Notes under the pieces: model-generated | Database searches by the model: none | Told to the model about the DNA's origin: nothing | The model's input: the letters and a program-made list of their open reading frames with translations, nothing else | Part shown: piece by piece, positions 1-64,000 of the stretch | Layout: each line of letters opens with the position of its first letter | How positions within the stretch are numbered: position 1 is the stretch's first letter | NCBI GenBank assembly: GCA_013152435.1 | Contig: JAADGJ010000106.1 | Span: 75,598-139,597 of the forward strand | Length of the DNA stretch: 64,000 nucleotides | DNA from: Chloroflexota bacterium | GTDB lineage: Bacteria > Chloroflexota > Anaerolineae > DUEN01 | Direction of reading: 5' to 3' | Translations under genes and position numbers: made by a program

Positions 1-350
1 CACGCGAGGCCATCCCCGCCCTCATCCAGCTCCTGCAGGACGAGAATGAAGACGTGCGCCGGGCCACCGCCGAGGCCCTGGGGAAGCTGAAGGCACGCGA
101 GGCCATCCCCACCCTCATCCAGCTCCTGCAGGACGAAGCGTGGCCCGTGCGCCAGGCCGCCGCCGAGGCCCTGGGGAAGCTAGAGGCACGCGAGGCCATC
201 CCCGCCCTCATCCAGCTCCTGCAGGACGAAGCAGGATTCGTGCGCCGGGCCACCGCCGAGGCCCTGGGGAAGCTGAAGGCACGCGAGGCCATCCCCACCC
301 TCATCCAGCTCCTGCAAGACGAGGATAGAGACGTGCGCTGGGCCGCCGCA
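1..350 (+). repeat. 93-bp tandem coding repeat (HEAT units)
   Basis: The word gaggccctggggaagct recurs at 72, 165 and 258, exactly 93 bp apart, and the intervening DNA is nearly identical between copies, including third codon positions. Each period encodes one 31-residue HEAT unit. Near identity at silent sites points to recent duplication or gene conversion. The tract continues leftwards out of the window. Confidence 0.9.
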
Positions 351-1349
351 CAGGCCCTGACTGCTCTGCCGCCGGAAATGGTTCTGTCAGCCCTGCGCCC
401 TCTGTGGGCCCATCCGGACCCATGGGTGCGCCGGGAAGTCATCCCGCTCTACGAGAGAGTGCGCCGAAATGCCGGATGGCCCCGAGAGGGTGAGGCATCT
501 GGCCCCTATCTGGCGCGAGGTGCGCTGCAGGCAATGGTTACGCTAGCGGATGAGACGCTGACGCGGATTCCCAGCTGGCTCCTGGCCATCCGCCGCAAGG
601 CGGAGGCGCTGCGAAGGCTGGGGCACGCGGAAGCGGCGTTGAAGGCTCTGGAGGGGGTGGAGAGCTTAGAAAGAGCGAGCGTGAGCGTAAGCGACGGGGA
701 GCGTGGAGCGTGGGGCGTGGAACGAGCGCTATGTCTGGCTGCACTTGGCCGAAGAGATGAGGCGCTGACGGTGGTCCGCCAGGTGGCGGCCGAGGCCGGC
801 AACGAGCCAGCTATCCTGGCCGACTGTGCAGACCTGTTGGAGAAGCTGGATGTCCTCGAGGAGGCCAAGGCGCTCTATACCCGGGTTATCGAACTCGAGG
901 ATTGGGCGAGCTATTACCGCAATCGGGCGGACTTTTACATTCGCCGGGGCCGCCATGCCGAGGCGAAGGCGGACCTGGCCCGCGCCGCCGAGAAGGAGCC
1001 GTGGCATCCGGATACCTACGGCCTGCAGGGGCAGCTCATGCTGGCTCAAGGGCAATTCGCTGAGGCTCACTCGGCTCTTGAGCAGGCTGCTCGTCGGGAC
1101 CCTCACGACGTTTCGTGGCAATACGGCATCGCCTTCGCCCACCTGGGGCTGGGACAGACGGAACAGGGCATGGCCGCACTGGAGGAGGCGCTGGACCGCA
1201 CGGAGTTGCACGAGGACGTGGAGGATGCGTTGCAACTGCTGGCATTATTGGAACGGGCGCAACCAGAGTTACCGGACATCGCGACGGCCCGAGAGCGCAT
1301 CCTGGCCCGTAAAGCGTTGCTGGATCAACTGGCGGCCCAGGGTGACTGA
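1..1349 (+). CDS. HEAT-repeat/TPR protein, 5' end outside the window
   Basis: The frame is already open at the left edge (first in-frame codon at 3), so only the C-terminal 448 residues are seen. The first ~115 residues are HEAT-like repeats of 31 residues, each with AREAIPxLIQLLQDE followed by VRxAxAEALGKL. From about 590 to 1300 come helical TPR-like units (for example AEAKADLARAAEKEPWHPD). HEAT and TPR solenoids are protein-protein scaffolds; phycobilin-lyase-like and PBS-lyase HEAT families share this repeat spacing. No catalytic motif is visible. The upstream part, which could hold an effector domain, lies outside the window, so the function is unknown. It ends at TGA 1347-1349. Confidence 0.85.
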   Translation, partial: REAIPALIQLLQDENEDVRRATAEALGKLKAREAIPTLIQLLQDEAWPVRQAAAEALGKLEAREAIPALIQLLQDEAGFVRRATAEALGKLKAREAIPTLIQLLQDEDRDVRWAAAQALTALPPEMVLSALRPLWAHPDPWVRREVIPLYERVRRNAGWPREGEASGPYLARGALQAMVTLADETLTRIPSWLLAIRRKAEALRRLGHAEAALKALEGVESLERASVSVSDGERGAWGVERALCLAALGRRDEALTVVRQVAAEAGNEPAILADCADLLEKLDVLEEAKALYTRVIELEDWASYYRNRADFYIRRGRHAEAKADLARAAEKEPWHPDTYGLQGQLMLAQGQFAEAHSALEQAARRDPHDVSWQYGIAFAHLGLGQTEQGMAALEEALDRTELHEDVEDALQLLALLERAQPELPDIATARERILARKALLDQLAAQGD

Positions 1350-1486
1350 CGCGAGGCTGCGAACAACTCGACGAAAAGGATCGGGAAGATATCCATGCCG
1401 CGTTAGTGTACGCGGTGGAGGTAGCCGGTCGACGACAACATGACGTCGCCACCCGCTGGAACAAGCTCTTCCCGGCAAAACCATAG
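1346..1486 (+). pseudogene. Relic of a small DUF433-like protein (C-terminal part)
   Basis: Overlapping and just after the end of the HEAT/TPR gene, the frame ending at TAG 1484-1486 reads ...LDEKDREDIHAALVYAVE... and finishes WNKLFPAKP. The pattern EDIxAALxYAxE is what the C-terminal half of DUF433 antitoxin-like proteins looks like. There is no start codon, no ribosome binding site and an in-frame stop at 1343-1345, so it can only be a remnant. A chance out-of-frame translation is the alternative; the assignment rests on one short motif. Confidence 0.35.
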
Positions 1487-1756
1487 CGGCAGCATGGGAG
1501 CTGCCGCTGCTGTAGTCAAAGGACACGTATCGCCCAAGTTAGCAGGCTGAGCTCCCATGCTCAGCCTAGCGGCAGCATGGGAGCCGCCGCTGCAGTCGAA
1601 GGTCACGTATACCCAAGCCAACAGGCTGGGCTCTCACGCTTAGCCTAGCAGCGGCATGGGAGCTGCCGCCGCTGTAGTCAAAGGACACGTATCGCCCAAG
1701 TTAGCAGGCTGAGCTCCCATGCTCAGCCTAGCAGCGGCAGGGGAGCTGCCGCCCTA
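1485..1756. repeat. 83-bp tandem repeat, three units plus a partial fourth, each with two hairpins
   Basis: Units begin at 1485, 1568, 1647 and (partial) 1730. In unit 1, hairpin A has stem GCGGCAGC/GCTGCCGC (1486-1493/1500-1507) with loop ATGGGA. Hairpin B has stem AGGCTGAGC/GCTCAGCCT (1544-1552/1559-1567) with loop TCCCAT. The loops are exact complements, and the 12 nt at 1491-1502 are the reverse complement of 1550-1561, so a long-range helix competes with the two local hairpins. Unit 2 is diverged; unit 3 keeps hairpin B exactly (1706-1729). No credible coding frame was found here. Confidence 0.85.
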
Positions 1757-1767
1757 GGATCGAGGAT

Positions 1768-2196
1768 ATGCACAGCATGTTCGATGACGTCAATCTGTTC
1801 TACGAGCTGGCGGGGGAGCTGTTCCGCCGCCTCATCGCCCGGCCGGGCGTGATCGAGCAGGTCCGGCAGGCCGGGCAGGTGTTCCGCTTCGTCAGCCGCA
1901 AGCCGGCCACCCAGATCACCGTGGACGTGCGGGACACGGAACCCCGCCTGATCCTGGGCCCCTCCGACCTGCCCGCGGATATCACGGTCACGGCTGACGC
2001 CCGGACGCTTCATCGCGTCTGGCTGGGCGAGGAACGGCTGCGGGACGTCCTGTTCTCCGGCCGGGTGAGCGTGGAAGGCCCCTTCCTCAAGGCGCTGGCA
2101 CTGGTGGACCTGTTCCGCCAGGCCGAGGCGCTGTATCCGGAGATCCTGCGCGAGCGCGGGTTGCTAGGCGAGACGACGGACGACGAAAGACAATAG
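1768..2196 (+). CDS. SCP2 sterol-transfer-like domain protein
   Basis: A 142-residue soluble protein made of a single domain. The C-terminal half has the hallmarks of the SCP2/sterol-carrier fold: a stretch of beta strands (TQITVDVRDTEPRLILG, ADITVTADARTLHRVWLGE), then FSGRVSVEGPFLKALALVD, matching the usual G-x-hhhxGD-hhxhhxhxxL ending of the family. Such domains bind lipids or other hydrophobic ligands in a tunnel, and bacterial stand-alone copies are mostly uncharacterised. GAGG at 1762-1765 sits too close to ATG 1768 and 11 nt from ATG 1777 (MFDDVN), so the second ATG may be the true start. It lies alone, directly after the hairpin repeats. Confidence 0.65.
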   Translation: MHSMFDDVNLFYELAGELFRRLIARPGVIEQVRQAGQVFRFVSRKPATQITVDVRDTEPRLILGPSDLPADITVTADARTLHRVWLGEERLRDVLFSGRVSVEGPFLKALALVDLFRQAEALYPEILRERGLLGETTDDERQ

Positions 2197-2217
2197 ACGA
2201 ATGACAAAGGTCTTCGT

Positions 2218-3429
2218 CTATCGTCCATCGTCGATACTGCGAACGTACTCCCCAAACGCCTCCCCTAACGGGGTGATGGCTCGCGTCTTCGGGTCGAACA
2301 GGTTGGACGTGGGGTAAACGGTGTCCGCCAGCGAGTACCAGCACCACCGCTGCACCAGCCGGTAGTCATCCCCCGGGTAGCCCAGCTCCTCATCCCGGGC
2401 GCTCAGGAAGAAATCGAAGGTCCCCCACATGAAGTCCCGCACGGCCTCGGGCGGGAACCCGTACTCCGGCGGCATCAGGATGCCGTATTCCGATACGATC
2501 AGCGGTTTGTCCTGCTGACCGCGCATCCACATCCAGTAGCGAAAGCCCCAAATCTGACGCTGGAAGATCTCCAGATCGTCGTGATCCTCGATCTCATACA
2601 ATTCCCCCTGCGTGTCATCGAACCCGGGCGGGATGCCCACGCCCCATGAGTCCGCCTCCTCGCGCAGGATGAAGCCGTGGACGTTCCATACATCCACCGG
2701 CATGGGCTCGCCATACATCTCCTCGTAGGCCGCCAGCACCCGATCGAGATAGCGTAGCCGCAACGCGGTGGGCTGCGACACCCCGGCGATGGCGATACGC
2801 GCCGTCGGGTCGCGCCCCTTGATGAGCGTATACAGCGTATGGTAGTGACGGGCGTAGGCCTCCGGCGTGGTGTTATCCTGCCAGCGCACGTCCGGCTCGT
2901 TCCCCAACAGCCACAAGGCCCCAGGCATGGCGTCCACCGCGGCCAGGATCGTCTCCGGATCGGGCCGGAAGCCGTCCTCCTGCACGCGCACCATCGGCGC
3001 GTACTCGATCCCGGATACCTCCGACGGCGGGCTGTTCACCTGCCAATCCAGATACCACCCGGGCAACAGCAGGCTCAAATCATAGCGGGCGACATCCCCC
3101 AACGCCGCCCCCACGCCAAAACGCCATCGCTCCGGCAGGGCCTCGTCCAGGGGCATGGGCGTCAGCCGGACGGGACGGGTAGGCGCGGGCGTGAGGGATC
3201 GGGCCGCGAGCGGCGTAGGCACCAGCGGCTCGGGCGTGGGCGTCGGCCGCGGCGTAGCCACCGGATACGGCGTGGGAGGATAGCACCCGGCCAAAAGCAA
3301 GAGCGCCATCAGTAAGGTCATTAGTAGGGGCGACGCATGCGTCGCCCGATGTTGCGCCTTCCACCTATTCTGCAACGGCTCTAACATCAAAGCGGTAGGG
3401 GCGCGTGGCCTCCTATGTGGTATCGACAT
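2218..3429 (-). CDS. Secreted lipoprotein with a glycoside-hydrolase-like barrel
   Basis: The N-terminus carries a hydrophobic segment and lipobox LLLLAGC, then a Thr-Pro-rich linker, so it is exported and lipid-anchored. The body resembles TIM-barrel glycosidases (GH5/GH39-like): LWLLGNEPDVRWQDN gives the N-E pair typical of the acid/base glutamate on strand 4, and KPLIVSEYGIL places a second glutamate where the nucleophile lies on strand 7. The substrate is unknown. The start is uncertain. ATG 3429 has GGTGAGG 8 nt upstream and lies 2 nt beyond the mutM stop, but gives a long n-region; ATG 3387 or 3321 would give a shorter signal peptide. Confidence 0.7.
   Translation of the reverse strand: MSIPHRRPRAPTALMLEPLQNRWKAQHRATHASPLLMTLLMALLLLAGCYPPTPYPVATPRPTPTPEPLVPTPLAARSLTPAPTRPVRLTPMPLDEALPERWRFGVGAALGDVARYDLSLLLPGWYLDWQVNSPPSEVSGIEYAPMVRVQEDGFRPDPETILAAVDAMPGALWLLGNEPDVRWQDNTTPEAYARHYHTLYTLIKGRDPTARIAIAGVSQPTALRLRYLDRVLAAYEEMYGEPMPVDVWNVHGFILREEADSWGVGIPPGFDDTQGELYEIEDHDDLEIFQRQIWGFRYWMWMRGQQDKPLIVSEYGILMPPEYGFPPEAVRDFMWGTFDFFLSARDEELGYPGDDYRLVQRWCWYSLADTVYPTSNLFDPKTRAITPLGEAFGEYVRSIDDGR
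3328..3347. repeat. 20-bp perfect palindrome (REP-like)
   Basis: GGGCGACGCATGCGTCGCCC reads the same on both strands and is preceded by TAGG. It lies in the region encoding the leader of the lipoprotein, between alternative start codons. It looks like a dispersed extragenic palindrome that either entered the signal-peptide region or marks the true 5' leader, which would favour the ATG at 3321. Confidence 0.6.
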
Positions 3430-3431
3430 GT

Positions 3432-4253
3432 TCATTGCCTCACCAAAGTGCCGGGCTGGCATCGCCGGCAAAAGGATGTGATACGGTTGCGCGCCGTGAT
3501 CTGGGAGATAGGCGTACCACAGCGAGGACACGGAGCGCCCCCCTTGTTGTGCACCGCCAGGAACTCCCGCGGCTTCAGATGGATCTCATCGCCGATCTGA
3601 GCACGCACCTGCTCGATGGCCTTTGCGAGCGTGTCACGCATGGCATGATAGAGCCGGGCGAGCTCCTCGTCGCTCAGCTCCGGGCGGCGGCGGAAGGGGT
3701 ACAACCGGGCGTGCCAGCAGATCTCGTCCGCGTAGGCGTTGCCGATGCCCGCCACGAAGCGATGATTGACCAGGATGCCCTTGATCTCGCCCCGGTGTCG
3801 ACGCAGTCGCTCGCGAAAGACATCCGGCGTCAGGGCCGGGTCCAGCGCGTCGGGCCCCATCTCGTCCCAGGTGGGAACGGCATGCAGATCATCGGTCAGA
3901 TAGACCTTGCCCATGTCCCGGCGATCGGCATAGCGCAGCTCCCGCCCGTCGTCCAGGCGCAGGATCCACGCCGTCCGGGGCAGCCGCCTGTCGCTCGGCG
4001 CGGCCAGTTGCAGCCGTCCGGCCAGCATGGGATTGACGGCCAGGTGACGCCCGACTCCCAGGTCCAACACGATGAACTTCCCCCGCCGCCACACGCCCGA
4101 GATAATCCGCTCGCGCAATCCCTCGACGAAGCCCACCCGCGTCAGGTCCCGCACCACCGTGGGGCGCAGGACCTCCACTCCCATGATACGCCTCCGCGTG
4201 ATCTCCCGCCCCAGGACCTCGCGCACGACCTCCAGCTCGGGTAGCTCCGGCAT
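3432..4253 (-). CDS. mutM: Formamidopyrimidine-DNA glycosylase (Fpg/MutM)
   Basis: Base-excision repair enzyme that removes 8-oxoguanine and formamidopyrimidines and cuts the abasic site by beta/delta elimination. All landmarks are present in 273 residues: N-terminal PELPE (Pro2 is the Schiff-base nucleophile, Glu3 catalytic), the conserved Lys in RRGKFIVLDL, the helix-two-turn-helix GIGNAYADEI, and a C-terminal zinc finger with CPRCG and CRRC. The length is typical. It starts 6 nt after the exonuclease gene stop and its stop is 2 nt from the lipoprotein start, so the three probably form one operon. Confidence 0.97.
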   Translation of the reverse strand: MPELPELEVVREVLGREITRRRIMGVEVLRPTVVRDLTRVGFVEGLRERIISGVWRRGKFIVLDLGVGRHLAVNPMLAGRLQLAAPSDRRLPRTAWILRLDDGRELRYADRRDMGKVYLTDDLHAVPTWDEMGPDALDPALTPDVFRERLRRHRGEIKGILVNHRFVAGIGNAYADEICWHARLYPFRRRPELSDEELARLYHAMRDTLAKAIEQVRAQIGDEIHLKPREFLAVHNKGGAPCPRCGTPISQITARNRITSFCRRCQPGTLVRQ

Positions 4254-4259
4254 GAGCCG

Positions 4260-5516
4260 CTACCCCCTCTCCAGCTTGCGACGCAGCCGGCCAATGCGAT
4301 GGTCCAATTCGCCCAGGGTGGCGTCGCGACGATAGCCGGGCGGCCATCCCTCGACGATCCGGCGCGCCCACTGGCTCCACATCAGCGCCGTCTCCAGGTC
4401 CCGCTCGTGCCACTCATAATGCTTGGCCAGCTCCACGAAGGGGGTCACATCGTCCCCAGGCGCGCGGTTGATCCACTCCTGCCACAGCTCGGCCGCCTCC
4501 CGGCGCCGCCCCTGACGCTTGAGCAGGGTACCCAGCCGAGCAAGGGCATAGTCGCGCACGTCATCGGGCAGAGGATCAGCCAGCGCCCGCCGATACGCCC
4601 GCTCGGCCTGGGGCCAGTCACCCGCCCGCTCCAGGGCCCACCCCAATGCTGTGTAATCGATGGGATGCAGCGCGTCATCCTCCTCGGGCACGCTACAGGC
4701 CCGACACAGGATCGTCGCCAACGCCACCATGGAGAGCACATCCTCCCGGTTGTGGTAGAACACGCGGGCCATGGGAGTGACTTCGCCCTCCCACAGGTAC
4801 CGCTGATAGAGCGTGGGGATGAGCCAGCCTGGCACATCGTCCACCGAGCGGGAGAACCGCAGGACCTCGCGCTCGAGGTTCGTGAGCGTGCACGAGTTCA
4901 AGCGGCGACGCCACACCCGGCGGGCGGCGGTCAGCAGATCGAAATGGGGAACGCCGATCAGCGACATCTCCAGCCGGGCCAGGCGGAAGCGCGTGGTCAG
5001 TAGCGGCAGGTCAAAACTCCGACCGTTGAAGGTGACCATCGCGGCGGCATCGGCCATCGCGTCCAGCACCTGATCCAGGAGGGCCCGTTCCTCATCGGGC
5101 CGGCGCATGAAGAACTGGCGTACCACGAAATGATCGCCCTCAAAGCGGCCGACGCCCACCATGAAGACCAGGGTGCCGGTCCCACCGGACAGCCCCGTGG
5201 TCTCCGTATCGATGAAAGCCGCGGAGCGGAAGTCGAACGCATCCAAATCGGGGTACGGGTTGAGCCGGGTCACGGCCGCGCCGGGGAGGTGAAGCAGATC
5301 GCCCAGGCGCACATGGCCGCGCCGCTCCTCCAGGGGATAGCGCCGCTCGACGGTCAGACAAGAGCCGTGGGGGGTGGCCACGATCCGCCCGCCGACCAAC
5401 CGCTCCAGAGGTGCCCCCTCAGCCGAGATCGAGACAGGCGGAATCGCCAGGGCACGCGGCCGGCGCGCCTGGTGGGGACGCAAGACCCGGTTGAGCCGCT
5501 CACGATCCAGTTTCAT
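4260..5516 (-). CDS. YprB-type RNase H-fold 3'-5' exonuclease with TPR tail
   Basis: 418 residues. The central domain has DEDDh exonuclease signatures: Exo I in FIDTETTGLSGGTG, Exo II in VTFNGRSFDLPLL, and Exo III in YHNREDVLSM (His and Asp five apart). This matches the YprB/COG3359 family of ribonuclease H-like proteins. The C-terminal ~120 residues are helical TPR-like units (LGWALERAGDWPQAERAYRRAL). The natural substrate of the family is not established. Sitting directly upstream of mutM suggests DNA maintenance, though this is only context. The TPR tail probably docks a partner. Confidence 0.85.
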   Translation of the reverse strand: MKLDRERLNRVLRPHQARRPRALAIPPVSISAEGAPLERLVGGRIVATPHGSCLTVERRYPLEERRGHVRLGDLLHLPGAAVTRLNPYPDLDAFDFRSAAFIDTETTGLSGGTGTLVFMVGVGRFEGDHFVVRQFFMRRPDEERALLDQVLDAMADAAAMVTFNGRSFDLPLLTTRFRLARLEMSLIGVPHFDLLTAARRVWRRRLNSCTLTNLEREVLRFSRSVDDVPGWLIPTLYQRYLWEGEVTPMARVFYHNREDVLSMVALATILCRACSVPEEDDALHPIDYTALGWALERAGDWPQAERAYRRALADPLPDDVRDYALARLGTLLKRQGRRREAAELWQEWINRAPGDDVTPFVELAKHYEWHERDLETALMWSQWARRIVEGWPPGYRRDATLGELDHRIGRLRRKLERG

Positions 5517-5656
5517 CGTCCCAAGAGCACCCCTCTCACGCGGCGTTCACCTCGCGCGCCATGAAGGACCGCCAAGCCACGGGGAGCGCCGCGGGAAAGT
5601 TCACATCCAAAATATCCGCGCCCCCGGCGTCTTCGCGGTGCCCTCCCGGCATACCC

Positions 5657-7180
5657 CTAGGCGATCCAGATGGGCGACCCCCACGCCCACTGATCGTTCT
5701 TCTGGCGAACGCGCACGTAGTAGCAGTCGTACCCCTCCGTCCTCTCCGCCGTATCCTGGAGCGAGATGCGCCATTCATACTCCTCGGGCAAAGGGCATCG
5801 GTGGAAGCGATACGCGGGGGTGAGGAACCCGCCCAGGTAACCCGCCCGGCTGCCGACGAGCAGGTCGCGAAGCGCGTAGGCAATCGTCCTCCCGTTGATC
5901 TCCGCGATGACCTCGCCGTCGGCCGGCATCTCGACCTCCAGCGCCATCCCCTGATTGGCGTTGGTGGAGCTGGTGGGATTGCCACGAGTTCGAGTCCTGA
6001 ACCGGAGAGCCCGGTCACCCTCTCGCCACCACGAGCTGTAGTGATGCTCGCCCTCGGTCTGCCCTCGGGGGGCTACGATATGCCCGCCGCGAAATCGTGG
6101 CTCGATCGAGAGGATCCTACCCCGATCGATTCCCAGATACACCTCCCAGGGATGCTCGACCCTCTCCCCCCAGCCGAGCTCCAGGAAGATCCTGGTTCTG
6201 ACGATCTCGCCCGGCTCCGGCACCACCCGATCCGTCGCATCCACCCGATGGATGACGCGATTATTCCGCACCAGCTCCACATAGTCGATCGGAGCGCCGC
6301 CCCTGACGAACAGCTCGATATACCGCTCCGGCGCGCGCTCCGTGAGGACGGACCCCATGGGATGGCCGTTGATTGCGAACTGGAGCTCGATCCGGTCCCC
6401 AGTCAGGGCATAGGTCCGGCGCGACTGGAAGGCCTCCCATATTCCATCGCGGGTGAGCGAATCCGCCCAAACGGCAGTCCGCCCGCCCCCGTAGCTGCCG
6501 GGATGGGCGCCATGGTGATCGGTGTTGCCCACAAACCCGAAGATATGGCCCAGCGCCAACCCGCGCTGAGCCGTGCTGTCATGATCGCGTGGGCCCATGG
6601 TGTGAAGCGGCGGATACGGGGCGTCATCGCTCTCGCTGCAGCCGTGCAGCGAGACGATCTCGACGATGGGGGTAAAGTCCGGGGTGAAATCCGCCCAGTT
6701 GATGCCGCGATACCCGGCCGGATAACTGATGTGGTGGGGCATGGCGATGGCATCGACGCCCCTGCGTTTCCACTCGGCCAGGGCCCGCTTCAACTCGACC
6801 AGGGTCGCCGCGGGGATGATGTCCCCCTCGCTGCCCTTGTAGACGATGGTGTAATCCCCCGAGCGCATGCAATGCCACTCGTAGCTGAGGAACGTGACGA
6901 ACTCGCCGTCCCGGTTGTTCGCCTCCGTGACCTCCCTCGTGTGCTCCCAATTCTCGCGGAGTTTGGCGAACCCTTTCTCGTGATAAGCGACCAGGTATTC
7001 CAACCGCTCCTCGCCGCGCGGCATGTCGGGCCAATGCCCATGCCCGGTGACGGAGCAGAAATCGAGCTGCAGCCGGGCGTTGGCGAACGCATCCTCGATG
7101 GTCCCATGCCCATAGGAGATTCCACAGTGATTATGGATATCGCCGTAGTAAACCTGAAGGCCCTCATATCCACGAAGCAT
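5657..7180 (-). CDS. DUF3604-like protein with PHP-type metal site
   Basis: 507 residues without signal peptide. The N-terminus YYGDIHNHCG gives the DxHxH metal-binding motif found at the start of PHP/amidohydrolase-like barrels. Further candidate ligands are in TGHGHWPD, PHHISYPAG and NTDHHGAHPG, which together resemble the DUF3604 family. A beta-rich C-terminal region follows (about residue 290 on). Members are presumed metal-dependent hydrolases; no substrate can be named from this sequence. AAGGGGGTAGGTGAT precedes ATG 7180. It stands alone, with ~140 bp downstream and a repeat-filled gap upstream. Confidence 0.75.
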   Translation of the reverse strand: MLRGYEGLQVYYGDIHNHCGISYGHGTIEDAFANARLQLDFCSVTGHGHWPDMPRGEERLEYLVAYHEKGFAKLRENWEHTREVTEANNRDGEFVTFLSYEWHCMRSGDYTIVYKGSEGDIIPAATLVELKRALAEWKRRGVDAIAMPHHISYPAGYRGINWADFTPDFTPIVEIVSLHGCSESDDAPYPPLHTMGPRDHDSTAQRGLALGHIFGFVGNTDHHGAHPGSYGGGRTAVWADSLTRDGIWEAFQSRRTYALTGDRIELQFAINGHPMGSVLTERAPERYIELFVRGGAPIDYVELVRNNRVIHRVDATDRVVPEPGEIVRTRIFLELGWGERVEHPWEVYLGIDRGRILSIEPRFRGGHIVAPRGQTEGEHHYSSWWREGDRALRFRTRTRGNPTSSTNANQGMALEVEMPADGEVIAEINGRTIAYALRDLLVGSRAGYLGGFLTPAYRFHRCPLPEEYEWRISLQDTAERTEGYDCYYVRVRQKNDQWAWGSPIWIA

Positions 7181-7357
7181 GAATCACCTACCCCCTTGCG
7201 AGTGCGCTTCAGCATGGGTTCTCGGCTTCAGAAGGCACAAGACGTCCGTGCAGACATGCGAATTCTACAGAGCCTTGCTCGACGATCAGACATCCAACCC
7301 TAGGAGATCCACATTCGGAGGACCCTCATCCCCCCGTCCCCCTTCTCCCAAATCTAG

Positions 7358-7594
7358 GAGCGTGTCTGAAAATTCACCGGCACGATGTTCTGAGGGATCT
7401 CCCTCAACGACCAGTTCCACAGGGGGGGGTGTGGAGGGGGCCTCCCCTCCACGAAAATCCCACTTTTCCGGCCTGTACCTGCCTCTCTCGGCCCTTTCCG
7501 AAGGCCCCAGGCCGAGGCCAGGCAGGTCGAGGGCAAAAGAAGGGCTTTTTCCGGAGGGGCTCCCCCTAGCATAAGCAACATCTCAGACACACTC
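7358..7594 (+). mobile_element. MITE-like element, type A, copy 1
   Basis: A 237-bp non-coding element with imperfect terminal inverted repeats: left GAGCGTGTCTGA (7358-7369), right TCAGACACACTC. It is flanked by CTAG on the left and TTAG on the right, consistent with a YTAR-type 4-bp target as used by IS5-like transposases. It contains a hairpin (GTGGAGG.../...CCTCCAC around 7429-7451) and closely matches 26808-27011. There is no ORF of note. The right flank TTA supplies the stop codon of the neighbouring M20 peptidase. The rest of the gap (7181-7320) shows nothing further; 7322-7349 resembles half of the palindrome at 53093. Confidence 0.75.
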
Positions 7595-8857
7595 TTAGGC
7601 CAACAACCGGGCGGCCGTCAGCGCGTAAACCGCCGTACAGGAGTAGATATCCTCAATCCGGACGAACTCGTCGGGCCCGTGGGAGACGGAGAGAAGCCCC
7701 GGGCCGTAGGCGAAGGCCGGGATGCCCTGCCGGGCGTAGAAGCGGATCTCCAGAAGCCCGGGACACATCACGAACGAGGGGGAATTCCCGGTCACCTCCC
7801 GGATACTCTCCACCAGCGCCCGCGCCACGGGCTCGTCCTCCGAGAGGCCCGCGGATTCGCCCTCCTGAAAGATCTCGACTTCCAGATCGATCCCGCCCTC
7901 CCGAAGCCTATCGAAGAGGGCAAGTAACCTTCCCTTCTCCGTCTCCAGATCTTCCTCGGGATTGAGCCGCCGGTCCACCGTGAAGGAACACTCGGCAGGA
8001 ACGAGGTTGAAGTTCGTGCCTCCTTCGCATCGCCCACCCAGCAGGAGGATGGAGTTTCGGGCCGCATCCGGCTCGATCCGAAAGCTCGTCCTCCTGGATT
8101 CCACCTCGGCCTTCAACTCGAGCAGCGCGTTCGCCACGACGAGCATGTGCTCAAAGGCGTTGACGCCCTGATAGTGCAGACCGACGTGGGCGGGCCTGCC
8201 CCGCACGATCACGCGCAGCGAGATGGCCCCACGATTGGCGTTCCAGATTACCCCGCCCGTCGGCTCCGGCATGAGCATCCCGATGCCACCGACCCCCAGC
8301 AGCCCCGCGTCGGCAAGGTATTGCGATCCCAGGGCGCCGCCGGTCTCCTCGTCCGGCACGAACGTCAAACCGATCCGCCCATCAAGCTTGATCCCACACT
8401 CCTGGATGGCCCTGACGGCGTAGATCATGGCCGCCAGGCCGCTCTTCATATCCGAAGCACCGCGCCCAAAGAGCTTCCCATCCTGCACGTACGGGTGGAA
8501 CTGCACATCGTCCGACGCAGGCACGACATCATAGTGCCCATGAAAGTACAGCGTCCTCTCGCCCTCGCCATAGAAGCTCTCGAGGCAATAACGCGGATAA
8601 AGCCCCTCATGGCGGCTCGACGCCTCCGCAGCCCGCCCCGCGCCGTCGGGGACCTCGAGCATCGTGTAATCCAACCCGATCTCGCTCAATTTCCTCGCGA
8701 TCGCCTCAACGCACGCCTGATAGAGGGTCCCCGGAGGATTCTCCGTCCGTATGGCCACCAGCTCCTGGGTGAAATCGAGGATCTCCTCGCGATAGGACGC
8801 GATCGCCTCCTCGACCCGGGACTTCATCGATCGAAAAACACGGCGGGAGTCAGACAT
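7595..8857 (-). CDS. M20-family metallopeptidase (ArgE/DapE/CPG2-like)
   Basis: A two-zinc aminoacylase/peptidase of about 420 residues. The metal site is complete: YFHGHYDVVP (His, Asp), GRGASDMKSG (bridging Asp), PDEETGG (catalytic Glu plus metal Glu) and a C-terminal SHGPDEFV His. The lid domain is around residues 190-310. The ATG at 8857 (MSDSRRVF) was chosen because AAGGAG lies 9 nt upstream. The specific substrate (N-acyl amino acid, dipeptide or carbamoyl compound) cannot be told. The stop codon lies in the flanking duplication of the MITE, yet the C-terminus looks intact. Confidence 0.9.
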   Translation of the reverse strand: MSDSRRVFRSMKSRVEEAIASYREEILDFTQELVAIRTENPPGTLYQACVEAIARKLSEIGLDYTMLEVPDGAGRAAEASSRHEGLYPRYCLESFYGEGERTLYFHGHYDVVPASDDVQFHPYVQDGKLFGRGASDMKSGLAAMIYAVRAIQECGIKLDGRIGLTFVPDEETGGALGSQYLADAGLLGVGGIGMLMPEPTGGVIWNANRGAISLRVIVRGRPAHVGLHYQGVNAFEHMLVVANALLELKAEVESRRTSFRIEPDAARNSILLLGGRCEGGTNFNLVPAECSFTVDRRLNPEEDLETEKGRLLALFDRLREGGIDLEVEIFQEGESAGLSEDEPVARALVESIREVTGNSPSFVMCPGLLEIRFYARQGIPAFAYGPGLLSVSHGPDEFVRIEDIYSCTAVYALTAARLLA

Positions 8858-8953
8858 CGTCTTTTCGCTCCTTGGGTGAGCCACATCGCTTGCGCGAGCC
8901 GCCCCAGCCCTCTTCCAAAGCCGGCAGGCAACCACGACGGATCCCGACCGGCC

Positions 8954-9973
8954 CTATTTCGGCGGCAGGAGGAGCAGGTTCAGCGTATTGTAGCCGAAAT
9001 GGATCAGCATGCACGCGGTCAGGCCATAATGTCGCCGGATCACCCCCAACGCCAACCCGATCACGAACACCTCCAGGACAGCGGGAGAGAAGCCATACTG
9101 CACGTGCGAGACGGCGAAGAGCGCCGCGGTGAGCACCAACCCGAAGCGCGGCTGCAACGCGCCGCGGTAGATGATCTCCTCGCTGATGGCGGCCGTGATC
9201 CCGATGGACAACGCCCCAGGCACGTTCATCATATCCGCGAAGAGCACCTTGGACACGCGGCTGACCGCCTCCATCCCCTGCGGATCCAGCCACTCCCATG
9301 CGCGCGTCCAGGCCAGATCGAGCCCCATGAACAGCGCGATGGACACGGCGGACACGAGCCATACCCGGCCGGTCGGCGGCCTCAGCCCCAGACGCTGGGC
9401 CGTCTCGCGCAGGCTGCGCCGCGTCCACAGCCCGATCCCGGCCAGCCCCACCAGCGTCAACCCAATGCCCTGCGCCCACACCTCCGCCAGGCTCAGCCGC
9501 ACGCCCTGGTCCGCCAGGCGCTCCAGGTCCCCCAGCAAGGCCAACTGCGTGGTCGTCAGCCCCACGAGGAAAGCGGCGAAACTGAGGCTGACCGCGTGAA
9601 GCGGGTTCTGGGCATCAAAGGATGGCAGCAACCTCTCCGCCCACATCCGCACGGGGCGACTCAAAGCCAACAGGGCGCCGATCCCGGTGACGATCCCCCA
9701 TATCCCCAGCCAGAGCCAGTTGGGAGTCACGCCCACCCCCAGGCCCAACATCTGTCCGGTGGCTCCCGGCGTCCAGGCGAGGCCCAGCCCCACCAGCCCC
9801 AACAACAGAAAGCTGCCGCTGATCATGGTGACCATGCCGAACGCCAGCCAGCGCAGCGCGGGCATCCGAATGCTCCAATTGGCCACGGCCAGCGTGACGA
9901 CGAACGGCGTGAGAAGCGCCAGCAAAGTGATCGCCTGGGCCCAATCCTGACCTGCACGAAAGACGTCTTCCAT
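8954..9973 (-). CDS. CPBP-family intramembrane metalloprotease
   Basis: A polytopic membrane protein of 339 residues with about eight hydrophobic helices. The C-terminal ~100 residues carry the three CPBP/Rce1 motifs: EEIIYR, FAVSH and HFGYN, whose Glu and His residues form the intramembrane active site. Bacterial members process peptides or affect membrane-protein maturation; the substrate here is unknown. AGGAG lies 6 nt before ATG 9973. The stop of the preceding gene is 8 nt away, so it is co-transcribed with the 9982-11481 gene. Confidence 0.9.
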   Translation of the reverse strand: MEDVFRAGQDWAQAITLLALLTPFVVTLAVANWSIRMPALRWLAFGMVTMISGSFLLLGLVGLGLAWTPGATGQMLGLGVGVTPNWLWLGIWGIVTGIGALLALSRPVRMWAERLLPSFDAQNPLHAVSLSFAAFLVGLTTTQLALLGDLERLADQGVRLSLAEVWAQGIGLTLVGLAGIGLWTRRSLRETAQRLGLRPPTGRVWLVSAVSIALFMGLDLAWTRAWEWLDPQGMEAVSRVSKVLFADMMNVPGALSIGITAAISEEIIYRGALQPRFGLVLTAALFAVSHVQYGFSPAVLEVFVIGLALGVIRRHYGLTACMLIHFGYNTLNLLLLPPK

Positions 9974-9981
9974 CCGAGCTC

Positions 9982-11481
9982 CTATCTCCCGGCCGCGCGG
10001 CCCGGCCAGCGTTCCAACGCCCGCGCAACATTCTCGGGCAATGCATCCCCCACACGATCCCGCAGGAAGGCCAACACCCGCCCGGCTGTGATGCCCTGGG
10101 CCTCCGCACGGCGCAGAGAGCGGCGCGTGATGCGATAGCGGAACGGCTCATCCGAGCCAATGGCAGGCGACGCCTCCCAAAGGGTGAAGCGAGCCACGCG
10201 CAGGCGATCGAGGCAGGAGATCGCCCTCGGCACCAGGACGGCGAAATCCCGGGTGACGGTGATAGCCCCCGGAGGCTCGCCAGGGGGGCTCTCCCCCTGA
10301 ATCAATGCCCGCCCCGCCTCGGTCAGGGCGAACCGCTCGCCCTCGGGGTCCAGGGCGACGAGTCCAAACCAATGGAATGGCCCCCGCAGGAGATAGCGGG
10401 CCAGCCGCCCCTCCACATCATCCCAATGCTCAAACCCGCGCAGATAGCCGCTGCCATCAGCCGGCCGGATGTACCAGGAGTCGTAGTCCCCATCCGGCCG
10501 CAGGAAGTCGGGAGCGGCCGTCTTGATGGCCGCCACCCAATCGTCCACCCGATACCAGACGCCCGGCTGCAGCCGCCCCATCTGGGCCAGCAGACGCCGA
10601 CGAGCGCCGGCCGGATCATCATGCCATCCCCCCTCGCAGACCAGCTCCGGCAGCCGGCGCAGATCGTCCCAAGCGTCGTCGTCCCGCCAGGCCATCCACA
10701 GCGCCCTCCACTGCTCGGGGCGATCCGCCTCCAGCCATCCACGCACCCGAGACGCCCGCAGACGTACGCTCCCATCGTCGCCCTCGTGCACCCACTCGAG
10801 CCGATCCAACAGGTGCAACAGCAAAGCCAGCCGGCCGCCCCCCGACAGGTCGAACGGCGGCATCTCGGGCGCCAGGAGCCGCTCCGCCAGGGCCTTCAAA
10901 TCCGCGGGGGCCCACTCCCCTCGCCGGGACCGGATCCCCTCCGTCGAGATCATCGCCAGGGCCGTGGTGACGTCCTGGACCAGCGCGTCGCCGTGGTCTA
11001 CGGCCGCATCCGGAGCCGATGCCACAGGCACCTCGAGTGCGACGCTCGCATCCCCCGGCAACAGCCCCAGGACCTCATCCGGGATATAGATCACCTCCGT
11101 GATCGTCCCATCCACATCGACGAAGCCCCGAAAGATCCACCCGCGGTACCACAACTCCTCGGCAGGGCCGGTGGGCGACTCCCAGGGACGCTCCCGGGCC
11201 AGCCGGCCGGGGCCAATGGGACGGATCTCCCCATAGCGCTTCTGGAACAGCGTAGCCTGCAGGTATCCTCCCGCCGCGGCCAGCGCCTCCAAAGCGCGCA
11301 TGGCATCGGGCGAGAGCTCGTCCAGGGCCTGGGCCACCACAGCCGGATCCCCTAACACGGCGGCCAGCTCCTCGGCGGCCTCTCGCTGGTTCTGGCCCTG
11401 CAACGATATGCCGCGCAACTCGGCGATGACGCGCAGGAAAGTGAGCGGATAATCGATCAGGCTCTGCTCCAGACTACGCAT
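9982..11481 (-). CDS. Uncharacterised protein, possibly helicase-associated (XPB/Ssl2-N-like)
   Basis: A soluble ~499-residue protein, mostly helical with winged-helix-like stretches. The start MRSLEQSLIDYPLTFLRVIA and the repeated LTEAGRAL-type strand/helix units recall proteins annotated as helicase C-terminal-3/XPB-Ssl2 N-terminal-like. I see no Walker A or B motif, so it is not itself a helicase. FALTEAGRALIQGE looks like a winged-helix wing. ATG 11481 was chosen because AAGGGG is close upstream and it removes a non-conserved leader. It may act in DNA transactions, but this is a weak family guess. Confidence 0.45.
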   Translation of the reverse strand: MRSLEQSLIDYPLTFLRVIAELRGISLQGQNQREAAEELAAVLGDPAVVAQALDELSPDAMRALEALAAAGGYLQATLFQKRYGEIRPIGPGRLARERPWESPTGPAEELWYRGWIFRGFVDVDGTITEVIYIPDEVLGLLPGDASVALEVPVASAPDAAVDHGDALVQDVTTALAMISTEGIRSRRGEWAPADLKALAERLLAPEMPPFDLSGGGRLALLLHLLDRLEWVHEGDDGSVRLRASRVRGWLEADRPEQWRALWMAWRDDDAWDDLRRLPELVCEGGWHDDPAGARRRLLAQMGRLQPGVWYRVDDWVAAIKTAAPDFLRPDGDYDSWYIRPADGSGYLRGFEHWDDVEGRLARYLLRGPFHWFGLVALDPEGERFALTEAGRALIQGESPPGEPPGAITVTRDFAVLVPRAISCLDRLRVARFTLWEASPAIGSDEPFRYRITRRSLRRAEAQGITAGRVLAFLRDRVGDALPENVARALERWPGRAAGR

Positions 11482-11533
11482 GACGCCCCTTATCTCCAAC
11501 GCCCCTGGAGATCCTGCAAGCCACCCCAAGGGA

Positions 11534-11565
11534 TTTCCACCGAAAAGGCTACATCTTTCCTCTCA
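11534..11565. repeat. Short dispersed repeat, related to 46846-46873
   Basis: TTCCACCGAAAAGGCTACATCTTTCCTC resembles TCTCCACCGAAAAGACGCACTTTCCTC at 46846-46873, with about five differences. Both lie just upstream of a sigma70-like promoter on the plus strand. It may be a remnant of a larger repeat, since type A MITEs carry the similar CTCCACGAAAATCCCACTTTTCC. Confidence 0.35.
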
Positions 11566-11573
11566 TTACGATC

Positions 11574-11602
11574 TTGCCAAACCGCGCGGTTCCGCATATA
11601 AT
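11574..11602 (+). promoter_or_regulatory. Sigma70-type promoter for the YkvA gene
   Basis: TTGCCA (11574-11579), a 17-bp spacer and a perfect TATAAT (11597-11602). Transcription should begin near 11609, about 60 nt before the YkvA start. Confidence 0.75.
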
Positions 11603-11668
11603 GAATATAGATCGCCAGGCTCGTGAGCGATTGCGTGAACGGATTGCGGATGACCCACAGGAGAACGC

Positions 11669-12031
11669 ATGGCAGGCTCAGGCAAACGGGGCCAGTCCTG
11701 GAACGTGTGGGCCGAGATGTGGCGCACACTGCGTTTGGCTTGGCGCCTGCTGCGCGATCCACGGGTCTCACCGTTCGTGAAGATCCTGGTTCCCGGCCTG
11801 GCATTCATCTACGTTCTGCTTCCTGTCGATATTTCGCCCGATCTGGTACCACTCCTCGGGCAGATTGACGATCTGGCAGCCCTGATCCTGGCGGCTCGTC
11901 TGCTGGTCGAGATGAGCCCACCGGCGGTGGTGGCCGAACACGAGGCCGAGATGATGGGATTGATCTCCCGCCAATCGAGCGAGCCACCACCGGACGACGT
12001 GGTAGACGCCGATTACCGCATTCTCGACTAG
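11669..12031 (+). CDS. YkvA family (DUF1232) small membrane protein
   Basis: 120 residues with the family core RLLRDPRVSPFVKILVPG followed by a hydrophobic segment and LPVDISPDLVPLLGQIDDL, the conserved PxDxxPD...G..DD pattern of DUF1232. The function of the family is not established; it is thought to be membrane-associated. The C-terminal tail is acidic. CAGGAG lies 6 nt upstream of ATG 11669, and a strong promoter lies at 11574-11602. The MerR-like gene follows after 78 bp, probably in the same transcript. Confidence 0.85.
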   Translation: MAGSGKRGQSWNVWAEMWRTLRLAWRLLRDPRVSPFVKILVPGLAFIYVLLPVDISPDLVPLLGQIDDLAALILAARLLVEMSPPAVVAEHEAEMMGLISRQSSEPPPDDVVDADYRILD

Positions 12032-12109
12032 CAAGCCGTCGCGTGAGGTCACGTCGTACTGATCATGATAGCACATCTTATACCAGACCCACAACACCAG
12101 GAGTGATCC

Positions 12110-12772
12110 ATGAGCGAGCAAAATCTGCGCCGGCCTGCGGAAGTTGCGGCGCGTTTAGGGGTATCTACCTCCACACTGCGACGCTGGTCGCAACGCTTCA
12201 GCGAATACCTTTCGCCGGACGCGGGTGAGCCCGCCGGTTCCGGAGATACGGACGGCGGACACCGCCGCTATACGGACGAGGACTTAACGACGCTTTTAAC
12301 CATCAAGGGGCTCCTGGCTGAAGGGTTCACCTATCAGCAAGTCGAACGACGCCTGGCTGCACTGCGGCAAACGGATGGGGCCGGTGAGACCACGCGCTCG
12401 CTGGTCTCCGCGGAGAGCAATCTATCCTCACTGGCTCCCGCGGTCTCCATCCTGGCCGACACATTGCACACTGTCGCGGATGGCCAACAGGCGATCCTGA
12501 ACGCCCAACAGGCCAACCGCGAATTGATGGGGGTCGTGGTGCAGGACAACTTCAACCTCAAGGAAGAAAACACCAAGCTACGCGACCGGATGTTGGAGTT
12601 GGAGCGGGAGATGGCCGAGATGCGCCGGCGAGATGATGCGCATCGGGCGAGGCTGGAGGCGCGCATGCAGGCGGTGGAGTCCACGCTGAACCAGATAGCG
12701 GAGCGACTGTCCACCCTGCCGGATAGCTCACAGCGCGGCCGAGGCCTCCTCGGGTGGCTCACCGGCCGCTAG
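12110..12772 (+). CDS. MerR-like DNA-binding protein with C-terminal coiled coil
   Basis: 220 residues. Residues 8-75 form a MerR-type winged helix-turn-helix: RPAEVAARLGVSTSTLRRWS, then the wing GGHRRYTDEDL. The rest lacks a metal or drug-binding domain; residues ~140-205 form a long heptad coiled coil (LKEENTKLRDRMLELEREM). Proteins of this layout in Gram-positive bacteria and Chloroflexota include nucleoid or chromosome-segregation factors (RacA-like) as well as regulators, so the role is open. AGGAG lies 6 nt before ATG 12110, and a terminator follows at 12821. Confidence 0.8.
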   Translation: MSEQNLRRPAEVAARLGVSTSTLRRWSQRFSEYLSPDAGEPAGSGDTDGGHRRYTDEDLTTLLTIKGLLAEGFTYQQVERRLAALRQTDGAGETTRSLVSAESNLSSLAPAVSILADTLHTVADGQQAILNAQQANRELMGVVVQDNFNLKEENTKLRDRMLELEREMAEMRRRDDAHRARLEARMQAVESTLNQIAERLSTLPDSSQRGRGLLGWLTGR

Positions 12773-12820
12773 GCTGACGCCCTCCCGCTACCCAAAACAA
12801 CTGATAAATCGCATAACAAA

Positions 12821-12856
12821 GGTGGGCTGGCTCAACGCGGGCCCACCTCTTATTTT
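12821..12856 (+). terminator. Rho-independent terminator
   Basis: Stem GGTGGGC/GCCCACC (12821-12827/12841-12847) followed by TCTTATTTT. It ends the YkvA-MerR transcript. Confidence 0.8.
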
Positions 12857-12978
12857 GCAAGCATTTTTTATCTGGCAAAAAGCGACTCCTCCCCAGGCCG
12901 GATCTGTCCTCCCGAATCATGCCGCCGGGCGGCCCCCCACGGGCGCCCGGATACGCCGACACGCATCCAGCAGGCGAG

Positions 12979-14334
12979 CTATCCTCTGCGTCTCGCGGCG
13001 GTAAGTGAAGGCTCCGCCACCAGCTCCCCTTCCAGATCGTACTCCAAAGCGCCTGTGATCCGCACGGGGACGATCTCCCCCACAGGCGCCTGCCCGGGGA
13101 ACAGGACCAAACCATCGATCTCGGGTGCGTCCCGATACGATCGCCCATAGCAAATCCCCTGGTCCTGCCCTTCGACCAGCACATCCAGAACCCGGCCGAC
13201 CTGTGCCTGGTTTCGCTCCAGTGAGATGCGCTGCTGGACCTCCATCAATCGCGCCCGGCGCTCCGCCTTCACCTCATCGGGAACCTGATCGGGCAACGAG
13301 GCAGCCGGGGTGCCTGGCTCCGGGCTGAACTCGAACACTCCCACCTTATCGAATCGGGCGGCGATCACGAAGTCCAGCAACGCTTGGAACTCCTCCTCCG
13401 TCTCCCCGGGATACCCCACGATGAAGGTGGTACGCAGCGCGATATCGGGCATCGCCCGGCGCAGTTTCTCGATGTGCTCCAGAGCGTACCGGGGGGCCGG
13501 GCGGCGCATCCGCCGCAGGGTATCCGGGTGCGCGTGCTGGAGGGGCATATCCAGGTAATGGACGATCCGCTCATCGCCGGCCATGGTCTCGATCAGCGCA
13601 TCCGTGATGTGCCCCGGATAGGCGTACATCAGCCGCAGCCAACGCAGCCCCTCCGCCCGCCGGGTGATGGCATGCATCAGCCGGGGCAGGGCATCCCGCT
13701 CGCCCCGATCCCATCCGTACGCGGTGGTATCCTGAGCGACCAGCACGATCTCCCGGGCGCCCGCGGCGGCCAGCCGACAGGCCTCGTCCACCAGGGCTGC
13801 GAACGGGCGGCTGCGCATCCTCCCCTTGATGCCCGGGATCGTGCAGAACGCACAGGGGGCGTCACAACCATCGCCGATCTTCAGATAGGCGCTCCCGCCG
13901 ATGACCGCCGGGCGCTCCCATGCCTCCTCCGACGGGGCCTCCGGGTCTCCCAGCAGCTGGAATCGCTCCTGGCGGCGATGGCGCCCCTCGCGCAGCATCC
14001 GCACCAGCCGGGCGATCTCCATCCAGCGCCGCGTGCCCAACAGCCCATCGACCTGGGGCACACTCCGGAGGATCTCCTCCCCGATCCGCTGAGGGAGACA
14101 GCCCGCCGCGATCAGGAGCTGGCCGCGCCGCTTACGCGCCGCCAGGTCGCGCAACGCCTCGATGGATTCCTCCCGCGCCGCCCGGAGAAAGCCACAGGTG
14201 TTGACGATGAGGACATCCGCCTCCTCCGGATCGGCCGTCGCGTCGTATCCCTGGCGTCGCAGCAGCATCGCCATCGCCTCGCCGTCCACGAGGTTCTTCG
14301 GGCAGCCCAGGGTCAACAGATAGTATTTGGTCAC
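12979..14334 (-). CDS. rimO: Ribosomal protein uS12 methylthiotransferase RimO
   Basis: Radical-SAM enzyme that adds a methylthio group to the beta-carbon of an aspartate of ribosomal protein S12. The 451 residues carry the N-terminal UPF0004 domain with three cluster cysteines (LGCPKNLVD, NTCGF, AAGCLPQR), the radical-SAM motif CDAPCAFC at about residue 158 and a C-terminal TRAM domain. LGCPKNLVDGE is characteristic of RimO rather than MiaB. It starts with GTG 14334, with AGGAG 6 nt upstream. It lies 78 nt after the RodZ-like gene, with an attenuator-like terminator between them. Confidence 0.95.
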   Translation of the reverse strand: MTKYYLLTLGCPKNLVDGEAMAMLLRRQGYDATADPEEADVLIVNTCGFLRAAREESIEALRDLAARKRRGQLLIAAGCLPQRIGEEILRSVPQVDGLLGTRRWMEIARLVRMLREGRHRRQERFQLLGDPEAPSEEAWERPAVIGGSAYLKIGDGCDAPCAFCTIPGIKGRMRSRPFAALVDEACRLAAAGAREIVLVAQDTTAYGWDRGERDALPRLMHAITRRAEGLRWLRLMYAYPGHITDALIETMAGDERIVHYLDMPLQHAHPDTLRRMRRPAPRYALEHIEKLRRAMPDIALRTTFIVGYPGETEEEFQALLDFVIAARFDKVGVFEFSPEPGTPAASLPDQVPDEVKAERRARLMEVQQRISLERNQAQVGRVLDVLVEGQDQGICYGRSYRDAPEIDGLVLFPGQAPVGEIVPVRITGALEYDLEGELVAEPSLTAARRRG

Positions 14335-14351
14335 ACGCCACTCCTGAGTGC

Positions 14352-14380
14352 AAAAAGCGCCGGCCTCTCAGGGCCGACGC
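14352..14380 (-). terminator. Intrinsic terminator or attenuator between the rodZ-like gene and rimO
   Basis: On the minus strand, GCGTCGGCC and GGCCGGCGC (14357-14380) form a GC-rich stem followed by TTTTT (14352-14356). It sits immediately before the rimO ribosome binding site, so it may limit read-through. Confidence 0.7.
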
Positions 14381-14412
14381 CGCGTCCATCGGATTCGATC
14401 GTGGAAACGAGC

Positions 14413-15396
14413 TCAACCCGCCGGGGTCGGCGTGGGGATGGGCGTAGGCGTGACAGCCACGATGGGCTCCGCTCCGCCGCCCAGGGCCGGGCCCTCCGCG
14501 GGCACCGTCGGCTCCTGCTCCACCACCCGGCCGTTGATCCAGGCCCATGTGCGCTCGATGACCTGGCCTGGCTCCCCCATGACGCCCAACTCCTGACCGT
14601 CCAACAGGATCACCACGCCCCCCGCATTGCCCGAGCGCACCGTCACGCTCTGCTGCCCCACCCACTCGCGCTCCTCGCCCGGCTCCAGGATCGTCTCCAG
14701 AACAACCTGGCCATCCACCACCACCCGCAGCCAGGCGCGCTCAACGATCCGGGTGACGATGCGGACCTCCTGAGCCGGCGCCTGCTCGGTCGCCAGCGGG
14801 GTGGGGGTGTACGTGGGCGTGGAGGTGGGTGTGGGCGTCGGCAACAGGAACACGCCCGTTGTCGGGGCAGCCGTCGGCTTGTCCGGAGAGGAAGCCGGCG
14901 TGGGCGTGAAGGTGGGGCGCTGAGTCGGCACGTGAACAGGCGCCGAGACCTGCGTGGCGGTGGGCTGCGGACCCAGAGCGACCACCCACTCCGGATGGTA
15001 GGTGAGCACCCACCATCCCCCTACGATGAGCGAGACCGCGACCAGGCCGGCCACCACCCACCACAGCCAGGAGAAAATGGACCTCTCCTCCAGCTTCAAG
15101 TCGAACTCAATGGGACGATAGTCGACAGGACGCGGCTCAGAGACGATCGCAGGGGCGATCTCATCCGCACACTCGGCCTGCCGGAGAGCCAAAAGCTCGT
15201 CCGCATCCAGGCCGAGGAACAGCGCATAGTTGCGTAAAAACCCCCTCCCTACCGTCTCATTGGGAAGGACCGACCAGTCATCCGCCTCCAGTGCGGACAG
15301 ATAGTGCTGGCGGATCCGGATAGCCTCTTCCACTTCCGCCAGTGACATCCCGCGTGCCTCGCGTGCTTCGCGCAGCCACTGGCCCAAATCGCTCAT
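14413..15396 (-). CDS. RodZ-like protein: Xre-type HTH, membrane helix, Thr-Pro spacer, DUF4115
   Basis: About 327 residues. Residues ~3-70 are a RodZ-type helix-turn-helix (LREAREARGMSLAEVEEAI...RQHYLSALE). A single membrane helix follows at about 106-128, then a Thr-Pro-rich extracytoplasmic stalk. The beta domain (RAWLRVVVDGQVVLETIL) matches DUF4115. RodZ links the MreB cytoskeleton to the cell wall, but in Chloroflexota such proteins are often simply annotated as HTH proteins. The ATG at 15396 is preferred because GGAGGGG lies 8 nt upstream. A strong promoter is at 15443-15471. Confidence 0.8.
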   Translation of the reverse strand: MSDLGQWLREAREARGMSLAEVEEAIRIRQHYLSALEADDWSVLPNETVGRGFLRNYALFLGLDADELLALRQAECADEIAPAIVSEPRPVDYRPIEFDLKLEERSIFSWLWWVVAGLVAVSLIVGGWWVLTYHPEWVVALGPQPTATQVSAPVHVPTQRPTFTPTPASSPDKPTAAPTTGVFLLPTPTPTSTPTYTPTPLATEQAPAQEVRIVTRIVERAWLRVVVDGQVVLETILEPGEEREWVGQQSVTVRSGNAGGVVILLDGQELGVMGEPGQVIERTWAWINGRVVEQEPTVPAEGPALGGGAEPIVAVTPTPIPTPTPAG

Positions 15397-15442
15397 GCCG
15401 CGTTTCCCCTCCACGTCGACTTTCGTCTATTTTTTCGTACTC

Positions 15443-15471
15443 ACTATACTCTCGCCCCCGGCAAAAGTCAA
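15443..15471 (-). promoter_or_regulatory. Sigma70-type promoter for the rodZ-like gene
   Basis: Read on the minus strand: TTGACT (15466-15471), a 17-bp spacer and TATAGT (15443-15448), about 40 nt before the start codon. Confidence 0.75.
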
Positions 15472-15519
15472 GGATCGCAGTCGTCACCTTGGAACTTCCA
15501 GCCAACGATTTCTTGACGG

Positions 15520-16920
15520 TTACACATCGATCGTCTTCCACCGCCCCTTGCGATAGAAGTAGGCCGTCAGGATCGCCCGCCCGCTCCAGTCGATGACGGT
15601 GCTCATCCACACGCCCGCCAGTCCCAACCCCAGGATGATCGCCAGGAAGTAGACGGCGGGGATGCGGAGCATGAAGATGCCAGTCACCGAGACGATCAGT
15701 GGGGCTCGCGTATCCCCGGCCCCCCGCAAAGCGCCGCTCAGCACCATGTAGATGGACATGCCGATCTGCTCGAACGCGCCGATGCGCAACGCCAGGGCGG
15801 CCAGAGCCACCACTTTCGGCGTGGCCCCGTACAATTGAGCCAGGGGGCGATTCGCAAAGAAGAACAGCAACCCGATCGCGCTCATGATGAGCAACGCATA
15901 TCGGAGGGCGATCATCGTCGTGCGCTCGGCCAGATGAGGCTTTTTCGCCCCCAAAGCCTGCCCCACCAGGGCGCCGGTGGCCACGGAGAGCCCCACGCCG
16001 GGCATGAAGGAGAGGGATTCCATGCTGACGGCCACCTGGTGCGCGGCCAGGACGGTGGTTCCCAACAGGGCGATGATGCGGGCGAAGATGGCCCAGCCAG
16101 CCCGCTGCACCAGATATTCCCCCGCCGCCGGCAACGCCACCCGGATCAGCGTGTGCAAGATGGACGATTCCCAGCGCAGGATGGCGCGCAGCGGCACGCG
16201 AATGGGGGTTCCCCCGAGCAAGAGCAACAGGAGGGCCAGCGTGCCGCCGGCCGCCCGCGCCGTCCCGACCGCGATGCCGGCCCCGACGACCCCATACATG
16301 GGGAACGGCCCCACCCCGAACACCAGAAGGTACGTCCCCAGGATGTTCCAGACGTTCATGATGAGCGTGATGTTCATCGGGGTGCGGGTGTCCCCGGCCC
16401 CTCGCATCACCCCGTTCAAAACGGTGAGGGGAAACCCCAGCAGGGAGAACCCGATGGCCCAACGCAGATAGCGGGCGCCTGCCTGGGCGACCTCAGGGGC
16501 AGCCCCCATGAGATGCATGTACCACTCGGCCTTGGGAAAGAGCAACGCCACCACAACGATCGATCCCAGATAGCTGATCAGGATCGCCTGCCCCGCGGCC
16601 ATCTGGGCTCGTCGCCTGTCCCCGGCTCCCCAGGAGCGCGCCACCACGGCCGTGGCGCTGATGGACAGGGCCATGAAGAGCGCGTCCGCAGCCCACATGA
16701 AGACGCTCGCCAGGCTGACGGCCGCCAGGGCCGTCTCCTCCCTCAGCCAGCCGATGATCAGCGTGTTGGCGATGAACACGGCTGTCATCAGCATGTTCTC
16801 CACCACGGCGGGGACCGCCAAGCGGATCAGGTCGCTGTGCAACGACTCCTCGGACAGCACCAGATCGCGCTCGGCGCCCGATCGACGGCCGAACCACACC
16901 CAGCGTAGCGCTCGCAACAT
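15520..16920 (-). CDS. MATE family efflux transporter
   Basis: About 466 residues with 12 predicted membrane helices in two similar halves. The paired motifs NGVMRGAGDTRTPM and SGALRGAGDTRAPL at equivalent positions are the MATE signature. These are cation-coupled antiporters for drugs and other organic compounds; the substrate is unknown. ATG 16920 has GAAGGG 7 nt upstream, whereas the ATG at 16935 does not. The gene follows UbiA and the lipid kinase on the same strand, after 72 bp, so it may be in their operon. Confidence 0.93.
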   Translation of the reverse strand: MLRALRWVWFGRRSGAERDLVLSEESLHSDLIRLAVPAVVENMLMTAVFIANTLIIGWLREETALAAVSLASVFMWAADALFMALSISATAVVARSWGAGDRRRAQMAAGQAILISYLGSIVVVALLFPKAEWYMHLMGAAPEVAQAGARYLRWAIGFSLLGFPLTVLNGVMRGAGDTRTPMNITLIMNVWNILGTYLLVFGVGPFPMYGVVGAGIAVGTARAAGGTLALLLLLLGGTPIRVPLRAILRWESSILHTLIRVALPAAGEYLVQRAGWAIFARIIALLGTTVLAAHQVAVSMESLSFMPGVGLSVATGALVGQALGAKKPHLAERTTMIALRYALLIMSAIGLLFFFANRPLAQLYGATPKVVALAALALRIGAFEQIGMSIYMVLSGALRGAGDTRAPLIVSVTGIFMLRIPAVYFLAIILGLGLAGVWMSTVIDWSGRAILTAYFYRKGRWKTIDV

Positions 16921-16992
16921 CGCGTTTCCCTTCATCACCGGATCGCCGGAGACCACACTCGCGCATCGACGCCCATGGCCCCTCGCCCGCCC

Positions 16993-17817
16993 TCAGGCGA
17001 CCAAAAGGGCGATCAACCCCAGGGCATAGCCCACCTTACTGATCCGCAACCCCACGCGGGCGTTCATCGGCGATGGCGCCCGCGCGACAAGCAGCGCACT
17101 GTAAACCAGGCCCAGGTCCATCACCGCGACGACGACCAGATAAGTCGTTGAGAACTTCGCTATCCAACGGACGGCCAGGGAGATGACGACACACCCCAAT
17201 GTCAGCAGAGCGAATACACCCCCTGCCCGCTGGGCCCCCCAGGCGGTCGCGATGGTCCGCAGCCCGGCGCGACGATCGCCCTCCACATCCTCGATGGTCT
17301 TCAGGACCTCCCGCGCCAGGATGAAAAGGGTCACCAGCACGCCCGGCCACACCAGCCGCCAGGGCTGTCCCACCGTATATCCGCCGACCCCCAGCGCCGC
17401 GCCGGAGAGCAAGGCGATCAGGGCATTCCCCACCAGCACGGTGTTCTTCAGGCGGACATTATAGCCCACCAGCGCCGCCAGGGCGAGGCAGGCGGCCAGG
17501 AGAGCCAGCGCATCGATGGAGCCGGCCAGCCCCACAGCGAGAGCCGCCAGGACAACGCTGGCGGCTCTCGCAGCAGAGCAGCGGATGCGCCCGGAGGGCA
17601 AAGGGCGATCCGGCTTGTTCACCCGATCAATCGCCACATCGCGGAGATCATTGGTCACGTAGCCAAAGGAGGTGATGGCCCACATGGCCCCCGCGGCCGT
17701 CCACGTGGCGCGGGGCCACGGCCATCCCCCGACCAGATGCGCACCTAACAAAACCAATCCGGTGGCCGGCAGGCTGTTGGTGGGACGCAACAGCCGCAGC
17801 CATGCCCAAAAGTCCAT
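16993..17817 (-). CDS. UbiA-family prenyltransferase (archaeal DGGGP-synthase-like)
   Basis: 274 residues with about nine membrane helices. Both Asp-rich motifs are visible: NDLRDVAIDRVNKPDRPL and EDVEGDRRAG. These bind the Mg-diphosphate of the prenyl donor. The motif wording NDxxDxxxDxxNKPDRPLPSG is close to geranylgeranylglycerol-phosphate geranylgeranyltransferases. Homogentisate or chlorophyll prenyltransferases are alternatives, so the acceptor is not settled. The gene begins 6 nt after a diacylglycerol-kinase-like gene, which supports a lipid role. Confidence 0.85.
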   Translation of the reverse strand: MDFWAWLRLLRPTNSLPATGLVLLGAHLVGGWPWPRATWTAAGAMWAITSFGYVTNDLRDVAIDRVNKPDRPLPSGRIRCSAARAASVVLAALAVGLAGSIDALALLAACLALAALVGYNVRLKNTVLVGNALIALLSGAALGVGGYTVGQPWRLVWPGVLVTLFILAREVLKTIEDVEGDRRAGLRTIATAWGAQRAGGVFALLTLGCVVISLAVRWIAKFSTTYLVVVAVMDLGLVYSALLVARAPSPMNARVGLRISKVGYALGLIALLVA

Positions 17818-17823
17818 CGTCGC

Positions 17824-18753
17824 TCAGGAGAGCACCCGAAGCCGCCGGGGCCAGATACGCACTTCCAGGCGACGGGCAGCCGTGTGATAGACCTCGCCAT
17901 CGACGTGAACGGGCAGGCCCTCCTCCGCCTCGATCAGCACGTGCGGGGTTCGAGCCATTCGGACCGGCGGCTTGTCCACGTGGGTGCCACGGATGAGGTG
18001 AGGGATGATGCGGAGGATCTCAAAGCGGCTCATCTGACAGGCCACGCACAGGTCCAGCACGCCGTCATCCACCCGGGCATCCGGAGCCATCAAGAAGCCG
18101 CCGCCCGTGCGCGGCCCATTGGCGGCCGACGCCAGGGTAATCGGCATGTGGAAGTCCACCCCCTCGCCCAGGATACGCGCGAGCGGCATTCGGTAGTCCA
18201 GCGCCAGCGTGCGGAACACAGCGACGAGGTAGAGCAGGAAGCCGCGCACCCGCTTCAGCTTGCGAGCTTCGATGTTCACCGCCGCGTCGAAGCCCGCGCC
18301 CAGATTGTTGCAGAAGAACAGCCCATGGGACCGCTCGTCCACGACATGGACCAGGTCCACCAGCCGGGAGTTCCCGGCGGCGATGCGCTCACACGCCCGG
18401 GCGATGTCGTTCGCGCGCAGCCCCAGGGCGAACGCGAAGTCATTCCCGGACCCGATGGGGATCACGCCCAGCACGCCCGCCGCCTCTCCATTCTCCCATC
18501 CCCCGTTGCCCTGCGCCGCGGCGACCAATCCGTTGGTCACCTCGTTGATCGTGCCATCCCCTCCCACCGCCACCACGCAATCATATCCGGCCGCTGCTGC
18601 CTCCTGCGCAAGCCGGGTGGCATGTCCAGGGCCCTGGGTGATGCTCAGATCGAAATCGATGCCCTGTCGCTGCAACTCGGTCTGTACACGAGGAAGCGCC
18701 CGCCGTCCGTTGCCTCGCCCGGTGGTGGGATTCAAGATCACTTTTGCCTTCAT
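17824..18753 (-). CDS. Diacylglycerol/lipid kinase family protein (DgkB/YegS-like)
   Basis: About 309 residues, soluble. The kinase motif VAVGGDGTINEV at about residue 60 and IPIGSGNDFAFALGL are the two nucleotide-binding signatures of the DAGK catalytic family. The C-terminal beta domain includes VHVDGEV. It should phosphorylate a diacylglycerol or related lipid alcohol. The ATG at 18753 (MKAKVILNP) was chosen because a purine-rich GGGAAGGGGGG precedes it and family proteins begin here. It is joined to UbiA by a 6-nt gap. Confidence 0.9.
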   Translation of the reverse strand: MKAKVILNPTTGRGNGRRALPRVQTELQRQGIDFDLSITQGPGHATRLAQEAAAAGYDCVVAVGGDGTINEVTNGLVAAAQGNGGWENGEAAGVLGVIPIGSGNDFAFALGLRANDIARACERIAAGNSRLVDLVHVVDERSHGLFFCNNLGAGFDAAVNIEARKLKRVRGFLLYLVAVFRTLALDYRMPLARILGEGVDFHMPITLASAANGPRTGGGFLMAPDARVDDGVLDLCVACQMSRFEILRIIPHLIRGTHVDKPPVRMARTPHVLIEAEEGLPVHVDGEVYHTAARRLEVRIWPRRLRVLS

Positions 18754-18896
18754 ACCCCCCTTCCCGCCTACGAAAGTTTCCTCCCGCTCCTGCGTGACGC
18801 CATGCCACACCCGCACAGGAGCGCTCTCCTTTATAACACCGCAGACGCCCCAGCGTGCCACCCGCCCACGCAGCTCCATCGTATGAGCCGGCGCCG

Positions 18897-19574
18897 TCAC
18901 TCACCGCTCGGGGAATCCGCGTCGCAGAGGATATCCTCCCATACGCGCCGACGCTCCTCCTCGCTATCAAAGGACAGGTAGATCGTCTCCGGGCGTTTCT
19001 CGCCCCGGTAGGTGATGCGCAAAGCCGGACGCCGCCGGGTCCCGAAGACCAGATCTCCCCATTCCAACGAGATCACCTGCCGCGGCAGGAAGAAGATGTA
19101 CCACATGCCCACCTCGTGGCCAGGCCAGCGCCCGATGCCGAGAAACCGGGACTTGGGCACATAGGCGATCACGGCATGCTCGCGGGTGGCGAAGGTGCGA
19201 AAGAACGCCTGCAGATCGGCGAAGAACCGGCGGCGCCCCTCGACCTCGAAGTGCCCCGTAGCGCGGATCGCGATCTTATCCTCGGGCGACAGCTTCTCTC
19301 CCCTTTGCGGGGGCGTCTGAGCGTCAGAGGGGGTAAACCGGACGTATGCGGCGCGGCGGGCCCACACTTGAAAGGCGATCAATCCCACCAACAGGAGGGC
19401 GGCCACCACCGCCACCCATCGCCCACCGGGTAGCCATCCCCAGGCCCATAGCAGGCCGACGAGGAACAGACAGATCCCCAGCCAGCGATCCAACGCGCGG
19501 CCGCTGACCTCGTGTCGATGCAGCTGATAGGCGAACCTGAGCAGACGACTATCCAGGCCCACGCGCATCCTCAC
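18897..19574 (-). CDS. Membrane protein with two N-terminal helices, function unknown
   Basis: 225 residues. Two adjacent hydrophobic helices (about 31-70) are followed by a basic cytoplasmic domain with alternating strands (AIRATGHFEVEGRRRFFADLQAFFRTF, ...GMWYIFFLPRQVISLEWGDL). The layout of two helices followed by a beta-rich domain is reminiscent of bacterial PH-like proteins, but no signature is clear. The start is GTG 19574 or ATG 19568; neither has a strong ribosome binding site. It lies ~140 bp upstream of the lipid kinase. Confidence 0.65.
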   Translation of the reverse strand: MRMRVGLDSRLLRFAYQLHRHEVSGRALDRWLGICLFLVGLLWAWGWLPGGRWVAVVAALLLVGLIAFQVWARRAAYVRFTPSDAQTPPQRGEKLSPEDKIAIRATGHFEVEGRRRFFADLQAFFRTFATREHAVIAYVPKSRFLGIGRWPGHEVGMWYIFFLPRQVISLEWGDLVFGTRRRPALRITYRGEKRPETIYLSFDSEEERRRVWEDILCDADSPSGE

Positions 19575-19610
19575 ACAGAGGGTATGACACGCCCCCCAAT
19601 CCCCAGTGCC

Positions 19611-20552
19611 TCACGAGCGCGTACCGCCGTTGCGCTGCGCGAGGGTCAAGCCGGTCAGGATGATCACGCCGCCAATAGCCTGCAAAATACCGAACGGCTC
19701 CCGCAACACGGCCCACGACAACAGGCTGGCCACCACGGGAACGCCATTGGAGTAGATGGCCGTACGCGCGTTGCCGATGCGCTGCACAGCGGTGAACCAG
19801 ATGAGATAGGCGACGACAATGGAGAACACGGCGGAGTAAGCCAGCCCGGCCCACGCAGCCGGGCCCACGGATGCCCAGGACTGCGAGACCAATCCTGGGA
19901 AGGCCAACACGACCAACACAGCCGTCCCGGGGACCATGGTGATGGCGGTCAGATGCAGGGGGGTATATCGCACGAGCATCCGCTTGCTGGCCACCGTGTA
20001 CACGGCCCACGTCACCGCCGCGCCCAGCATGAGCAGATCCCCCAGCAGATGGGCCGTGTCCAGGCTGATCTTCCCGCCCCCTCCCATGATCACCAGCACG
20101 ATTCCCAAAAACGAGAGCAGGATGCCCGCCCAGCGCTGCAGCGTCACACGCTCTATCCTCAAGACCACGCTGAAGAGCGCCACGAAGACGGGGACAGTCG
20201 ACATCAAGATGGACGCGTTGGCGGCCGTTGTGTGGGCCAGCCCCTGGATGAAGAACACCTGATACAAGCCATGTCCCACGACGCCGATGGCGATCACGCG
20301 CCAGACATCACCTCGTGCCACCCTCAACGGATGGCGTTGCCACCGCAGAATGCCGATAAGCAACGTCGTGGCGATCAGGAAACGCAACGCGTTGAAGGTC
20401 AACGGGGGCAGAGAGCGCAGGGTAACCTTCACGATGCTGAAGTTCGCCCCCCAGACGAACACCATGCCGGCCAGCAACAGCTCCGTCTGATGCGCGGCCA
20501 CCCCCTGCCACCACGCGTTCGGTTTATAACGGCTGTCCGTTCGCAATGTCAT
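19611..20552 (-). CDS. EamA/DMT family transporter
   Basis: 313 residues with ten predicted membrane helices built from two EamA repeats. The first repeat contains FVWGANFSIVKVTLRSLPPLTFNALRF and the second WAVYTVASKRMLVRYTPLHL, both typical. DMT exporters carry amino acids, nucleotides or drugs; nothing here fixes the substrate. The gene is transcribed with the minus-strand block and has ~100 bp of unremarkable sequence upstream. Confidence 0.92.
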   Translation of the reverse strand: MTLRTDSRYKPNAWWQGVAAHQTELLLAGMVFVWGANFSIVKVTLRSLPPLTFNALRFLIATTLLIGILRWQRHPLRVARGDVWRVIAIGVVGHGLYQVFFIQGLAHTTAANASILMSTVPVFVALFSVVLRIERVTLQRWAGILLSFLGIVLVIMGGGGKISLDTAHLLGDLLMLGAAVTWAVYTVASKRMLVRYTPLHLTAITMVPGTAVLVVLAFPGLVSQSWASVGPAAWAGLAYSAVFSIVVAYLIWFTAVQRIGNARTAIYSNGVPVVASLLSWAVLREPFGILQAIGGVIILTGLTLAQRNGGTRS

Positions 20553-20658
20553 GAGCGTTGCACCCGCACAAAGAATCGGCCGATTATATCACCGGGGACA
20601 GGGATTCCCAAAAGGGCTCCCCGGCGGCGGCGATCTTTGACCCCAGGCAGGGCCGATG

Positions 20659-22071
20659 CTATGATGATTCCTCGGAAGGGGCCGCCAGCGCGCCCACGGC
20701 GAGGAAGGCCAGGATATACCCCAGGTAGTTCTCGTTGAGGAAGCGAGATGCGAAGAGGAACCCCATGAGGAGCACGCCGTATCCCCAGCAGGCCGTATCC
20801 AGCCGATTGTACCGCATCTGCTGGCGCAGGGTAAGGGCCAAAAGCGGGACGGCGATCAAAAGCTCGGGGATCCAGAACGGCCAGTAGCTGAGCCGGCTCT
20901 CCACCAGGCCCAACGCCAGCACGAAATTCGCCAGCCCCCAGCCTCGGATCTGATAGGGGACCTCGGCTGTGCCGCTGGACCAGCGCCACACATCATCGAT
21001 CAGGGCGTTCACGTCCCATATGAGATAAGGGATCAGGAGCACCAGGAAGACGAGGATAGCCGGCACGGCGCGGCGCAACACAGGGCCGATCTGGCCGGGC
21101 AGATCCCGCCACTCGATCGAGGGGACATCGGTCAAAAGCAGCGCGTAGAAGGGGGCCATGAACCAGGCCGTGGGCTTGGAGGCACAGGCCAGGCCATAGG
21201 CCACGGCGGAGGCCGCCCACCACCGCCGACGAGCGGACGGGTGCTCCCGGCCACGCTGCCATAACCACAGGCTGAGCACGATCCAGAACAGGATGAACGA
21301 GTCGTTCTGGCCGAAGATCACATCGGACGCCATGATGGGGTTCAGGCCGATCAGCATGACCAGCATCAGACGGCGCTGGGGGCTCCGGGCGAGACGGGGC
21401 ACAAGCGCCAGGGTCAGAGCGAACAACAGGAGGTATACGAATCGCTGATCGTACCACCCCAGCACGGCCTGGCTGAGCAGGTAGAACGGCGTGGAGAACA
21501 CGAACGTCCAGGGCAGATAGGGGAAATGATACAGCGCCGTCCGGAAGTCAATGCCCCACTCGGCCATGGGGGTGTTCAGATAATCCTCGACATAGGGATT
21601 CTTCCCCTCCAGGAAGAACTGAATGACGGCCTCCGTCTGAATGACGCCGCCGTCATGGGTGTAACTGGCCGGGCCAGACTGTTGGCGCAGCAGGATGAGC
21701 TTCCCGGTAGGCGCGAAGACGATCACCAAAATGATCGCCCAGATCAACGCCAACTTGATCCGGTAGGTCGTCGCCGGCCCCAGGCGATCGGCGATCTCGT
21801 TGACGACCAGGTAGAGGACCAGCCCGGTGAAGGCCAGGCTGATCAAGACCAGCGACAAGGGATCGGTCAGCCAGTCGGCCAGCAACTCCATCCCCTTCGG
21901 GGAGAGGATATGCCCTAAGACCGGATGCCTTGCCACATCCTGGTGGCGCGTGGGCAACACGAGATCCGCCAGCGTGTCGATGCGCACGCGGGCGATCAGC
22001 AAGAGCGCCAGGAGGAGTGCATCCAGCCTGCGCGGCGATGGGATAGCAGGAGTCGGCCCTCGCTCGTTCAT
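20659..22071 (-). CDS. Polytopic membrane protein, GT-C glycosyltransferase-like
   Basis: About 470 residues with roughly ten membrane helices. Between helices 2 and 3 is an extracytoplasmic loop with [20 protein letters not shown]; an acidic residue in this loop is characteristic of GT-C polyprenyl-phosphate-dependent enzymes. The later [19 protein letters not shown] resembles bacterial mannosyl/arabinofuranosyl transferase-like proteins. It would transfer sugars from a lipid carrier outside the membrane. The ATG at 22071 with GAGGT upstream is preferred over an earlier in-frame codon. A TATAAT reads towards it at 22100-22105. It is divergent from the 22223 gene. Confidence 0.65.
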
Positions 22072-22222
22072 GGCGTACCTCACACGGAAAGATCGCCGCA
22101 TTATAGCGTAAGGCTCCCCAGGGCCGCAATTACGTGGGTCGTCGATTCCCACACGCCCGGCCAGGCCCCGGCGCTCCAGGAGCGAACACAACCATCCCGA
22201 TGAAAGTGAGGAGTGATCCACC

Positions 22223-23932
22223 GTGCGCGGCGCCGTAACCCTTGTGGTGGTGACCCTGATGCTCGCCGGAGTGGCGATCGGCGCTTACGTGGCCACCGAC
22301 CGGCTTCTGGCATCCGCATACGCGCCCCGGCCTCCCCTGGTCAGCCTAGACCTGGAGCCGGGCGAGAACGGCCCTCCTCTGGCCAAACGCCTGGTGGTCG
22401 TCGTGGTGGATGGCTGGCGCAGCGATACGCTCTCCGCCATGCCATTTACCGATGAGCTGTGGGCGAGAAGCGCCAGCGCCGTGCTGCGCCTGACGCCGCC
22501 CGCCAACGCCACGGCGGGCTGGTACACCCTCCTCACCGGCGCCACACCCGAGCTGCTGGGCATGCCCCTGCTCCCCAGCGCCGACTGGCCCGGCCCGCCG
22601 CTCCCGCCGGGATCCCTGCTGGCCATGGCGGTGGCAGCCGGGCGCCCCTGTGCGATCGCGGACCACGCGACGTGGCAATCCCGCTATCCGGGCGACTGGT
22701 GCGCAGCCCGCCTGTTCGTCCCAGGGGAGAGCGCCACCGCCGACGCCCAGATCGCCGCAGGCGCCCAGGACATGGAGCAGGGCCAGCCAGCGCTGATGCT
22801 CGTCCACTTCCGCCACCTGGCCGACATGGGGCGACGCTACGGGGCGACAGGCACTCGCTACCGGCAGGCCGCCCAAACGCTGGATGCCATGATCCGCCAG
22901 GTCGTGGAGCCGGCCCTGGCGAATGGGGCCGCGGTGGCGGTGATCGGGAGCCACGGGCTGAGCGACGGGGGGAGGATCGGCGGGGCGGAGGCGGCGATCA
23001 CACAAGTGCCCTTCTTCCTGATGGGGCCGGGAGTGGTCCCCGGCGGCTATGGCACCATCGACGACGTGGACGTTGCCCCTACCCTGGCTGCGCTCATCGG
23101 ATTGCCCGCGCCCGCGCTGGCCCAGGGTCACGTGCGCTATGACATGCTCGCGGGCGACGCCCTATGGCAAACCGGGCGACAACTGCGCATGGCGACCCAA
23201 CGTGTAAAGCTGGCGGAACGATACCTGGCCACCCTCGCCTCCCGACAAAACGCCCTGGCTGACCTCCCGCCGAGGATCGCTCAGGCGGAGACGTCGTTTC
23301 AGTCCGGAGACGCGGAGGCGGCCCGGCAATCGGCCAGCGGCGTGTTGAGGGAAGCCGACGAGGCGATGCGGGAGGGAAGGGCGAGGCGACTGGCAACCGC
23401 TCGCGAGATCCGGCTGGCGCTGGCCGCGATCGTCCTCCTCCTGTGGGAGCTCATCTGGCTGCTCTGGCAACGCCGTCGGATCCCGCGAGTGGCCGGGGCC
23501 GCGCTCCTCGGCGTTCTGGCCACCCATCTCGCGTTCTGGATCAGCGGTGGTCGCTACTCGCTATCGAGCGTGGGACAGGTGGAGGACTTCCTGATGGCCG
23601 CGCTGTGGCAGGCCGGGATAGGCACGATCGTGGCGGCCTGTATGCTGGCCATCTGGCGGATATGGCGCGCGGATCGCGACTCGAACGCGGCTCAAGAGCT
23701 CCTGGGAACGGCCTGGGCCATGATCGGCGCGTGGGCGATCCCGGTAGCCGTCGGCTATGGCCTGCACGGGGCGACGATCTCCTGGCACACCCCCAACGTC
23801 ACCGCCCTCTTCTGGCATCTATGGGGGCTAACCCAGCTCTGGTCGATCCCCCTGTTCGCCATCCCCATCACATGGCTGTTCGCCCTGGGAAGCGTCCTGA
23901 CGCGGCGCGCATCACTCCGAGATGAGGGGTGA
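22223..23932 (+). CDS. Membrane-anchored alkaline-phosphatase-fold protein, probably inactive
   Basis: 569 residues: an N-terminal signal anchor, an alkaline-phosphatase/PIG-type domain (residues ~55-300), a helical segment (~305-390) and about five C-terminal membrane helices. The first metal Asp is present (VVVVVDGWRSDTL), and TLLTGATPE follows the nucleophile region. However, the usual DHG is GSHG, the following HGG is RIGG, and the LDHxGH ligand motif reads LADMGRR. Most metal ligands are thus missing, suggesting a pseudoenzyme. GTG 22223 has GAGGAG upstream. It is divergent from the GT-C-like gene. Confidence 0.7.
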   Translation: MRGAVTLVVVTLMLAGVAIGAYVATDRLLASAYAPRPPLVSLDLEPGENGPPLAKRLVVVVVDGWRSDTLSAMPFTDELWARSASAVLRLTPPANATAGWYTLLTGATPELLGMPLLPSADWPGPPLPPGSLLAMAVAAGRPCAIADHATWQSRYPGDWCAARLFVPGESATADAQIAAGAQDMEQGQPALMLVHFRHLADMGRRYGATGTRYRQAAQTLDAMIRQVVEPALANGAAVAVIGSHGLSDGGRIGGAEAAITQVPFFLMGPGVVPGGYGTIDDVDVAPTLAALIGLPAPALAQGHVRYDMLAGDALWQTGRQLRMATQRVKLAERYLATLASRQNALADLPPRIAQAETSFQSGDAEAARQSASGVLREADEAMREGRARRLATAREIRLALAAIVLLLWELIWLLWQRRRIPRVAGAALLGVLATHLAFWISGGRYSLSSVGQVEDFLMAALWQAGIGTIVAACMLAIWRIWRADRDSNAAQELLGTAWAMIGAWAIPVAVGYGLHGATISWHTPNVTALFWHLWGLTQLWSIPLFAIPITWLFALGSVLTRRASLRDEG

Positions 23933-23976
23933 CGGATGGGAGGTGGCATCCGGCCATCAGCAATTGATACCATCAG

Positions 23977-24141
23977 AACGTGTCTGAAAAACACACCACG
24001 AAGCCACGAAGACACCAAGAAGAGCATAAAAATATCGAGGTTGCTTCTTACACTCGTGGGCTCTCCATAGTGCACTTCCGCCTTCTCTATCTTAGGGTCT
24101 CAGTGCCTTAGTGGTTCCCATCGCATTTTTCGGACACACTC
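23977..24141. mobile_element. MITE-like element, type B
   Basis: 165 bp flanked on both sides by TCAG (23973-23976 and 24142-24145), a clean 4-bp target duplication. The ends are AACGTGTCTGAAAAA and, inverted, GAGTGTGTCCGAAAAA, related to type A. The inside repeats words such as ccacgaagccacgaagacacc that pair with the right arm (cagtgccttagtggttcc). It carries no gene. The surrounding gap 23933-24268 otherwise shows only a possible -10 (TACAAT) near 24228. Confidence 0.75.
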
Positions 24142-24277
24142 TCAGAGGAGCGGCCTCCCCTCCCCGGCCTTTGAAAAAGCCCTGTTAACGCCCAAACAAC
24201 GCTTCTCTCCCGCACCCAATTGTGGTACAATTAAATGGATAAACGAGCCGCTTTGAACCCAAACGGCGGTGCCACGT

Positions 24278-26740
24278 ATGGACACAGAACAGATCCTGGA
24301 ACGCCTGAAGGGCTTCCGCCTCTTTCAGGGCCTCCCGGACGAGGTGCTGCAGGAGATCGCCGAGGTCGGGGAGGTGGTCAAGGAAGCCGGCGGGCGACGC
24401 CTGTTCACACAAGGAGATCCCGCCCTTGCGGCGTTCTTCCTCCTGGACGGTGAGGTGGTCGTCTGGAGGATGGACCCGGGAGGCAGGGAGATCTTCCGCC
24501 GCACGGTGAGGGCCGGCCAGGCCTTCGGCTTCCGCAGCCTCCTGAAGGGGGATGTGCGGCTCTCCACGGCGGAGACGGTGCGCCCCAGCACATTGCTACG
24601 CCTGCCAGCCTCTGATTTCGCCCGTCTGCAGGCGAAATACCCGGAGATCGTCGAGCGGCTGCTGAGACCGGACATCGTGCGCCGGCTGCGCGCCATGCCG
24701 CTCCTGGGCAGCCTGACAGACGAACAATTGCGCTGGGTCGTGGACCTGTTCGAGCGCCTGGACGCGGAGCCCGGCGAGATGATCCTTTCCCCTCCCCGAA
24801 GCACGACCAAGGTCGGCCCCTCCTCCACAGACCGACGCCCCCCACAGCTGGCCCTCTACCTGATCGACCAGGGGCAGGTCGCGATCCATGGGAGGGCGGC
24901 CGGACACATGGTGCTCACAGCCGGGCACTACTTCGGCAGCCACAGAGCGCTGGGGGTGCGCTACGCCCAGACGGCTCGGGCCGTCACGAGGGCCACCCTC
25001 TATGGCCTGACCCATGAGGACTTCGACTGGCTGCGTTCTGCCTTCCCGGGCGTGCAGGAGATCCTGAATCGGCCGCCAGATATCATCCGGCGCCTGCACG
25101 AGGTGAGGCTGTTCTCTCGGCTGTCCCCCGCGGAGCTGGAGGCTCTGGCTGGATATGTGTGCTGGGACCACTATCCGGCCTACAGAACGGTGACGCAGCA
25201 GGGCGATCCCGGCGACGCGTTCTACATCCTCGACCGCGGGGAGGCGGTCCTGCGCGTGGCGGACGAGGACGGGCGAGAGCAGCTGCGCAACTACCTGGTC
25301 GAGGGCAACGCCTTCGGCGAGACCTCGCTGATCCTGAAGGACACCCGCGATGCCACCGTGGAGTCGCTCACGCCGACCGATTGGCTGGTCCTCCACCACG
25401 ACGACTTCAGGCGCTTCCTGGAGGGACATCCGGACGCGGAGCGGAAGCTGGTCCTCCGTGAGGAGACGAGGGAGAAGATCCGACACAGAGCGAAGATGCG
25501 CGAGGAGGGGGAGGAGACCATACTGTTCCGCACCAGGCGTCACTGGTGGTCCCTCGTCAAGCGGATCGCGTTCGCCTCGTTGATCTTCGTCGGCCTGCTG
25601 ATCCTCCTGGGCGTCGCCTTCGGGCTACACGCGGAGCCCGCATTCGAGCTGGCCGTCCTCCTGGGGACGATCATTCTGCTGGGCTACATCATCTGGCATG
25701 TCATCGACTGGAACAACGACTGGCTGATCGTCACCACGCGGCGGATCATCCACCAGGAGCGCGTGATCCTGGTCTCGGAACGTCGCATTGGCGCCCCGCT
25801 GGAGAAGATCCAGGACATCAGCGTGATCCGATACCTGTGGGCGAACCTGCTGGGATACGGGCATCTCATCATCCAGACCGCGGCCACAGAGGGCCGGATC
25901 GAATTCCGCTATGTGCCTAACCCGGAGGCGATACGGGAGCTGATCCAGGAGCGCAGGGCGCGAGCCCTCGCCGGGGCCAGGGCGGCGGGTTGGAAGCGCA
26001 TCCGCCGTGAGCTGGAGGAGCGATTGGATCTGGGGATCCCGCCGGTGACGCCCTCCTCGGCCATACCACAGGAGCCGCCATCGTCTGAGGAGCAGCCTCA
26101 GAGAAAGCCCTGGTGGCGCCGGTGGCGCCCGCGACTCCGCATCTTCGCCGTGCGCGAGGAGGTGGGGGACCAGGTCATCTGGCGCAAGCATCCGGTGAAC
26201 CTGCTTATGAGGATCTCCCGGCCGCTGATCACGCTGATCGCCGTGTCCGTGGTGGGCTGGCTTCTGTATCGCTTCGGGGGGATGCTGCCCATCGGCCAGT
26301 CCATGGCGGGGCTGTGGTTTGGGGTGATCCTGCTGGAGATGCTGGCGGCGATGTGGCTGCTGTGGGAATACGAGGACTGGCGCAATGACCAGTACATCGT
26401 GACCAGCGACCGCATCATCGACATCGAGAGGAAGCCCCTCTTCTTCGCCGAGGATCGGCGGGAGGCCGGCCTGGGCATGATCCAAAACGTCACGTCGGAC
26501 ATCCCCAATCCGATCGCCTACATCCTGGGATACGGGAACGTCACCATCGAGACGGCCGCCGAGATGGGCATGTTCGACTTCGTCTTCGTCCCCAACCCTC
26601 GTGAGGTGCAGGCGGAGATCCTGCGCCGGGTGGAGGCATTCCGGGCGCGACAGGCGGCCCGAGAACGCGCACAACGGCACGCAGAGATGGCCGCCTGGTT
26701 CGAGATGTACAATCAACTGCAACGCGAGCAGCCCGGGTAA
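24278..26740 (+). CDS. Triple cNMP-binding, double bacterial-PH membrane protein
   Basis: About 820 residues. Three cyclic-nucleotide-binding-like domains lie at about 10-125, 150-255 and 285-400. The third has the best phosphate-binding cassette (EGNAFGETSLIL, then TRDATVES); the first two lack the Arg of the cassette. Then come two membrane helices (425-475), a bPH_2/YdbT-like domain (VTTRRIIHQERVIL...YGHLIIQTAA), a linker, two more helices (640-690) and a second bPH_2 domain (VTSDRIIDIERKPLFF...YGNVTIETAA). No HTH and no enzyme is visible. It could be a membrane-bound second-messenger sensor. ATG 24278 is preferred over GTG 24269; neither has a clear ribosome binding site. Confidence 0.8.
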   Translation: MDTEQILERLKGFRLFQGLPDEVLQEIAEVGEVVKEAGGRRLFTQGDPALAAFFLLDGEVVVWRMDPGGREIFRRTVRAGQAFGFRSLLKGDVRLSTAETVRPSTLLRLPASDFARLQAKYPEIVERLLRPDIVRRLRAMPLLGSLTDEQLRWVVDLFERLDAEPGEMILSPPRSTTKVGPSSTDRRPPQLALYLIDQGQVAIHGRAAGHMVLTAGHYFGSHRALGVRYAQTARAVTRATLYGLTHEDFDWLRSAFPGVQEILNRPPDIIRRLHEVRLFSRLSPAELEALAGYVCWDHYPAYRTVTQQGDPGDAFYILDRGEAVLRVADEDGREQLRNYLVEGNAFGETSLILKDTRDATVESLTPTDWLVLHHDDFRRFLEGHPDAERKLVLREETREKIRHRAKMREEGEETILFRTRRHWWSLVKRIAFASLIFVGLLILLGVAFGLHAEPAFELAVLLGTIILLGYIIWHVIDWNNDWLIVTTRRIIHQERVILVSERRIGAPLEKIQDISVIRYLWANLLGYGHLIIQTAATEGRIEFRYVPNPEAIRELIQERRARALAGARAAGWKRIRRELEERLDLGIPPVTPSSAIPQEPPSSEEQPQRKPWWRRWRPRLRIFAVREEVGDQVIWRKHPVNLLMRISRPLITLIAVSVVGWLLYRFGGMLPIGQSMAGLWFGVILLEMLAAMWLLWEYEDWRNDQYIVTSDRIIDIERKPLFFAEDRREAGLGMIQNVTSDIPNPIAYILGYGNVTIETAAEMGMFDFVFVPNPREVQAEILRRVEAFRARQAARERAQRHAEMAAWFEMYNQLQREQPG

Positions 26741-26807
26741 ATCAGAGCCCCTCCGGGAACATTCACCCTTCTGCCCCCACCCGCTCGAGCCCGGCCGGAA
26801 CTCTCAG

Positions 26808-27061
26808 AGCGCGTCTGAAAATTTACCGGCAAGATGTCTGAGGGGTCTCCCTCAACGACCAGCTCCACAGGGGGAAGTGTGGAGGGGAGGTCCCCTCCAC
26901 GAAAATCCCACTTTTCCGGCCTGTACCTGCCTCTCTCGGCCCTTCCCGAAGGACTCAGGCCGAGGCCAGGCAGGTCGAAGGCAGAAGCAACGGCATTTCT
27001 CAGACACACTCTTAGGGTCTTAGTGCCTTGGTGGTTCCTATCGCACTTTTCAGACACACGC
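26808..27061 (+). mobile_element. Composite MITE: type A copy 2 fused to the right end of type B
   Basis: Flanked by TCAG on both sides (26804-26807 and 27062-27065). The first 204 bp (26808-27011) match the type A element at 7358-7594. After an internal TTAG, 27012-27061 match the last 50 bp of the type B element (24092-24141) with about six differences. The hairpin GTGGAGGGG/CCCCTCCAC is conserved. The outer duplication suggests the composite moved as one unit. Confidence 0.7.
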
Positions 27062-27105
27062 TCAGCATCGCCATCTTCCACCACACCCCCCCCGAAACGG
27101 CCACG

Positions 27106-27132
27106 AAAAAAGCCCCGCCGGCCGGCGGGGCT
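27106..27132 (-). terminator. Rho-independent terminator of the DUF4349 gene
   Basis: On the minus strand, the stem AGCCCCGCC/GGCGGGGCT (27111-27132) is followed by TTTTTT (from 27110 down), 19 nt past the stop codon. Confidence 0.85.
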
Positions 27133-27150
27133 TCGTTATGGAACCCAACG

Positions 27151-28053
27151 CTATCGCTGGCGCCGTCGCCGGAGCCAATGGATCAGCAAGAGCAACAACA
27201 CGAATGGGATGGCGATCAGGGTCAAGATGGGCACAACGAACACGACAATCCAGATGATCAAATCGACCAGGCGCTCCAACGCGCGAACCAGCGCGCGGAA
27301 CGCGCTACGTAAGGTCTGTAAAGGGCGCCAGCCGGGCTCGATCACCGGCTGGGAGAGCGCGTCCGGGATCAGCTCGATGGTGATGGTGGCCAACGCCACC
27401 AAATTGTCCAGATATTGCTGACGTCCCTTCAGCCGCTCGATCTCCTCCCGCACCTCCGTCAGGCGGCGATGGACGCTCAGGATATCCTCCGCGGTGGCGT
27501 TGGGCCGCTCTCGAACCTCTCGCAGCAAAGCCAGGAGCTCCTGCTCCGTGGCCTCCAGGTTGCGCAATCGACTCTCGATGTCAGTGTACTCCGCCGTCAC
27601 GTCCTCGGTGGAAGTCTGCTCATGCTCCACCCGCACGGCCATGTCCTTGATCTGCTCCAACACGCGGTCCAGCTCGGATACCGGCACGCGCACGGTCACG
27701 CTGGCCTGCATCTGCTCGCCGACGCGGTAGGCGTTGGACTCGGAAACGTATCCGCCCACTTCCTCGACCAATCGGCGGATCTCCTCCATGGCCGCCATGG
27801 TGTCCTGAACGATGAGACTCAGGCTGGCGCGCCTGACGATCATGCGAGGCATAGGGCCCAGATCCTGGCCCGACGCGGCCGTCTTCTCGGCGATCATCTC
27901 GCCTTCGGCCACCATCGCACCACCGGCCGGGGCCGCGGGCGAGGCCTCTTGCACAGCCGGGGCCGGCGCCCGGAATCTCTCAACCTCCCGGGAAGACGCG
28001 CAGGAGATCAACAAGAAAAGGGCTACGCCCAACAGCAGAATCGCGCGTCTCAT
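27151..28053 (-). CDS. DUF4349 lipoprotein
   Basis: About 300 residues. The signal peptide ends in lipobox LISC, followed by a Pro/Ala-rich linker. The DUF4349 core begins at about residue 70 (MIVRRASLSLIVQDTMAAMEEI) and includes a coiled-coil hairpin (DIESRLRNLEATEQELLALL...LTEVREEIERLKGRQQYL). A membrane helix near the C-terminus is followed by a basic tail. The role of the family is unknown; it is a surface protein anchored at both ends. ATG 28053 has AGGAGGGG upstream. Confidence 0.85.
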   Translation of the reverse strand: MRRAILLLGVALFLLISCASSREVERFRAPAPAVQEASPAAPAGGAMVAEGEMIAEKTAASGQDLGPMPRMIVRRASLSLIVQDTMAAMEEIRRLVEEVGGYVSESNAYRVGEQMQASVTVRVPVSELDRVLEQIKDMAVRVEHEQTSTEDVTAEYTDIESRLRNLEATEQELLALLREVRERPNATAEDILSVHRRLTEVREEIERLKGRQQYLDNLVALATITIELIPDALSQPVIEPGWRPLQTLRSAFRALVRALERLVDLIIWIVVFVVPILTLIAIPFVLLLLLIHWLRRRRQR

Positions 28054-28132
28054 GATCCCCTCCTGTTCGCCGCACGGATCGAAAGCGACAAGATCACGCT
28101 TCAGAGACGCCGCGCCCGGTCGCCAGGTTCCC

Positions 28133-28888
28133 TCACCAGCCATAGGACAGGCGGGCGATCAACCGCTCGGGCAGCCCGGCCTCGCGCATCTTCGCCTGGG
28201 TGAGCTCAATGGGATACGGCAATCGGCGATAGAGCCAGATGTCGTCTTCCGTGTCCAGCAACGCATAGCTGGCCCGGGGGTCGCTATCCCGTGGCTGCCC
28301 CACGCTGCCGGGGTTCAAGATCAACCGATGGGGGCCCTCCAACCGGATGAACTGGTCCTGGGCGGGGATCAACGCCTGGCAACGCTGGCCTTCCTCCTCT
28401 CCCTCGGCCAGCCGGTAGATCACGGGAACATGCGTATGTCCCACCAGGCAATAGGGGGTGGAGAAGTAAGCGAAGTTGCTCTGAGCGATACTGGGGGTGA
28501 GGATATACTCCCAAATCGGTCCCCGGGGGCTGCCATGGGTGATCGTATACCGCCCGAGCACCTGAGGATCATCTGGAAGCCCCTCCAGCCATACCCGATG
28601 ACGGGCGGTCAGCTCCGCCCGGGTCCACTCCACCGCGCGGCGGGCCTCCGGGTTGAAATCGTCCACGCTCAAGCGCTCCAGGGCCGCCCAATCGTGATTG
28701 CCCGCCACACACACGAGCCTGCCGGGGAGGTTTCCCAAACGCTCGATGCACTCGTTGGGGTCCGGCCCGTAGCCGACGATGTCGCCCAGGCACCAAGTCT
28801 CATCATAGCCCAGCTCCTGAGCATCCGCCAACACGGCCTCCAGGGCAGCCAGATTCGCATGGATATCGGACAGGACCAGCACGCGCAT
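28133..28888 (-). CDS. Calcineurin-like metallophosphoesterase (YfcE/MJ0936-like)
   Basis: 251 residues. The complete phosphoesterase motif set is visible: LSDIHANL (DxH), GDIVGYGPDP (GD), AGNHDW (GNHD), THGSP and GHTHVP. These bind two metals. The family hydrolyses phosphodiesters in vitro; the physiological substrate is not known. ATG 28888 with GGAGGG 5 nt upstream is preferred to GTG 28894. The DUF4349 gene follows after about 80 bp. Confidence 0.92.
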   Translation of the reverse strand: MRVLVLSDIHANLAALEAVLADAQELGYDETWCLGDIVGYGPDPNECIERLGNLPGRLVCVAGNHDWAALERLSVDDFNPEARRAVEWTRAELTARHRVWLEGLPDDPQVLGRYTITHGSPRGPIWEYILTPSIAQSNFAYFSTPYCLVGHTHVPVIYRLAEGEEEGQRCQALIPAQDQFIRLEGPHRLILNPGSVGQPRDSDPRASYALLDTEDDIWLYRRLPYPIELTQAKMREAGLPERLIARLSYGW

Positions 28889-29046
28889 GGACACCCTCCA
28901 CGACGTAAAGTAAGGAGATCATACCACAACCCCAGCCGATCTGCCAGGTGTTTTCAGCAGCGAGCTTGAGAAAGCCCCGTATGGCCCCCTAGGGCGCTTG
29001 CCAGACCGGCCGAGTGGCGCGAGAATGGGGTAGGAGGGCGCGTCGT

Positions 29047-30021
29047 ATGCAGTCAGCCAATTTCTGTCCGCAATGCGGAACCCGCCTGGAGAGACGGGAG
29101 GTCGGCGATCGCGTTCGCCCGGTATGTCCCGCCTGTGGCTTCATCTATTACATGAACCCGGTGGTGGCCGCCGGGACCCTGGTGGAACAGGACGGGCGCA
29201 TCGTCCTGGTCCGACGCGGGGTGGAGCCGGGGAAGGGGCTGTGGGGGCTCCCAGCGGGCTACGTGGAGGCCGATGAGAGCGCCGAAGAGGCGGCTATCCG
29301 GGAGACCCGGGAGGAAAGCGGGCTGGAGGTGGAGCTGGACGGGCTGATCGGCGTGTACTCGTTCGGCAAGGATACCGGATCACGGGGCGTGTTGATCCTC
29401 TACGCCGCGCACGTGGTGGGCGGGACGCTCCATGCGGGAGACGATGCGACCGAGGTGGCCTGGTTCGCGCCGGACTCGCTCCCACCGGATGACCAGATCG
29501 CGTTCTGGACCCACCGACAGGCGCTGCGCGAATGGCAACGAGCCCGGGCGATCCGCTACAAGCTGGCCACGCCCGAGCAAGCTGCCGCCGTGCGGCAGCT
29601 CAAGCAGATGTACGACGCATCCGAACGTGAACTCCTGGTGAACGAGTCCATGCCCGATGGAGCGCTGATCGTGGCGCTGGACCGGGACGAGGTGGTCGGA
29701 TACGTGGACGTGGTCATCGGGCGATCGGAGCATCAGGCCTGGCTCCGTCGCGTGTTCGTCCTGCCCAACCATCGCCGGTGGGGCATCGGAACACGGCTCA
29801 TCGAGCGAGCCATCGCATTTGCCCGGGAGCACAAGATCTCACGCCTGCTGGCGGAGGTAGATCCGGGGAACGTGGGCATCGGCGCCTATCTGAAAGCGGG
29901 GTTTCGCGCTTGTGGCTTTCTCGATCCTCCCTGCCCGCAGAATGGCGCCCATCTGTGCGGCCCCGTGCTGATCCTGGCCCATGACCTCTCCTCTGACGAG
30001 GGCGAGGACACGCGCCCTTAG
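29047..30021 (+). CDS. Zinc ribbon-Nudix hydrolase fused to a GNAT acetyltransferase
   Basis: 324 residues in two enzymes. Residues 1-30 hold a zinc ribbon (FCPQCG...CPACG), typical of the NudC/ADP-ribose branch of Nudix proteins. The Nudix box is complete (GYVEADESAEEAAIRETREESG). Residues ~175-310 are a GNAT domain with the acetyl-CoA loop RRVFVLPNHRRWGIGTRLIE. The fusion suggests linked steps on one metabolite or a shared regulatory role. ATG 29047 has AGGAGG about 10 nt upstream, while upstream codons lack one. Confidence 0.9.
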   Translation: MQSANFCPQCGTRLERREVGDRVRPVCPACGFIYYMNPVVAAGTLVEQDGRIVLVRRGVEPGKGLWGLPAGYVEADESAEEAAIRETREESGLEVELDGLIGVYSFGKDTGSRGVLILYAAHVVGGTLHAGDDATEVAWFAPDSLPPDDQIAFWTHRQALREWQRARAIRYKLATPEQAAAVRQLKQMYDASERELLVNESMPDGALIVALDRDEVVGYVDVVIGRSEHQAWLRRVFVLPNHRRWGIGTRLIERAIAFAREHKISRLLAEVDPGNVGIGAYLKAGFRACGFLDPPCPQNGAHLCGPVLILAHDLSSDEGEDTRP

Positions 30022-30190
30022 CCCGGCACCACCCACGCTCACGCCTCCGCCTTCACAGGGCCGCCGATCCGCCGGTCCCCGCCCGAGCCCGGCCTGGGTC
30101 ACCATCTTCTCCCACATTGCATTATGTGCGAAATCACCGATCCTTTACAGTATAGGATAAATGAACGCATTGTTGACCTTCCAACCGCAT

Positions 30191-30219
30191 TTGACGGCGC
30201 TGTATATGGGTGCTATAAT
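30191..30219 (+). promoter_or_regulatory. Strong sigma70-type promoter of rho
   Basis: TTGACG (30191-30196), a 17-bp spacer and a perfect TATAAT (30214-30219). Transcription from about 30226 gives a leader of roughly 345 nt before rho. Confidence 0.85.
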
Positions 30220-30225
30220 GGTAAT

Positions 30226-30572
30226 GCCGTCCACCGCCTGGGGAGCGGGTTGCCTACGGGCCCCGCATAGGTGTCCCACGATATCTGGCGTGTGCGAGCC
30301 GGGGCGTATAGATGAGTTGCCCCTGACCGCTGTCGCTCCGACCTCGCCGGACTAAGCTCCCCTCTATTGGCGTTATTCCCAGCTCGAAATCTGATCGTTT
30401 ATGCCTGATCGCTGAGATATGGCTATCGTTACCATATCTCGCAGCTTCGGTCACTAAAGACTCATAGACGAGCGCGACGCGAGGGCTCGGAGCCTCTGGT
30501 GTCTAGAGTCGCGTCCGCGCGTGTATTGGGCAGGGATCGGACATCTACTCAGTCTGATTATCGCAGAGAGGT
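30226..30572 (+). promoter_or_regulatory. Long structured 5' leader of rho
   Basis: There is no credible gene between the promoter and rho. Visible structure includes the stem GAGATATGG/CCATATCTC (30414-30422/30432-30440), a GCCCCG/CGGGGC pairing beginning near 30262, and ACGCGA/TCGCGT around 30478-30515. Autoregulation of rho through its leader is known in other bacteria. An attenuation or Rho-loading role is inferred here, not shown. The rest of the gap (30022-30190) shows nothing clear. Confidence 0.5.
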
Positions 30573-31835
30573 ATGGAAGTGAACATCGTAGAATTGGAAA
30601 CTCGGACACTGGACGAACTGCAAGAGATGGCCCGGGAGATGGGGATCACCGGCTACACTCGTCTGAAGAAGTATGATCTCATCATGCGCCTGCTGCGGGC
30701 CAACGCGGAACAGCAAGGATACATCTTCGGCGGCGGAGTATTGGAGATCGTCTCCGACGGCATCGGCTTCCTGCGCTCGGACCATCTCCTGCCCGGCCCG
30801 GAGGATGTATACGTCTCGCAATCGCAGATCCGCCGCTTTGGCCTGCGCACGGGGGACTTCGTGGTGGGGCAGGTGCGTCCCCCGAAGGAGACGGAGAAAT
30901 ACTACGGCCTGCTGAAGGTCGAGGCGGTCAACGGGCTCGATCCGGAGGTCTCCAAGCAACGCCCGCAATTCGAGCGGCTGACGCCCATCTTCCCCAATCA
31001 GCAGCTCAAGCTGGAGACCGAATCCAACATCCTGGCGACCCGCCTGATCGATCTGATCGCGCCGATCGGCCGGGGACAGCGCGGCCTCATCGTATCACCG
31101 CCCAAGGCAGGGAAGACCACCATCCTCAAGCGCATCGCCAACGGCATCACCACGAACTACAACGATATCCACCTCATGGTGGTCCTCATCGGCGAGCGTC
31201 CGGAGGAGGTCACGGACATGGATCGCTCGGTACAGGCCGAGGTGGTCAGCTCCACCTTCGACGAGCCGGTCCAGAATCACGTCCGGGTGGCGGAGATGGC
31301 TCTGGAGCGCGCCAAGCGCCTGGTGGAGATCAAGCGAGACGTCGTCATCCTGCTGGACTCGATCACCCGGCTGGCGCGAGCGTACAACCTGGTGGAGCCG
31401 CCCAGCGGCCGCACGCTCTCCGGCGGGATCGATCCGGCGGCGCTCTATCCGCCGAAGCGATTCTTCGGCGCCGCGCGCAACATCGAGGAGGGCGGCAGCC
31501 TGACCATCATCGCCACCTGTCTGGTGGACACCGGTAGCCGCATGGACGACGTCATCTACGAGGAGTTCAAGGGCACCGGCAACATGGAGCTCCACCTGAG
31601 CCGTCGCCTGGCGGAGCGCCGCATCTTCCCGGCCATCGACATCGAGCGGTCCGGCACACGCCGTGAGGAGCTCCTCCTGGATCAGGAGACGCTCAGCCGG
31701 GTGTGGACAATGCGTCGCATGCTGGACGCCCTGCGTCAGGCAGGCGAGGAGCCGATCATCCCCGTGCTGGAGCGCATGGCGCGCACCCGCAACAATCGCG
31801 AGTTCCTGGCCACACTGAACCGTGATCTCTCATGA
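30573..31835 (+). CDS. rho: Transcription termination factor Rho
   Basis: Hexameric RNA-dependent ATPase that ends transcription. The 420 residues contain the Rho N domain ([23 protein letters not shown]), the primary RNA-binding cold-shock domain ([22 protein letters not shown]), Walker A (SPPKAGKTT), Walker B ([17 protein letters not shown]) and the C-terminal RNA loops ([20 protein letters not shown]). The length matches the family, with no insertion in the N-terminal region. GAGAGGT lies just before ATG 30573. It has its own promoter and a ~345-nt leader. Intrinsic terminators downstream belong to the next unit. Confidence 0.98.
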
Positions 31836-31897
31836 GCCCACCGGCCGCCCGCCCTCGCGCCGTCATCCAGCCGACCGGCAGAGGCCATCCATCTGAG

Positions 31898-31926
31898 TTG
31901 ACATCCCATCTCCACGGTGCTATACT
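31898..31926 (+). promoter_or_regulatory. Near-consensus promoter of the cobalamin riboswitch operon
   Basis: Perfect TTGACA (31898-31903), a 17-bp spacer and TATACT (31921-31926). The start site near 31933 leads straight into the riboswitch. Confidence 0.88.
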
Positions 31927-31947
31927 CATGTCAACCGAATAACCCAC

Positions 31948-32078
31948 GGCGGCAGAGGTACCCGACGCCCGGATGCTAGGGTCTAAGGGGGGAAGCCGGT
32001 GAGAGTCCGGCGCTGTCCCGCAACTGTAATCCTGCGCCCACCGCGGCAGCAGGAGAGCCAGGTCGCCCGCCTCTGCTG
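31948..32078 (+). ncRNA. Cobalamin (AdoCbl) riboswitch aptamer
   Basis: The conserved core is clear: GGAAGCCGGTGAGAGTCC, then CTGTCCCGCAACTGTAA (31991-32029), and the B12 box AGCCAGGTCGCCCGCC at 32056-32071. The closing stem P1 pairs GCAGAGG (31952-31958) with CCTCTGC (32070-32076). Cobalamin binding should switch the downstream operon off. The platform is probably transcriptional, because a strong terminator begins 63 nt further on. This is the best evidence for what the downstream transporter carries. Confidence 0.96.
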
Positions 32079-32140
32079 AAGTTCTCGGCCCACCTTCGAG
32101 CGAAAGGGGGGCGGGAGAGCGACAGAAGTCGCATTTCCAA

Positions 32141-32168
32141 CCCCTTGTCGGCTCCGGCAAGGGGTTTG
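32141..32168 (+). terminator. Riboswitch expression-platform terminator
   Basis: CCCCTTG (32141-32147) pairs with CAAGGGG (32158-32164), followed by TTTGTA. It lies between the aptamer and the first gene, as expected for cobalamin-controlled termination. The matching antiterminator could not be settled by eye. Confidence 0.75.
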
Positions 32169-32180
32169 TAACGCTATGCG

Positions 32181-32214
32181 AGCTCCTCCGCCACGAAGGG
32201 TGGAGGAGCTTTTC
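32181..32214 (+). terminator. Second terminator in the riboswitch leader
   Basis: AGCTCCTCC (32181-32189) pairs with GGAGGAGCT (32202-32210), followed by TTTCT. Two terminators in series would tighten repression by cobalamin. Confidence 0.75.
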
Positions 32215-32271
32215 TCATGTTGAGGGCGCCTCCGAGAGGCCCTGTCGCTCCCGCTACGGGGAGGCCCAGAG

Positions 32272-32380
32272 GAGCGAAGCCCCCCGGAGAGGGCTTCCCG
32301 CCGCCGTCGACCTGCCGGGCCTCGGCCAGGTCCCCGTGGAAAGGCCGAGAATGACAGGTGCGGGCTGGAAAAGAGGGGAT
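32272..32380 (-). repeat. Diverged, inverted copy of the type A MITE
   Basis: Reading the minus strand, words match type A elements: CCTTTCCA..., GGCCGAGGCC and AGGTCGAC follow in the same order as in 7480-7560. It fills the space between the second terminator and the first gene of the cobalamin operon. The terminal repeats are no longer recognisable. Confidence 0.45.
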
Positions 32381-32400
32381 GGCGCCGCGAGGAGACGCGA

Positions 32401-33459
32401 GTGGAAAAGGACGGCGTAACGCTAACGAGCGAGAATCGTATGGTGAAGCGATCATTTTGGTGGGTGGTCCTTGTCCTCGCCGCGCTGGGATGGAGCCTTC
32501 CAGTCAGCTCAGGCGAGGCGCCTCCGACCACGGCCTCCGTCCGACAGGCCGCGGTCGCCAGGGCGATCACCTGGCTGCACACCCAACAGCAGGCGGATGG
32601 CTCCTTTGGCGTGCTGACCAGCACCGCCGACGTCGTGTACGGGATCGCCCTGGCCGGCGAGGACCCGTCCGATCCCGCCTGGACGCCGGCGGGGCGCAGC
32701 CTGCTGGACGCGCTGAGGGCGCTCTCCCAGACACAGGCCACCAACGCCGGGCGCATAGGCAAAGCGCTCCGGGCGCTGGGCGCTGCCGGACAAACCACGA
32801 CCGATCCCACCGTGTCGGCGCTGGTGACCAAATTGGACGCCCTTTATGACCCGTCCACCGGCCTGTATAACCCAACGCAGGGATTCTACCACGCACTGGC
32901 CGTGGAGGGGCTGGCACGGGTCGGGGCCTCTGTCCCGGCCGCGGCGATCCAGGCGCTGATCAGCCGCCAGAAGCCCGATGGTGGCTGGGGGTGGCAATTC
33001 GGCAAGCCCGAATCCGCCAGCGACGTGGATACCACCGGCCAGGTGATGCGGGCGTTGCGAGCCGCGGGCGTCCCGGCCGATCACCCGGCGATCACCAAAG
33101 CCGTAGCCTACCTGGCCGCCCGCCAACGGGAGGACGGCGGCTGGGCGTGGGGCGCGATCGCGACCACCAGCGACGGGAATGCCACGGCGATGGCCCTGGC
33201 CGGGCTGATCGCGGCCGATGTGAACCCGCTCGCCCCACCCTTTGCCAACACTCCTCCGACCGCCTTGACCTTCCTTTTGAGATTGCAGCAGCCCTCGGGG
33301 GCCTTCGCATATCTGCCCGACCAGCCCCAGGACGACTTGCTGGCCACCCTGGACATCATCCCGGCCCTAAGCCCGGGCTGGCCCGGCGATCGCTCCCTTC
33401 CCATCCGGGTACTTCTGCCCGACATCATCCGGAACCCATCCATTTCATCAGGAGGATGA
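32401..33459 (+). CDS. Secreted alpha/alpha-barrel repeat protein (prenyltransferase/squalene-oxidase-type repeats), putative cobalamin-binding alpha domain
   Basis: 352 residues with an N-terminal signal peptide (hydrophobic core at 19-34). The mature part consists of QW-like repeats: AITWLHTQQQADGSFG, ALISRQKPDGGWGW, AVAYLAARQREDGGWAWG and FLLRLQQPSGAFAY. This is the alpha6/alpha6 fold shared by terpene cyclases and the N-terminal domain of intrinsic factor and transcobalamin. The terpene cyclase catalytic DxDD is not seen. As the first gene behind the cobalamin riboswitch, and next to two DUF4430 genes, it is best read as the alpha half of a split cobalamin binder. GAGGAG lies 7 nt before GTG 32401. 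Confidence 0.75.
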   Translation: MEKDGVTLTSENRMVKRSFWWVVLVLAALGWSLPVSSGEAPPTTASVRQAAVARAITWLHTQQQADGSFGVLTSTADVVYGIALAGEDPSDPAWTPAGRSLLDALRALSQTQATNAGRIGKALRALGAAGQTTTDPTVSALVTKLDALYDPSTGLYNPTQGFYHALAVEGLARVGASVPAAAIQALISRQKPDGGWGWQFGKPESASDVDTTGQVMRALRAAGVPADHPAITKAVAYLAARQREDGGWAWGAIATTSDGNATAMALAGLIAADVNPLAPPFANTPPTALTFLLRLQQPSGAFAYLPDQPQDDLLATLDIIPALSPGWPGDRSLPIRVLLPDIIRNPSISSGG

Positions 33460-33462
33460 GAG

Positions 33463-34044
33463 ATGCGCACACTGCCTCGTCATCGGATCTACCTCGTAGC
33501 CGCCCTCGTGCTGCTGTTGCTGGCGGTCAGCAGCCTGGCCGTCGGCGCGGCCGACGGGACCAAACGCGTCGGCCTCGTCATCCGATACAGCGACGGCTCC
33601 GTCCACACCGAGGTCGTCACGGTTCCAGCCGACGCGACCACCTTCGAAGTACTGCAAGCGGCCAACATCAATCTGGTCTGGTCGGACTCCGGCTTCGGCC
33701 CCGCCGTCTGCAAGATCGGGAACGACGGATGCCCCGCCGACAACTGCTTCTGCGACCCGGCGCACTTCTGGGGATACTGGCATCTGAACGCCGCCGGCAC
33801 GGACTGGGAGAGCTCTACCGTCGGCGTGGCGGGATACACGCCCAACGACGGCGATGTGGAAGGGTTCGCCTGGACGGGGTTCGATGCGAATTACAACCCG
33901 GTGGTCAAGCCGCCCGTGTACACCTTCGCGGAGCTGCTGGCCATGGCCCAGGCGCCGGTCCAGATACCGGAGCCGACGACGCTGTTGCTGGTGGGAGGCG
34001 GCCTGGCCGGCCTGGTCGGATATGCGCGCCGCCGCCGGAGCTGA
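33463..34044 (+). CDS. DUF4430 (transcobalamin C-terminal-like) protein with PEP-CTERM anchor
   Basis: 193 residues. A signal peptide (~1-30) is followed by a DUF4430 domain: RVGLVIRYSDGSVHTEVVTV, FEVLQAANI, then a Cys cluster (AVCKIGNDGC...NCFC) and FWGYWHLN, VGVAGYTPNDGDVEG. This matches the beta domain of intrinsic factor/transcobalamin in pattern (YWxL...GVxxYxPxDG). The C-terminus is a PEP-CTERM sorting signal: PEPTT, a hydrophobic helix, then RRRR, so an exosortase would process it. GGAGG lies 7 nt before ATG 33463, and the ATG is 3 nt after the preceding stop. Confidence 0.85.
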   Translation: MRTLPRHRIYLVAALVLLLLAVSSLAVGAADGTKRVGLVIRYSDGSVHTEVVTVPADATTFEVLQAANINLVWSDSGFGPAVCKIGNDGCPADNCFCDPAHFWGYWHLNAAGTDWESSTVGVAGYTPNDGDVEGFAWTGFDANYNPVVKPPVYTFAELLAMAQAPVQIPEPTTLLLVGGGLAGLVGYARRRRS

Positions 34045-34063
34045 GGGATACAGGAGCGTGACC

Positions 34064-35341
34064 ATGAACCGATCAAGAACCTCCCTTCACCCAACGATCC
34101 GGATCGGCGCGGTCGCGCTCCTGATCCTTTTCGTCTCCCTGGTCGCCGTCGGGCCGGCCGCCACCCAGGGGGCTCCCCACCGGGTGGGCCTGGTTGTGCA
34201 ATTCCCCGACCGCACGGTCACCACTTGCGTGACCTTTGATGAGCCTGAGATCTCCGGATATGAGGTGCTGGCCCGCTCCGGCCTCAACTTCAACGCCGAC
34301 CTCACGTCGAACATGGGGGCGGCCATCTGCAGCATCGAAGACGTGGGCTGCACATATCCCGTACAGGATTGCTTCTGCCAGTGTCAGGGGGGAGATTGCC
34401 TCTACTGGTCCTACTGGCACCTACGGGACGGGGAGTGGGAGTACTCCCAGCTTGGCGCGGGCAACTACACCGTGCGGGATGGCGACGTGGAGGGATGGCG
34501 CTGGGGACAGGGAGAGATCAACCTCTCGGCCCAACCGCCGCCCGTGTATACCTTCGACGAGCTTTGCGCCGCGCCCACACCGACGGACACCCCCGTCCCG
34601 GTGCAGATCACGTTCACCGCGGACGACCAGGAGATCGACGAGGGCCAATGCACATGGATCCGATGGCAAGTCCAGGGAGCCCAGCAGGTCTTCCTGGATG
34701 GCGAAGTGGTGAGCCCTTCGGGAAACCGCCAGGTCTGCCCGGCGGTCAGCACCAGCTATCGTTTGCAGATCCAACACGCGACGGGGGAGCTGGAGCGCCT
34801 GGTCAGCGTGAAGGTGCGGCCGTCGGCCACGCAGCCGACGCCCACCTTCACGACCGCCTTCCAGGGGACCTCTCCCCTGCCAACGCCCACACCCACCACG
34901 GCGCTTCACACCACTTCGCCCCTGCCGACGCCAACCGTCGCGCCCACGCCAACGCCTCCCCCCACCCCCACATTCACGCCGACGCCCACGGAGGAGGCAA
35001 GCCCGACCTCCGTAGCGGAGTCCAGCCCTACGCCAGCCGTGCCCACGCCAACGCCTCTCCCGGCGGAGAGCGAAGAGGTGGAGCCCCAGGCGACTCCCAC
35101 GACCAAGACCATCACGACGATGCCGCTGTCGGCCGGCGGGGCGGAGGCGAGCCCCACCGCGCCCCCGGAGGAGGCGCAACCCACCCGCGGCGACACGACG
35201 GCCGGACAGCGACCGGAGGCCGTGAGCTCGCGGGTCACCCGGTCGGAGGTCCTCCGGCTGCTGGCCTTCGGGCTGGTGGGGATCTTCAGCGCGGCCGCGT
35301 TGGGAGCCGTCAGCCTGTTCCTGCGACGCCGCGAGGGATAA
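34064..35341 (+). CDS. DUF4430 surface protein with Thr-Pro stalk and C-terminal membrane anchor
   Basis: 425 residues. Signal peptide (~1-36), then a DUF4430 domain (~38-160) with the same Cys pattern as the preceding protein (AAICSIEDVGC...DCFCQC) and YWSYWHLRDGEWEYSQLGAGNY. Next come an immunoglobulin-like segment (ITFTADDQEIDEGQCTWIRW), a ~130-residue Thr/Pro/Ser stalk, and a final membrane helix ending in RRREG. It should hold a cobalamin-capture domain away from the membrane. ATG 34064 has AGGAG 7 nt upstream. It is 20 nt from its paralogue and 26 nt from ecfT. Confidence 0.85.
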   Translation: MNRSRTSLHPTIRIGAVALLILFVSLVAVGPAATQGAPHRVGLVVQFPDRTVTTCVTFDEPEISGYEVLARSGLNFNADLTSNMGAAICSIEDVGCTYPVQDCFCQCQGGDCLYWSYWHLRDGEWEYSQLGAGNYTVRDGDVEGWRWGQGEINLSAQPPPVYTFDELCAAPTPTDTPVPVQITFTADDQEIDEGQCTWIRWQVQGAQQVFLDGEVVSPSGNRQVCPAVSTSYRLQIQHATGELERLVSVKVRPSATQPTPTFTTAFQGTSPLPTPTPTTALHTTSPLPTPTVAPTPTPPPTPTFTPTPTEEASPTSVAESSPTPAVPTPTPLPAESEEVEPQATPTTKTITTMPLSAGGAEASPTAPPEEAQPTRGDTTAGQRPEAVSSRVTRSEVLRLLAFGLVGIFSAAALGAVSLFLRRREG

Positions 35342-35367
35342 AGCCCCCGACAGGAGGGAACCCGATC

Positions 35368-36501
35368 TTGCCTGAACCCACCCGACGAACGCCTCGCTTC
35401 CACCCTTACACCTGGCTGGCCTGGCTGGCCGCAACCGCCGCGCCCGCGCTGCTCACGCGCAACCCGATCTACCTCAGCGTGCTGCTGCTGGCCGTCGGGT
35501 TGACCTACCGCACGCTGGCCCGGGAGCATCCGGAGCATCGCGGGTGGGAGTTCCTTATCCGGCTGGCGGTCCTCCTGTGGCTGTTCACGACCCTGTTCAA
35601 CGCGCTGACCGTCCACGCCGGCGCCACCGTGATCTTCCGGCTGCCCACCCGCTGGCCCGTCATCGGCGGGCCGATCACCCTGGAAGCCGCGGCATACGGC
35701 CTGGCCAGTGGGCTCAGCCTGCTGACGATCCTGGTCACGTTCATCACGTTCCACATGGCGTTGGACCCCGGACGCCTGTTACGCCTGGTGCCCGCCGCCC
35801 TCTTCCAGGCCGGCGTGGTCACCGCCATCGCCATCACCTTTGTGCCACAGATGATCCGCTCGGTCCAGGAGATCAAGGAGGCGCAGGAGATACGCGGGCA
35901 CCGCTTCCGCGGTGTGCGCGACCTGCTCCCCCTGTTCATCCCGCTGCTCACCACCGCACTGGAGCGCGCCATCCAATTGGCCGAATCCATGGAAGCGCGC
36001 GGCTTTGGCGCCTCCACGCGCCGTCGAGCGAATCGCACAGCCATCGGGGCGCTCACCCTCACGCTCCTGATTCTGCTGGCGTTTGGGCTCTTCGCATACG
36101 GGTACTGGCGCGCGTACCGATTCGAGTCCGGGCTTCTCATCTCCATCGCGCTGGGCGGACTGATCGGCATCTTCTGGGCGATCGGGCGCCAGGCGCCGCG
36201 CACGCGCTACCGCCGATGGCTCTGGCGCCCATGGGACACGCTGGTGACCACGGCCAGCCTGCTGGCCGCATCGGCGATCCTGGCCACGCGCCTCATCGAC
36301 CACGCGGCGCTGATCTACTACCCCTATCCACCCTTCGGCCTGCAGCCCGACATCCGACCCTGGCTGTGCGCTCTGATGCTCGTGCCCGCGCTTCCCGCGG
36401 CGGTTATCGCATACGGCCGGCACAAGGCGGCCCGGCACGAGCGGTCCGGCGACACCCGCCGCCATCCGCTGCGAGATGTGGCCGATGGCGTGGCCGGGTA
36501 G
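35368..36501 (+). CDS. ecfT: ECF transporter transmembrane (T) component
   Basis: About 377 residues. Hydrophobic helices at both ends flank a cytoplasmic coupling region with the paired motifs AQEIRGHRF and SMEARGFGA; these x-R-G sequences contact the EcfA ATPases. It is longer than the usual ~260 residues because of an added C-terminal membrane segment (from about residue 290). The start is TTG 35368, supported by AGGAGGG 9 nt upstream and by the spacing to the preceding stop. In an ECF complex it couples ATP hydrolysis to toppling of the S component. Confidence 0.9.
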   Translation: MPEPTRRTPRFHPYTWLAWLAATAAPALLTRNPIYLSVLLLAVGLTYRTLAREHPEHRGWEFLIRLAVLLWLFTTLFNALTVHAGATVIFRLPTRWPVIGGPITLEAAAYGLASGLSLLTILVTFITFHMALDPGRLLRLVPAALFQAGVVTAIAITFVPQMIRSVQEIKEAQEIRGHRFRGVRDLLPLFIPLLTTALERAIQLAESMEARGFGASTRRRANRTAIGALTLTLLILLAFGLFAYGYWRAYRFESGLLISIALGGLIGIFWAIGRQAPRTRYRRWLWRPWDTLVTTASLLAASAILATRLIDHAALIYYPYPPFGLQPDIRPWLCALMLVPALPAAVIAYGRHKAARHERSGDTRRHPLRDVADGVAG

Positions 36502-36531
36502 CGCTTTCCACCACCGAGGCAGAGGAGCCCA

Positions 36532-38184
36532 ATGATCACCTTCGACGAGGTCAGCTACCAATACCCTGACACCTCGCGGCCGGTGTTGCAGAACCTGTCC
36601 CTCCGCATCGAGGAGGGGGAGTTCCTCCTGGTCATCGGCCCGTCCGGCGCGGGGAAGTCCACTTTCCTGCGCTGCATCAACGGCCTGGTGCCCCACTTCT
36701 ACGGTGGCCGGTTCAGCGGGCGGATACGCGTCGCCGAGCGGGACCCAGTGGCCGTGGGGCCCCACGGCATGAGCGATCTGGTGGGATTCGTTTTTCAGGA
36801 CCCCGAGGCCCAGTTCGTGGTGGACACGGTGGAGGACGAGCTGGCCTTCGCCCCGGAGAACTTCGCCCTGCCGCAGAACCTCATGCGCAAGCGGGTGGAG
36901 GAGGTGCTGGACCAGCTGGACATCGCGCGGCTCCGATACCGTCGCGTGCATTCGCTCTCCGGCGGCGAGAGACAACGGGTGGCCATCGCCGCCGTGTTAA
37001 CGTTGCAGCCGCGCATCCTGGTGCTGGACGAGCCCACCTCCCAGCTCGACCCGCAGGCGGCCGAGGAGGTGCTGATCGCCGTGCGCCAGCTCAACGAGGA
37101 TCTGGGGCTCACGGTGATCCTATCCGAGCATCGGCTGGAGCGCGTGGTACAGTACGCCGATCGCGTGCTGTACCTTCCCGGCCAGGGCAGCCCTCCCATC
37201 CTGGGCGACCCGGAGGAGGTGTTGGCCCAGGTCGATCTGACCCCGCCGCTGGTCACGTTGGGAAAGGCCCTGGGCTGGCAGCCGCTGCCGCTCACCATCA
37301 AGGAGGGACGGCGCTTCGCCCGCCGCCTGGGCGCCCTGGGAGAGCACGCATCGCGGGCTGTCCCGCCTTCCGAGCGTAAGGACAGCCCCATCGTGGAGGC
37401 CGGAGGCGTCTGGCACACCTACGACACAACGCCCGCGCTGGCCGATGTCTCCCTGGATGTACGCCCGGGCGAGTTCGTCGCCGTGATGGGGCGAAACGGG
37501 TCCGGGAAGACGACGCTGCTCAAACACCTCGTAGGGCTGCTGAAGCCCCACCGAGGGCGGGTCGTGGTGGCCGGACTGGATACTCGCTACGTGGATACTC
37601 ACGAATTGGCCAAGCGGGTGGGATACGTGCCGCAGCATCCGGACGCGCTGCTCTTCGCCGACACGGTCGCACAAGAGCTGGCCTTCACCCGGCGCAGCCA
37701 GGGAATGCCACAGGCCCCCGACGAAGATCTCCGGCTGTTGGAGCAACTGGGCCTGGGGAGCCTGGCGGACCGGTACCCCCGCGATCTGAGCAGCGGCGAG
37801 CGACAGCGGGTGGCATTGGCCGCCGTCCTGGTCGGAGATCCCTACGTCGTCCTCCTGGATGAGCCCACGCGAGGGCTGGACTACCCGCAAAAGGAGCGCC
37901 TTGTGGAGATCCTTCAGGCGCTGCGTGCGATGGGCAAGGCCATCATCATGGCCACCCACGATGTAGAGCTGGTCGCACGGTGCGCCGACCGGGTCGTCCT
38001 GATGGCTGAGGGGCAGATCATCGTGGACGGGCCGGCCCGGGAGGTGATGTCGGACTCGCTGGTATTCGCCTCCCAGGTCAACAAGCTGTTCCGGGATCCA
38101 CGACTGGTCACGGTAGACGATGTGCTACAGGCGATCGAGCGGCGCCGGGCGGCCGAGCCAATCCCCCCGGAGATGGGACGATGA
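36532..38184 (+). CDS. Fused ECF ATPase (EcfA-EcfA', two ABC domains)
   Basis: 550 residues carrying two complete ABC ATPase domains. Domain 1 has Walker A GPSGAGKST, signature LSGGERQRVAIAA and Walker B ILVLDEPTSQLD. Domain 2 has Walker A GRNGSGKTT, signature LSSGERQRVALAA and Walker B VVLLDEPTRGLD. The typical EcfA Q-loop FQDPEAQFV is present in domain 1 and PQHPDALLF in domain 2. The fusion replaces the usual EcfA1/EcfA2 pair. Its stop overlaps the S-component start (ATGA). Confidence 0.95.
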   Translation: MITFDEVSYQYPDTSRPVLQNLSLRIEEGEFLLVIGPSGAGKSTFLRCINGLVPHFYGGRFSGRIRVAERDPVAVGPHGMSDLVGFVFQDPEAQFVVDTVEDELAFAPENFALPQNLMRKRVEEVLDQLDIARLRYRRVHSLSGGERQRVAIAAVLTLQPRILVLDEPTSQLDPQAAEEVLIAVRQLNEDLGLTVILSEHRLERVVQYADRVLYLPGQGSPPILGDPEEVLAQVDLTPPLVTLGKALGWQPLPLTIKEGRRFARRLGALGEHASRAVPPSERKDSPIVEAGGVWHTYDTTPALADVSLDVRPGEFVAVMGRNGSGKTTLLKHLVGLLKPHRGRVVVAGLDTRYVDTHELAKRVGYVPQHPDALLFADTVAQELAFTRRSQGMPQAPDEDLRLLEQLGLGSLADRYPRDLSSGERQRVALAAVLVGDPYVVLLDEPTRGLDYPQKERLVEILQALRAMGKAIIMATHDVELVARCADRVVLMAEGQIIVDGPAREVMSDSLVFASQVNKLFRDPRLVTVDDVLQAIERRRAAEPIPPEMGR

Positions 38185-39161
38185 GCCGAACCCGCCGGGA
38201 GCGCTGGCTGAACGCCGGCATCCTCGTCGCCGCCACCCTGGTCGGCGTGATCGCCTTCCTGTCCCCCTTCTTTGCGACGCCGGAGCAGACCGCCGCGCAG
38301 TCGCCCATGGCCCACGCCCAGGATGCCCCCTTCGTGCTGGGCGTCCTGGTCATCATCTGCCTGGGCGCCGTGCTGGCCAACCTGACGGCTGGCGGCATGA
38401 GCGCCAAGACCACGGCCGTGCTGGGCGTGTTGACAGCCGTGAGCGCGGCCCTGCGGGCGTTGCCAGGGCCGCAGGGCTTCTCCGCCATCTTCTTCCTCCC
38501 CATCCTGGCCGGATACACCTACGGAGCGACGTTCGGATTCCTCCTGGGGACGTTGGCGCTCCTGACCTCGGCGCTCCTGGGCGGCGGCGTGGGGCCCTGG
38601 CTGCCCTATCAGATGTTCGCCTCCGGGTGGATGGGGCTTCTCAGCGCGGGGCTCCCCCGCCGATGGCTGCGCTCACGGCCTCGTCTGGAGGTCCTCATCC
38701 TGGCCATGTGGGGCTTCCTGCTGGGGCTGATCTTCGGGGCCATCATGAACCTGTGGTTCTGGCCGTTCCTCTTTCAGCCGGGCGAATCGGCGATCTACTG
38801 GCAGCCGGGCATGACGCTGGCCGAGACGGCGCGACGCTACGCCCTCTTCTATCTGGTCACCTCTCTGGGATGGGACCTGTGGCGAGCGATAGGCAACGCC
38901 GTCCTCATCCTGGTGTTCGGACGCCCCATCCTGCGGCTCCTGCGGCGCTTCCAGCGTCGCTTCCACTTCGACGTCGTCCCCACCATCGTCGGAGATCAGA
39001 CGAGCGCGAGCCCGCCCGCAGCCGATCACTCCCTCCAGGCCCGCAGCCTATCCTACGGGCCACCCAACCATGGAAGGCCACATCTCCCGTATCCGCTCCA
39101 GATCGCCATCCGCCGCTCCCAGGGCCACCATGAGCGCGATGCGGGCCTTTGGCGCGTTTAG
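38181..39161 (+). CDS. ECF transporter substrate-binding (S) component, predicted cobalamin-specific
   Basis: 326 residues with about seven membrane helices. The region LPILAGYTYGATFGFLLGTL followed by GPWLPYQMFASGWMGLLSAG resembles cobalamin/CbrT-like S components. The N-terminus lacks a cleavable signal. Specificity is inferred from the riboswitch and the transcobalamin-like neighbours, not from binding residues. It overlaps ecfA by 4 nt (translational coupling). The last ~45 residues are low in conservation and run antisense over the end of the asparaginase gene, so the natural stop may have been lost. Confidence 0.8.
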   Translation: MSRTRRERWLNAGILVAATLVGVIAFLSPFFATPEQTAAQSPMAHAQDAPFVLGVLVIICLGAVLANLTAGGMSAKTTAVLGVLTAVSAALRALPGPQGFSAIFFLPILAGYTYGATFGFLLGTLALLTSALLGGGVGPWLPYQMFASGWMGLLSAGLPRRWLRSRPRLEVLILAMWGFLLGLIFGAIMNLWFWPFLFQPGESAIYWQPGMTLAETARRYALFYLVTSLGWDLWRAIGNAVLILVFGRPILRLLRRFQRRFHFDVVPTIVGDQTSASPPAADHSLQARSLSYGPPNHGRPHLPYPLQIAIRRSQGHHERDAGLWRV

Positions 39162-40052
39162 CTCCCCGGCGAAGAGGCACCCCCGTCGCCTGAGATCGCT
39201 GTAACACCCAGGGAAGCCGTACGGATCCCCCACGCGGCCCTGCGGCACTCGCGTCGCGATGACGACCGGCACACCCTGCCGCACGGCGTTCGTGATGGGC
39301 TCCAGCCAGGAGACGGGCACGCGGCCGCCCCCCATGGCCGCCAGCACGATCCCCTTTACCCCCCGTCCGATCAGATACTCGAACAGCTCCGGGGAGACGC
39401 CCGCCGCCAGCATCAGCAGGGCCACATCAGGCTCCAACCGCGGGCAGGACACCGGCCTCGGGGTGACCCGCTGAGCGATGTGAATCCCCACCGCGTCGAC
39501 CACGCCCAGAGGGCCGAACTGTCCCGAGCGGAAGGTGGACAGCGCCTGCGTGTGCGTCTTCGTCACGTGACGGGCGGCGTGAATCGTATCGTCCAACACG
39601 ACCAGGGTGCCCAGGCCGCGCGCCTCCGCCGAGGCGGCCACGCGAATGGCCGCGGCCAGATTCGCGGGGCCGTCGTAGGACAACTGCGAGGCGTGGCGCA
39701 TGGCGCCGGTGAACACCACCGGCTTGGGGCTGTCCAGCGTCAGGTCACAAAGCGTGGCGGTCTCCTCCAGCGTGTCCGTGCCATGCGTCACCACCACGCC
39801 GTCCACATCGGGACGAGCCAGCAGCCCGGCTACAACCTCCCGGGCAGCCCACATGGTCTCTGGGGTCATGTGTGGGCCCGGGAGATTGCAGACGGCCGTG
39901 CTCTCCAACGTCACCGGCAGATCAGGCAGGAAGCGGATCAGATCCTCCGCCTCTAACGCGGGGACGCCGCCCCCCGCCTGGGGATCATAGCGCATGGCGA
40001 TGGTGCCACCGGTGGTGACGATCGCCACATGAGGGGATTTCGTTCCTGTCAT
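39048..40052 (-). CDS. L-asparaginase
   Basis: Hydrolyses L-asparagine to aspartate and ammonia. In 334 residues both Thr active-site signatures are present: TTGGTIAMRYD near the N-terminus and VVVTHGTDTLEETA near residue 90, plus the downstream Lys region GAMRHASQLSYDG. No signal peptide is seen, so it is probably cytosolic. ATG 40052 was chosen because AGGAG lies 7 nt upstream; the region above it has no such site. The 3' end overlaps the S-component gene by 114 bp on the opposite strand. Confidence 0.93.
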   Translation of the reverse strand: MTGTKSPHVAIVTTGGTIAMRYDPQAGGGVPALEAEDLIRFLPDLPVTLESTAVCNLPGPHMTPETMWAAREVVAGLLARPDVDGVVVTHGTDTLEETATLCDLTLDSPKPVVFTGAMRHASQLSYDGPANLAAAIRVAASAEARGLGTLVVLDDTIHAARHVTKTHTQALSTFRSGQFGPLGVVDAVGIHIAQRVTPRPVSCPRLEPDVALLMLAAGVSPELFEYLIGRGVKGIVLAAMGGGRVPVSWLEPITNAVRQGVPVVIATRVPQGRVGDPYGFPGCYSDLRRRGCLFAGELNAPKARIALMVALGAADGDLERIREMWPSMVGWPVG

Positions 40053-40195
40053 CGTATGCTCCTGGTCACGGTATGAAATGATCACGATGGGGGAGCTTGA
40101 GCAACCCTGCACGTAACCGTAGACGATCGTTTTTCCACATCGGCACGATTACGCGCGATGCTACCGGGGCTTTCTGCGTTCATCGAAAGGTCTGT

Positions 40196-40201
40196 TATAA
40201 T
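40196..40201 (+). promoter_or_regulatory. -10 element for a leaderless rsmG transcript
   Basis: TATAAT, with a start expected within a few bases of the ATG at 40211. The -35 region (around 40172-40178, TTCTGC) is weak. Confidence 0.45.
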
Positions 40202-40210
40202 CTGGCCACC

Positions 40211-40960
40211 ATGGCTCAAGAGATGGAACGACTCAAGCGCGGCGCGCAGCAGATGGGCATTCCCCTCACGGAGGCCCAACTGGAGCGTTTTCAGCGCTAT
40301 CGCGCGCTGCTTCTGGAATGGAACCAGCGATTCAACCTGACGGCCATCGACAGCCCGGAGCAGGTGGAGGTACGCCACTTCCTGGACTCGCTGAGCTGTC
40401 TGAGCGCGCTGGCCGAGTTGGCCGGGCACGAGGGCGCGGTGCGGCCGGGGATACCAGCGCGAGCCATCGACGTGGGCACCGGGGCCGGGCTGCCCGGGCT
40501 GGCCTTGAAGATCGTCTGGCCGGCCCTGGAACTGACACTGCTGGAGGCCACGGCCAAGAAGGTGCGGTTTCTGGAGCACGTCATCGCCGAGTTGAACTTG
40601 CAGAATGTAACCGCTATCCACGGCCGGGCGGAGGAGCTGGCCCACGAGCCGGAGCACCGGGAGGTTTATGACCTGGCGCTGGCCCGGGCGGTGGCCCCGC
40701 TGGGACCGCTCCTGGAGCTGACCCTCCCGTTTCTACGCCACCGGGGATGGCTCCTAGCCCAGAAAGGTCCGGCCGTCGCCAAGGAGGTCATGGCGGCAGA
40801 ACGGGCCCTGGCGGTGCTGGGAGGGCATCTGCACCGCGTGATCCCGGTGGAGGTCCCCTATCTGGCGGAGGATCGCTTCATCGTCGCGGTGTGGAAGGAG
40901 CGCGCCACGCCGGACCGTTTCCCCCGTCGGCCGGGCGTGCCCGTGCGTAAGCCGCTATGA
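40211..40960 (+). CDS. rsmG: 16S rRNA (guanine527-N7)-methyltransferase RsmG
   Basis: 249 residues. SAM-binding motifs AIDVGTGAGLPGLALKIVWP and LLEATAKKVRFLEHV, and the later ARAVAPLGPLLELTLPFL, define RsmG (GidB). The N-terminal LLEWNQRFNLTAI is also diagnostic. It methylates G527 in the 530 loop. ATG 40211 has no ribosome binding site; a TATAAT lies only 10 nt upstream (40196-40201), so the transcript may be leaderless. The gene ends overlapping recF by 6 nt on the opposite strand. Confidence 0.95.
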   Translation: MAQEMERLKRGAQQMGIPLTEAQLERFQRYRALLLEWNQRFNLTAIDSPEQVEVRHFLDSLSCLSALAELAGHEGAVRPGIPARAIDVGTGAGLPGLALKIVWPALELTLLEATAKKVRFLEHVIAELNLQNVTAIHGRAEELAHEPEHREVYDLALARAVAPLGPLLELTLPFLRHRGWLLAQKGPAVAKEVMAAERALAVLGGHLHRVIPVEVPYLAEDRFIVAVWKERATPDRFPRRPGVPVRKPL

Positions 40961-42205
40961 TCCCCGAGCGTGCGCCTCCGCCATCTCCGCAGAGAGCTCC
41001 TCGATCTTCCCATCCGAGACACGCAACAGGCGAGCCTGCGCTCGAAATGCGGGGGAGAAGTCACCCCAATCCGTCGTGGTGACCACGGCCTGGGACACCC
41101 CCTCCAGGGCGCCCAGGAGCATTCGACGGCGGGTAGCGTCCAGCTCGGACATGACGTCATCCAACAGCAGCACGGGTGGCTCCCCCGTCTCCCGGGTCAT
41201 CACCTGCACCTCCGCCAGCTTCAACGCCAGGGCGGCGGTACGCTGCTGCCCACGGGACCCGTACACGCGCAGATCGTGCCCGCCCACCGTGAAGCGCAAA
41301 TCGTCCCGATGTGGCCCCGTCAGTGTCATGCCCGCGGCCACGTCGCGCTCCCGGCTGGCCTCCAGATGGGCCGCGAAGCGCTCCCGGAGCTCGTCCACAT
41401 CCGACAAGAGGGCCACCGGATCGCGTTCAATCTCCAGGTCCAGAGGAGGCTGTCCACCCACCGGGGATGGGAGGGTGGGGTCGAAGCTGGGGAGATAGCG
41501 CAACTGCAGCCGCTCGCGCCCCTCCGTCAGCTCCTTGTGTCGCGCCCGAGCCTCCACGTCCAGATCCAAGACGAGCCGCTGGCGCTTCGCCATCAGATGC
41601 GCGCCGAGCTCCGCCAGCTGCTCGTCCCAGAACCGCAGCTGCCCCGGGGGACCGCCCTGCTCGCGCAGCGTGCGCAGCAACGCATTACGATGGGTCAGCA
41701 CCTGATTGTATCGTGCCAGCGCGCGGCAATACGCCCGATCCATCTGGCAGAGGGCGACGTCCAGATAGCGCCTGCGGTGGCCGGGGGGACCCGCCACCAA
41801 CTCGATGTCCTGTGGGACGAACAGCACGACGCGCAGATGCCCTACCAGGTCCAGGGCACGCCGGGCGACGCCGTTGATACGCACCTGCTTGCGGAAATTC
41901 GTCTGGCGCCCCGGGCCGTTCACCGGCACCAGGGTGATCTCCAGCTTCTCCTTCTCGTGATCGTGGGTGATCTCCGCGGCCACCCGGGCATGCGGGAGCA
42001 GATCCTCCAGGGCAAGCCAATTCACCAGCTCCCGTTCCGCCCCCGCCTGAGGCGCCCTCCCCGTCGCCAGGTAGTGAATCGCCTCCAGGAGGTTGGTCTT
42101 CCCCTGAGCGTTGGCCCCCTGGAGCAGGGTGATCCGGGAGGGGAAATCCAGCTCCAACCGGACGTAATTCCGGTAGTTCACCAAAGACAGATGGTGCAGT
42201 CGCAC
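40955..42205 (-). CDS. recF: DNA replication and repair protein RecF
   Basis: SMC-like ATPase that loads RecA at gaps with RecO and RecR. The 416 residues show Walker A GANAQGKTN, the signature YGSRGQQRTAALAL and Walker B PVLLLDDVMSELD. The N-terminus VRLHHLSLVNYRNY is the usual RecF beginning, which supports the GTG start at 42205. dnaN lies 141 bp upstream on the same strand, the common dnaN-recF order. dnaA and gyrB are not adjacent in this window. Confidence 0.95.
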   Translation of the reverse strand: MRLHHLSLVNYRNYVRLELDFPSRITLLQGANAQGKTNLLEAIHYLATGRAPQAGAERELVNWLALEDLLPHARVAAEITHDHEKEKLEITLVPVNGPGRQTNFRKQVRINGVARRALDLVGHLRVVLFVPQDIELVAGPPGHRRRYLDVALCQMDRAYCRALARYNQVLTHRNALLRTLREQGGPPGQLRFWDEQLAELGAHLMAKRQRLVLDLDVEARARHKELTEGRERLQLRYLPSFDPTLPSPVGGQPPLDLEIERDPVALLSDVDELRERFAAHLEASRERDVAAGMTLTGPHRDDLRFTVGGHDLRVYGSRGQQRTAALALKLAEVQVMTRETGEPPVLLLDDVMSELDATRRRMLLGALEGVSQAVVTTTDWGDFSPAFRAQARLLRVSDGKIEELSAEMAEAHARGS

Positions 42206-42346
42206 GGCCTTTTTCCAAGTGGAAGGTTGGATGATCACCCGCCAGCGCCACACGAAAACATGGGATACGACCCCAGCGGGTTGAGAAAGGCCCTCCGTCT
42301 CCCGGAGGGCCAAAGCGAAACCCGTGTGTGCGAGCCTCGCGAGGGA

Positions 42347-43528
42347 TCAGCTGCTGATGTGCATGGGCATGATGACGTGCGTGAACTCCTCCGGTCCCAC
42401 GCCAACCGGGCGGATCACCCCCGGAGCGCTGGACCGCGTGGTCTCCAGTGCCACCTGGGAGGTATCGATGACGCTGAGCACATCGATCAGATAGCGAGCG
42501 TTGAAGGCGATCTCGATGGGCTCCCCCTCCACCAACGCCTCGACCTCGCTCACGTTATCGCCGTACTCCTGAGAGGTCGCGGTGATGGTCAGCACGCCAG
42601 GGCGATCGGAGCTGCCCGGGGCGATCTGCAACCGCACGATGTTGGCCGCCTCCCGGGCGAACAGGTAGGCGACACGAACGGCCTTGAGGAACTCTGCCGT
42701 ATCCATCACCGTGCGCGTCGTCCACGATTTGGGGATGATGGCCTCATAATCCGGGAACTGGCTATCGATCAGCTGGGAGACGACATCGACCTGCTGGAAG
42801 CCGCCCTTCTCCGCGTCGTCGGCCTTGCCTTGCAGATGGAACAGCACCTGGTTGCGGGCGCGCACGACCTGGATCTGCACGGGATGCTGGTCGTCGGCAT
42901 CCCCACTGATCCGGGCGATCTCCTGCAGGGATCGCGCCGGGATGATCACCGCCAGGTTTTCGGGCACCGGCTTGCTGAGCTGGGTCAGGCGCACCGAGAG
43001 GCGAAACCCGTCGGTGGCGGCCAGGGTCAACCGATCATCCTGGAAGCGCGCATGCACGCCCGTCAGCATGGGACGGCTCTCATCCGTCGCGGCGGCAAAG
43101 GCCACCTGGTCGATCATCTTGCGCAGCGTGCCCACGGGGATCTCCACGGCATCGTTCCCCTCGGAGGTGGGAATCAGCGGGAATTCGTTCGCGTCGATTC
43201 CCTTGATGTTCGCCTCATAGCGCGCACAGCGGATGTGCAGGCTCTGAGTGCGCACGCTGAGCTCCATGTCGATCCGCTCCGCCGGCAAGGAGTTCACAAA
43301 ATCGGTCAGGAGCCGGGCCGGAACGGTCGTCGAGCCCTCCTCCTGGATCTGCGCGCCGATCCAGCAACTGATCGCGATCTCCAAATCGGTGGCAGCAAGC
43401 TTCAAGCGAGCCTGATCGGTAGCCAGCAAGATGTTCCCCAGGACCGGCAGCGTGCTGCGAGGGGAAACCGCCCGGCCGACGATGGAGAGGCCTTTCGCCA
43501 GGTTCTCTTGGAGACAGGACACACGCAC
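42347..43528 (-). CDS. dnaN: DNA polymerase III beta clamp (DnaN)
   Basis: Sliding clamp of the replicase. The 393 residues match the three-domain clamp: VSCLQENLAKGLSIVGRAVSP, ATDLEIAI, IPTSEG and the C-terminal VIMPMHIS, which corresponds to the MPMR-type ending. GTG 43528 is preferred because AGGAGGT lies 6 nt upstream and clamps begin at this point. A promoter lies at 43646-43674, leaving a ~110-nt leader. No DnaA boxes were seen around it. Confidence 0.96.
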   Translation of the reverse strand: MRVSCLQENLAKGLSIVGRAVSPRSTLPVLGNILLATDQARLKLAATDLEIAISCWIGAQIQEEGSTTVPARLLTDFVNSLPAERIDMELSVRTQSLHIRCARYEANIKGIDANEFPLIPTSEGNDAVEIPVGTLRKMIDQVAFAAATDESRPMLTGVHARFQDDRLTLAATDGFRLSVRLTQLSKPVPENLAVIIPARSLQEIARISGDADDQHPVQIQVVRARNQVLFHLQGKADDAEKGGFQQVDVVSQLIDSQFPDYEAIIPKSWTTRTVMDTAEFLKAVRVAYLFAREAANIVRLQIAPGSSDRPGVLTITATSQEYGDNVSEVEALVEGEPIEIAFNARYLIDVLSVIDTSQVALETTRSSAPGVIRPVGVGPEEFTHVIMPMHISS

Positions 43529-43645
43529 GGCTTGACCTCCTGCTTGTTGGGAGTACCGATGTTTGGGACGCCCCGGTACCACGCTGTTGAACAAAGGGAT
43601 GTCCGGCGAGGCATGTTTCATTGTCAGGCGTGCAATGCCACAAGA

Positions 43646-43674
43646 AGTATACCACCGAACGCGATGGGGCACAA
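43646..43674 (-). promoter_or_regulatory. Promoter of dnaN-recF
   Basis: Minus strand: TTGTGC (43669-43674), 17-bp spacer, TATACT (43646-43651). Confidence 0.65.
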
Positions 43675-43783
43675 CCTGTGTGGGGTAGGATAGCGAGATA
43701 TCCTGGCCGGTTCGGCCGCCGTTAGGTGAGGATCCGACCCTGATGGCGATGGTCCTCGCGCTATCGTGAGCAGGACACAGGGT

Positions 43784-43825
43784 AAAACGATCGGCGCCCC
43801 ATGATGCAGTGACGGGGCGCCGATC
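43784..43825 (-). terminator. Rho-independent terminator of the FG-GAP gene
   Basis: A 12-bp stem GATCGGCGCCCC/GGGGCGCCGATC (43789-43800/43814-43825) followed on the minus strand by TTTT (43784-43787), 26 nt after the stop codon. Confidence 0.85.
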
Positions 43826-43850
43826 GATGCAGGCGGGAGGCCGGAGAACA

Positions 43851-46421
43851 TCAGTTGGTGATGGTCAATGTCACAGGCTCCGTCGCATACAGCCAATATC
43901 CCCAGCCAGGCGACATGGTGTCCAGCGTGCTCTGCCCGGGGTTGGAGGGCTGATAGGACAGCCACTGATCGGTAGTGCCATCGTACGTGTATACCGCGGT
44001 GTACTTTCCAGCGATCGACGCCAGGGTGTCGGTGATCGGCCGGCTGGTCAGGGAAGGATAGCCGATCAGATTCCAGCCCGAACACAACGGGATCGAAGTG
44101 CTGGCCGGCTCGGCGCCACTGGCCTGCAACACGGCATCGGCCCCCGTGATCCGGATCCAGATCCCCCGGGTACGATCCAGCGAGGAGAGATTGGAGACAT
44201 AGCTCGGCAGCCCCACGCCATAGCGTTGCCAGCTCTCCGTGCAACCATCGTACGTGACGACCACGTCATACTTGCCCGCCAGGGAGCTCAAGGCGGTCGT
44301 CACCGGCGTGCCCGGCTCGGCCAGCGGGAGCGAGATGAGCTGCCAGCCCAGGGGCAGCGACCGCTGCATGCTCAACGGGGTCGCCGTGGGCGTCACGGTG
44401 GGCGTGGGCGTAAGCGTCGGCGTGGCCGTGGGAGTAGGGGTCGCGGTCGATGTCGGCGTGGCCGTGGGGGTCACCGTGGGCGTCGGGGTGAGGGTGGGCG
44501 TAGGCGAGGGCGTCGCGGTGGCCGTGGGCGTGGGTGTAGGCGTCGCCGTCGGCTCAGGCGGGGCAGCCATGGCGTACTGGCCAAACGTGGTGATCCCGGT
44601 CGCCGTGATCTTATTGTAGATGGTATCCAGCGTTTGGGATCCCACCAATTGCCACGCGGACGAAGCATCCGGCCGCCAATACAGCTGCAATCCCGATTCC
44701 ACCAACCCCGCGATCTCGCCGTTGGCGTAGTAGAAGATAAGCGTGGCCACGAAGTCCGTCTTGGTCGTGGTGATCTCCCACCAGACGGCCGCGGCGTTGG
44801 CGAGGTCAGCCGGCACCTCGCGATGTTTGACCACGGTCACATCGCCGGCCGTCCCGGACGAGAAGTCGATCTGTACATTGGTGCTCCCGAAGTCCGTACG
44901 GGGAGTATCGCCCCCGGGGATGGTCTGCGTCTGGCTGGCCACGGTCGTCCCATAGGAGGAGAGCAACAGATACGCCTGGCCGGCGCCATCAAAGGACTCA
45001 TGATCCTCATCCGCGCCCACCAGGAAGTCATCGAAGCTATCGCCGTCCACGTCGCCCACCATGGCCAGGGAGGCGCCCGCCCGACTCCCCACGCGCTCGC
45101 CCCAGAAGGAGGCGTCCGCGTTGGCCAGGCTGACGTTCGCCGCCCATCCGGAGGTCTTGCCCAGGATCAGGTACGCCTGCCCGGCCCCCTCGTCGGCCTC
45201 CCAGTTCTCCGGCGCGCCGATGAGGAAGTCATCCAGCCCGTCGCCGTTCACATCGCCGCCGCCGGCCAGCGCGGACCCGGCCGTGTCCCAGAAATCCTCG
45301 CCGACGTAGCTACCAGCGGCCACCGTGGCCAGGCTTTGATTGACCCCCCAGCCGGTGGCTTTGCCCAGGATGAGATAGATCCGGCCGGCGCCCTCAGGCA
45401 CCGTCACCCCATCCCCATAGCCGGTGGCGCCGATCAGAAGGTCATCGAACCCATCGCCGTTCACATCCCCCGCGCCGGCCACAGGAAGGCCGGCCGCCTC
45501 ATCCTGGGTCGCGCCGAGGAACGACGCGTCCGCATTGGCCAGGCTGACGTTCCGCTCCCAACCGCTCGTCTTGCCCAGGATCAGATACACCTTCCCCGCG
45601 CCGCTGAAGGCATCGCTGTTCTTCCAGGCGCCGATGAGGAAGTCATCCAACCCATCGCCATTCACGTCGCCCACACCGGCCACGGACTGCCCAGCCAGAT
45701 CCCCCGCGTTCTCGCCGATGAAGGACGCGTCGGCGTTGGCCAAGCTGGTATCCATCGCCCACCCGGAGGTCTTGCCCAGGATCAGATATACCTTTCCAGC
45801 CGATCCACCATAGGTCGGTGCGGCGATCAGGAAGTCGGCAAGTCCATCTCCGTTCACGTCCCCGGCCGGGGCGACGTCGAACCCGGCGCTATCCCCGAGA
45901 TTCTCCCCCCAGAACGACGCGTCCGCCGTCGACAGGCTCACATCTCGAGCCCAGCCACTGGCGCGACCGAAGATGAGGTACGCCTGTCCGGCCCCAGCCC
46001 CGGCCTCGCCATTGCTGGGAGCGCCGATCAGGAAATCGTCAAACCCGTCGCCATTCACGTCGCCCACGCCGGCCACGCTGGAGCCAGCCGCGTCGCTGGC
46101 CTGCTCGCCCAGGAATGAGGCGTCTGCGGCGGACAGGGAGAGGTCCTGCACCCACCCGGCGTCCTTGCCCAGGAACAGGTACACCTGCCCCGCGTCCGCG
46201 GCGCTCTCATCGTTCCCCGGCGCGGCGATCAGGAAGTCCGCGTAGCCATCTCCGTTCACATCCCCCGCCGCGGAGACGTCCGTCGCGGCGGCGTCGTTCA
46301 GGGCCTCGCCCCAGAAGGAGGCGCTGGCGCCTCCCAACGGCGTGTCGGGGGTATAATCGGCGATCACCATCGTCACGAATAAGCCAAGCAGCACAATGGC
46401 TGCGATCAGTTTCCGTATCAT
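43851..46421 (-). CDS. Secreted seven-repeat FG-GAP (integrin-alpha-like beta-propeller) protein
   Basis: 856 residues. A signal peptide (~1-21) is followed by seven FG-GAP repeats of about 65-70 residues (30-500). Each has a calcium-binding loop DVNGDG[FLY]xDFLIGAP; the seventh is DVDGDSFDD. Seven repeats would close one beta-propeller. A beta domain follows, then a ~70-residue Thr-Pro stalk and two copies of a C-terminal module (LGWQLISLPL / CSGWNLIGYP with YTYDG). No membrane anchor is visible at the end. It is probably an extracellular adhesion or binding protein. Its promoter is at 46593-46621. Confidence 0.88.
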   Translation of the reverse strand: MIRKLIAAIVLLGLFVTMVIADYTPDTPLGGASASFWGEALNDAAATDVSAAGDVNGDGYADFLIAAPGNDESAADAGQVYLFLGKDAGWVQDLSLSAADASFLGEQASDAAGSSVAGVGDVNGDGFDDFLIGAPSNGEAGAGAGQAYLIFGRASGWARDVSLSTADASFWGENLGDSAGFDVAPAGDVNGDGLADFLIAAPTYGGSAGKVYLILGKTSGWAMDTSLANADASFIGENAGDLAGQSVAGVGDVNGDGLDDFLIGAWKNSDAFSGAGKVYLILGKTSGWERNVSLANADASFLGATQDEAAGLPVAGAGDVNGDGFDDLLIGATGYGDGVTVPEGAGRIYLILGKATGWGVNQSLATVAAGSYVGEDFWDTAGSALAGGGDVNGDGLDDFLIGAPENWEADEGAGQAYLILGKTSGWAANVSLANADASFWGERVGSRAGASLAMVGDVDGDSFDDFLVGADEDHESFDGAGQAYLLLSSYGTTVASQTQTIPGGDTPRTDFGSTNVQIDFSSGTAGDVTVVKHREVPADLANAAAVWWEITTTKTDFVATLIFYYANGEIAGLVESGLQLYWRPDASSAWQLVGSQTLDTIYNKITATGITTFGQYAMAAPPEPTATPTPTPTATATPSPTPTLTPTPTVTPTATPTSTATPTPTATPTLTPTPTVTPTATPLSMQRSLPLGWQLISLPLAEPGTPVTTALSSLAGKYDVVVTYDGCTESWQRYGVGLPSYVSNLSSLDRTRGIWIRITGADAVLQASGAEPASTSIPLCSGWNLIGYPSLTSRPITDTLASIAGKYTAVYTYDGTTDQWLSYQPSNPGQSTLDTMSPGWGYWLYATEPVTLTITN

Positions 46422-46592
46422 GAAGCCTCCTCCGGCAACCCTCCCGTGGTATTCGCCCTCGTCCCATTCGTGAGATCCCTGCCCCCGAATCGCGCACGTG
46501 AACGAACCCTCTGGCGATCCCCCGGCATGGACCCGGGAAACCGCCCAATCCCTCCTGCGGAGCGCGGGTATACACCCCGCCCTCCTCCTCCC

Positions 46593-46621
46593 AAGATAGG
46601 CAAAGCAGCCCCTAACCTCAA
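46593..46621 (-). promoter_or_regulatory. Promoter of the FG-GAP gene
   Basis: Minus strand: TTGAGG (46616-46621), 17-bp spacer, TATCTT (46593-46598). The leader would be ~165 nt. Between here and the plus-strand promoter at 46886 the gap holds only a short dispersed repeat at 46846-46873. Confidence 0.5.
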
Positions 46622-46885
46622 TAGGTTATTCTGGCTACAGCATACCCCTGCATACGCCCTCGTTCCTCATTTTAGCATAAACGACTTTCCATCGACTCAC
46701 GTCCACCTGGAGCCTGGGAGCTCCTCAGCCCGGGACCGGCTCTCTCCCGATCCGAATCGGACGGATAAGGCCGGGCGAGGCGGGTAAGGGACGGGAACAA
46801 GCGAATGCCCTTCGAGGGGTTGCGCCCCCCAAGGCTCCTCGCCGTATCTCCACCGAAAAGACGCACTTTCCTCAAGGACAAATGA

Positions 46886-46914
46886 TTGACGCCGACCTGT
46901 ATCTACGGTATACT
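46886..46914 (+). promoter_or_regulatory. Promoter of the sugar ABC transporter operon
   Basis: TTGACG (46886-46891), 17-bp spacer, TATACT (46909-46914). The leader is about 57 nt. Confidence 0.8.
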
Positions 46915-46977
46915 TGATTCCGAAGCGAGGCCGGGCTGTAGGGCTCTCGAAAACCCTGACGGACCAGGGGGAACCGG

Positions 46978-48153
46978 GTGGCCGCTATGACAGCTTCTTC
47001 TGCCACACTCCCACGCGGTGGTCGCAAGCACTTCCGATGGCTGGCGATACAAGAGCAGATCACCGGCTATCTCTTCATCCTGCCGGCTGTCCTGCTCATC
47101 ACGATCTTCGGCCTGTTCCCCATCGGTTATGCCTTCTATATGAGCCTGCACCGATGGCGCGTGCGCAAGGGCGGCTTCATCGGCCTCGCCAATTACGAAA
47201 AGGCCATCGGGGACTGGACCGGCGCGCTGATCTGGATAGCCGGATTCGCCTTACTGGCCCTGGCCTACTACGTGTGGAACAACGCCTTTAAGGAGGAGAG
47301 CGATCGCAGGCTGATCGCGAAGCTCCTCGCCGCGCTGATCCTGATCGCGGCCGGGCTCGCCATCTCCTCGGGATGGGAGCGCATGCTGGAGGCCGGCGAC
47401 GAGGATTTCCTGAACTCGCTGCGCATCACCCTCTACTACGCGCTGGGGACGGTGCCGGTTGAGATCGGGCTGGCCTTGCTGCTGGCCTACATCCTCTTCC
47501 AGCAGATCCGGGGGCAGGAACTCTTCCGAATGATCTACTTCCTGCCCTATATCACCCCGGTGGTAGCCACGGCGGTGGTGTTCCGCACGATCTTCAGCCC
47601 CCGAGAGACATCGCTGATCAATCAGCTCCTTTCCCTTGTGGGGCTGGGACCATACAAATGGCTCTTCGAGCCCAAGCCGTTCACACAGGTGATGTTCGGA
47701 TGGAGCCTGGAAGGGTTCCTGGCAGGGCCCAGCATGGCCCTGGTGTCCATCATCTTCTACGGGATCTGGACTTACGTGGGCTATAACACCGTCATCTTCC
47801 TGGCAGGCCTGGGATCGATCCCCAGCGAGCTCTACGAGGCGGCTGAGATCGACGGCGCCAACGGCTGGCAGCTATTCCGTCACATCACATTGCCCCTCCT
47901 CTCCCCCGTCACGTTCTACCTGTCCCTGATCGCCTTCATCGGCACCTTCAAGGCCTTCAATCACATCTACGTGATGCGGATGCCTTCCGCACAGGGCACG
48001 GTGGACACGGCCAGCGTCACGATCTTCGATACCTTCTACAAGGCCAACCAATACGGCTATGCCACGGCGGAGGCCTTCCTCCTGTTCCTGGTGATCCTGG
48101 GACTGACGCTGGCCCAAAACAAGGTGTTCGGCGAGAGGGTCTTCTATGGCTGA
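46978..48153 (+). CDS. Sugar ABC transporter permease (MalF/UgpA-like) with an extra helix pair
   Basis: 391 residues; the family is usually about 300. The EAA loop ELYEAAEIDGANGWQLFRHITLPLL binds the ATPase. After the first helix and FIGLANYEKAIG, two extra hydrophobic segments (about 78-100 and 112-132, separated by a charged NNAFKEESDRR stretch) are inserted before the conserved FLNSLRITLYYAL. This gives about eight helices. GTG 46978 has AGGGGGA 6 nt upstream. It overlaps the second permease by 8 nt. No ATPase gene is nearby, so a shared MsmX-type ATPase is likely. Confidence 0.92.
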   Translation: MAAMTASSATLPRGGRKHFRWLAIQEQITGYLFILPAVLLITIFGLFPIGYAFYMSLHRWRVRKGGFIGLANYEKAIGDWTGALIWIAGFALLALAYYVWNNAFKEESDRRLIAKLLAALILIAAGLAISSGWERMLEAGDEDFLNSLRITLYYALGTVPVEIGLALLLAYILFQQIRGQELFRMIYFLPYITPVVATAVVFRTIFSPRETSLINQLLSLVGLGPYKWLFEPKPFTQVMFGWSLEGFLAGPSMALVSIIFYGIWTYVGYNTVIFLAGLGSIPSELYEAAEIDGANGWQLFRHITLPLLSPVTFYLSLIAFIGTFKAFNHIYVMRMPSAQGTVDTASVTIFDTFYKANQYGYATAEAFLLFLVILGLTLAQNKVFGERVFYG

Positions 48154-49054
48154 TACCGTCCAGCCCCTGGAGGAGGCGCCCGGCCGGCTGGTCCCCGTGA
48201 GCATGCGGCGCCATGCGCCGCGCGTGCGGCCGATGCGGCTCGTGCTGTATGGCATCCTGATCCTCGGCGCCGTGGTGGCCATCGTCCCCTTCTTCTGGAT
48301 GGTATCCACCTCCCTGATGACCCTGGGCGAGACGATCAACCGCCAGTGGCTCCCCAAGAAGCCCCAATTCGACAACTACGTGGAGGCGTGGACCGAGGCG
48401 AAGTTCGCCAAATACTTCGTCAATAGCGTCATCATCACCCTCACGACGCTGGCCGGCCTGCTGACCACGTCGATTCTGGCCGGATACGCGTTCGCTCGCA
48501 TCCGCTTCTGGGGACGGGAGGCCATCTTCGCCATCCTGCTGAGCACGATGATGATCCCAGACTCGGTGACGATGATCCCCAACTTCCTCATCATCCGGGG
48601 GAACATCGTCCCCCTGCCCGGAGGGTCCTGGCTGAACAGCCTGCCCGGGCTGACCGTGCCCTTCATGGCCAACGCCTTCAGCATCTTCCTGCTGCGCCAG
48701 TTCTTCGCCCAGATCCCCTGGGAGCTGTGGGACGCGGCCCGCATGGACGGGGCGGGCCACCTGCGCTTCCTGATCCGTATCGTGCTCCCCATCAGCAAGG
48801 CGCCGGTGCTGACCGTGCTCATCTTCGGGTTCATCGGGGCCTGGAACGCCTTCCTGTGGCCCTTGCTGATCACCACCCGGGACACCTGGCGCCCCCTGAT
48901 GGTGGGCCTGTGGAGCTTCGTGACAGAGGCGGGACCGGAGACCCACCTGCAGATGGCCGGCGCGGTGATCACGATCTTCCCCGTGCTGATCCTATACTTC
49001 CTGACCCAGCGACAGTTCACGGAGGGCATCGCCACATCGGGGTTGAAGGGATGA
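48146..49054 (+). CDS. Sugar ABC transporter permease (MalG/UgpE-like)
   Basis: 302 residues with six membrane helices. The EAA motif is WELWDAARMDGAGHLRFLIRIVLPISK, and the N-terminal PFFWMVSTSLMT and later GLTVPFMANAFSIFLLRQF are typical of the second permease of CUT1 importers. Its start overlaps the preceding permease by 8 nt, indicating translational coupling. The binding protein gene follows after ~150 bp. Confidence 0.94.
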   Translation: MADTVQPLEEAPGRLVPVSMRRHAPRVRPMRLVLYGILILGAVVAIVPFFWMVSTSLMTLGETINRQWLPKKPQFDNYVEAWTEAKFAKYFVNSVIITLTTLAGLLTTSILAGYAFARIRFWGREAIFAILLSTMMIPDSVTMIPNFLIIRGNIVPLPGGSWLNSLPGLTVPFMANAFSIFLLRQFFAQIPWELWDAARMDGAGHLRFLIRIVLPISKAPVLTVLIFGFIGAWNAFLWPLLITTRDTWRPLMVGLWSFVTEAGPETHLQMAGAVITIFPVLILYFLTQRQFTEGIATSGLKG

Positions 49055-49208
49055 GCGCCGACGACCTCGCATGCGAACCGCTTAGCCGAACCGACGCGCG
49101 ATCGGAAGCAGTGCCGCCCACGCCCACGGCGAGCATTGCGATTCAGCGAGTCGGTGATTCCGGAGAGGTTGCACCATATCCCATTACATTACGGAAAGGA
49201 GAGATAAG

Positions 49209-50621
49209 ATGAGAGGGAAACGTGTGTGGTTGCTGGTCGTTCTAACGGTCGCTGCACTGGTCCTGACGGCCTGCCCACAGGCAGCACCTGCGCAGCCGGC
49301 TGAGGCGCCGGCCGAGAAGCCCGCCGCGGAGGCCCCGGCCAAGGAGGCCGCCCCCGAAGGGCCAGAGGATCCCTGGGCCGACGTAGACCCCAGCGGCCAG
49401 ACCATTATCTTCTGGCATCAGCACTCCCGGCAGCGCGAGGAAGCCCTGAACGAGATCATCCAGGAGTTCAACGACACCAACGAGTACAACATCACGGTGG
49501 TTGCCGAATACCAGGGGCACTACGGCGACATCTTCAACAAGATGTTGGCCGTCCTGAACACCGAGGACGTGCCCGACCTGGTGGTGGCCTACCAGAACCA
49601 GGCGGCCACATACCAGCTGGCGGACGCCCTGGTGGACATGACCTCCCTGGTTGAAAGCCCCAAGTGGGGGCTGACGGAGGAGGAGAAGGCCGATTTCTTC
49701 CCCGCCTTCTTCAAGCAGGACATCTTCCCCACCTTCGGCAACGCGCGCCTGGGCTTCCCGCCCAACCGCTCCATGGAGGTGATGTACTACAACATCGAGT
49801 GGCTGAAGGAGCTGGGATACGATGGGCCGCCCACCACGCCGGATGAGTTCAAGGAGATGGCCTGCAAGGCGGTGCAGCAGCCCTTCAGCAAGGCGACAGC
49901 GGAAGGCAGCATGGGCTATGAGCTGAGCATCGACGCCTCGCGCTTCGCCAGCTGGACCTTCGCCTTCGGCGGCGACATCTTCGACTACGAGAAGAACCAG
50001 TACACCTACAACAGCGAGGCGGCCATCGCGGCCATGAACTTCATCCAGGACCTGTTCAACAACGGGTGCGCCAGCGTGGTGACGGAGCGCTACGGCGACC
50101 AGACGGACTTCGGCGCGGGCCGCCTGCTCTTCACGGTGGGCTCCAGCTCCGGGCTGCCCTACTACCGCGCGGCCGTGGGCGAGGGCGCCCAATTCGACTG
50201 GAGCGTGGCGGCCATCCCCCATGTGACGCCCGATCCGGTCATGAACATCTACGGCGCCAGCGTCAGCATGCCCAAGACCACGCCGGAGCGCGAGCTGGCC
50301 ACGTGGATCTTCGTCAAGTACTTCACCAGCCCCGACGTACAGGCCAAGTGGGCCATGGTCAGCAACTACTTCCCCGTGCGCAAGAGCGCGGCGGAGAAGC
50401 TGACGGACTACTTCGAGGCCAACCCGGCCTACAAGACGGCCTTTGAGCTGCTGCCCTACGGCAAGTACGAGCCGCCCGTCCCGGGCTATGACTTCGTGCG
50501 GGACAAGGTGCGGGAGGCCATGGCGGCCATCGCCGACGGGGCCGATGTGCAGAGCACCCTCGATCAGCTGACCGAGGAGGCCAACCAGATCCTGGCCGAG
50601 CAGATGGCAGAGCTCAAATAA
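49209..50621 (+). CDS. Sugar-binding lipoprotein of the ABC transporter (CUT1)
   Basis: 470 residues. The signal peptide ends in lipobox LTAC; an Ala/Pro/Glu-rich linker follows. The mature protein is a cluster B solute-binding fold: TIIFWHQHSRQREEALNEII near the start, then PDLVVAYQNQA and PPNRSMEVMYYN. It resembles glycerol-3-phosphate/oligosaccharide-binding proteins; the ligand is not determinable. AAGGAGA precedes ATG 49209. It ends at a strong terminator. Its separate ~150-bp gap may let it be made in excess over the permeases. Confidence 0.93.
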   Translation: MRGKRVWLLVVLTVAALVLTACPQAAPAQPAEAPAEKPAAEAPAKEAAPEGPEDPWADVDPSGQTIIFWHQHSRQREEALNEIIQEFNDTNEYNITVVAEYQGHYGDIFNKMLAVLNTEDVPDLVVAYQNQAATYQLADALVDMTSLVESPKWGLTEEEKADFFPAFFKQDIFPTFGNARLGFPPNRSMEVMYYNIEWLKELGYDGPPTTPDEFKEMACKAVQQPFSKATAEGSMGYELSIDASRFASWTFAFGGDIFDYEKNQYTYNSEAAIAAMNFIQDLFNNGCASVVTERYGDQTDFGAGRLLFTVGSSSGLPYYRAAVGEGAQFDWSVAAIPHVTPDPVMNIYGASVSMPKTTPERELATWIFVKYFTSPDVQAKWAMVSNYFPVRKSAAEKLTDYFEANPAYKTAFELLPYGKYEPPVPGYDFVRDKVREAMAAIADGADVQSTLDQLTEEANQILAEQMAELK

Positions 50622-50649
50622 CCAGGGCAGGTGATCATCGCACGCGAAA

Positions 50650-50676
50650 GGGCGGCGCTTCCAGCGCCGCCCTTTT
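50650..50676 (+). terminator. Rho-independent terminator of the sugar ABC operon
   Basis: A 10-bp stem GGGCGGCGCT/AGCGCCGCCC (50650-50659/50663-50672) followed by TTTT. Confidence 0.88.
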
Positions 50677-50698
50677 CTCATCCCACGACTCGCCCGCC

Positions 50699-52117
50699 TC
50701 ACCGGCCGCGATACGCCCTCCAACCGGCCTCAAACGACGAGGCGTCCACGGTCAGCGATCGGCTAAGGGCGGTGTCCAGATCGATCGACTCGCCCAGCGC
50801 GCGCAACAGGGCCGAGAAGGCGTCCGGCCCCCACGTGGCGGCGATATACGCGGCCGCATCCCGCGCCCGACGCCGGGCCAACACATCGCTGGGGTCCGCC
50901 TGTAACGAGCGGCCCACGCTCTCCAGGGAGGCCCAGGACAGCGCCGTATTGGGCACCACCTGAGGGGCCGCCAACCACTCCGCGATCCCCACGGCCAGCG
51001 CCCAGGCGGCATCCACGTAGGACGCGGATCCCACCAGAGGCCCCAGCCGCGTGCGCACCATGGCCTCCGCGATGTGATGGCGGACCATATCCTCCCACGC
51101 ATCGGGCGTCTCACCTCGTTCCCCCACGCCACTCCAGGAGGGGGAGGGGGCTCGAACCTGCAGGTCAGGGCCCTCGGGGCTGAACACCTCCGCGGAACGG
51201 GGCCAATCCCTCGACGACCGCACCACCTCCAGCCGCGGCCACGAAAGCGGCGCATCCCCCGCATAATGCGCCTGTAACCTCTCCCGCACGATCTCCTGGG
51301 CCAGGGGAAGAGGAAGCGGACTCAGCACGAGGATCGTAGGCCCCTCCGGAAGACGGAGCTGCAACAGGGAGGGCGCCGGCTGCACGGCCTGGTGCAATCG
51401 CATGTACGCCACACTGGCCGGGGGACCCACATCCAGCGGATTCGCGGAAAGCTCCAGGACGACTCGGCATGTCCCGCCGGCACCATCCAACAGGCGGCAG
51501 CCGTTCGTCACGAAACGATCGAGCTGGGGAACCGTCCCTTCCACCGCCTGGGCATCCAGCGCCCGATAGCGAACGATCACATGCTCCGCCGACGACTGCG
51601 CGGGTTCCCCCCAGGCGGATACATCGGGGGAGGCGATGAACCATCGCCCCCGACGCAAGGCGAAGTCGAACCGGGCCATTACCGGGTCCACATCGGTCTG
51701 CATCAGCACCCACGCCCAGGCGCGATCCCCCTCCAGGGTCACATCCAAGAGCTCGACGGGCAACATGGGCGGAGAAGGGGATTTCTGAAGCGCCTCGAAC
51801 CAGGCGGTCTGATACGCACGCCACACACCATCCCCGGGATCCATCAGGGCCATGAACCCCTCTCGATCCCCCTGCTCGATATACAGGCGTAGCTCGGCGA
51901 TCACCGCGTCCAGATCGGACAGCAAGGCCCGCCGCGCCTGCACATATCGCCAGCCGATCCCGACGGCCATGCCCGCTCCAAATGCCAACAGCAACAGCAG
52001 GGCCATCCACGACCAGCGAAAGCCCGAGGGGCGTGATCCCCCCTCCGACTCCAGGGCGATCGTCGTACGACCTTCGTCATCGCCGGTCTGCCACTCCAGC
52101 CGGATGCTCATGAACAC
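50699..52117 (-). CDS. Membrane-anchored protein, possible degenerate MA-type metallopeptidase
   Basis: 472 residues. One membrane helix at about 37-57 is preceded by a short cytoplasmic part; the rest is extracytoplasmic. The last ~130 residues resemble the helical end of peptidase MA-like proteins (LLRALGESIDLDTALSRSL...FEAGWRAYRGR). Where these have HExxH, this protein reads MVRHHIAEAMVRTRLG, so a zinc site is not preserved. A middle section (AVEGTVPQLDRFVTNGCRLLDG) matches nothing I know. It starts 3 nt from the birA stop and is probably co-transcribed. Confidence 0.7.
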   Translation of the reverse strand: MFMSIRLEWQTGDDEGRTTIALESEGGSRPSGFRWSWMALLLLLAFGAGMAVGIGWRYVQARRALLSDLDAVIAELRLYIEQGDREGFMALMDPGDGVWRAYQTAWFEALQKSPSPPMLPVELLDVTLEGDRAWAWVLMQTDVDPVMARFDFALRRGRWFIASPDVSAWGEPAQSSAEHVIVRYRALDAQAVEGTVPQLDRFVTNGCRLLDGAGGTCRVVLELSANPLDVGPPASVAYMRLHQAVQPAPSLLQLRLPEGPTILVLSPLPLPLAQEIVRERLQAHYAGDAPLSWPRLEVVRSSRDWPRSAEVFSPEGPDLQVRAPSPSWSGVGERGETPDAWEDMVRHHIAEAMVRTRLGPLVGSASYVDAAWALAVGIAEWLAAPQVVPNTALSWASLESVGRSLQADPSDVLARRRARDAAAYIAATWGPDAFSALLRALGESIDLDTALSRSLTVDASSFEAGWRAYRGR

Positions 52118-52119
52118 CC

Positions 52120-52917
52120 CTATCCCTGAGATGTGCGCAATGACACGTCACCGGCCCGGATCACTTCCATCACGCCATCGGCACACTCCAACAGCAACGC
52201 CCCCTCCTCATCCACGCCCCGGGCGACGCCGACGAAAGCGCCTCGGGGCGTGGTCACCTGAACCTCCCGCCCCATCCACAGCAGACGCTCCAGCCAGGCG
52301 GCGCGGCAGGAGCCACCCGCCAACACCTCCTGGTAGTGGGCCTCGAAGCGGCTCAGGATCGCCACCAACAAGGCGCCCCGGTCCGGGGCATGCCCCGCCA
52401 CCTCATGGAGGGAAACGGCCTGCCCCTGCAAGTCCGGCAGCCCGGCGAAATCCACCGACACGTTGATGCCGATACCCACGATGGCTCGCTCTACAACCTG
52501 GCCGTTCGCGGCCAGCCGGGCCTCCAGCAGGATCCCCCCCACCTTCCGCTCGCGCACGTAGAGGTCATTCGGCCATTTCAGCGCGACGGAGACCGGACAC
52601 ACGGCCTCGACGGCCTCCGCCGCGGCCAGGCCGGCGACCATGACCAGCTGTTGCGCCCGACGCGATGGAAGGCCGGGCCGCAGCAGGATCGAGAACAGCA
52701 GGGCCTGACCATAAGGAGCCCACCACGAGCGGCCCCCTCGGCCGCGCCCGGCGGTCTGCTCCTCGGCCAGCACGGTCGTACCGTCCGGCCACCCCAGATC
52801 CGAGAGGCGGGCTGCCAGCGCCTGGGTGGATGTCAGGCGTGGCGCGTAAACCAGAGGACGTCCAAGGCGACGAGTCGTCAGCCGGGCGGCTAACGATCGG
52901 ATCTCCATTCGAGTCAT
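52120..52917 (-). CDS. birA: Biotin-[acetyl-CoA-carboxylase] ligase (BirA, catalytic type)
   Basis: Attaches biotin to the carboxyl-carrier domain via biotinyl-5'-AMP. About 265 residues. The biotin-AMP loop GRGRGGRSWWAPYG and the KWPNDLYV substrate motif are intact, followed by KVGGILLE and GIGINV. A C-terminal SH3-like domain is present. There is no N-terminal helix-turn-helix, so this is a monofunctional enzyme without a repressor role. ATG 52917 or 52908 may be the start; neither has a good ribosome binding site. Confidence 0.93.
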   Translation of the reverse strand: MTRMEIRSLAARLTTRRLGRPLVYAPRLTSTQALAARLSDLGWPDGTTVLAEEQTAGRGRGGRSWWAPYGQALLFSILLRPGLPSRRAQQLVMVAGLAAAEAVEAVCPVSVALKWPNDLYVRERKVGGILLEARLAANGQVVERAIVGIGINVSVDFAGLPDLQGQAVSLHEVAGHAPDRGALLVAILSRFEAHYQEVLAGGSCRAAWLERLLWMGREVQVTTPRGAFVGVARGVDEEGALLLECADGVMEVIRAGDVSLRTSQG

Positions 52918-53092
52918 GACGCCGTCAGGGTACTGCAAGCGGCACGAGCTGTCAAGCGTGGTCGCGCTGGGGGATGGGGTTTTTCAAAGTCAGTGATGGA
53001 AACCGGGAAGGTTAGGAACCCCTCGCGTGTCGTCCGACGCAAGCCATTCCCCTGGCCGTCAACGGGTAGAAAACGGCCCTCATCCCCCAGAT

Positions 53093-53120
53093 CCCCTTCT
53101 CCTGAGTTCGGGAGAAGGGG
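53093..53120. repeat. Dispersed palindrome CCCCTTCTCC/GGAGAAGGGG
   Basis: A 10-bp stem (53093-53102/53111-53120) with an 8-nt gap, preceded by CCTCATCCCCCAGAT. A half-copy with the same lead-in lies at 7322-7349, cut by the type A MITE. There is no T-run, so it is a repeat rather than a terminator. Confidence 0.6.
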
Positions 53121-53157
53121 GCTCAACGACGGATATCCTACCCCGCAGGCCTCAGGC

Positions 53158-53186
53158 TTAGGGAGACTCGGCTCCCATGGTATAAT
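53158..53186 (+). promoter_or_regulatory. Promoter of the ABC-F gene
   Basis: A perfect TATAAT at 53181-53186; the -35 at 53158-53163 is TTAGGG (weak) at 17 bp. Confidence 0.55.
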
Positions 53187-53213
53187 AGCGCGCAGTCACA
53201 AAGGGGACGATCC

Positions 53214-55121
53214 ATGTCCATCCTGATCGCCCGCGATCTGGCGAAATCCTACGGCGCGCTGGACGTCTTCCAAAACGTCCAGCTGCGGATCGAGCACGGC
53301 GACCGCATCGGCCTGGTGGGGCCCAACGGCCAGGGGAAGACCACGCTCCTCAAGATCATGGCCGGCCTGGAGCCTCCCACCGCTGGTTCGGTCACGCATG
53401 CGCGCGCCCTGCGCATCGGGTACTTGCCACAGGACCCGCCGCCTGCCGGGTCCCGCACGCTCTACGCCGATCTGCTAGAGATCTTCCACGACCTGCGCAG
53501 GCAGGCGGAGACTCTGCGCGCCCTGGAACGGCAGATGGAGGCCACGACCGACGAGGCCGAACTGGAGCGGCTGCTGGCTCGATACGGCGATCTCCAGGCG
53601 CGCTTCGAGCTGGCCGGCGGCTACGATTACGAACTGCGCATCCGTCGGGTGCTGAGCGGTCTGGGATTCAGCGAGAGCGAATACCACCAACCCCTGGCCC
53701 ACCTCAGCGGTGGGCAGCGCACCCGGGCGCTGCTGGCGAGGCTGCTCCTGGAGGAACCGGATCTGCTGCTCCTGGACGAGCCGACCAACCACCTGGACCT
53801 CGCGGCCGTGGAGTGGCTGGAGGAGACCCTGCTGCAATGGAAGGGCAGCCTGGTTGTCGTGGCCCACGACCGCTACTTCCTGGACCGGGTGGCCACGCGG
53901 ATCTGGGAGATGGCGCGCGGCCGGGTGACCACCTATCGCGGGAACTACAGCCAATACGTCGTCCTGCGGGCGGAGCACCTGGAGCAACAACGGCGGGAGT
54001 GGGAGAAGCAACAGGAATACATCGCCAGGACCGAGGAGTTCGTCCGGCGATACAAGGCGGGGCAGCGCAGCAAGGAGGCGCGCGGCCGGCTCCGTCGCCT
54101 GGAGCGATTCAAGCGAGAGCAGGCGATTGAGCGCCCCCAGGAGGGGCGACGCATCCGCCTGGACATGACGACCCAGATTCGCTCCGGCGATCTGGTGATG
54201 GCCACTCGCGATCTGATCGTCGGCTATGACCCCAACGCCCCCCTGTTCCGCTGTCCGGACCTGGAGATCCGTCGCGGCCACACCGTCGCGCTCATCGGGC
54301 CCAACGGGGTGGGCAAGACCACCTTCGTGAAGACGATTCTGGGAGAGGTGCCTCCGCTGGCCGGCGAGATCCGCCTGGGCGCCAGCGTGAAGGTGGGCTA
54401 TCTGCCCCAGGTTCCCACAGACCTGGCGCCGGATCAGACCGTATTGGATGCCATCTTAGAGGTCGCACCTAACCTCACCCTGGAGCAGGCGCGTCGATTC
54501 CTGGGCCGTTTCCTGTTCACCGGCGACGATGTGTTCCAGACCATCGACACGCTGAGCGGTGGCCAGCGCAGCCGGGTCGCGCTGGCCCGGCTGTCGCTGC
54601 TGGGAGCGAACTTTCTGATCCTGGACGAGCCGACCAATCACCTGGACCTGGAATCACAGGAGATCCTGCAGGAGGTGCTGGCCCGATTCCCGGGCACCAT
54701 CCTGCTGGTCACCCACGATCGCTACCTGGTGGAGGCGCTGGCCACCCACGTGTGGGATCTCCAGGCGGGGAAGCTGAGCGCCTACGAAGGGGGATACACC
54801 GAATATCTGGCCCAGCGGGCGGCCGAGCGCGAGGCAGCGTCCGCCGACGGCAAGTCCCGAACCTCCTCAGCCAGGAAGGGTCGAGAGCGAGAACGGGAGG
54901 AGCGCCGGCGGCGACAGAGGGAACGCCGCCAGGCCGAGCGAGCGATGGCCATCGAGGAGAAGATCCACGCGCTGGAGGCGGAGCTGGCCCGACTGGGGGA
55001 GGAGATCGAGGTCGCCGGCCGGAATCAGGAGGTGGCCCGAGTGGAGGAGCTGGGCATCGCGTATGCAGAGGCCGAGCGACGGCTGCACGAGTTGATGGAG
55101 GAATGGGCCGCGCTGGTGTAG
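53214..55121 (+). CDS. ABC-F family ATPase (Uup/EttA-like ribosome-associated protein)
   Basis: 635 residues with two ABC domains and no membrane segment. Walker A GPNGQGKTT and GPNGVGKTT, signatures LSGGQRTRALLA and LSGGQRSRVALA, and Walker B LLLLDEPTNHLDLAAVE and FLILDEPTNHLDLESQE are intact. The inter-domain linker (about 235-300) is charged and helical (EWEKQQEYIARTEEF), as in ABC-F. A C-terminal coiled coil (about 555-630) recalls Uup. ABC-F proteins act on stalled or initiating ribosomes. AAGGGGA lies 7 nt before ATG 53214. coaE follows after 15 nt. Confidence 0.94.
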   Translation: MSILIARDLAKSYGALDVFQNVQLRIEHGDRIGLVGPNGQGKTTLLKIMAGLEPPTAGSVTHARALRIGYLPQDPPPAGSRTLYADLLEIFHDLRRQAETLRALERQMEATTDEAELERLLARYGDLQARFELAGGYDYELRIRRVLSGLGFSESEYHQPLAHLSGGQRTRALLARLLLEEPDLLLLDEPTNHLDLAAVEWLEETLLQWKGSLVVVAHDRYFLDRVATRIWEMARGRVTTYRGNYSQYVVLRAEHLEQQRREWEKQQEYIARTEEFVRRYKAGQRSKEARGRLRRLERFKREQAIERPQEGRRIRLDMTTQIRSGDLVMATRDLIVGYDPNAPLFRCPDLEIRRGHTVALIGPNGVGKTTFVKTILGEVPPLAGEIRLGASVKVGYLPQVPTDLAPDQTVLDAILEVAPNLTLEQARRFLGRFLFTGDDVFQTIDTLSGGQRSRVALARLSLLGANFLILDEPTNHLDLESQEILQEVLARFPGTILLVTHDRYLVEALATHVWDLQAGKLSAYEGGYTEYLAQRAAEREAASADGKSRTSSARKGREREREERRRRQRERRQAERAMAIEEKIHALEAELARLGEEIEVAGRNQEVARVEELGIAYAEAERRLHELMEEWAALV

Positions 55122-55136
55122 CGCGCCGACATCGTC

Positions 55137-55796
55137 ATGACGATCGTGATCGGACTCACCGGGAACATCGCCACGGGCAAGAGCACAGTCACCCGCATGC
55201 TGGCCGACCTGGGAGCTCACGTCATCGATGCAGACCAGGTGGCGCACGAGGTGATCGCCCCCGGCGGCGCCGCTTATCAGGCCGTCCTGGAGGCGTTCGG
55301 GCCGGACATCGTGAGGGAGGACGGCACCATCGATCGCCGGAAGCTGGCGTCGATCGTCTTCGCCGACCCGGCCCAGCTGGCCCGGCTGGAGGCCATCGTG
55401 CATCCGGCAGTATACGACCGCATCCGGGAGGAGATCAGGCGCATCGAAGCCCAGACGGCACCGGACGCGCCGGAGCCCGTGGTGGTGATCGAGGCCATCA
55501 AGCTGTTGGAGGCTGGCATGAGCCTCTCCCTGTGCGATCAGGTGTGGGTGGTCACAGCCCGACCCGAGCAACAGCTCCGGCGGCTGCTGGAACAGCGGGG
55601 CATGACGGAGGAGGAAGCCCGCCGTCGCATGGCATCCCAGTCGCCGCAGGAGATGAAGGTGCAACACGCCGACGTGGTCATCGACAACAGCGGGAGCCTG
55701 GAGCGAACGGCCGCCCAGGTGCGCGCCGCATGGGAGGCCCACATCGCGTCCCGGCGGGGGCGACACGCGGGCGCCAGTGGACGCGGGGAAGCATGA
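55137..55796 (+). CDS. coaE: Dephospho-CoA kinase
   Basis: Last step of coenzyme A synthesis: phosphorylates the 3'-OH of dephospho-CoA. The 219 residues carry the P-loop GLTGNIATGKST, the DADQVAHEV motif, IVHPAVYDRI and a lid rich in Arg (EEEARRRMASQ). Length and motifs fit CoaE. The C-terminal ~20 residues (RRGRHAGASGRGEA) are non-conserved. It begins 15 nt after the ABC-F gene, with little ribosome binding site of its own, suggesting coupled translation. Confidence 0.95.
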   Translation: MTIVIGLTGNIATGKSTVTRMLADLGAHVIDADQVAHEVIAPGGAAYQAVLEAFGPDIVREDGTIDRRKLASIVFADPAQLARLEAIVHPAVYDRIREEIRRIEAQTAPDAPEPVVVIEAIKLLEAGMSLSLCDQVWVVTARPEQQLRRLLEQRGMTEEEARRRMASQSPQEMKVQHADVVIDNSGSLERTAAQVRAAWEAHIASRRGRHAGASGRGEA

Positions 55797-55868
55797 TGGG
55801 CGATCCCGGCCGTTTCAAAACGGCGCCCTGAGAGGACGCCAACTTCGTGCTATGACAGGGGAACGGAG

Positions 55869-56081
55869 ATGAACGAATTGCAGCGATTCTATCAGGAGCA
55901 CCCCAACCTCAGCGCCTGGATCGTGCTCTCCATCGGCATGTTGATCATCGTGATCTGGTCCGCCAGGGATGTGGGGTTCCTTCCGGGCCAGTGGATCGCG
56001 CTGGGGATCGCTACCATCCTCTTGGCCGGCCTGTGCGTGTGGATTATCAGCTGGGAGGACGAGGAGGACGAGGCACAGTGA
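55869..56081 (+). CDS. Small two-helix membrane protein
   Basis: 70 residues with two hydrophobic helices (about 15-31 and 41-61) and an acidic tail WEDEEDEAQ. No family recognised. GGAACGGAG lies just before ATG 55869. It follows coaE after 72 bp that include a short inverted repeat (GCCGTTT/AAACGGC around 55809). Confidence 0.6.
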   Translation: MNELQRFYQEHPNLSAWIVLSIGMLIIVIWSARDVGFLPGQWIALGIATILLAGLCVWIISWEDEEDEAQ

Positions 56082-56385
56082 CGGCGCCGGCATCACAACG
56101 CCGGGTGCCGGGAAGGCCGCACACATGAGGCTCCCTCCTGGGAAGAGCGGGCCAGAGCGCGCACCGGACCGGGAGCTTCATAACTGCCGTCTCCCTTCGG
56201 CCTCCTCAGCTCGCCGCCGCAAGGGAAGTTCCCCATCCCTTGGACGAGCGCCCATCGCGAGCCTTTCGCCTCCCCCATGAGCTCCGGACCGCGGCAGGCC
56301 AACGATCATCATCTTTCCAGAATCGACCGGCGAAGCGACATCGATCCCACAGCCAAGTGAATTATCTCGCGAGTATGCCACGAAC

Positions 56386-56414
56386 TTGACCGATGTGGAG
56401 GAGCATGATACCAT
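56386..56414 (+). promoter_or_regulatory. Promoter of the SmtB-like gene
   Basis: TTGACC (56386-56391), 17-bp spacer, TACCAT (56409-56414). It lies 26 nt ahead of the start codon. The rest of the gap 56082-56385 shows no gene or clear structure. Confidence 0.55.
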
Positions 56415-56439
56415 TTCTTCCCTGAAGGAGGCGAAAGCG

Positions 56440-56808
56440 ATGACATTGCATCCCGGAATCCCGGCGGAGTGCGAGGGCGAACACGTCAACGAGGCCGCGG
56501 TGCGCCTCGCTGCACAGGGCCTGCTCGATGAGGAGACGGCCAGCCGGTTGGCCGAGACCTTCAAAGCGCTGAGCGATCCCACCCGGGTGCGCATCATCTC
56601 CGTATTGCGAGAGACGGAGCTGTGCGTGGGGGATCTGGCCCGCTGCCTGAACATGGAGCAGTCGGCCATCTCCCATCAACTGCGGATCCTGCGCCAGTTG
56701 CGCCTGGTGCGAGCGCGCAAGGCGGGCCGACACGTGTACTACGCGCTGGATGACGATCACATCCACTCCCTGTTCCTGCAAGGGCTTGACCACATCCAGC
56801 ACGGGTAA
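56440..56808 (+). CDS. ArsR/SmtB-family zinc-sensing repressor
   Basis: 122 residues. The winged helix includes SDPTRVRIISVL, ELCVGDLARCLNMEQSAISHQL and GRHVYYAL, very close to cyanobacterial SmtB. The metal site at helix 5 is complete: D-x-H-x10-H-x2-H in DDHIHSLFLQGLDHIQH. An N-terminal CEGEH and the Cys in ELCVGDLARC recall the alpha3N site. Zinc would release it from its operator. No zinc exporter or metallothionein gene lies beside it. ATG 56440 has GAAGGAGG about 8 nt upstream. Confidence 0.9.
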   Translation: MTLHPGIPAECEGEHVNEAAVRLAAQGLLDEETASRLAETFKALSDPTRVRIISVLRETELCVGDLARCLNMEQSAISHQLRILRQLRLVRARKAGRHVYYALDDDHIHSLFLQGLDHIQHG

Positions 56809-56886
56809 ACCGCCCCAGGCAGGCCGCCAGACACATCCAACGTTCCCCCCATTCTCATCGTCGAGGAGACCGTTTTCCGACAGCCT

Positions 56887-58020
56887 ATGCGAATTGCGCT
56901 CATGGGCACGCGCGGCGTGCCCGCTTCATATTCCGGCTTCGAGACCTGCGTGGAGGAGCTGGGCAGCCGCCTGGCGCAGCGCGGCCACCAGGTCACCGTC
57001 TACTGTCGACGGCACCACATCACATACCCCCATGCCACCTACAAGGGCATGCGCCTGGTAAAGCTTCCCACCATCGCCAACAAGTACCTGGACACCATCG
57101 TGCACAGCTTCCTCTCCTCCCTGCATGCCCTGAGCCAGGGATATGATGTCTGTCTCTACTTCATCGCGGGGAACTCGCTGGTCACCTGGATCCCTCGCCT
57201 GGCCGGACAGAAGACGCTGATCAACGTGGACGGCCTGGACTGGAAGCGAGAGAAGTGGCCGACGCTGGCCAAGCGCTATATCCAATTCGCCGAGCGCATG
57301 TCCGGCCGCCTGGCCAACGCGGTGATCACCGACTCCCGCGTCGTGCAGGCGTACTATCGGGATGTCTACGGCATCGAAACCCACTACATCGCTTACGGCG
57401 CCGACGTACCGCGCGTGCCCCCCGGCCCGACCCTGGAGCAGTTCGGCCTGGAGCCGAACCGCTACGTGCTCTTCGTGGGCCGTTTGGTGCCCGAGAACTG
57501 CGCGCATCACCTGGTGGAGGCGTTCCGGGGCCTGGACACGGATCTCAAATGCGTCATCGTGGGCGACGCGCCTTACGCGGACGCGTACAAGGCGCAGCTG
57601 CGGGCAGCGGCCGGGGACGACCCGCGCATCGTCTTCACCGGCTATCAATTCGGATCGGCCTATCATGAATTGGGGTCCAACGCCTGGATCTTCGTGGAGA
57701 CGTCCGGTGTGGGGGGCACCCACCCGGCCCTGCTGGAGGCGATGGCCTTTGGAAACTGCGTGGTGGTCCACGATACGTCGGAGAACCTGGAGACGATCGG
57801 AGAGGCCGGGCTGAGCTACCCGGGGCGTGAGGGCGGGTCTGGCCTCCGCCCCGTCCTGGCCCGCCTTCTGAGCGACCCCGATCTGGTCGAGGAGTACCGC
57901 AAGCGGGCGGAGGAGCGGGTGCGACGGCACTACTCATGGGACGCGGTCACCGATCAGTATGAGGCGCTGTTCAAGCGAGTGCTGGGGCGAGAGGCTCCCT
58001 CTCGCCGCTCGGCCGAGTAG
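56887..58020 (+). CDS. Family 4 glycosyltransferase with DUF1972 N-terminus
   Basis: 377 residues, GT-B fold. The N-terminal half begins MRIALMGTRGVPASYSGFET, characteristic of DUF1972 rhamnosyl/polysaccharide transferases. The C-terminal half has VLFVGRLVPENCAHHLVEAF and the nucleotide-sugar motif GGTHPALLEAMAFG. It likely adds a sugar to a surface glycan or glycolipid. It is cytosolic or peripheral. No clear ribosome binding site precedes ATG 56887. It is followed by a 217-bp gap with a candidate RNA element, then GT2. Confidence 0.9.
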   Translation: MRIALMGTRGVPASYSGFETCVEELGSRLAQRGHQVTVYCRRHHITYPHATYKGMRLVKLPTIANKYLDTIVHSFLSSLHALSQGYDVCLYFIAGNSLVTWIPRLAGQKTLINVDGLDWKREKWPTLAKRYIQFAERMSGRLANAVITDSRVVQAYYRDVYGIETHYIAYGADVPRVPPGPTLEQFGLEPNRYVLFVGRLVPENCAHHLVEAFRGLDTDLKCVIVGDAPYADAYKAQLRAAAGDDPRIVFTGYQFGSAYHELGSNAWIFVETSGVGGTHPALLEAMAFGNCVVVHDTSENLETIGEAGLSYPGREGGSGLRPVLARLLSDPDLVEEYRKRAEERVRRHYSWDAVTDQYEALFKRVLGREAPSRRSAE

Positions 58021-58055
58021 GCTCCACGAGATTTTAGCCCGGAAGCTCTTTCAGG

Positions 58056-58061
58056 TATAAT
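58056..58061 (+). promoter_or_regulatory. -10 element ahead of the candidate leader RNA
   Basis: TATAAT at 58056-58061; the -35 is weak (TTTTAG at 58032-58037, 18 bp). It would place the start near 58068, just before the structured segment. Confidence 0.45.
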
Positions 58062-58089
58062 TCACCCCGGAACTGGCTGACCCACTCCG

Positions 58090-58195
58090 CATCGCTTCGC
58101 GAGGGTGCGAGAACCCCCAGACGCCCAGGTGCGTCTCATAAGCGGGGGAACGACGTCACCTCTCGCCACGGCAATGCCTCACACCCTCGCCTGCC
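58090..58195 (+). ncRNA. Candidate structured leader RNA of the GT2-flippase operon
   Basis: A closed, multi-stem layout: P1 GCGAGGGTG (58099-58107) pairs with CACCCTCGC (58182-58190). Inside, GCGAGA (58107-58112) can pair with TCTCGC (58161-58166), CCCCC (58114-58118) with GGGGG (58144-58148), and AGACGC (58119-58124) with GCGTCT (58131-58136). Long-range nested pairing upstream of a gene suggests a cis-regulatory element or riboswitch. I do not recognise the class. It could also be chance in GC-rich DNA. Confidence 0.45.
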
Positions 58196-58237
58196 AGCCA
58201 TGCCCGCGATTTCAGATCACCTTACGGAGAGTGAGAT

Positions 58238-59212
58238 TTGAGCCAGGAAAAGATCCGGTGCAGTGTGGGGGTCACGGCGCACAACGAGGAAGCCAACATC
58301 GGAGCGCTCCTGGATGCCCTGCTCGATCAACACCTGCACGATGTCGAGATCACCGAGATCATCGTCGTCGCATCGGGGTGCACCGATCGCACGGTCCCCA
58401 TCGTGCAGGAGTACGCCCAGCGTGACCCGCGCATCCGCCTCTTCGTGCAGGAACGCCGGGAGGGGAAGACCTCCGCGGTGAACGTGTTCCTCAAGCACGC
58501 CAAGGAGGACATCTGCGTCCTGGAAAGCGGCGACACGCTCCCCCGCGAGGACGCGATCGAGAACCTGGTCCGCATGTTCGCCGATCCCCGGGTCGGCATG
58601 ACCGGCGCGCACAAGGTGCCTCTGAACACGCCGGATCACCTCGTCGGGCTGTTCACCCATCTGCGCCTGCGCATGGAGCACGAGCTGTGCCTGGACATCC
58701 CCCGGCTGGGGGAGCTCATCGCCTTCCGGAAGGTGTTCGACCAGATCCCGCCCGATGTGGCTATGGATGAGGCGTTCGTGGAGGCTCTCATCATTCAGCG
58801 CGGGCTGCAGGTGCGCTACGCGCCCAACGCGGTGGTCTACAACACCGGGCCCACCACCGTGAGCGATTTCGTGAAACAACGCCGCCGCAACCACGCCGGC
58901 CACCTCTACCTCAAGCACAAGTACGGATACAAGGTTGCCAGCATCCAGAACCGGCGGGTGGTCCGGGTGGCCCTGCGAGAGATATGGGGCGCCATCCGGC
59001 TGGTGCTCGTCCTGATGGCCCTGGGCGTGCTGGAGGCGTGGGCCCGACTGCTGGGCTGGTATGACTTCGCCATCAAGAAGGAACGGCACACCGTATGGGA
59101 CATGGCGTGGACGCAGAAGGCCAACCTGGCCCAGGCGGGGAAGGAGTGGACGAACCACAAGGAAGAATCGCTCGTGACCCCCGTACACGAGGTGAATCCC
59201 CTTGAGAGATAA
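58238..59212 (+). CDS. Family 2 glycosyltransferase with C-terminal membrane helix
   Basis: 324 residues, GT-A fold. The donor-binding start IRCSVGVTAHNEEANIGALL, the acidic metal motif in ICVLESGDTLP and the later VAMDEAFVEALI fit family 2. The Q/RxxRW-like region is KQRRRNHAGHLYLKHKYG. One helix at about 247-268 is probably membrane-associated. It starts with TTG 58238, with GGAG 9 nt upstream. Its end overlaps the flippase-like gene by 11 nt. Confidence 0.88.
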   Translation: MSQEKIRCSVGVTAHNEEANIGALLDALLDQHLHDVEITEIIVVASGCTDRTVPIVQEYAQRDPRIRLFVQERREGKTSAVNVFLKHAKEDICVLESGDTLPREDAIENLVRMFADPRVGMTGAHKVPLNTPDHLVGLFTHLRLRMEHELCLDIPRLGELIAFRKVFDQIPPDVAMDEAFVEALIIQRGLQVRYAPNAVVYNTGPTTVSDFVKQRRRNHAGHLYLKHKYGYKVASIQNRRVVRVALREIWGAIRLVLVLMALGVLEAWARLLGWYDFAIKKERHTVWDMAWTQKANLAQAGKEWTNHKEESLVTPVHEVNPLER

Positions 59213-60194
59213 GCTGACCACACTGGCCAAGGCGATCATCAGCCTGGGCCTGATCGCCTGGATCTTCCACCGCGTGGACGCAGCCGAGGTCGGGCAGATG
59301 CTCGCCAGCGCCAACGTGTGGTATCTCCTGCTGGCATTGATGCTGTACATCGGCGCCATCGCCCTCAACGCGGTGAAATGGCAGGTCCTTCTGCGAGCGC
59401 AGGGCGTTCGTGTGCCGCTGCGAGCGCTGTTGAGCTATACCTTCGTGGGCGTGTTCTTCAACAACTTCCTGCCGGCCAACGTCGGCGGGGACGTGATGCG
59501 GGGGTATGGGCTCTCCAGATACACCACCCGGCTGACCGACGCCGCCGTCTCCGTGATCGTGGATCGCGTGGTGGGGCTCATCGCCTACATGAGCGCGGCC
59601 GTGGTCGCGGCGATCGTAGTGGTGAACACCGTCGGAAACAGCCAGGACTTGCAAGCCGTGGAGTACGTGGCCTTCCTCTCCCTGGCCGCCATCGCGGGCG
59701 GCTTCGGGGTACTGCTGAGCCGTCGGCTGCGCGCGTGGATCGGACGCCTGTTCCAGTGGCGCTGGCTCACCCCTCTGGCTCCCGTATACGGCCGCGTGTC
59801 AGATGCCTTTGGCGCCTATCGATTCCGCTATCGAGCGCTCGCGCTGGCCTTCCTGATCGCCCTGGGTGGGCTCATGCTGACCAACCTGGTGAACTGGCTG
59901 CTGGCGGAGTCGATCGGCGGCGGCATCCCGCTGCTGTACATCTGCCTCTTCAACCCGCTGATCGCCCTGGTGTTGCTGGTCCCCATCTCCATCGGCGGCA
60001 TCGGCGTCAACCAGAACGTCTACCCCTTCTTCTTCGGGCTGTTGGGCATCCCCCATGGACTGGCGCTGGCGGTATCCCTGCTCATGCAAGCCCTGATCCT
60101 CGTCTCCGGGCTGCCCGGCGGCATCCTGTGGTGGCGCCTGCGGTCGGCAGAGGTGCCCGCAGGCTCCCCCATGGCCCCGGGTCGGGCACAATGA
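59202..60194 (+). CDS. Flippase-like integral membrane protein (UPF0104/LPG_synthase_TM, YbhN-like)
   Basis: 330 residues with about eight membrane helices. [22 protein letters not shown] and [10 protein letters not shown] form the family signature (N-x-GGD...R...DR). Relatives include lysylphosphatidylglycerol synthase membrane domains and putative lipid flippases of glycan loci. Its setting between GT2 and a phosphatase-fold protein fits lipid-linked sugar handling. Start TTG 59202 lies inside the end of the GT2 gene. Confidence 0.88.
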
Positions 60195-60814
60195 AGGGAC
60201 CGCCCCTCTCCATCGAAGCGGTGCAGGCCCTGTACGAGGGAACCGATGCGGCCCACCGTTTCGATCACGTGCTCCGGGTGCTGGCGCTGGCCGAGCGCAT
60301 CGCGCGGGCGGAAGGGGCCGACCTGGCCATCGTGCGCACGGCTGCCCTGCTGCATGACATCGAACGGGAGCGACACGCCGCGGATCACCACCTGCGCGGG
60401 GCGGAGCGAGCGCGCCAGTTGCTGCGAGGACACCCGCAACCCTTCGTAGACGCCGTAGCGCACGCCATCGAGGCCCATCGATTCCGGGCTGGCCCGGCCC
60501 CGGCCACCCCCGAGGCTCGATGCCTGTTCGACGCGGACAAGCTGGACGCCATCGGGGCGATCGGCGTCGCCCGGGCGTTCGCCTACGGTGGACGGCACGG
60601 GCAGCGGCTGTGGGCGCCGCTGTCCAGCGTCGACGCCGACGGGCCGGAGCCCCCTCCGGACGAGTACACCCCCGTACACGAGTTCGTGCGCAAGCTGGCC
60701 CGTCTGCGGGACCGGCTATACACGGCCACCGCCCGGCAGATCGCCGAGGACCGCCATGCCTTCATGCTGGCGTTCTACCGCCGGCTGGAGGCGGAGGTCC
60801 AGGGACGAGCCTGA
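60191..60814 (+). CDS. HD-domain phosphohydrolase (YedJ-like)
   Basis: 207 residues. The HD motif set is visible: [12 protein letters not shown] (first His), LLHDIERE (HD), [10 protein letters not shown] and [13 protein letters not shown] (distal Asp). These bind one or two metals for phosphate-ester hydrolysis; the substrate is unknown. The ATG overlaps the preceding stop (ATGA at 60191-60194). The region to the next gene is short and shows no terminator. Confidence 0.88.
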
Positions 60815-60894
60815 AACCCCATCCCAAAGGCCGATCGTATATACATAGGGGGATCGTCCTCCGATCACCGCGTCAGGGGATCGTGACGGAAGGG

Positions 60895-62490
60895 ATGTAT
60901 GATGGAACACAACCGAAGATCCCGCGAGCCCGGCCGGCCTCCCGCGAACCTCGGGGAGAGCTCCCGTTGACGGGAAGGATGGGCTCTTCCTCGGCCAGCT
61001 CCACGTCCACAGGGAAGGAGCGAGAGGGGCTTCCTTCATCCGCGGATCACGCGCCGACCCGCCGGGAAGTCCTGCTCCCTCGCCGACCCGAGGCGGCCGC
61101 TCCACGCCGGCTGTTCGTCATCGGCCTGGACTGCGCCGAGCCCTCCCTGGTATTCGACCGATGGCGTTCCGGGCTACCCAACCTCGCACGTCTCATGGCC
61201 GAGGGCGCCTACGGACGACTCCAGAGCTGCCATCCCCCCATCACGATCCCGGCGTGGTCGTCCATGCTGACCGGCAAGGACCCTGGTCAGCTGGGCTTCT
61301 ACGGGTTCCGCAACCGCGCGAGCTACGGCTACGAGAGCCTGGTCGTCGCCAGCAGCGCCCTGGTCCGGCACGACCGGGTGTGGGATATCCTGGGCCGCGC
61401 CGGACGGCGGAGTATCCTGGTCGGCGTGCCACAAACCTATCCCGTCCGGCCCCTTCACGGCTGGATGGTCAGCGGACTCCTGACGCCCAGTCACGAGGTG
61501 CCCTACACCTACCCGGCCGATCTACAGCGGGAGATCGAAACCCTGGTCGGCGAGTACGAGTTCGACGTGCGCGACTTCCGCACGGAGGATAAGGAACGCC
61601 TCCTGCGAGACGTCTACCGCATGACCGAAAAGCGATTCACGGTGGTCAAGCACCTCCTGCGATACAAGCCCTGGGACTTCTTCATGTTCGTGGAGATCGG
61701 CCTGGACCGGATCCAGCACGCCCTCTGGCGCTTCATGGACCCAGAGCATCCCCGGTTCGAGCCCGGCAGCCCCTTTGCGAACGCGATCCGGGACTATTAT
61801 CGCTACCTGGATCGCGAGATCGGCCAGCTGCTGGGGCTCCTCGATGAGGACGTGGTCGTGCTGGTCGTCTCCGATCACGGCGCCCAGAAGATGGATGGCG
61901 GCTTCTGCGTCAACGAGTGGCTGATCCGGGAGGGGTACCTGGCGCTGAAGGCACCACCCAGGGGGATGACCCTGCTCGAGCAATGCGAGATCGACTGGGC
62001 ACACACGAGGGCCTGGGGGATCGGCGGCTACTACGGCCGCATCTTCCTGAACGTTCGCGGCCGCGAGCCGCAGGGGATCATCCCACCTGAGCGCTACGAA
62101 GAGGAGCGGGAGATCCTGCGGGCGAAGCTGGAGGCCACGACCGACCATCTCGGCCGCCCGCTCGGCACTGTGGCGCTGAAGCCGGAGGAGATCTACCGCG
62201 AGGTGCATAACATCCCGCCGGATCTCCTGGTCTACTTCGGTAACCTGAGATGGCGAGCCGTCGGATCCGTGGGCATCGGCGCCATCCACACGTTCGAAAA
62301 CGACACGGGCCCCGACGAGGCCAATCACGCCCCGATGGGCATCTTCATCTGGTGGGACCCCCGGCGACGCCTGGGCGGCCGGGAGCTCGTCGGCCTTCAC
62401 ATTGAGGACGTGGCCCCGACGATCCTGTCGATCATGGGCATCCCTCCACCCCCAACGATGGAGGGACACCCGGTGAGCATCGAAGCCTGA
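60895..62490 (+). CDS. Alkaline-phosphatase-superfamily phosphodiesterase/phosphohydrolase (AP3766-like)
   Basis: About 531 residues. The catalytic core begins at about residue 72: FVIGLDCAEP (metal Asp), ITIPAWSSMLTGKDPGQLG (nucleophile Thr region), VVSDHGAQKMDGG (DHG metal site) and a final NHAPMGIFIWW loop. All ligands that are lost in the related 22223 gene are kept here, so it should be active. The N-terminal ~70 residues are Ser/Pro/Arg-rich and disordered. The start is uncertain (ATG 60895; GTG 60883 is an alternative). Confidence 0.82.
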   Translation: MYDGTQPKIPRARPASREPRGELPLTGRMGSSSASSTSTGKEREGLPSSADHAPTRREVLLPRRPEAAAPRRLFVIGLDCAEPSLVFDRWRSGLPNLARLMAEGAYGRLQSCHPPITIPAWSSMLTGKDPGQLGFYGFRNRASYGYESLVVASSALVRHDRVWDILGRAGRRSILVGVPQTYPVRPLHGWMVSGLLTPSHEVPYTYPADLQREIETLVGEYEFDVRDFRTEDKERLLRDVYRMTEKRFTVVKHLLRYKPWDFFMFVEIGLDRIQHALWRFMDPEHPRFEPGSPFANAIRDYYRYLDREIGQLLGLLDEDVVVLVVSDHGAQKMDGGFCVNEWLIREGYLALKAPPRGMTLLEQCEIDWAHTRAWGIGGYYGRIFLNVRGREPQGIIPPERYEEEREILRAKLEATTDHLGRPLGTVALKPEEIYREVHNIPPDLLVYFGNLRWRAVGSVGIGAIHTFENDTGPDEANHAPMGIFIWWDPRRRLGGRELVGLHIEDVAPTILSIMGIPPPPTMEGHPVSIEA

Positions 62491-62636
62491 CCATCGCCAT
62501 TGCCGAGCATCCGATTCCCTCAGCCTCTCATCCGTCCCGTAGGGCCGAGGGCTACCGGTCCTGATCTCCGACAAGCCCCTCGCCCCCACAAGAGGAACTC
62601 CCGGCCGAACGCCATCGTCTGTAGAGGGGGGCGATT

Positions 62637-62665
62637 TTGCCAGCTCGGTCCAACGGGACTATCAT
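62637..62665 (+). promoter_or_regulatory. Promoter of the S8 protease
   Basis: TTGCCA (62637-62642), 17-bp spacer, TATCAT (62660-62665), about 30 nt before the start codon. Confidence 0.65.
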
Positions 62666-62698
62666 GAGGCAGGCCATGTGAGGCGACGAGAAAGGAGC

Positions 62699-64000
62699 AT
62701 GATGCGCCGATTTCTGTTGGGTCTGGGATTGCTGGTTCTGATCCTCGTCCTGCTCACGGGAGGCGTGGGCGCTTCCCCGCAGGACGGGCCTCCCGCGGGC
62801 GACTTCGTCCCGGGCGAGATCCTGGTGCGCTGGCAGGATCATGTGCCCACGACGGAGATCGAAGCCACGCTCGCCACGGAGGGGCTGGAGCGTATCGGCA
62901 CGATCGATGCGCTCAAGATCGATCGTTTGCGCGTGCCTGTCGGTCGCGAGCGGCAGATCATCGCCCGCCTGCAGGCTGACCCCCGCGTGGCGTTCGCCGA
63001 GCCCAACTACATCGCGCGGGCTGCTGGCATCCCCAACGACCCAGACTATTGGCGCCAGTGGAACCTGGAGCAGATATCCGCCCCGAATGCCTGGGACCTT
63101 GCCACCGGGAATCCCAACCTGAAGATCGCCATCATCGATTCAGGCGTGGACGTGAACCATCCGGAGCTGGGTCCACGGCTGGAGGGCGGCTGGGACTACG
63201 TGCGGAACGACGCGGTCCCGGATGATGAGTACGGACATGGCACGCACGTGGCGGGGATCATCGGGGCGATCACCAACAATCAACAGGGCGTGGCCGGCAC
63301 CTCCTGGTACGGTCAGCTGATCCCCTACAAGGTGCTAGATCAGGCCGGCCGTGGCACCTACGCGGACATCGCCTCGGCCATCGTCTCCGCGCAAGAGAAG
63401 GGCGCACACATCATCAACCTCAGCCTGGGCGGATCGGTTCCCAGCCAGACCTTGCTGAACGCCGTGAACGCGGCGTACAACGCGGGAGCCCTCCTGGTGG
63501 CCGCGACGGGGAACAACAACGGTCCGGTGAACTATCCGGCGGCCTATCCCCAGGTGATCGCGGTGGCCGCCACCACTCATCTGGACCGCTACGCCTGGTA
63601 TAGCAACTTCGGCCCGGAAGTCGACGTCGCCGCGCCGGGGGGCCTGCCGGAATTCGCCATCTACAGCACCATACCCAACGGGTATGGTCTGCTCTACGGC
63701 ACATCCATGGCGGCCGCCCACGTCTCCGGCCTAGCCGCGCTGATCTGGTCCATGACGCCGCAGCTCTCCAACGCCGAGGTGCGCCAGATCATCGAGGCCA
63801 CCACCGAGCAGGTGGACGCCACCTCCTATCCATACGTGAACGGGCGCAACAACTACCTGGGACGGGGACGTATCAACGCGGAGATGGCGCTGCGCCTCGC
63901 CATGGCGCCGCGGGTGGAGAGCACGCCGGAGGAGATCGATTACATCATCACGACCGGACAGCCCGTGCCCCCGCGCACGGTCTACCTCACCAACCCCAGC
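62699..64000 (+). CDS. Secreted subtilisin-like serine protease (S8), 3' end outside the window
   Basis: An open frame of 434 codons runs from ATG ATG 62699/62702 to the right edge. AAAGGAG precedes the start. Residues ~1-27 are a signal peptide and ~38-112 an I9-type propeptide (GEILVRWQD...VAFAEPNYIARA). The catalytic domain holds Asp147 (IAIIDSG), His180 (HGTHVAG), oxyanion Asn272 (AATGNNNG) and Ser336 (YGTSMAAAHVSG). After about residue 400 a beta domain appears to begin (VPPRTVYLTNPS), cut off by the window. It has its own promoter. Confidence 0.93.
   Translation, partial: MMRRFLLGLGLLVLILVLLTGGVGASPQDGPPAGDFVPGEILVRWQDHVPTTEIEATLATEGLERIGTIDALKIDRLRVPVGRERQIIARLQADPRVAFAEPNYIARAAGIPNDPDYWRQWNLEQISAPNAWDLATGNPNLKIAIIDSGVDVNHPELGPRLEGGWDYVRNDAVPDDEYGHGTHVAGIIGAITNNQQGVAGTSWYGQLIPYKVLDQAGRGTYADIASAIVSAQEKGAHIINLSLGGSVPSQTLLNAVNAAYNAGALLVAATGNNNGPVNYPAAYPQVIAVAATTHLDRYAWYSNFGPEVDVAAPGGLPEFAIYSTIPNGYGLLYGTSMAAAHVSGLAALIWSMTPQLSNAEVRQIIEATTEQVDATSYPYVNGRNNYLGRGRINAEMALRLAMAPRVESTPEEIDYIITTGQPVPPRTVYLTNPS

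Follow-up and report, generated by a model that had tools for sequence, protein, structure and literature searches.

A cobalamin riboswitch-controlled operon from an Anaerolineae genome predicted to couple split transcobalamin-type capture proteins to a CbrT-like ECF transporter

What does a cobalamin riboswitch control when the genes behind it encode an exported barrel protein, two small surface proteins and an ECF transporter? The question is raised by a 64,000-nucleotide stretch of DNA (the window) from a genome of the class Anaerolineae, phylum Chloroflexota (4.97 Mb, 96% complete). A preliminary description of the sequence proposed that the barrel and the small proteins are the two halves of a split transcobalamin, which capture B12 for the ECF importer and replace BtuFCD. 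The capture of B12 for ECF import is supported by the beta fold, the riboswitch and a CbrT-like S component, but the replacement of BtuFCD is not. The reading preferred here, with a probability of roughly 0.78, is that of a cobalamin-repressed B12 scavenging operon in which an exported alpha/alpha-toroid protein and beta proteins would capture the vitamin and a CbrT-like ECF transporter would import it, beside BtuFCD.

The operon and its riboswitch

The cobalamin riboswitch noted earlier ahead of the operon was recovered at full model length, with a score above the gathering threshold of RF00174 (31.5 bits), and was the sole Rfam match across the 64-kb window (Table 1). The tight same-strand gene order was also as first seen, with six plus-strand genes behind the riboswitch separated by gaps of -4 to about 30 bp. 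A promoter scan of positions 31800-39300 gave one site only, just upstream of the aptamer, where 0.5 sites are expected from shuffled sequences. The "two terminators" of the preliminary description are indeed two strong hairpins, in a region with a folding z of -5.3, but their U-tracts are short and neither was accepted by a consensus terminator scan; a terminator function is plausible for both. Translation of the toroid most likely begins at the GTG codon at 32401, which has AGGAG upstream, and not at the alternative ATG at 32440.

Table 1. Features of the riboswitch-controlled operon (positions in the window)
Feature	Position	Strand	Evidence
Sigma-70-type promoter, TTGACA-17 nt-TATACT	31898..31926	+	11/12 consensus match
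Cobalamin riboswitch aptamer, RF00174	31939..32088	+	70.6 bits, E 2e-15, full model length
Strong hairpin 1, possible expression-platform or terminator stem	32139..32166	+	12-bp stem in MFE fold, weak U-tract
Strong hairpin 2 with short U-run after it, candidate intrinsic terminator	32180..32211	+	13-bp stem in MFE fold
Toroid: secreted alpha/alpha-toroid (barrel) protein	32401..33459	+	SQHop_cyclase_C/N repeats, E 2e-13
betaA: secreted, predicted transcobalamin-type beta domain, C-terminal PEP-CTERM sorting signal	33463..34044	+	PEP-CTERM PF07589, E 2e-6
betaB: secreted, predicted transcobalamin-type beta domain (about 34163-34591), Pro/Thr-rich stalk, C-terminal TM anchor	34064..35341	+	AlphaFold, Foldseek
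EcfT: CbiQ-type transmembrane coupling protein, TTG start	35368..36501	+	PF02361, E 1.5e-10
Fused EcfA-EcfA' ATPase, two ABC domains	36532..38184	+	TIGR04520 and TIGR04521 above cut-off, two ABC_tran stretches
ECF S component, CbrT-like	38181..39161	+	PF12822 (ECF_trnsprt), E 8e-11

This arrangement of riboswitch and genes is far above chance. Among 60 loci of the same class, chosen by beta match, a cobalamin riboswitch on the same strand immediately precedes 52, within about 340 nt in all but one. The 60 genomes contain only 95 cobalamin riboswitch matches in all, so that 52 at these loci cannot be put down to chance. Four of the eight loci without an upstream riboswitch lie at contig ends. 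Several loci from Actinobacteria and from elsewhere in the Chloroflexota are likewise preceded by the riboswitch. The toroid is present in 56 of the 60 loci, all five components fall within the fetched stretch in 37, half of the loci have two to three beta domains, and tandem toroids occur in 20.

Putative capture proteins, fusions and the transporter

The SQHop_cyclase repeats agree with the earlier reading of the first gene as encoding a secreted alpha/alpha-barrel protein. A profile of the toroid family searched against the PDB found squalene-hopene cyclases as its nearest relatives by sequence (E 3.5e-43) and no transcobalamin chain. Likeness to these cyclases alone would not mean cobalamin, and the link to cobalamin comes from the toroid-beta fusions described below. 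The toroid also gave a clear but sub-threshold match to the NCBIfam SCO2321 family (NF053823; 74 bits, curated cut-off 300), and betaB likewise to the SCO2322 family (NF040672; 45 bits, curated cut-off 85). The actinobacterial counterparts match both models, SCO2321 for the toroid and SCO2322 for the beta protein, the names of which give no function.

The two beta proteins are paralogues with 38% identity. The putative capture proteins have N-terminal hydrophobic signals, and the C-termini carry PEP-CTERM in betaA and a TM segment in betaB. The PEP-CTERM signal is probably in use, because an exosortase is encoded in the source genome. Both proteins had been called DUF4430 proteins; the transcobalamin beta fold implied by that name was recovered in the model of betaB, but the Pfam family was not. 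Neither the beta proteins of the window, nor 50 aligned family members, nor 60 relatives (0/60) matched Pfam DUF4430 (PF14478, cut-off 23.8 bits), and a profile comparison of the beta family with three DUF4430 proteins was weak (probability 59). The beta family profile found no chain in the PDB, transcobalamin included, so the relationship becomes visible by fold comparison. The AlphaFold model of the betaB domain has a mean pLDDT of 94.4, and its best Foldseek match in the PDB is the isolated beta domain of human transcobalamin, of which the apo (5no0) and CNCbl-bound (5np4) structures took ranks 1 and 3 with TM-scores of 0.70-0.75 by target length and a probability of 1.00. Transcobalamin, intrinsic factor and the R. 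gnavus protein 3u7z filled ranks 1-17, after which the probability fell to 0.82; the fold check proposed against transcobalamin and intrinsic factor thus returned both. In the model, the helix at residues 32-37 is directly followed by an extra beta-hairpin (strands 43-46 and 54-58), the feature that defines the transcobalamin-like SLBB clade of Burroughs et al. (PMC1796856). Secretion or anchoring and encoding together with CbiO/CbiQ, also features of that clade, are seen here with EcfT and EcfA-A' in the operon. On the strength of the model, betaB is a transcobalamin-type beta domain.

Relatives of the operon connect this family with DUF4430. In two small-genome members of the phylum, probably Dehalococcoidia (L211 and L212), a protein above the DUF4430 cut-off lies between the toroid and EcfT, and in L209 a toroid and DUF4430 share one chain. 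Judged from these sequences, the small-genome loci link the beta family of the window to DUF4430 proper.

The proposed split-carrier link is supported by homologous operons under riboswitch control in which one chain naturally combines the two halves. Beta and toroid are joined in 11 of the 60 loci, mostly in beta-toroid order; the fused-chain alignment comprised fused and toroid rows only. L081, L113 and L206-L208 (two toroids, then beta) have the toroid-beta order of transcobalamin, and a Nocardioidaceae protein (L167) has one toroid followed by one beta domain. A cobalamin riboswitch is directly upstream of L167 and L206-L208. This toroid-then-beta single chain, a feature of the animal carriers, is thus present in these homologues and absent from the window, where the genes are separate. 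The second toroid and beta domain of L206 were modelled with a pLDDT of 88.9 and a pTM of 0.79, and the first 15 PDB matches of the fused model, with alignments that span both domains, were transcobalamin, haptocorrin and intrinsic factor. The overall rmsd of this ligand-free model to the carriers is about 22 A (TM-scores 0.41-0.48); the domains match singly, but the placement of beta on the toroid does not. In human transcobalamin the two domains touch over a small area and come together only in the presence of cobalamin (PMC5599065), so that the mismatch in a ligand-free model may mean little, but the joint cobalamin pocket of the earlier proposal is a putative one.

EcfT, the fused EcfA-A' and the S component were all found as named earlier. 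The family profile of the S component (32 members) was searched against the PDB, which also contains other S components, and gave one significant chain, 6fnp_A (E 3.2e-8). This is the structure of ECF-CbrT, in which CbrT imports cobalamin, with high affinity, and cobinamide (PMC5997447). The S component is accordingly assigned, by profile homology, as a CbrT homologue; its last ~60 residues lie outside the conserved family and overlap a convergent asparaginase gene. A scan of genome contigs with the S-family profile matched at least 593 stretches. Among the 80 loci kept from the matches listed are those of Kribbella, Amycolatopsis, Janibacter, Nocardioides and Streptomyces, and toroid, beta and EcfT occur together in 36 of the 80. 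Neither toroid nor beta was found in the fetched stretch of 24 of these 80 loci, some of which are short contigs, so the S component may work without such neighbours.

Probable host need for B12 and probable role of the operon

No match to CbiC was found in the source genome at 96% completeness, while the same search was positive in 7 of 14 control genomes. The genome nevertheless encodes at least 11 B12-binding domains that score above the cut-off, and the corrin ring is therefore probably not made by the organism and would have to be imported. The host is thus probably a B12 scavenger. Lack of key B12 biosynthesis enzymes is a usual, though not absolute, feature of hosts of the transcobalamin-like SLBB clade, and the absence of CbiC agrees with it. 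The earlier suggestion that the operon replaces BtuFCD is not supported. A second cobalamin-riboswitch operon in the same genome encodes BtuF (PF01497, E 3e-44), BtuC- and BtuD-type proteins and CobO/CobB/CobD-like salvage proteins, the names other than BtuF being read from sequence. The substitute reading was rejected on the strength of this separate operon, and the toroid/beta/ECF operon therefore adds to BtuFCD. A CobT-like gene in the genome is also preceded by a cobalamin riboswitch.

In the preferred scavenging reading, low cellular B12 would permit expression of the operon, as riboswitches of this class suggest. The toroid and the two anchored beta proteins would be exported by way of their signal peptides, with the PEP-CTERM or TM segments as anchors. 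The ligand would then pass to the CbrT-like S component, and by homology the dedicated EcfT/EcfA-A' module would drive import alongside BtuFCD. A more specific form of this mechanism is possible, but it is put forward only tentatively. Toroid and beta would be obligately separate subunits that join only when they enclose cobalamin, and the resulting ternary complex would hand its cargo directly to the S component. The pair would then be an exchangeable two-part ECF receptor, and the modular state from which the single-chain B12 carriers of bacteria and animals were fused. In support of the scavenging reading in general, isolated alpha and beta domains of transcobalamin assemble only with cobalamin, and the beta domain alone binds cobalamin (PMC5599065).

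The latter property also bears on an alternative in which B12 is imported but the beta proteins capture it alone, the toroid having another surface role such as complex organization or the binding of foreign B12 carriers. The presence of several beta domains in half of the loci of the class, the tandem toroids, whose purpose is unclear, and the departure of the fused L206 model from the closed form of transcobalamin would all fit such a division of labor. It is nevertheless unlikely, given that the toroid accompanies nearly every locus of the class, that it has been fused to beta repeatedly and in both orders, and that transcobalamin, haptocorrin and intrinsic factor head the matches of the complete fused chain. 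Slightly less probable again is that the substrate is a precursor or analogue (cobinamide, another cobamide or the lower-ligand base), with the riboswitch reporting the end product only. The transcobalamin beta domain (PMC5599065) and CbrT (PMC5997447) also take cobinamide, and the BtuFCD-CobO-CobB-CobD salvage operon and the CobT-like gene lie behind cobalamin riboswitches in the same genome. However, CbrT, the sole characterized relative of the S component that was found, takes cobalamin with high affinity (PMC5997447), and the B12-binding domains of the genome number at least 11.

An importer of cobalt or nickel, or of another vitamin through a folate-type S component, with B12 regulation being secondary, is very improbable. 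EcfT belongs to a family named "cobalt transport protein" (PF02361), but no CbiM/CbiN match was found in the operon, and a cobalt/nickel ECF system was set aside on this ground. Likewise, the FolT-family model TIGR04518 gives weak matches to 19 of 32 S homologues but none to the S protein of the window, and a folate transporter was also set aside. Against both stand the transcobalamin-type beta domain and the S-family profile, which is significant for CbrT only in a database that holds other S components.

Relation to known systems

The general idea of a bacterial toroid and a transcobalamin-type beta domain acting with CbiO/CbiQ in B12 scavenging was put forward in 2007. Burroughs, Balaji, Iyer and Aravind defined the transcobalamin-like SLBB clade in low-GC Gram-positives, planctomycetes and some euryarchaea, and reported beta domains fused with alpha/alpha toroids in both orders and operons with CbiO/CbiQ in hosts without B12 synthesis (PMC1796856). 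They suggested that these systems scavenge B12 and that animal transcobalamin came from bacteria. The present operon resembles that clade in its secreted or anchored beta-grasp domain with a hairpin insert, its toroid partner and its CbiO/CbiQ-type operon. It differs in having separate toroid and beta genes, a beta family outside Pfam DUF4430, a PEP-CTERM signal on one beta protein, and the riboswitch and CbrT-like S component identified here. The main text of PMC1796856 makes no mention of Chloroflexi, Streptomyces or a riboswitch. The preliminary description knew of no account of the arrangement; this holds for the split, riboswitch-controlled form, of which no description was found in the open-access literature, but not for the general idea. 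The split, riboswitch-run version in Chloroflexota and Actinobacteria thus appears undescribed so far.

Animal transcobalamin, intrinsic factor and haptocorrin share both domain folds with the system, but they are soluble single chains (toroid then beta) taken up by receptors, whereas the proteins described here are split and anchored and would be ECF-coupled. ECF-CbrT of Lactobacillus delbrueckii (PMC5997447) is similar in S family, EcfT and EcfA pair. CbrT, however, draws on an ECF module that also serves other S components (group II), whereas EcfT and the fused EcfA-A' lie inside the present operon, together with the putative capture proteins, and the module is therefore dedicated. Annotations in lactobacilli (PMC9963975) include an "additional lipoprotein component of putative cobalamin ECF transporter" and a DUF4430 gene adjoining a B12-dependent reductase gene. 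They likewise tie a lipoprotein and a DUF4430 gene to cobalamin use, but mention no toroid partner and concern a different sequence family. The NCBIfam families SCO2321 and SCO2322 represent the actinobacterial toroid and beta counterparts, with the window proteins under their curated cut-offs. BtuG and BtuH of Bacteroides have different folds and belong to an outer-membrane TonB-dependent route. They are alike in that surface B12 capture feeds an importer (PMC6143338, PMC8941943).

The operon gives concrete form to the prediction of 2007, as a system open to experiment at hundreds of loci in Chloroflexota and Actinobacteria, including those of cultivable Streptomyces relatives, and suggests a function for the two unnamed families SCO2321 and SCO2322. 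An ECF transporter would gain a surface capture step, a step for which we know of no need in classical ECF systems. The natural series of split, beta-toroid and toroid-beta forms bears on the origin of intrinsic factor and transcobalamin.

Beta and toroid domains in related loci

Among the 60 homologous Anaerolineae loci, chosen by their beta match, tandem toroids were found in 20; each of these loci encodes two or three toroid domains, often within a single secreted chain (L042, L044, L050, L092 and others). The alignment of the beta family (A1) showed cysteines, including a CFCQC-type motif and others, that are strongly conserved in most separate beta proteins, and some fused beta proteins carry fewer of them than the separate ones. 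These conserved cysteines possibly form disulfides or provide a cobalt ligand.

Other cobalamin-related genes of the source genome

The second riboswitch operon, on contig G000:C19, is a btu operon that encodes BtuF together with BtuC- and BtuD-type proteins, and it also carries CobO-, CobB-, and CobD-like genes. A gene for a radical-SAM-like protein lies inside it as well. A further, strong riboswitch on G000:C41 was followed by no obvious B12 gene within the stretch examined, the next ORFs being a protein of ~180 aa and a glycosidase-like gene in the opposite orientation. Five B12-binding-domain proteins (open frames of ~490–556 aa) are clustered within 8 kb at G000:C114:27640-35607 and are possibly B12-dependent radical SAM enzymes.

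Surroundings of the operon

The final ~60 residues of the S-component ORF lie beyond the conserved S family. The 3' end of this ORF is overlapped by a convergent asparaginase-family gene. An interspersed intergenic repeat of ~75 bp has copies 79% identical to one another, one of them 3' of the riboswitch hairpins and 5' of the toroid start, and further copies exist in the genome outside the window.

Coordinates of additional features
Feature	Location	Strand
Secreted 856-aa protein, FG-GAP/integrin-like repeats and Pro/Thr-rich stretch	window 43851-46421	(-)
Asparaginase-family gene	window 39048-40112	(-)
Second cobalamin riboswitch operon	L003 1501-1649 / L095 (G000:C19)	
Cobalamin riboswitch, strong, 69.9 bits	L002 1501-1652 (G000:C41:29507)	
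Intergenic repeat copies	window 32303-32377, 7459-7534, 26907-26982	
Intergenic repeat copy	L215 1215-1291

Follow-up and report, generated by a model that had tools for sequence, protein, structure and literature searches.

Two adjacent genes of a Chloroflexota bacterium encode paralogous exported proteins, here called A and B, that present one and the same ligand domain on two different surface tethers. This creates a puzzle: What does the domain catch, and what does each of the two proteins do with it? We have approached the question computationally within a window, namely the whole stretch of 64,000 nt that was analyzed (Chloroflexota bacterium; Anaerolineae; DUEN01; assembly GCA_013152435.1, contig JAADGJ010000106.1, positions 75,598–139,597 of the forward strand). 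The answer to which we assign a probability of about 0.85 is that the pair belongs to an operon for the capture and import of corrinoids (vitamin B12), in which a split transcobalamin-like binder would feed an ECF importer (table 1). Most of the functional evidence comes from toroid, riboswitch, and ECF transporter, none of which figured in the finding of the preliminary description.

Table 1. Features of the operon and of its leader region (positions in the window)
Feature	Position	Strand	Evidence or remark
Promoter-like site TTGACA-17-TATACT, TG before -10	31898–31926	+	11/12 consensus matches
Cobalamin riboswitch aptamer	31939–32088	+	RF00174, 70.6 bits
Alpha/alpha toroid protein, secreted, without own membrane anchor; candidate for the alpha subunit	32440–33459	+	PF13243, 50.3 bits; PF13249, 49.7 bits
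Beta protein A, with signal peptide, PEP-CTERM tail, and a transcobalamin-like beta domain containing 4 Cys	33463–34044	+	193 aa; PF07589
Beta protein B, with signal peptide and a transcobalamin-like beta domain containing 8 Cys when the tail Cys is counted	34064–35341	+	425 aa; fold matches
EcfT (CbiQ-type) transmembrane subunit	35368–36501	+	PF02361, 41.5 bits (cut-off 25)
Fused EcfA-EcfA′ ATPase	36532–38184	+	TIGR04520, 384.7 bits (cut-off 315); TIGR04521, 367.5 bits (cut-off 330)
EcfS substrate-specific subunit, CbrT-like	38181–39161	+	PF12822, 42.7 bits (cut-off 30.7)

Structure and Distribution of the Operon

From the toroid gene onward the intergenic gaps do not exceed 30 bases, the genes for EcfS and EcfAA′ overlap by 4, and a long open reading frame (ORF) downstream of the operon, 39048–40112, runs on the opposite strand. 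EcfS, EcfT, and two EcfA modules are thus found within one operon, each above the cut-off of its family model (PF12822, PF02361, TIGR04520, and TIGR04521). The start of the toroid was picked by eye in an ORF that opens at 32401, and the searches used 32446–33459; read from its ATG the protein has, again by eye, a signal-peptide-like N-terminus, and it lacks a C-terminal helix. Elsewhere in the window, an ORF immediately upstream of the riboswitch (30573–31835, +) resembles transcription terminator Rho, and a large ORF at 43851–46421 (−), which combines repeated D-x-N-G-D-G motifs with a Thr/Pro stalk, probably encodes another surface protein, as judged by eye.

Of 400 genomes sampled from the same phylum, 80 contain the family according to a profile of six domains, and a scan of a species collection returns 12 loci in Chloroflexota and two in Geodermatophilaceae (Actinomycetota). 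The 80 loci together with the window make 81 sources, some duplicated and many cut by contig ends, among which the toroid is found in 71, EcfT in 65, EcfAA in 57, and EcfS in 44; the gene order in most loci is toroid, beta, and then the ECF genes.

Riboswitch, B12 Metabolism, and the Substrate-Specific Subunit

The RF00174 match is the sole Rfam match in the window and covers the model in full length (1–189 of 189; E 2.2e-15, gathering threshold 31.5 bits). Upstream lies a near-perfect extended sigma-70-like promoter, one such site being found against 0.1 expected from shuffles of 31800–32520; it ends 12 bases 5′ of the riboswitch, so that the aptamer would start almost at the first base of the transcript. 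A terminator 3′ of the window riboswitch was looked for and none was found.

The RNA scan covered 53 of the 80 loci and detected a cobalamin-class riboswitch in 45, which corresponds to 44 of 52 distinct loci because L058 and L080 are one genomic place. Each of them is on the strand of the operon, the distance to the first toroid or beta domain downstream being 86–584 nt (median 188), and none was found elsewhere in 700 kb. Among the eight loci without a riboswitch above threshold (L053, L054, L068, L077, L081, L085, L088, and L092), two start at or near a contig end (L053 and L088) and one has no toroid (L054).

The genome of the window, which is 95.8% complete, has 11 B12-binding domains above the cut-off, and CbiC, an enzyme of corrin-ring synthesis, was not found in it. 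Missing corrin synthesis was considered as a correlate of the family across the phylum and then dropped: CbiC occurs in 16 of the 80 genomes carrying the family versus 48 of the 400 genomes of the whole phylum sample, so the former are not depleted in it. The 16 genomes belong almost entirely to one family (G055, G089, G097, G121, G137, G201, G209, G233, G241, G277, G356, G362, G378, and G383, with G091 and G153 outside it), in which the system may therefore salvage corrinoids beside their synthesis.

As to the substrate-specific subunit, a profile of 37 EcfS relatives retrieves CbrT (6fnp) first in the PDB with an E-value of 1.7e-8, followed by FolT at 0.0068; the single EcfS sequence finds no match in the PDB. 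A FolT-family model matches 10 of the 37 relatives weakly.

Fold of the Beta Domain

A and B had been described beforehand as DUF4430 paralogues sharing a cluster of cysteines. Alignment of the two bears out the common motifs, C-x-I-x3-G-C (CKIGNDGC in A, CSIEDVGC in B), [DN]-C-F-C (NCFC and DCFC), and YWHL in both, with cores that are 43% identical. The family name needs to be qualified: The Pfam model for DUF4430, PF14478, does not match A or B and finds nothing in the window genome at E ≤ 10, and it matches only 2 of 70 family members (best E 0.1, not over the curated cut-off), but when the family is compared, profile to profile, with six true DUF4430 domains that come from elsewhere in the phylum, the probability is 80.8 (E 1.3e-5), and the fold supports the relationship as well.

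The domain of protein B (residues 35–174) was modeled by AlphaFold2 from an alignment of 70 natural sequences with a mean pLDDT of 94.4, A being tied to this model by homology, at the identity given above. With this model, ranks 1–14 of a Foldseek search against the PDB are all transcobalamin or intrinsic factor. VIA gives Z-scores of 12.5 for haptocorrin, 12.1 for intrinsic factor, and up to 12.1 for transcobalamin; matches to the B12 carriers range from 11.3 to 12.5 (rmsd 1.9–2.4 over 97–100 residues), the next unrelated one standing at 6.6. A bacterial protein from Ruminococcus, 3u7z, also scores 11.8. The model further shows strands 42–45 and 53–57 after helix 31–37, to be compared with the hairpin insert that follows the helix in the carriers. 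On the strength of the predicted structure, the fold is that of the beta domain of transcobalamin, intrinsic factor, and haptocorrin. A link in sequence between the window proteins and the vertebrate carriers was looked for by sequence and profile searches and not found, the family profile (70 members) retrieving no solved B12 carrier at E ≤ 10.

In our interpretation, A and B form a divergent, disulphide-rich branch of the superfamily to which DUF4430 belongs. Of 301 genomes of the phylum, four have true PF14478 matches, at six loci, where EcfT lies beside the DUF4430 gene in three and a toroid is present in three, which amounts to the same setting as that of the A/B family. At L129, L130, and L132 the true PF14478 proteins have a further C-terminal domain and lie beside EcfT; these make up a second lineage of such systems.

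Cysteines Gained and Lost in Pairs

For the shared cysteines, either disulphides or a ligand site for metal or corrin had been envisaged. We examined 97 beta domains (101 hits before merging identical ones), 96 of which entered the parsimony count. The cysteines are conserved in relatives, C51 being present in 95 and C65 in 90 of the 97 domains. C58 and C67 occur together in 66 domains, are both missing in 25, and leave C67 alone in 6, whereas columns 68 and 74 are both cysteine in 31 and both another residue in 66, with zero exceptions; C17 and the tail cysteine, just past the domain, are both present in 67, both absent in 23, with C17 alone in 7 and the tail cysteine alone in none. Since related rows are not independent, the tree is a better guide than such raw counts. 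Along it, columns 68 and 74 always change on the same branches (7 of 7), three changes are common to 17 and tail, 58 and 67 share two, the only tree events behind this pairing, and 51 and 65 share one, the evidence here being mainly the near-invariance of both cysteines; four mismatched pairs share none.

Gain and loss in pairs on the same branches points to disulphides and not to a metal or corrin site, for pairings 51–65, 58–67, 68–74, and 17–tail would yield the pattern observed. Of the four candidate disulphides B appears to have all and A to retain two, as it lacks C17, C68, C74, and the tail cysteine. Numbered along the 425 residues of B, the predicted pairs are 55–168, 89–103, 96–105, and 107–112.

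The Toroid and Its Fusions

Taken alone, the toroid has squalene-hopene cyclase as its best match in sequence and also, among the matches listed, in fold (Z 25.0), with transcobalamin absent from the best 50 fold matches listed. Squalene-hopene and terpene cyclases have the catalytic motif DXDD. Of 90 toroid domains, 88 lack this motif and the remaining two show DADD or DEDD in other surroundings; the window toroid has DVDT where the aligned cyclase has DVDD. Without DXDD, activity as a terpene cyclase is unlikely.

Several loci depart from the usual arrangement. The beta domain is N-terminal to the toroid in one chain in L053, L055, L057, L059, and L077; two toroids precede the beta domain in one genus (L119 and L136–L144); and in another genus (L147–L151) a single toroid precedes it, the order of vertebrate carriers, and is followed by a stalk and a membrane helix, with an EcfS-like ORF adjoining at three of these five loci. 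The fused protein of L148, modeled by AlphaFold2 with a mean pLDDT of 93.0 and a pTM of 0.82, has transcobalamin, intrinsic factor, and haptocorrin at Foldseek ranks 1–14 (E 4.3e-10 to 2.7e-7 over 437–472 columns); VIA lists no B12 carrier among its best 50 matches. Given an rmsd of about 24 Å across both domains, these are placed differently from holo-transcobalamin, and we do not claim a holo-like assembly for the model.

Two Tethers for One Domain

That the same domain is held by two different tethers, one ending in a PEP-CTERM signal and the other in a Thr-Pro stalk with a membrane helix, is sustained by the fold and by the genome. The tail of A scores 27.8 bits with PF07589 (cut-off 20.7). 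B continues after its domain with a further stretch containing two cysteines and a long tail in which Thr, Pro, and Ser abound, and it ends in a hydrophobic helix. The window genome has an exosortase (PF09721, E 3.6e-60) and eight PEP-CTERM matches above the cut-off. Among the 66 genomes in which exosortase was searched, it is present in all seven that have a PEP-CTERM beta protein versus 3 of 59 others carrying the family (59 of the 77 such genomes). The seven PEP-CTERM beta domains form a single clade (support 100/99) on a long branch (0.82) in a tree of 103 rows, comprising the 97 beta domains and six from fused relatives, and the PEP-CTERM form has a single origin.

Within the taxonomic order of the bacterium, the tandem pair is kept in three of the four genomes that were searched, the window genome included. 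In both relatives (G001 and G002) the first protein bears PEP-CTERM; the second has stalk and helix in G001, whereas the sequence read at the G002 locus stops within the stalk. The toroid of PEP-CTERM operons is unanchored, and it is plausible, therefore, that the anchored beta chains hold it at the surface; in many single-beta operons toroid and beta both have a stalk and helix. Toroid and beta proteins devoid of membrane helix and PEP-CTERM frequently end in a YLPLV-x-R-like tail (L055, L057, L058, L067, L083, L088, L094, L095, and others), which is found within the last 14 residues of 22 of 60 such ORFs versus 20 of 3992 interior 14-mers, L058/L080 being counted twice; this may be an undescribed surface-sorting tail.

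Proposed Mechanism and Alternative Explanations

A carrier-like beta fold in a B12-controlled cluster that includes an importer makes it most likely that B12 is caught outside and passed in. When B12 is scarce, the riboswitch would permit expression of the operon, and the toroid would be exported together with the two beta proteins, presumably stabilized by disulphides. Exosortase would sort A to the surface, while stalk and helix would tie B to the membrane. The beta domain would then catch B12 and the toroid close over the ligand, in the manner of the two halves of transcobalamin. The ligand would next be released to EcfS, which is CbrT-like and embedded in the membrane, and would finally be imported by means of EcfT and EcfAA′, at the expense of ATP. 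The nature of the ligand, the assembly of toroid and beta, and the hand-over to EcfS are what we infer in this scheme. When human transcobalamin is produced as separate alpha and beta chains, these are reported to assemble only upon addition of cobalamin (PMC5599065), and by analogy the separate toroid and beta chains of the window would fit a closure driven by the ligand. A fuller version of the scheme, in which toroid and disulphide-locked beta form a split, surface-anchored transcobalamin that closes only on B12 and docks to EcfS, with A and B acting as a relay, is tentative and to our mind falls somewhat short of an even chance; the relay from A to B itself, as first suggested in the preliminary description, is a conjecture. 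If true, an ECF importer would here be served by exported binding proteins dedicated to it. It could also be that there is no relay, A and B capturing different corrinoids, or A being a surface store with B alone feeding the importer. The lack in A of four cysteines of B, the long branch of the single PEP-CTERM clade, and the single-beta operons that do without A all fit this alternative, which we take seriously while giving it a little less than even odds.

Other explanations concern the substrate and the toroid. Cobalamin riboswitches also occur upstream of cobalt transporters, the EcfT of the operon is of the CbiQ family, two of the 37 EcfS relatives match a CbiM model weakly (best E 0.002), and 3u7z, so close in structure to the beta domain, is titled a putative metal binding protein; the operon might thus import cobalt or another metal and not an assembled corrinoid. 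We consider this quite unlikely in the face of an S-component that passes the PF12822 cut-off and has CbrT as its best match in the PDB, and of a beta domain that resembles B12 carriers, with cysteines in pairs and no site. Still less probable is that the conserved cysteines form a metal or cobalt-ligand site, even if the four of CxIxxxGC...CFC are near each other in sequence and the axial cobalt ligand of BtuM, as reported, is a cysteine (PMC6072759). The co-changes described above, with none shared by mismatched pairs, led us to reject such a site; moreover, operons are retained where the domain lacks both 58 and 67 (25 of 97), and the signal-peptide-like N-termini lead one to expect an oxidizing exterior. 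Equally hard to credit is a toroid that works as a secreted terpene-cyclase-like lipid enzyme with the beta proteins as its accessories, a reading suggested by its resemblance to squalene-hopene cyclase; the nearly general absence of DXDD speaks against it, and it fits poorly with export, riboswitch, ECF neighbors, and the toroid–beta fusions of relatives. Capture and import of a corrinoid is the reading that we retain.

Known Systems and Evolutionary Implications

This kind of system is already known, as a prediction. The transcobalamin-like clade of SLBB proteins in bacteria, as presented by Burroughs et al. 2007 (PMC1796856), shares with the window beta-grasp proteins that are secreted or at the surface, an alpha/alpha toroid as partner on the N- or C-terminal side, operons with a second paralogue, and neighbors of CbiO and CbiQ type, and was proposed to scavenge B12; the animal B12 carriers were proposed to derive from such bacterial proteins. 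That clade is reported from low-GC Gram-positives, planctomycetes, and some archaea, and the string "chloroflex" is absent from the accessible text of the paper, in which we saw no riboswitch or S-component evidence of the sort presented here for the Chloroflexota family. The window proteins differ from those of the clade, as far as that text describes them, in being disulphide-rich and missed by PF14478, in having toroid and beta as separate chains, and in the PEP-CTERM tether of one of them.

With vertebrate transcobalamin, intrinsic factor, and haptocorrin the family has in common the beta-domain fold, the toroid partner, and, in L147–L151, the alpha–beta order. Unlike them, it has no detectable sequence relation to these carriers, is anchored to membrane or surface, shows covarying cysteine pairs in its beta domain, and has a toroid nearer to terpene cyclases; the chains are separate in the window, and delivery would be to an ECF importer and not to a receptor. 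ECF-CbrT of Lactobacillus delbrueckii has the same ECF architecture, with CbrT as the nearest solved S-component; as described there (PMC5997447), the S-component itself binds the substrate, whereas the window adds exported candidate binders and fuses A with A′. BtuG and BtuH, lipoproteins of Bacteroides, work alike in capturing B12 at the surface for an importer (PMC6143338, PMC8941943), but by the description in these papers they are different proteins, BtuG being reported only in Bacteroidetes, with BtuB as partner (PMC6143338). Toroid and beta also match, far below cut-off, the models of SCO2321 (NF053823; window toroid 74 against 300) and SCO2322 (NF040672; B 44.9 and A 32.2 bits against 85), whose names assign no function; 58 of 70 beta members match the latter.

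We recognized no literature on such proteins in Chloroflexota, subscription papers lying mostly outside the scope of the search. As far as the literature searched goes, the novel elements are a family of Chloroflexota and Actinomycetota that Pfam misses, the evidence from riboswitch and CbrT, the pairing of the cysteines, and the form sorted by exosortase. The bacterial side of the origin of B12 carriers had been a prediction from gene context, judging from what is accessible of the paper concerned (PMC1796856). The family contributes riboswitch control at 45 of the 53 scanned loci and an S-component resembling CbrT, and it occurs naturally as one chain or as two, so that the ligand-driven assembly of a carrier of ancestral type becomes directly testable. 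A likely function can also be offered for two unnamed families, those resembling SCO2321 and SCO2322, and, if our interpretation is true, ECF importers would be shown to use exported binding proteins.
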